This document shows, one piece after another, positions 1-23,073 of a stretch of 23,073 bases of DNA. Made by a program: the position numbers and the translations under genes. This DNA comes from a virus. The stretch lies in IMG/VR virus record IMGVR_UViG_3300023184_000542, positions 1 to 23,073 of that record; one strand, written 5' to 3'. The notes beneath the pieces were generated by a model. The model was given only the letters and a program-made list of their open reading frames with translations. It ran no database searches and was not told the origin of the DNA. The stretch's first letter is position 1. The number at the start of each line of letters is the position of its first letter.

Positions 1-48
1 CGTTGGCTAGACAATGACTAGATACCTCACCTGCCACATTTTAGTTAT

Positions 49-123
49 TCCAGTGTAGCACAGCGGTAGTGCAGTTGACTGTTAATCAATTGGTCGTAGG
101 TTCGATCCCTGCCACTGGAGCCA
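49..123 (+). tRNA. tRNA-Asn (GUU)
   Basis: The cloverleaf closes with acceptor TCCAGTG/CACTGGA, discriminator G and encoded CCA. The anticodon loop CTGTTAA gives GUU. It is the first complete gene of the tRNA array, followed 5 nt later by tRNA-Tyr. Confidence 0.95.
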
Positions 124-128
124 ATTTT

Positions 129-215
129 GGAGATGTGTGCCGAGCGGCGAAGGCAGCTGACTGTAAATCAGTGACATCAGAAACACCGTAGGTTCGATTC
201 CTACCGTCTCCACCA
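129..215 (+). tRNA. tRNA-Tyr (GUA), class II
   Basis: Acceptor GGAGATG pairs with CGTCTCC, followed by A and encoded CCA. The loop CTGTAAA gives anticodon GUA, and the long variable arm fits a bacterial tRNA-Tyr. Confidence 0.95.
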
Positions 216-220
216 AACCT

Positions 221-295
221 GCCTGGTTAGCTCAGGGGTAGAGCAACGCCTTTACACGGCGAAGGTCCGCGGTTCGAAACCGTGACCAGGTACCA
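221..295 (+). tRNA. tRNA-Val (UAC)
   Basis: Acceptor GCCTGGT pairs with ACCAGGT, with a G-U first pair, then A and encoded CCA. The loop TTTACAC gives anticodon UAC. Confidence 0.95.
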
Positions 296-316
296 TTTTA
301 ATATTTGAAAGATTTT

Positions 317-580
317 ATGAATTATTTACCCTTAGGAAAAAAATTAATTGTCAAAGATACAGAACGCGAAGATACAACAGATAGTGGTATCTATGTAGGC
401 AAGACTTTGGCAGACCCAAGAGCAAAGACAGGAACTGTAATTGCAATTGGTCCAGATGTTAAGGATGTCAAAGTCGGCGATATTGTTTATTTGCAATGGT
501 CAAGTATTAAAACAGTTAAAGATGGCGATACATATTTAGGTGTTATTACCGAAGATGATGTACTTGCAGTCTTAGAATAA
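317..580 (+). CDS. GroES-like co-chaperonin
   Basis: An 87-aa protein with the GroES chaperonin-10 layout. An N-terminal strand (LPLGKKLIVK) is followed by a mobile-loop segment carrying S-G-I-Y-V, the equivalent of the GroEL-binding G-G-I-V-L. Next come a T-G-T-V-I-A-I-G-P strand, the V-K-V-G-D-I-V signature, and a C-terminal E-D-D-V-L-A-V-L-E closely like GroES. In T4-like phages a co-chaperonin of this type (gp31) replaces host GroES for folding the major capsid protein, so that role is likely here. I chose ATG at 317; the frame also opens at TTG 305, adding four residues. The gene lies between tRNA-Val and tRNA-Arg and ends 5 nt before the latter, so it probably shares their transcript. 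GroES homology is clear; capsid-folding use is inference. Confidence 0.9.
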   Translation: MNYLPLGKKLIVKDTEREDTTDSGIYVGKTLADPRAKTGTVIAIGPDVKDVKVGDIVYLQWSSIKTVKDGDTYLGVITEDDVLAVLE

Positions 581-585
581 AATTC

Positions 586-660
586 CTGGCGTTAGTTCAA
601 CGGATAGAACAGTAGCCTTCTAAGCTATTAATAGAGGTTCGATTCCTCTACGCCGGACCA
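586..660 (+). tRNA. tRNA-Arg (UCU)
   Basis: Acceptor CTGGCGT pairs with ACGCCGG, then A and encoded CCA. The loop CTTCTAA gives UCU, which reads AGA, a codon used heavily in the late genes of this window. Confidence 0.93.
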
Positions 661-668
661 AGTTATGT

Positions 669-742
669 TGGGGGTTAGTGTAGCGGTAACACTACAGACT
701 TTGACTCTGTCATCACTGGTTCGATCCCAGTACCCTCTGCCA
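669..742 (+). tRNA. tRNA-Gln (UUG)
   Basis: The loop CTTTGAC gives anticodon UUG. The acceptor TGGGGGT/ACCCTCT is closed except for a U1-U72 mismatch. G73 and CCA are encoded. A weak 1-72 pair is a normal tRNA-Gln trait (U1-A72 in E. coli). Confidence 0.93.
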
Positions 743-747
743 AATAA

Positions 748-764
748 CCGAGCATTTGACTCGG
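748..764 (+). other. small hairpin overlapping a -35 box
   Basis: CCGAG and CTCGG form a 5-bp stem that overlaps the TTGACT -35 element at 756-761. It has no following T-run, so it is not an intrinsic terminator. Confidence 0.35.
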
Positions 765-784
765 ATTCAAAAAGATGTTATAAT
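756..784 (+). promoter_or_regulatory. sigma70-type promoter
   Basis: TTGACT at 756-761 and TATAAT at 779-784 are separated by exactly 17 bp. It lies 20 bp upstream of the 45-aa gene at 804 and would also drive the downstream tRNAs. Confidence 0.88.
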
Positions 785-803
785 AGTGTTTTAGGAGATA
801 AAG

Positions 804-941
804 ATGAAGCACAAGATAATCGTCAAGCAACGTAACCCCTTCGTTGTTTTGACATTAAAAAGAAAAGCGGGTAGCCATCGTAAGCCATTCAAGGCAATGC
901 GAAAGGCACAAAATCAAGTACCTTTAGGGGGTATAACTTAA
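804..941 (+). CDS. small basic conserved phage protein (45 aa)
   Basis: A 45-residue, strongly basic protein behind a consensus promoter and a good ribosome site (AGGAG at 793-797, seven bases before the ATG). The core R-N-P-F-V-V followed by R-K-A-G-S-H-R-K-P-F-K-A is a pattern I recognise from short phage and proteobacterial proteins of unknown function. I know of no assigned activity; the charge suggests nucleic-acid binding (inference). The stop codon (939-941) lies inside tRNA-Lys, which starts at 927, so 15 nt are shared. Maturation of the tRNA 5' end would therefore remove the mRNA stop codon. Confidence 0.75.
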   Translation: MKHKIIVKQRNPFVVLTLKRKAGSHRKPFKAMRKAQNQVPLGGIT

Positions 942-1001
942 CGGCTAAAGTAGTAGGCTTTTAACCTATTAATCAGAGTTCGATTCTCTGTGCCCCTACC
1001 A
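927..1001 (+). tRNA. tRNA-Lys (UUU)
   Basis: The loop CTTTTAA gives UUU. The D-stem ACTT/AAGT and the acceptor GGGGGTA/TGCCCCT (with G-U pairs) close fully, then A and encoded CCA. The 5' 15 nt double as the end of the upstream 45-aa coding region. Confidence 0.93.
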
Positions 1002-1064
1002 TATAAAAGCACATCGTAAAGTATTCGATACGAAAGCTGGCCAGGCTGGTGTGCTTCTATATGG
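999..1064 (+). ncRNA. long-stem structured RNA element between tRNA-Lys and tRNA-Arg
   Basis: Bases 999-1013 pair with 1050-1064 in a 15-bp stem with a single A-C mismatch. Inside are a TCGTA/TACGA hairpin (about 1014-1033) and the palindrome CTGGCCAG. The 5' strand of the stem starts with the CCA of tRNA-Lys, so the helix would compete with or guide processing of that tRNA's 3' end. It has no coding potential. It could be a processing spacer or a small stable RNA comparable to T4 RNAs C and D (inference). Confidence 0.55.
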
Positions 1065-1071
1065 TAAATAG

Positions 1072-1148
1072 CGGTCCTTAACTCAACTGGATAGAGTGCT
1101 GGTCTTCGAAACCAGAAGTTAGGAGTTCGAATCTTCTAGGGCCGGCCA
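1072..1148 (+). tRNA. tRNA-Arg (UCG)
   Basis: Acceptor CGGTCCT pairs with AGGGCCG, then G73 and encoded CCA. The D-stem is ACTC/GAGT, and the stem CTGGT/ACCAG around loop CTTCGAA gives UCG. Confidence 0.92.
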
Positions 1149-1153
1149 GATAT

Positions 1154-1228
1154 GGAGTTGTTAGTTTAGTGGTAAAACCGCGGGTTGTGATTCCGCTATC
1201 ACGAGTTCGATTCTCGTACATCTCCCCA
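1154..1228 (+). tRNA. tRNA-His (GUG)
   Basis: The loop TTGTGAT gives GUG. An encoded G-1 (1154) can face C73, the hallmark of bacterial tRNA-His. The acceptor has one U-U mismatch at pair 4-69, and CCA is encoded. Confidence 0.92.
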
Positions 1229-1230
1229 AT

Positions 1231-1306
1231 GCCAAGATAGCTCAGTTGGTAGAGCACCGGATTGAAAATCCGGGTGTGGGCGGTTCGATCCCGTCTCTTG
1301 GTACCA
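1231..1306 (+). tRNA. tRNA-Phe (GAA)
   Basis: Acceptor GCCAAGA pairs with TCTTGGT, with A73 and encoded CCA. The loop TTGAAAA gives GAA. Confidence 0.95.
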
Positions 1307-1315
1307 TATATAATA

Positions 1316-1407
1316 GGAAGGTAATGCAGGTGGGATGGTCCGCCGACTGGCCTTGAAAACCAGGTTCTCAGAAATGGGATGGAGTTCGACTCTTCTGCCT
1401 TCCGCCA
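1316..1407 (+). tRNA. tRNA-Ser (UGA), class II
   Basis: Acceptor GGAAGGT pairs with GCCTTCC, with G73 and encoded CCA. The loop CTTGAAA gives UGA. The long variable arm is as expected for tRNA-Ser; pair 31-39 is a C-A mismatch. Confidence 0.9.
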
Positions 1408-1434
1408 TTTTTACTTTAGCTAAAGGATTATAAT

Positions 1435-1719
1435 ATGTCCCATGAACAAGATAAGTTTAAACATAGCAAGCGTTTACATGAGGATGATATACATATTAAT
1501 AGGCAAGTAAAAATTGCCAAATCCGCAGGAATGGATGTAAAAGAACCGCACAAGTTTGCGAAGCATCATGCAATGGATTGTGGCAATCCTAAGTGTATCT
1601 TATGTTCTAATCCTAGAAAAATTTATAAAGAAAAAACAATTCAAGAAAAAAGATTTGAACAAGATATGGAGAAACAAATATTGGAGATTGGGCAGGATGG
1701 TAATGCAGCAGATTGCTAA
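1435..1719 (+). CDS. conserved phage protein with a Cys pair motif (94 aa)
   Basis: A hydrophilic protein of 94 residues. Its centre reads C-G-N-P-K-C-I-L-C-S-N-P-R-K, followed by the conserved tail E-K-T-I-Q-E-K-R-F. This compact set of three cysteines plus upstream histidines (K-H-H-A-M-D-C) suggests a small metal site. I recognise the block from short phage and bacterial proteins of unknown function. The A/T-rich leader before the ATG at 1435 carries AAAGGA as a ribosome site. The last 37 nt overlap tRNA-Ser(GCU), and the TAA stop is formed by the tRNA's anticodon loop. This repeats the overlap seen for the 45-aa gene. Confidence 0.75.
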   Translation: MSHEQDKFKHSKRLHEDDIHINRQVKIAKSAGMDVKEPHKFAKHHAMDCGNPKCILCSNPRKIYKEKTIQEKRFEQDMEKQILEIGQDGNAADC

Positions 1720-1771
1720 TCTGTCATCGTAGTGATACGGTGAGTGGGTTCGACTCCCACAGTCTCCGCCA
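1683..1771 (+). tRNA. tRNA-Ser (GCU), class II
   Basis: Acceptor GGAGATT pairs with AGTCTCC, with G73 and encoded CCA. The loop TTGCTAA gives GCU, with a long variable arm. It overlaps the end of the upstream coding region. Confidence 0.94.
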
Positions 1772-1780
1772 AATTTAAAA

Positions 1781-1897
1781 GGCCCTTTACTGCAGAGTCC
1801 ACAGGCCCAACCTGCAGAGTAGTGTGAATACTTGGGACGAACGGGAACATCACTGACTAGGGTCCAATCCTATGAGGTGTCAGTACTAGGGCCGCCA
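1781..1897 (+). ncRNA. 117-nt tRNA-like RNA with GCCA 3' end
   Basis: The ends pair as an acceptor-like stem GGCCCT (1781-1786)/AGGGCC (1888-1893), followed by a G and CCA exactly as in the neighbouring tRNAs. Inside are CTGCAG (1790-1795)/CTGCAG (1812-1817) and a 7-nt-loop hairpin AGTA/TACT (1818-1832). A nested arm ACTGAC (1852-1857)/GTCAGT (1879-1884) encloses TAGG-GTCCAAT-CCTA, whose seven-base loop resembles a T-loop. Loop bases CCCAA (1807-1811) can also pair with TTGGG (1832-1836), a possible pseudoknot. It is not a canonical tRNA and has no open reading frame. It probably matures by the same RNase P/Z route as the tRNAs around it. Function unknown; T4 stable RNAs C and D are the nearest conceptual parallel. 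Confidence 0.65.
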
Positions 1898-1899
1898 AC

Positions 1900-1991
1900 A
1901 CCTCGATAGTTTAATGGTAAAACGGCGGATTTATATCCCGTAAGCAACAGATAATTGGTTCATCCGAGTTCGAATCTCGGTCGAGGTACCA
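1900..1991 (+). tRNA. tRNA with UAU anticodon, probably Ile, long variable arm
   Basis: Acceptor ACCTCGA/TCGAGGT, D-stem GTTT/AAAC and T-stem CCGAG/CTCGG all close, with A73 and encoded CCA. The loop TTTATAT gives UAU (Ile, AUA codons). The variable region is 22 nt, unusual for tRNA-Ile, and pair 31-39 is an A-C mismatch. Identity is therefore less secure than the fold. Confidence 0.75.
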
Positions 1992-1994
1992 TAC

Positions 1995-2069
1995 GGATAT
2001 GTAGCATAATGGTAGTGCACCTCCTTCATACGGAGTAAGGTGGTAGTTCGACTCTACTCATATCCACCA
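1995..2069 (+). tRNA. tRNA with CAU anticodon (Met or Ile2)
   Basis: Acceptor GGATATG pairs with CATATCC, with A73 and encoded CCA. The D-stem is GCAT/GTGC, and the loop TTCATAC gives CAU. Whether C34 is lysidinylated (Ile) or not (Met) cannot be told from sequence alone. Confidence 0.9.
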
Positions 2070-2075
2070 GTTTAT

Positions 2076-2149
2076 AGCGGGGAGGTCTAGTGACCCGAAG
2101 AGTCTCATAAGCTCTATCGAGGGTGGTGCGAATCCATCCCCCGCATCCA
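2076..2149 (+). tRNA. atypical CAU tRNA, initiator-like acceptor
   Basis: A six-pair GCGGGG/CCCCGC acceptor with unpaired A1 and A72, loop CTCATAA, and encoded CCA. The unpaired 1-72 position and the acceptor sequence resemble initiator tRNA. The three G-C pairs of an initiator anticodon stem are absent (AGAGT/GCTCT), the D-arm shrinks to GGTC-TAGT-GACC, the T-loop is TGCGAAT, and base 73 is U. It may be a divergent or degenerate tRNA. Confidence 0.65.
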
Positions 2150-2153
2150 TTAT

Positions 2154-2234
2154 GCCCCTGTAGACAAATTGGCAAAGTCGTCTCTCTCAAAAGGAGAAAT
2201 TTTAATGCGAGTTCAAATCTCGCCAGGGGCACCA
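2154..2234 (+). tRNA. tRNA-Leu (CAA)
   Basis: Acceptor GCCCCTG pairs with CAGGGGC, with A73 and encoded CCA. The stem TCTCT/GGAGA around loop CTCAAAA gives CAA. The variable region of 9 nt is short for a tRNA-Leu. The 3' part is antisense to the end of the J-domain gene. Confidence 0.88.
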
Positions 2235-2800
2235 GGCAGAGCAATTCTTTCTACAAGACCATATTCATAGTCTTTTAAAATCTCTATCACTAGATCACAA
2301 ATTTTAATACGACGAGAAAAATCTTCGTGTTCTCTATTTCGTTGTTCTATTTGTTTTTGAACTTGATCTAATAGTAGATTTTGTTTTTGGTGTTTTGCAT
2401 TTATTCTAATTACTACTTTTTGTAATTTTTCTAAATGCTTATCGCAAGTATTAATATTGGCAAACATATCTTGTCGTATTTTAGTAGCTTCTAAGTGCAT
2501 AATGCTTACTAAATTATCTTGTTCTGCTTCAAACGAAGGTACAATAGCTGCCATCATTTGAGCAATATGATCTAGTGCGGCATTTCTAATTGCAAGATTA
2601 GACTCTGCATCGCCTGACATATCGTACCCTTTTCTTCGGATAGGATCAGATAAAATTTCATACGCTTCTTTTATGCGTTTAAATTTTTCTTCATCTCCTC
2701 CTTTATCGGGATGATGTATCATCGCGAGAGATCTAAATTTTAATTTGATCTCTTCTTCGGTTGCGTCTATAGAGACTTCTAGTTCAAGATAAGGATCCAT
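2213..2800 (-). CDS. J-domain (DnaJ-like) protein with coiled-coil tail
   Basis: A 195-aa protein whose first ~65 residues are a J-domain. The L-x-L-x-x-x-A-T-x-x-E-I-K helix leads to the H30-P31-D32 catalytic tripeptide and D-K-G-G, then F-K-R-I-K-E-A-Y-E-I-L-S-D. J-domains stimulate Hsp70 (DnaK) ATPase. The rest (about 70-190) is charged and helical, probably coiled coil, with no Gly/Phe stretch or zinc fingers, so it is a specialised J-protein rather than a full DnaJ. It is the only clear minus-strand gene in the window. Its final codons and stop are read antisense through the 3' end of tRNA-Leu (22-nt overlap). It might direct host DnaK to phage substrates (inference). Confidence 0.88.
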   Translation of the reverse strand: MDPYLELEVSIDATEEEIKLKFRSLAMIHHPDKGGDEEKFKRIKEAYEILSDPIRRKGYDMSGDAESNLAIRNAALDHIAQMMAAIVPSFEAEQDNLVSIMHLEATKIRQDMFANINTCDKHLEKLQKVVIRINAKHQKQNLLLDQVQKQIEQRNREHEDFSRRIKICDLVIEILKDYEYGLVERIALPGAPGEI

Positions 2801-2845
2801 ATTTTAAGATATATAATAATATCATTTATTTATTAGGAGATAAAA

Positions 2846-3115
2846 ATGTCTGACGGCGGAAAAGGATCAAAGGCTAGGCCACTTAGTATAACACAAGAGC
2901 AATATGATAACAGATGGAATTATATTTTTCAGCGTGATAAAAGAGAATATGAAGATGCTAAAATAGAAGATGAAGCATTTTTAGCAATACAAAGTCAAAA
3001 AGATATTGATTTGACAAATAAAAAAAATAACACTGGTACAGATAAAGATGAATACTATGATGTTATAACGACAGAAGAATGCCTAATGGCAATATACAAA
3101 GATAATATCTCGTAA
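2846..3115 (+). CDS. conserved phage protein, M-S-D-G-G-K-G-S type (89 aa)
   Basis: A hydrophilic 89-aa protein starting M-S-D-G-G-K-G-S-K-A-R-P, followed by N-R-W-N-Y-I-F. I recognise this N-terminal block from many short phage proteins of unknown function. A strong ribosome site (TAGGAG, 2834-2839) precedes the ATG. Residues 35-80 are mostly charged. The stop codon (3113-3115) is made by bases 7-9 of tRNA-Trp, which begins at 3107, giving another overlap between coding sequence and tRNA. It is divergent from the J-domain gene, from which an AT-rich 45-bp gap separates it. Confidence 0.8.
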   Translation: MSDGGKGSKARPLSITQEQYDNRWNYIFQRDKREYEDAKIEDEAFLAIQSQKDIDLTNKKNNTGTDKDEYYDVITTEECLMAIYKDNIS

Positions 3116-3180
3116 GTGTTATGGTAGCACATCAGTCTCCAAAACTGAGGGCGGGGGTTCGACTCCCTCACGGGATGCCA
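3107..3180 (+). tRNA. tRNA-Trp (CCA)
   Basis: Acceptor ATCTCGT pairs with ACGGGAT, D-stem GTGT/GCAC, stem TCAGT/ACTGA with loop CTCCAAA giving CCA, then G73 and encoded CCA. The first nine bases overlap the upstream coding region. Confidence 0.94.
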
Positions 3181-3203
3181 AATAATTTTGAACAATCAAA
3201 CGG

Positions 3204-3232
3204 TTGACAAAATTTACGAAAGGTGTTATAAT
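3204..3232 (+). promoter_or_regulatory. consensus sigma70 promoter
   Basis: A perfect TTGACA (3204-3209) and TATAAT (3227-3232) with a 17-bp spacer. Transcription should start near 3240, just before tRNA-Gly, and run into the YkuK-like and Ro-like genes. Confidence 0.93.
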
Positions 3233-3249
3233 AGACACATAGGTTAAAT

Positions 3250-3323
3250 GCGGGTATGATGTAAAGGTAACCTGAAACCTTGCCAAGGTTTATTTGCGAG
3301 TTCGATTCTCGCTACCCGCTCCA
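3250..3323 (+). tRNA. tRNA-Gly (GCC)
   Basis: Acceptor GCGGGTA pairs with TACCCGC, with U73 and encoded CCA. The stem AAACC/GGTTT around loop TTGCCAA gives GCC. Confidence 0.94.
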
Positions 3324-3338
3324 GTATTGAGGAATACT

Positions 3339-3821
3339 ATGAAAAAAATCGATATGGCAGAAGTAACAGCTTACTTAGCAGCACAAAGCCCAGAGACTAA
3401 AATCTATCTAGGTGCTGATTCCGAGCGTTACAAGCGAAATGGAAAATGGTATGCAGATTATACTCTTGCAATTGTTGTCCACATCGATGGACGTCATGGT
3501 TGTAAGATTTTTGGTGAAGTACAAACCGAAGTTGATTTCGATGCAAAGGCAGGTAAACCATCTATGCGTCTAATGAACGAGGTGTACAAAGTCGCAGAAC
3601 TGTATCACAAACTTGTGGATGCGGATGTAATTGGTGACAAAGAAGTCCAAATACATCTTGACATTAATCCTCAAGAATGTTATAATAGTTCTATAGTAAT
3701 ACAGCAAGCAGTTGGCTATATCAAAGGTATGTGTAATGTAGTACCAATGGTTAAACCAAATGCATTTGCAGCAAGCTATGCCGCAGATAGACTGAAAGAG
3801 GTTATGGCAATGGCAGCATAA
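3339..3821 (+). CDS. YkuK/DUF458-type RNase H-like protein
   Basis: A 160-aa protein of the DUF458 (B. subtilis YkuK-like) family, which has an RNase H-like fold. Visible acidic residues in fold order are D27 in L-G-A-D-S-E, E81 in M-N-E-V-Y-K, D108 in H-L-D-I-N-P, and D150 in Y-A-A-D-R. The G-Y-I-K-G-M and K-P-N-A-F-A-A-S-Y blocks are typical. A four-acid set like this would support two-metal nuclease chemistry, but activity of the family is not firmly established. The frame is open upstream into tRNA-Gly; I placed the start at the ATG preceded by TGAGGAA (3328-3334). The gene is followed by the 220-nt structured RNA and the Ro-like gene, suggesting an RNA-handling module (inference). Confidence 0.85.
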   Translation: MKKIDMAEVTAYLAAQSPETKIYLGADSERYKRNGKWYADYTLAIVVHIDGRHGCKIFGEVQTEVDFDAKAGKPSMRLMNEVYKVAELYHKLVDADVIGDKEVQIHLDINPQECYNSSIVIQQAVGYIKGMCNVVPMVKPNAFAASYAADRLKEVMAMAA

Positions 3822-3828
3822 AAGTTTT

Positions 3829-4048
3829 GGGATGGGTACAGCACTCTAAAATACTAACGTACTAAGAGTTGTCACTATAGGAGGAAACACCGTAAGGTGT
3901 CAATTACGTGACTAGGCAACAAAGCCGAATTAAATAGTGACTCTGGAAAGACAGAAAAAATGATAGTAGCCTATCGGGTTTCAGTGGGTCTTACCGAAAG
4001 GAGCACTGGGGTTAGAGTAAACCAAATTAATACTAGACCGTCCATCCC
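3829..4048 (+). ncRNA. 220-nt multi-helix structured RNA upstream of the Ro-like gene
   Basis: The ends close as GGGATGG (3829-3835)/CCATCCC (4042-4048). Inside I can trace ACTCT/AGAGT (3843-3869) and GTCACTAT (3871-3878)/ATAGTGAC (3934-3941). The latter encloses ACACC-GTAA-GGTGT (3887-3900) and GGC/GCC (3915-3926). Beyond it are GATAG-TAGC-CTATC (3962-3975) and a compound arm GGTTT/AAACC (3977-4023) over CAGTG/CACTG with a CC-GAAA-GG tip. Two GNRA tetraloops (GUAA, GAAA) and an end-to-end closing stem are strong signs of a folded RNA. No open reading frame of note crosses it. It matches no RNA class I can name. Its place directly before a Ro-like RNA-binding protein gene makes a Y-RNA-like partner a reasonable hypothesis. 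Confidence 0.75.
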
Positions 4049-4057
4049 GTTGTATTT

Positions 4058-4117
4058 AGGTTAGGTTCAGCAAATAAAAAGCATTCAACTTGTAATTGAA
4101 AACGCAAAAACTAACCT
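4058..4117 (+). ncRNA. T-armless tRNA-like hairpin in the leader of the Ro-like gene
   Basis: AGGTTAG (4058-4064) pairs with CTAACCT (4111-4117), a 7-bp acceptor-like stem. An internal 5-bp stem TTCAA/TTGAA (4084-4100) carries loop CTTGTAA, which is a proper anticodon-loop shape with U33, UGU (Thr) and A37. There is no T-arm, no convincing D-stem and no CCA. It ends 20 nt before the ATG of the Ro-like gene. It may be a decayed tRNA-Thr, a tRNA-mimic bound by the Ro-like protein, or a leader control element. Confidence 0.5.
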
Positions 4118-4137
4118 GTTGTTTAAAGGAAAATATT

Positions 4138-10495: not shown

Positions 10496-11674
10496 ATGAT
10501 GAAATTCGATCTATTTTTAAAAGAATCATTACTTACTGAAGAAAAAAGTAAGGCAATTAAGCACCTTACGCATTTAGGAGGCGAGGCTCATTTTGAAAGC
10601 AGTGCCGAAACAAATGCAGATTTAAAAAGACTAGAAGATCTACATCATCATTTAAGAGGCGAAAAATCCTCAGTACAAAACATTGGAGTTAAGGCAGACG
10701 GTTCACCTTCTTTTGAGATGGGGCACGTTATAAACCCAGCAACAGGTGAAAAAGAATTTGGCGTGGCGTATAAAGGTGCCGCTAGAGGATATGCCTTTAC
10801 CCCAGAACAAGTAAAAGAAAAATTTGGACACTCTGAGGGACTATCCTCAAAGATGGCACAATTACTCGAGCACGGTAAAAAGATAATGTCTCCTATACAT
10901 GGAGTAGTGCAAGGTGATTTTATGGGCAGCAGAAAAGATGGCACCATAAAAACAGAAGGTAATAAAATTACTTCGAAAGAAAATTTAATTAAGTATGGAT
11001 ATGATAAAAATTCCGACGAAGGTAAAAAAATAGCAAAGGCTAAAATTAGTATTGCATTACATACTAGAATAGATAAAGATAAGCCAGAATATAATATAGA
11101 TCAATCTAAATTTTATGAGAATCAGGATGTTCATATGTTCAACAATAAGTTAAGCGCAAAAGGACTTAACTATTCTGAAGAAGATCAAAAAGAATTTCAG
11201 AAAAACTTTGATAAAGCAAAAGAACATCTAGGCGCAATAGGCAATCATGATAGTCTTATTAAAGGACACAGCGAACATTTACAGACATATATAAACAAAA
11301 CAGTTCGCGAAGGAAAAGGTCCTACTTCCGCAGGTTATAAAGCTCATCTAAAAGCAAGACTGCAAAAAGAAATAGATAAAGTATCTAGACCAGAAAACAA
11401 ATTAAAGAAGTCAATTGCTATGACAAATAGTTTAGAGCACGTGGATAAGAATAAAAGAGACTTTGATCATCTTTTTACTGCTCATAGACATTTAGATAAA
11501 GCAAAAAATATACTATTAAAATCGTTGGAGAATAGCGAACAAAATCAGCACCACACCATTAATGATCAGACAACTAAACCCGAGGGATTTGTTGTTGGTT
11601 ATAAGGATGGCTCAGTTTCAAAAGTTGTTAACAGAAGTAAAGAGGGATTCTCTGGTATGAATCTAAACAAATGA
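10496..11674 (+). CDS. RNA/DNA ligase-like nucleotidyltransferase with capsid-targeting leader
   Basis: A 392-aa protein. Residues 1-10 end in F-L-K-E, a candidate prohead-protease site. Behind it are motifs of covalent nucleotidyltransferases (ligases): K66-A-D-G-S as motif I with the lysine that would be adenylylated, G-V-A-Y-K-G and V-V-Q-G-D-F-M-G (around 141) near motif III, and a C-terminal E363-G-F-V-V with K376-V-V-N-R, resembling motifs IV and V. The middle (200-350) is helical and charged. T4-like phages have RNA ligases for tRNA repair, but a copy with a capsid leader would be packaged. ATG 10496 is followed by another ATG at 10499; either could start. It overlaps the next start by 4 nt. 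Catalytic activity is not proven. Confidence 0.72.
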   Translation: MMKFDLFLKESLLTEEKSKAIKHLTHLGGEAHFESSAETNADLKRLEDLHHHLRGEKSSVQNIGVKADGSPSFEMGHVINPATGEKEFGVAYKGAARGYAFTPEQVKEKFGHSEGLSSKMAQLLEHGKKIMSPIHGVVQGDFMGSRKDGTIKTEGNKITSKENLIKYGYDKNSDEGKKIAKAKISIALHTRIDKDKPEYNIDQSKFYENQDVHMFNNKLSAKGLNYSEEDQKEFQKNFDKAKEHLGAIGNHDSLIKGHSEHLQTYINKTVREGKGPTSAGYKAHLKARLQKEIDKVSRPENKLKKSIAMTNSLEHVDKNKRDFDHLFTAHRHLDKAKNILLKSLENSEQNQHHTINDQTTKPEGFVVGYKDGSVSKVVNRSKEGFSGMNLNK

Positions 11675-12105
11675 TAAAATTTAAAACATACTTACAAGAA
11701 GAAACATTATTAGATGAGTTGTTTAATATAGTAGAAGACTATATAGAAAGTTTATCTGCAGAACAGGGCATTGACTCAGAAGTACTTTGGGAACATTACG
11801 AAGATTTAGATGATGATGCTCTGTTTGGTTTAGCCGAGGATTGGCAAGACTCCAAGTATAAGAACCCAACGGGCGGCTTAACTAAGTCTGGGGTAATGGC
11901 TTATAGAAGAGAACATCCCGGAAGTAAACTACAAACTGCTGTTACAACTAAACCTTCTAAATTAAAAAAGGGAAGTAAAGCAGCAAATCGTCGTAAATCT
12001 TTTTGTGCTCGAATGGGCGGAATGAAGAAGAGATTAACATCTGCTAAGACCGCACATGACCCAGATTCAAGAATTAATAAAGCGCTACGCAAGTGGAATT
12101 GCTAA
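11671..12105 (+). CDS. DUF6321-like basic protein with capsid-targeting leader
   Basis: A 144-aa protein in three parts. A leader with Y-L-Q-E (residues 7-10) is followed by an acidic stretch (15-60, E-D-L-D-D-D). The strongly basic C-terminal domain begins G-G-L-T-K-S-G-V and contains K-P-S-K-L-K-K-G-S-K-A-A, R-R-K-S-F-C-A-R-M-G-G and the end L-R-K-W-N-C. I recognise this C-terminal module from phage proteins (DUF6321-like). Function unknown; the charge and leader suggest a DNA-associated internal head protein. Its ATG overlaps the previous stop (ATGA), so translation is coupled. Confidence 0.8.
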   Translation: MIKFKTYLQEETLLDELFNIVEDYIESLSAEQGIDSEVLWEHYEDLDDDALFGLAEDWQDSKYKNPTGGLTKSGVMAYRREHPGSKLQTAVTTKPSKLKKGSKAANRRKSFCARMGGMKKRLTSAKTAHDPDSRINKALRKWNC

Positions 12106-12188
12106 TGCTCGTATTAACAGGGTACATAGCAAGTATAACATCGAGTCAATAGGAAGTCAAGACATTTTGGATAACTTTGGAGTAGTGT

Positions 12189-12299
12189 ATGAGTTGGTTC
12201 AGGCATAAACCTAGAAAAAATCCGCCGGTTCCTAAGAGACCTTACCCGCAACCTCCAGCACCTTCGCAAATTAACCAAACAATCAAACTGTATAAATAA
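12189..12299 (+). CDS. small proline-rich phage protein (36 aa)
   Basis: A 36-residue protein beginning M-S-W-F-R-H-K-P-R-K and rich in Pro (P-P-V-P-K-R-P-Y-P-Q-P-P). I recognise similar short M-S-W-F/L-R proline-rich proteins from T4-like phages; function unknown. A TTGGAG ribosome site precedes the ATG. Its last codons and stop (12291-12299) are made from the TATAAATA late promoter of the next gene. Confidence 0.6.
   Translation: MSWFRHKPRKNPPVPKRPYPQPPAPSQINQTIKLYK
12291..12298 (+). promoter_or_regulatory. T4-type late promoter
   Basis: An exact TATAAATA box 27 bp before the ATG of the nucleotidylyltransferase gene. It is embedded in the last codons of the 36-aa gene. Confidence 0.82.
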
Positions 12300-12324
12300 T
12301 AGGTTGCCTAACCAATATATTCAA

Positions 12325-14013
12325 ATGGACTTTAGAAAATATTTAGAAGAAGCTGTAGAAAAGACCGCCGTGATGGCTTTCGGTCGTTTTAACCCACCTA
12401 CGGTTGGTCATGAAAAGCTTATACAAAAGGTTAGAGATGAAGCCGACGAAAGAAATGGCACAGGGCACGTATTTGCTTCCCATTCAGAATTAACTAGAAA
12501 AGATCCATTACCGCAAGATGCAAAAATTGGTTATTTAAATCAAATTGCACATGGCACACAAATACACGGATCATCCAAAAAAGAACCCACATTTTTACAC
12601 GCAGCGGCAAAATTATATGCTGCGGGTCACAAACACCTAGTTATGATTGCTGGCTCTGATAGAGTACAGGAATATCAAGAAAAGCTTGATAAGTATAATG
12701 ACGGTAAAGTATATCCTCACGGCAAGTTCAAATTTAAATCTATAAAAGTAGTTTCTGCAGGGCAAAGAGATCCTGATGCAGAAGGCGTAGAAGGAATTTC
12801 TGGTACAAAAATGCGAGAATATGCTAGAGGCAATAAGCACAAAAAATTTGAAAGCGGATTGCCAGAAGGATTAAAAGATAATGCGAAGGCAATTGGCGAT
12901 CATATCAGAGCAATTAAAGATGATGTGAAAGAAGGTTTAGATATAACTAATAAAGTGGATGTCGTGAGAGAAGCATATTTAAATAATTTAATATATAAAA
13001 TTGGTGATGTTGTAGAAGCAAAAAATGGGGACAAAGGTCCTATAGTTTTTAGAGGATCTACATATGTTACTATACAATTGTCTGAAGGCAAAACCATCAA
13101 GCATTGGTTAAAAAACATACAAGAAGCAACTAAAGTTTGGCCTGAGATAACAGTTAAACCTGCTCGCAGAATTTTAGAAAAACAAATCCCTGCATTGTTT
13201 ATGTCAAAGAAACAATTAGAGGAAAGATCAAATGATAGTATGGAAGTTGACTACCAAGGTTACCATACAGAAAATTTACATACGTGCCCAGGCGCATCTG
13301 AAAACTTAAAAGATCTAATTAAAAAACAAGATTTAAATCCTAAGTTTATTTTGCAAGCAATTCAAGCAACGGATAAATATTTAGGTGTTGAAAAAGAAGC
13401 AAAGAAAATTGGATTTGCAGATGAAAAATTAATACATCAGTTTAATATGTATTTTTCTATTGCACATGATACGCTCAATATGTTAGGATACTCAGATGCA
13501 AGTTTAATGTATATGAGTAAGCATTTAAGGGATATGGCGTTATTAAGTATACACAAAGATTCATCTTTCTCGAATGAAACAATTAGTACAATACCAACAT
13601 TTGGATCGGGTGATGCTGCGGAAAGTTATATACCTCAAGTTAAGGAAAAAATCACAATGGATAAACTAAGAAAAAGAATTGCAGAAGTTAGAAACTCTGT
13701 AAAAGAAAATAGTCAGCCACCTATGACAAATGCTGATACCTATCCTTCAGATCCTCCTACTGCACACAGAGATGTAAATCTAAAACCCGATAAAGAAGTT
13801 TATCATGGTATAGATAAAACAATAGAAGATCAAGGGTATCCCGGCAAACCTCCAGGTTTAGTTTCGTTTAAATCTTTTCTTTCAACGCCTGAGACTCAAA
13901 AGATAGAAAAAGAAAAAGGTGAACATATGCAAGATGTTCATAGAGCAAAGGCAGAACTTTCTACACATAGTTCTACATATAAATTAATGGCAAAGGCCAG
14001 CCATTATGAATGA
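12325..14013 (+). CDS. HIGH-type nucleotidylyltransferase with capsid-targeting leader
   Basis: A 562-aa protein. Leader residues 1-9 end in Y-L-E-E. Then comes a cytidylyl/adenylyltransferase-like domain: M-A-F-G-R-F-N-P-P-T-V-G-H29 (the T/H-x-G-H motif), V-M-I-A-G-S-D-R (106-113) and I158-S-G-T-K-M-R164, the counterpart of the I-S-S-T-x-x-R motif of NMN and related adenylyltransferases. Similar domains occur in cyanophages. Residues 190-280 hold a separate small beta-rich segment, and 300-430 a helical domain I do not recognise (H-Q-F-N-M-Y-F-S-I-A-H). The frame opens at TTG 12304, but that lies at the expected transcription start of the late promoter, so ATG 12325 is preferred. The gene ends 8 nt inside the Dps-like gene. 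Substrate unknown. Confidence 0.8.
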   Translation: MDFRKYLEEAVEKTAVMAFGRFNPPTVGHEKLIQKVRDEADERNGTGHVFASHSELTRKDPLPQDAKIGYLNQIAHGTQIHGSSKKEPTFLHAAAKLYAAGHKHLVMIAGSDRVQEYQEKLDKYNDGKVYPHGKFKFKSIKVVSAGQRDPDAEGVEGISGTKMREYARGNKHKKFESGLPEGLKDNAKAIGDHIRAIKDDVKEGLDITNKVDVVREAYLNNLIYKIGDVVEAKNGDKGPIVFRGSTYVTIQLSEGKTIKHWLKNIQEATKVWPEITVKPARRILEKQIPALFMSKKQLEERSNDSMEVDYQGYHTENLHTCPGASENLKDLIKKQDLNPKFILQAIQATDKYLGVEKEAKKIGFADEKLIHQFNMYFSIAHDTLNMLGYSDASLMYMSKHLRDMALLSIHKDSSFSNETISTIPTFGSGDAAESYIPQVKEKITMDKLRKRIAEVRNSVKENSQPPMTNADTYPSDPPTAHRDVNLKPDKEVYHGIDKTIEDQGYPGKPPGLVSFKSFLSTPETQKIEKEKGEHMQDVHRAKAELSTHSSTYKLMAKASHYE

Positions 14014-14443
14014 AGAGTTAATACGAGCACTTAAAAGATTACTTGCAGATACATTTGTAATGTATTACAAGGCTCATGCCTCACACTGGAATGTGGAAGG
14101 GCCTAATTTTCCACAGTATCATGATTTCTTAAATGATCTATATAACGAATTATTTTCTGCTATAGATAGTATTGCAGAAACAATTAGACAGTTAGGTGGT
14201 TATGCTCCTACATCATTAAAAGAATTAGTTTCTGAAACTATGGTTTCGGAAGATGAAGAAGTTGTTTCCGCAATATCTATGATGAATAGACTATTAGACG
14301 CAAATAATCTGGTATTAGCATCGTTACTGATGGCATATAGAGAAGCAGAATCCGCAACAGAAATTGGCGTATCTAATTTTATACAGGATAGAGTTATGGC
14401 ACATCAAAAACATGGTTGGATGTTAACATCTATTACAAAATGA
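14006..14443 (+). CDS. Dps-like ferritin (DNA protection)
   Basis: A 145-aa protein with the Dps signature A-H-A-S-H27-W28-N-V-E-G-P-N-F and Y-H39-D-F, then D54-S-I-A-E58. The spacing (12, 15 and 4 residues) equals that of the inter-subunit ferroxidase ligands of Dps (H51, H63, D78, E82 in E. coli). L-G-G-Y-A-P and the final helix with A-H-Q-K-H-G-W-M-L also fit. Dps dodecamers oxidise and store iron and can bind DNA. Here the basic N-terminal DNA-binding tail is missing. It has no capsid leader, although it sits between leader-bearing proteins and overlaps both neighbours (8 and 4 nt), so it is made with them in late infection. It might protect packaged or replicating DNA (inference). Confidence 0.92.
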   Translation: MNEELIRALKRLLADTFVMYYKAHASHWNVEGPNFPQYHDFLNDLYNELFSAIDSIAETIRQLGGYAPTSLKELVSETMVSEDEEVVSAISMMNRLLDANNLVLASLLMAYREAESATEIGVSNFIQDRVMAHQKHGWMLTSITK

Positions 14444-14880
14444 TATCCTTTAAAGAATTCATTCAAGAAGACGTTACAGATGAAGAAATTGATGCTTTAA
14501 TTGAAAGCATTGAGTGGGAAGATATCATTGATATGTATGATGAGAATGAATTAGTAGTTGAAGCGATTAGTGCTCAAGAAAGAGCAAAAAAAGGTATTAG
14601 ATTAAAATCTAGAAAAATACTCATGGCATTGGCCAGACGAGTTAAATTGAAAAGAGCGGCATCTAAAGAAATAATTCAAAGAAGAACTAACACCGATGCT
14701 AGAAAAATAATGATGAAAAAATTACTAAAGGGCAGAAAGAAAAAACAATTATCTGCTCCAGAAAAAAATGCTTTAGAAGCAAGAGCATCTAAAATGATGA
14801 GCAAAAATTTTGTGGCAAGACTTATACCAAAAGTAAGACAATTAGATAGAGATAGAATTGCTAGTAGGAACAGTAAATGA
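14440..14880 (+). CDS. basic internal head-type protein with capsid-targeting leader
   Basis: A 146-aa protein. The leader (1-10) ends F-I-Q-E, very like T4 internal proteins (F-I-A-E). An acidic segment follows (E-W-E-D-I-I-D-M-Y-D-E-N-E, about 25-37), then a strongly basic helical domain (K/R-rich, 50-146). I recognise the acidic-then-basic layout from T4-like aquatic phages, where these proteins are hypothetical. Start ATG 14440 overlaps the Dps stop (ATGA) and the end overlaps the next ATG, so it is coupled on both sides. Likely role: DNA-binding head protein, cleaved during maturation (inference). Confidence 0.78.
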   Translation: MISFKEFIQEDVTDEEIDALIESIEWEDIIDMYDENELVVEAISAQERAKKGIRLKSRKILMALARRVKLKRAASKEIIQRRTNTDARKIMMKKLLKGRKKKQLSAPEKNALEARASKMMSKNFVARLIPKVRQLDRDRIASRNSK

Positions 14881-16133
14881 AATCATATTTTAAACTAAAA
14901 GAAGCATACGGTTCATATAAAGGATATCAAAGTTCTTCGGGTGCTAGTCACGGCCATGCTTACGGTGGCGGTGGTTTAGGTAGACGCCATAGAGAAGACG
15001 ATGAATATCATGTGCCGGATCCTGAACAACATAAAATTAATTTTAGTGTATCAAAAGAAGGTGAAGAAAAACACCAACGTACAGTTACTGTAACTACACA
15101 TAAGGGATATAATCACGCAGTTGATTCTGCAAGATCTCACCTTACTAATAAAGGTTACACGATACACGAAGAAATTGATATGAATGAAGGTACCTTCAAG
15201 TATCATATGGACAAGGCAATTGCCTCTGCAGAAAAGGGTGATGATAAACGAAAAGCATATCATTTAGAAAATGCTCGTACAGCAAAACTTGCTATGAAAA
15301 CTGCAGACTATGGCAAGAATAAAGAATTGCTAGACAAGCATAAACAAATGTCTGAAGAAAAAGAAAACACTGAGTATAATTACGAAGGTGATATGACCCG
15401 AGGACAAATGAGAAGTATTATTGCTAATGCTCAAAGAGTCCATGATATGTTAAAGGATGATGATAACCTACCAGAATGGGTTCAAAGTAAGGTTACTTTG
15501 GCAGAGGATTATATTAGTACAGTTGCTAATTATTTAGTAAGCGAAGTTAACGAAGCCAAAAAAATGAAGGGCAAGGATCCTTGCTGGGACGATTATAAAA
15601 TGCTTGGGACAAAAAATAAGAATGGCAAACAAGTACCGAATTGTGTTCCTGAATCTGTTGAAATCAAAGAAGATGCTTATATGGAAGCAGAACAACATTT
15701 GAAACAAGCAGAAGCTGCAGAAAAAGAAGGCAATACAGGTTTGCATCATAGACATATGACAAAGTTTCATGAAAGAATGTCTGAATGGCATTCTGATAGA
15801 GGAAGACACGGTTCTGCTGAAAAACATGAAACACTTGCAGACGACCATCACGAAAAGGCTGTTAAATTAGGCGAAGCGACAGATGCTAGAATAAGATTAC
15901 AAAGAGCATTTGAACGCGAAAAAGAAAGACGTGAAAGATCAGAACGCCTTGGTAGAGAATTATTGAATCCTACAAAAAAGCCAACCCCTGCAACTCCCAC
16001 ACAAGGTGTTAAGGAAGCAGTAGATAATGCAGTGGATGAGGGTATTGCTCGTTTAATATCTAAATCAATTAAAAGAGTTACTGCAACAAAACCTACTCCT
16101 CAGGAAAAAGCCGATATTCGTCTTAATAAATAA
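14877..16133 (+). CDS. modular packaged protein with capsid-targeting leader (418 aa)
   Basis: A His/Glu/Lys-rich protein of several modules. The leader Y-F-K-L-K-E (4-9) is followed by a Gly/Ser/His-rich stretch. Then comes a segment with M-T-R-G-Q-M, D-D-D-N-L-P-E-W-V-Q-S-K-V-T-L-A-E-D-Y-I (around 170-215), and M-K-G-K-D-P-C-W-D-D-Y near 228 with P-N-C-V-P after it. I recognise both modules from T4-like phage proteins of unknown function; the two cysteines flank a possible disulfide or metal site. The C-terminal part is highly charged. No catalytic motif is visible. The leader and operon position indicate a packaged protein. Confidence 0.72.
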   Translation: MKSYFKLKEAYGSYKGYQSSSGASHGHAYGGGGLGRRHREDDEYHVPDPEQHKINFSVSKEGEEKHQRTVTVTTHKGYNHAVDSARSHLTNKGYTIHEEIDMNEGTFKYHMDKAIASAEKGDDKRKAYHLENARTAKLAMKTADYGKNKELLDKHKQMSEEKENTEYNYEGDMTRGQMRSIIANAQRVHDMLKDDDNLPEWVQSKVTLAEDYISTVANYLVSEVNEAKKMKGKDPCWDDYKMLGTKNKNGKQVPNCVPESVEIKEDAYMEAEQHLKQAEAAEKEGNTGLHHRHMTKFHERMSEWHSDRGRHGSAEKHETLADDHHEKAVKLGEATDARIRLQRAFEREKERRERSERLGRELLNPTKKPTPATPTQGVKEAVDNAVDEGIARLISKSIKRVTATKPTPQEKADIRLNK

Positions 16134-16156
16134 AAATAACAATCGAAGGAAACGAC

Positions 16157-17173
16157 ATGAACCCACTAGAACCAACAAACCACAGAATTTCTAATAGCTT
16201 ATTTGAGTCTATTCAGAATGTAATGTCAGGTAAAACAGAACAAGTTGCCGAAGCAGAAAACGCAGGCGCGGCAGTAGATAAAGCACATTTTTGCGCAACT
16301 CATGTAGAACATGCTTTGTTAGGAAAAGGTGTTTGTATTTCAGAACAACACGCAGAACCAGATGAAAATGGTAACATTGAATGGTATTCTGTAGAATTCC
16401 CAACAGGAATACAACGTATCAATACAAGCAATTTAAAAATTGTAGAAGGCAAATCTCATACCCATGGTAAGAAGATGGCCGAGGAAGAAGAAGTTGCTAA
16501 AGATGAAACTATTGAAGAAGGCAATGACGGTAACCTAGCTAACAACGCTAAACCATATGACAAAGTAACACGTGGAGATGTTATTTCTGGTCGTTTAGGT
16601 AAAGACGAAATGGGCGGCAAAAAGAAAAAAGTTGCAGAAGCTCGTTCAACCGGTACAGCGTTTGATTGGAAGGGCAAGCCCAGCGAATTAACAGCAGACG
16701 CAAGAAGTGCATTCAATAAAAAGAAAATTTCAACAGGTACAGTTTATTCAAGAAAGCCTGTAGAAGAAACTCCTCCTTCTGCTAAATCTTATAGAAAGCG
16801 CGCAGTCAAGGAAGGCATCACTCAAACCATTATAAATTATAATGACTTTGTACTTGAAGTAACAGATAATCCAACGTACGGAGATTATTTAAAAGCATTA
16901 CAAACAATGGTAGAGAACAGAGACGAAAATGTTCAAAAAGAAGTTGTAGCAATTGCAACTGAAGCATTTAACGAAAAAATTGATAGTATTATTAGCGAGT
17001 CCAAAGCTCGTGTTACATTTGAATCTAAGTTTGCGGAAATACGTAAAACAGGTGCAAAAGTATTGGGAGAAAGTTTTACGATAGATTCAGAAGAAGCCTA
17101 TGTAGAATATACAGTTGAGAAAGACGGACAACGTACACAGTATGTTCATGTAGGAACAGTCGAGAAGAAATAA
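16157..17173 (+). CDS. putative prohead core/internal protein (338 aa)
   Basis: A charged 338-aa protein with a clear ribosome site (GAAGGA) before ATG 16157. Its N-terminus includes S-L-F-E-S-I-Q-N-V-M-S-G, and V-A-E-A occurs at about 32-35 and again near 160, both plausible prohead-protease sites. A K/D-rich, low-complexity middle is followed by a helical C-terminal domain (225-338) starting I-T-Q-T-I-I-N-Y-N-D-F. This layout resembles scaffold or core proteins of T4-like heads, but I cannot assign it to a named gene. It ends the charged-protein block and precedes virion surface genes. Confidence 0.62.
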   Translation: MNPLEPTNHRISNSLFESIQNVMSGKTEQVAEAENAGAAVDKAHFCATHVEHALLGKGVCISEQHAEPDENGNIEWYSVEFPTGIQRINTSNLKIVEGKSHTHGKKMAEEEEVAKDETIEEGNDGNLANNAKPYDKVTRGDVISGRLGKDEMGGKKKKVAEARSTGTAFDWKGKPSELTADARSAFNKKKISTGTVYSRKPVEETPPSAKSYRKRAVKEGITQTIINYNDFVLEVTDNPTYGDYLKALQTMVENRDENVQKEVVAIATEAFNEKIDSIISESKARVTFESKFAEIRKTGAKVLGESFTIDSEEAYVEYTVEKDGQRTQYVHVGTVEKK

Positions 17174-17229
17174 TTAAGCAGACAGTTCAAGGTCTATAGC
17201 TTGATCGAGAAGACACAAAGGAGAAAAAG

Positions 17230-18111
17230 ATGTCTCAATGGGGAAAATTAGATAGAGTAGCATTACCGGGTACGGTGATGGCTAACTTGGGTAGCACAAC
17301 AGTTGTTACCTCACAAAACCAACTAGCAAATATTCAAGTTGGATACGCATTAGTATTAGGAAACGTCGAGTATGTTGTTGCAAACATTTTAAGTAATGTA
17401 ACATATATTTTAGATGTTGCATATGAAGACGCAAATACCATAGGAGCAGTCTCCTTTGCAGCTGTTCAACAATCACCTAAGACTTTAAGAACTTATGGTT
17501 GGGGTGGTCAAGGGGCAGCTAACTTATTGTTAGGTGCAAATACTGTCAACGCAAGAAACATATATGGGGTTGATGCTAAAGAAGCAAATGTAAAATCTAA
17601 CAAGGATAGAGGATTTAATTCCCCTGGATGGGTCCATTATCAAACTTGGGTAAATAGTCAAGGCACAACTCGTTATAGAACAGAAACATTGGTAGCAATG
17701 TCTAAGAACTTTAACAAGTCTAACGTAGACTTTAACATTGGGTTAGATGCTAACGAAGATGCAATAATTCAAGATAATCAGTTGTCATTCTCTCTACAAC
17801 CAACGGTTGACGGACAAACAAGAGCTAATCTACAGTTCACACCCGGTATGAGCTATCAAGCACTTGCAGTTGGTACTAATGGTGCGGTTGCTACTTACAA
17901 GTGGCAGAAGTCTCCGAACGCAATTGTTTGGACAGACGTTATCAACGCACCTTATACAGGCAACGCGCAATTTAGCGGCAATACTACAGCAAACTTGGTT
18001 GTATCTAACGTATACGCAACACCGAATACGGTTGGTGTATACATAAGAGTACTGGCATCTGCTAATGCTGCAGCAACAATCACATCTGACACAATTCAGA
18101 TTGCTGGCTAA
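17230..18111 (+). CDS. virion structural protein with C-terminal Ig-like domain
   Basis: A 293-aa beta-rich protein. The N-terminal part (1-170) includes K-T-L-R-T-Y-G-W-G-G-Q and G-W-V-H-Y-Q-T-W. From about residue 190 a single Ig-like domain follows, with Y-K-W-Q-K-S-P-N as the core Trp strand and N-L-V-V-S-N-V-Y, V-G-V-Y-I-R-V near the end. Ig-like domains decorate heads and tails of many phages. AAGGAG at 17217-17222 is a strong ribosome site. It is the first gene of the structural block. Confidence 0.72.
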   Translation: MSQWGKLDRVALPGTVMANLGSTTVVTSQNQLANIQVGYALVLGNVEYVVANILSNVTYILDVAYEDANTIGAVSFAAVQQSPKTLRTYGWGGQGAANLLLGANTVNARNIYGVDAKEANVKSNKDRGFNSPGWVHYQTWVNSQGTTRYRTETLVAMSKNFNKSNVDFNIGLDANEDAIIQDNQLSFSLQPTVDGQTRANLQFTPGMSYQALAVGTNGAVATYKWQKSPNAIVWTDVINAPYTGNAQFSGNTTANLVVSNVYATPNTVGVYIRVLASANAAATITSDTIQIAG

Positions 18112-18140
18112 TCGACAATAACTAAACTAGAAAATACAGA

Positions 18141-23073: not shown

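Follow-up and report, generated by a model that had tools for sequence, protein, structure and literature searches.

A virus-specific Dps clade associated with head and terminase operons of T4-like viruses

Introduction

Why would a T4-like virus keep a miniferritin gene among genes for head proteins, and does the product itself enter the head? A Dps gene on a 23,073-nt fragment (the window) of the IMG/VR virus IMGVR_UViG_3300023184_000542, whose relatives are T4-like (cyanophages and Methylophilales phages), raises this question. Dps is already known in phages and has its own PHROG; in the cultured phages examined, the gene stands among replication genes, whereas the clade described here lies mostly in head/packaging operons. 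A search of the open-access literature turned up no report of Dps within head operons of T4-like viruses, and, as far as that literature shows, the virus-specific Dps clade tied to head/terminase operons is new, as is its leader/polyprotein branch. If packaged, Dps would be a mechanism protecting DNA inside the virion from iron and peroxide, with a bearing on virus survival in sunlit water and on the iron carried by virus particles.

Results

The first-pass annotation had placed a Dps-like ferritin at 14006-14443, and we found that the plus-strand ORF has exactly these coordinates and encodes a leaderless protein of 145 residues, identified as a Dps from its sequence, modelled structure and fold. 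Pfam Ferritin PF00210 matches it with E 9.5e-25, phrog_3636 ('DNA binding protein') matches with E 5.4e-33, and phmmer against PDB Dps chains gave PA0962 (8ff9) as the top match (E 6e-21). The AF2 (AlphaFold) model has a pLDDT of 97.8, and by Foldseek its closest solved fold is the Pseudomonas aeruginosa PA0962 Dps (8ff9, TM 0.96), with many Dps chains at TM 0.91-0.96. The predicted helices (3-29, 35-62, 71-75, 89-116 and 120-144) form a four-helix bundle with a short BC-loop helix and without a fifth long helix, as in Dps. Among the cellular Dps equivalogs of NCBIfam, the protein falls below the curated cut-offs of NF006975 (51.3/114 bits), NF041388 (63.2/170 bits) and NF052461 (42.4/300 bits).

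Four scans of viral contigs gave hundreds of Dps relatives, and we analysed 168 distinct proteins, identical ones counted once, some of whose loci overlap on the same contigs. The iron ligands of the window Dps are H27, H39, D54 and E58, spaced 12/15/4, with W28 adjoining H27. They correspond at identical spacing to H37, H49, D64 and E68 of PA0962, four residues that hold a di-iron site for which H2O2 is the oxidant (PMC10002758). All four are invariant in the viral relatives (168/168), which bears out the earlier claim of a complete ferroxidase set at canonical spacing and rules out loss of these residues in relatives. PA0962 is also like the window protein in having a Trp by its first His and no basic tails; it differs in being a cellular stress protein, only 32% identical, encoded outside a phage operon.

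The two proteins differ further at the position four residues past the second His, which serves as a fifth ligand position in some Dps, as at Listeria D47. The acidic residue that many cellular Dps have there is absent from the window Dps (N43), and the viral relatives carry G in 117, N in 18 and E or D in 11 of the 168; the bacterial set for this position was chosen partly by a phage-derived motif, which makes the viral/bacterial contrast approximate. PA0962 retains the acidic residue, but not as a ligand, and works with only four ligands. Because this residue is lost, the window site may bind its second iron weakly.

The Dps gene lies in a seven-gene run on the plus strand (9220-16133) in which genes overlap or are separated by short gaps; the widest gap, of about 220 nt, precedes 12325. 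All six genes other than Dps begin with a leader of about 10 residues, in which an L/I-x-E motif has its last residue at position 9-12; Dps is the sole gene of the run without one. In order, the run comprises the first leader gene of the block (9220-10494, leader MILNTFKNFLSE/D, the slash marking the leader end), a DUF6267 protein with relatives in cyanophages and Methylophilales phages (10496-11674, MMKFDLFLKE/S), a DUF6321 protein (11671-12105, MIKFKTYLQE/E), a cytidylyltransferase-like protein (12325-14013, phrog_3041/395, CTP_transf_like, MDFRKYLEE/A), Dps, its downstream neighbour (14440-14880, MISFKEFIQE/D), for which no family match was found in Pfam or PHROGs, and a last leader gene with weak matches to function-unknown phage families (14877-16133, MKSYFKLKE/A). 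For the two neighbours of Dps, ATG 12325 is the probable start rather than the program-called TTG 12304, and ATG 14440 is likelier than the program-called TTG 14416.

The gp21 protease of T4 cleaves after L/I-x-E, and about 10 N-terminal residues are enough for T4 head targeting (PMC9026906, PMC7697877). The leaders of the Dps neighbours match both this capsid-targeting leader and the cleavage rule, which supports a head-gene context from sequence. They are also like the T4 internal proteins IPI, IPII, IPIII and Alt, which carry a leader of about 10 residues ending in L/I-x-E (PMC9026906); unlike these, the window Dps is leaderless, and where Dps leaders do occur, in a sister clade alone, they are of another sequence type. 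Across the viral Dps overall, the L/I-x-E motif occurs in 8 of 168, not above the background of the looser motif (about 6% of bacterial-locus ORFs).

As the first-pass annotation had stated, Dps overlaps leader-bearing head genes on both sides: its 5' end overlaps the cytidylyltransferase-like gene by 8 nt (stop codon of that gene at 14011-14013) and its 3' end overlaps the downstream leader gene by 4 nt (ATGA). The frames of Dps and the upstream gene differ and the two share the ATGAATGA overlap. Hence, Dps is not fused to the upstream gene in the window.

A TATAAATA box, the T4 late promoter sequence, lies on the plus strand at 12291-12298, 27 nt ahead of the gene that opens the transcription unit of Dps, and a second lies at 9185-9192 (+), 28 nt ahead of 9220, where the leader genes begin. 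Their number in the window is not above chance (2 vs 3.3 expected); only where they lie, together with what relatives show, is telling. In the closest relatives (L001 and L003), the orthologous gene follows the box at a distance of about 30 nt, and the box lies upstream of the cytidylyltransferase gene in 13 of 59 relatives (0.8 expected). Over 3.2 Mb of viral loci, no other 5A3T octamer is as strand-biased as TATAAATA (258 forward and 16 reverse; median ratio 1.4). The Dps gene thus sits in an operon with a late-type promoter motif (12291) and leader-bearing genes that overlap it on both sides.

A strong intrinsic terminator (9136-9159, +; a GC-rich stem-loop, then a T run) divides the earlier units from this late block. 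Before it, a rubrerythrin-like diiron protein without rubredoxin cysteines (7160-7609, +) belongs to a transcription unit other than that of Dps, in which a perfect sigma-70 promoter (TTGACA-17-TATAAT, 6793-6821, +) precedes tRNA-Leu, ORF 6919 and rubrerythrin. This promoter and another at 8106-8134, both assigned to the rubrerythrin unit, match the sigma-70 consensus at 12/12 positions, with a spacer of 17 nt in each. An early/late split of the two proteins, as had been suggested, is plausible because rubrerythrin has a sigma-70 promoter, Dps has the late boxes and the terminator lies between. The accompanying idea that they form an iron/peroxide defence set is weak: rubrerythrin occurs in only 3 of 21 Dps-bearing records, which rules out a conserved set.

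We found that the relatives mostly keep Dps in head or terminase blocks, a recurrence that the earlier annotation had left to be checked. The gene is in cytidylyltransferase blocks in 69 of the 168 cases and in other head-internal blocks in 8; both terminase genes, gp16 and gp17, are within 3.5 kb in 51, and one of them in 25 more. The remaining 15 are unclassified, several among leader-type or structural genes and some not. PHROGs confirm the identities of gp15, gp16, gp17 and gp18 near the viral Dps. Where both are near, the Dps gene typically sits directly between them; at many loci of T4-like phages (L029-L080 and L093-L139) it is inserted between gp16 (small terminase) and gp17 (large terminase) with gaps of a few bases. 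Of 21 Dps-bearing records, 12 encode the T4-type prohead protease (PF03420); the record that bears a fusion (below) is one of them, as is each of the eight IMG/VR records above 125 kb.

The viral Dps cluster together in the tree (support 98/100), apart from 30 bacterial sequences, with a bootstrap that is not fully settled. Three other sequences fall inside this group: that of Synechococcus phage S-SRM01, which has a long branch, and those of two bacterial-MAG contigs, possibly viral. The S-SRM01 Dps (QPX48251), from a freshwater cyanophage (Kyanoviridae), is 32% identical to the window protein and has a porin and hypothetical genes as neighbours, with no recognised head block. One contig of 132 kb in a Bacteroidetes MAG (L218), whose Dps is inside the viral clade, may be a phage genome caught in the bin and so offer a lead to a host. 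The hundreds of viral relatives and the separate viral clade rule out chance or host contamination as the source of the gene. Across deep divergence, the clade has kept its ferroxidase residues and, mostly, its head/packaging context, and one branch carries a targeting-like leader.

In that branch, Dps proteins with 26-35 extra N-terminal residues are encoded at L022/L084, L085, L086, L143/L145 and L089/L090. Their start codons mostly follow ribosome-binding-like sequences and mostly lie 0-4 nt past the preceding gene, and close pairs differ mostly at third codon positions. Given these ribosome-binding-like sequences and third-position differences, the extensions are probably real coding sequence. 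A 37-residue, Arg/Ser-rich N-terminal extension at another locus (L328) was judged an overlap artefact; a Met lies just before the usual Dps start.

At L087, L088 and L141, from three metagenomes (L140 and L088 are one contig), a longer protein of 412 or 750 residues ends in a C-terminal Dps domain. The fusions share their N-terminal leader with neighbouring polyproteins: a profile of four non-Dps leaders recovered two fusions at E about 1e-7. With the same profile, the leader of the stand-alone Dps of L022 gave E 0.04 and 13.4 bits (best shuffle, 11.3 bits), which is suggestive of homology to the non-Dps leaders. The fused proteins contain repeated EEVEQIDE-type / L-x-E sites, with an L-x-E directly before the Dps domain. 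Leader-bearing and fused Dps form one clade (support 100/99), for which these sequence features make a good circumstantial case for Dps as a head protein; motif and analogy suggest that Dps there enters the prohead and is cut free by its protease. Two of the Dps polyproteins (L087:6605-7843 and L088:8222-10474) also have an EF-hand-like module, DANxNGKIDAHDFKLLR, common to many other phage polyproteins (L175-L217).

Discussion

We consider it probable that the window encodes a late-made, peroxide-consuming miniferritin of the virus lineage, expressed from a T4-like head-protein operon and probably head-associated. In this explanation the predicted fold, the ligands, the operon, the promoter motif and the conservation are computed, and catalysis, timing and packaging are what we infer. 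The subunits would assemble into a 12-subunit cage and hold Fe2+ at inter-subunit sites, H27 and H39 coming from one subunit and D54 and E58 from the other. The bound Fe2+ would be oxidised with H2O2 and the ferric iron kept inside the cage, so that Fenton reactants would be removed while new genomes are made and packed, the DNA itself not being coated. Translation of Dps would be coupled to the neighbouring head genes through the stop/start overlaps, and with this apparent coupling Dps would be made alongside the material that fills the prohead.

Of the description of the locus as a late packaged-protein operon, the late, leader-rich operon stands; packaging of Dps itself does not follow, since operon membership alone does not make Dps packaged when it is without the leader of its neighbours. 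Other phages bear on this point. Dps is likewise phage-encoded in phrog_3636 and in Proteus phage Privateer, Cronobacter phage vB_CsaP_009 and Aeromonas phage LAh_8, at only about 28% identity to the window protein. In Privateer and LAh_8 the gene is among replication, nucleotide and anaerobic RNR genes, in contrast to the head genes of the window; because the gene stands among replication and nucleotide genes in these two, Dps need not be a head protein.

The chance is a little under even that Dps acts in the cytoplasm alone, its operon position setting timing and dose so that the cell would be guarded against late-infection iron release and peroxide. The leaderless window protein argues for this, as do the many relatives encoded between terminase genes, given that terminase proteins do not end up inside the head, but the leader and polyprotein clade is left unexplained.

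That clade speaks instead for Dps packed as an internal protein of the virion, to clear iron and peroxide from packaged DNA outside the cell or to enter the next host with the DNA, to which we give somewhat less than an even chance. The gene sits in an internal-protein operon, in the sister clade Dps either carries a leader or is joined to leader-bearing polyproteins with EEVEQIDE / L-x-E sites, the prohead protease is present in 12 of the 21 Dps-bearing records, and the Privateer Dps was found with purified virions (PMC7881722). Because the Privateer protein, encoded outside a head operon, was found there, where contamination is possible, a leader is perhaps not needed for packaging; by this analogy, the leaderless Dps of the window may enter the head without one. 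Against this reading stands that missing leader, and the assembled Dps cage, about 9 nm across, is too wide for passage through the tail tube.

A broader form of packaging is a tentative proposal: T4-like freshwater phages would carry an old virus-specific Dps clade as cargo, enclosed in the capsid alongside the genome. In some lineages this would happen through a leader on Dps itself or through a polyprotein from which the prohead protease releases the Dps domain, giving virions with a cage that removes iron and peroxide. There is an analogy in encapsulin-encapsulated ferritin-like proteins (PMC5012862, PMC11202242), where a ferroxidase is put into a capsid-like shell by a targeting peptide; they are of a different ferritin subfamily and in a cellular compartment, and the likeness is one of analogy only.

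It is improbable that Dps acts on DNA, condensing viral DNA or nicking it as PA0962 does in vitro. PA0962, the closest structural relative, cleaves DNA although it has no basic tails, and phrog_3636 carries the label 'DNA binding protein', a label that probably stems from Dps nomenclature. The window Dps has a pI of 4.89 and a net charge of -9, and it has no basic N- or C-terminal tail of the E. coli type (which is not universal), starting MNEELIRALKRLL directly in helix 1; the viral relatives have a median pI of 5.2 and a net charge of -8. Given these values, DNA coating is unlikely, and the suggestion that the protein shields viral DNA, read as DNA binding, finds no support in so acidic a protein. 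Finally, delivery of iron by Dps loaded on or in the particle to help entry through iron uptake systems (the 'Ferrojan horse'), proposed for a ferritin-like gene that shares an operon with a tail-completion gene in Vi01-like phages, in one of which a ferritin-like protein was detected by mass spectrometry, is very improbable here, as TonB and FeoB mutants were infected normally in that case (PMC10892097) and the Dps block is head-internal, not tail.

Outside the late block, the window carries 18 tRNA genes interspersed with small genes (49-7820), a Cpn10 (GroES-like) gene between tRNAs (305-580) and a DUF7788/DUF2828 protein (4096-5562). A DnaJ-domain protein is encoded on the minus strand (2213-2800), the rest of the fragment being mostly plus-strand, and the protein encoded at 21426-23033 has collagen-like repeats and matches Peptidase_G2 (IMC autoproteolytic) at its C-terminus.
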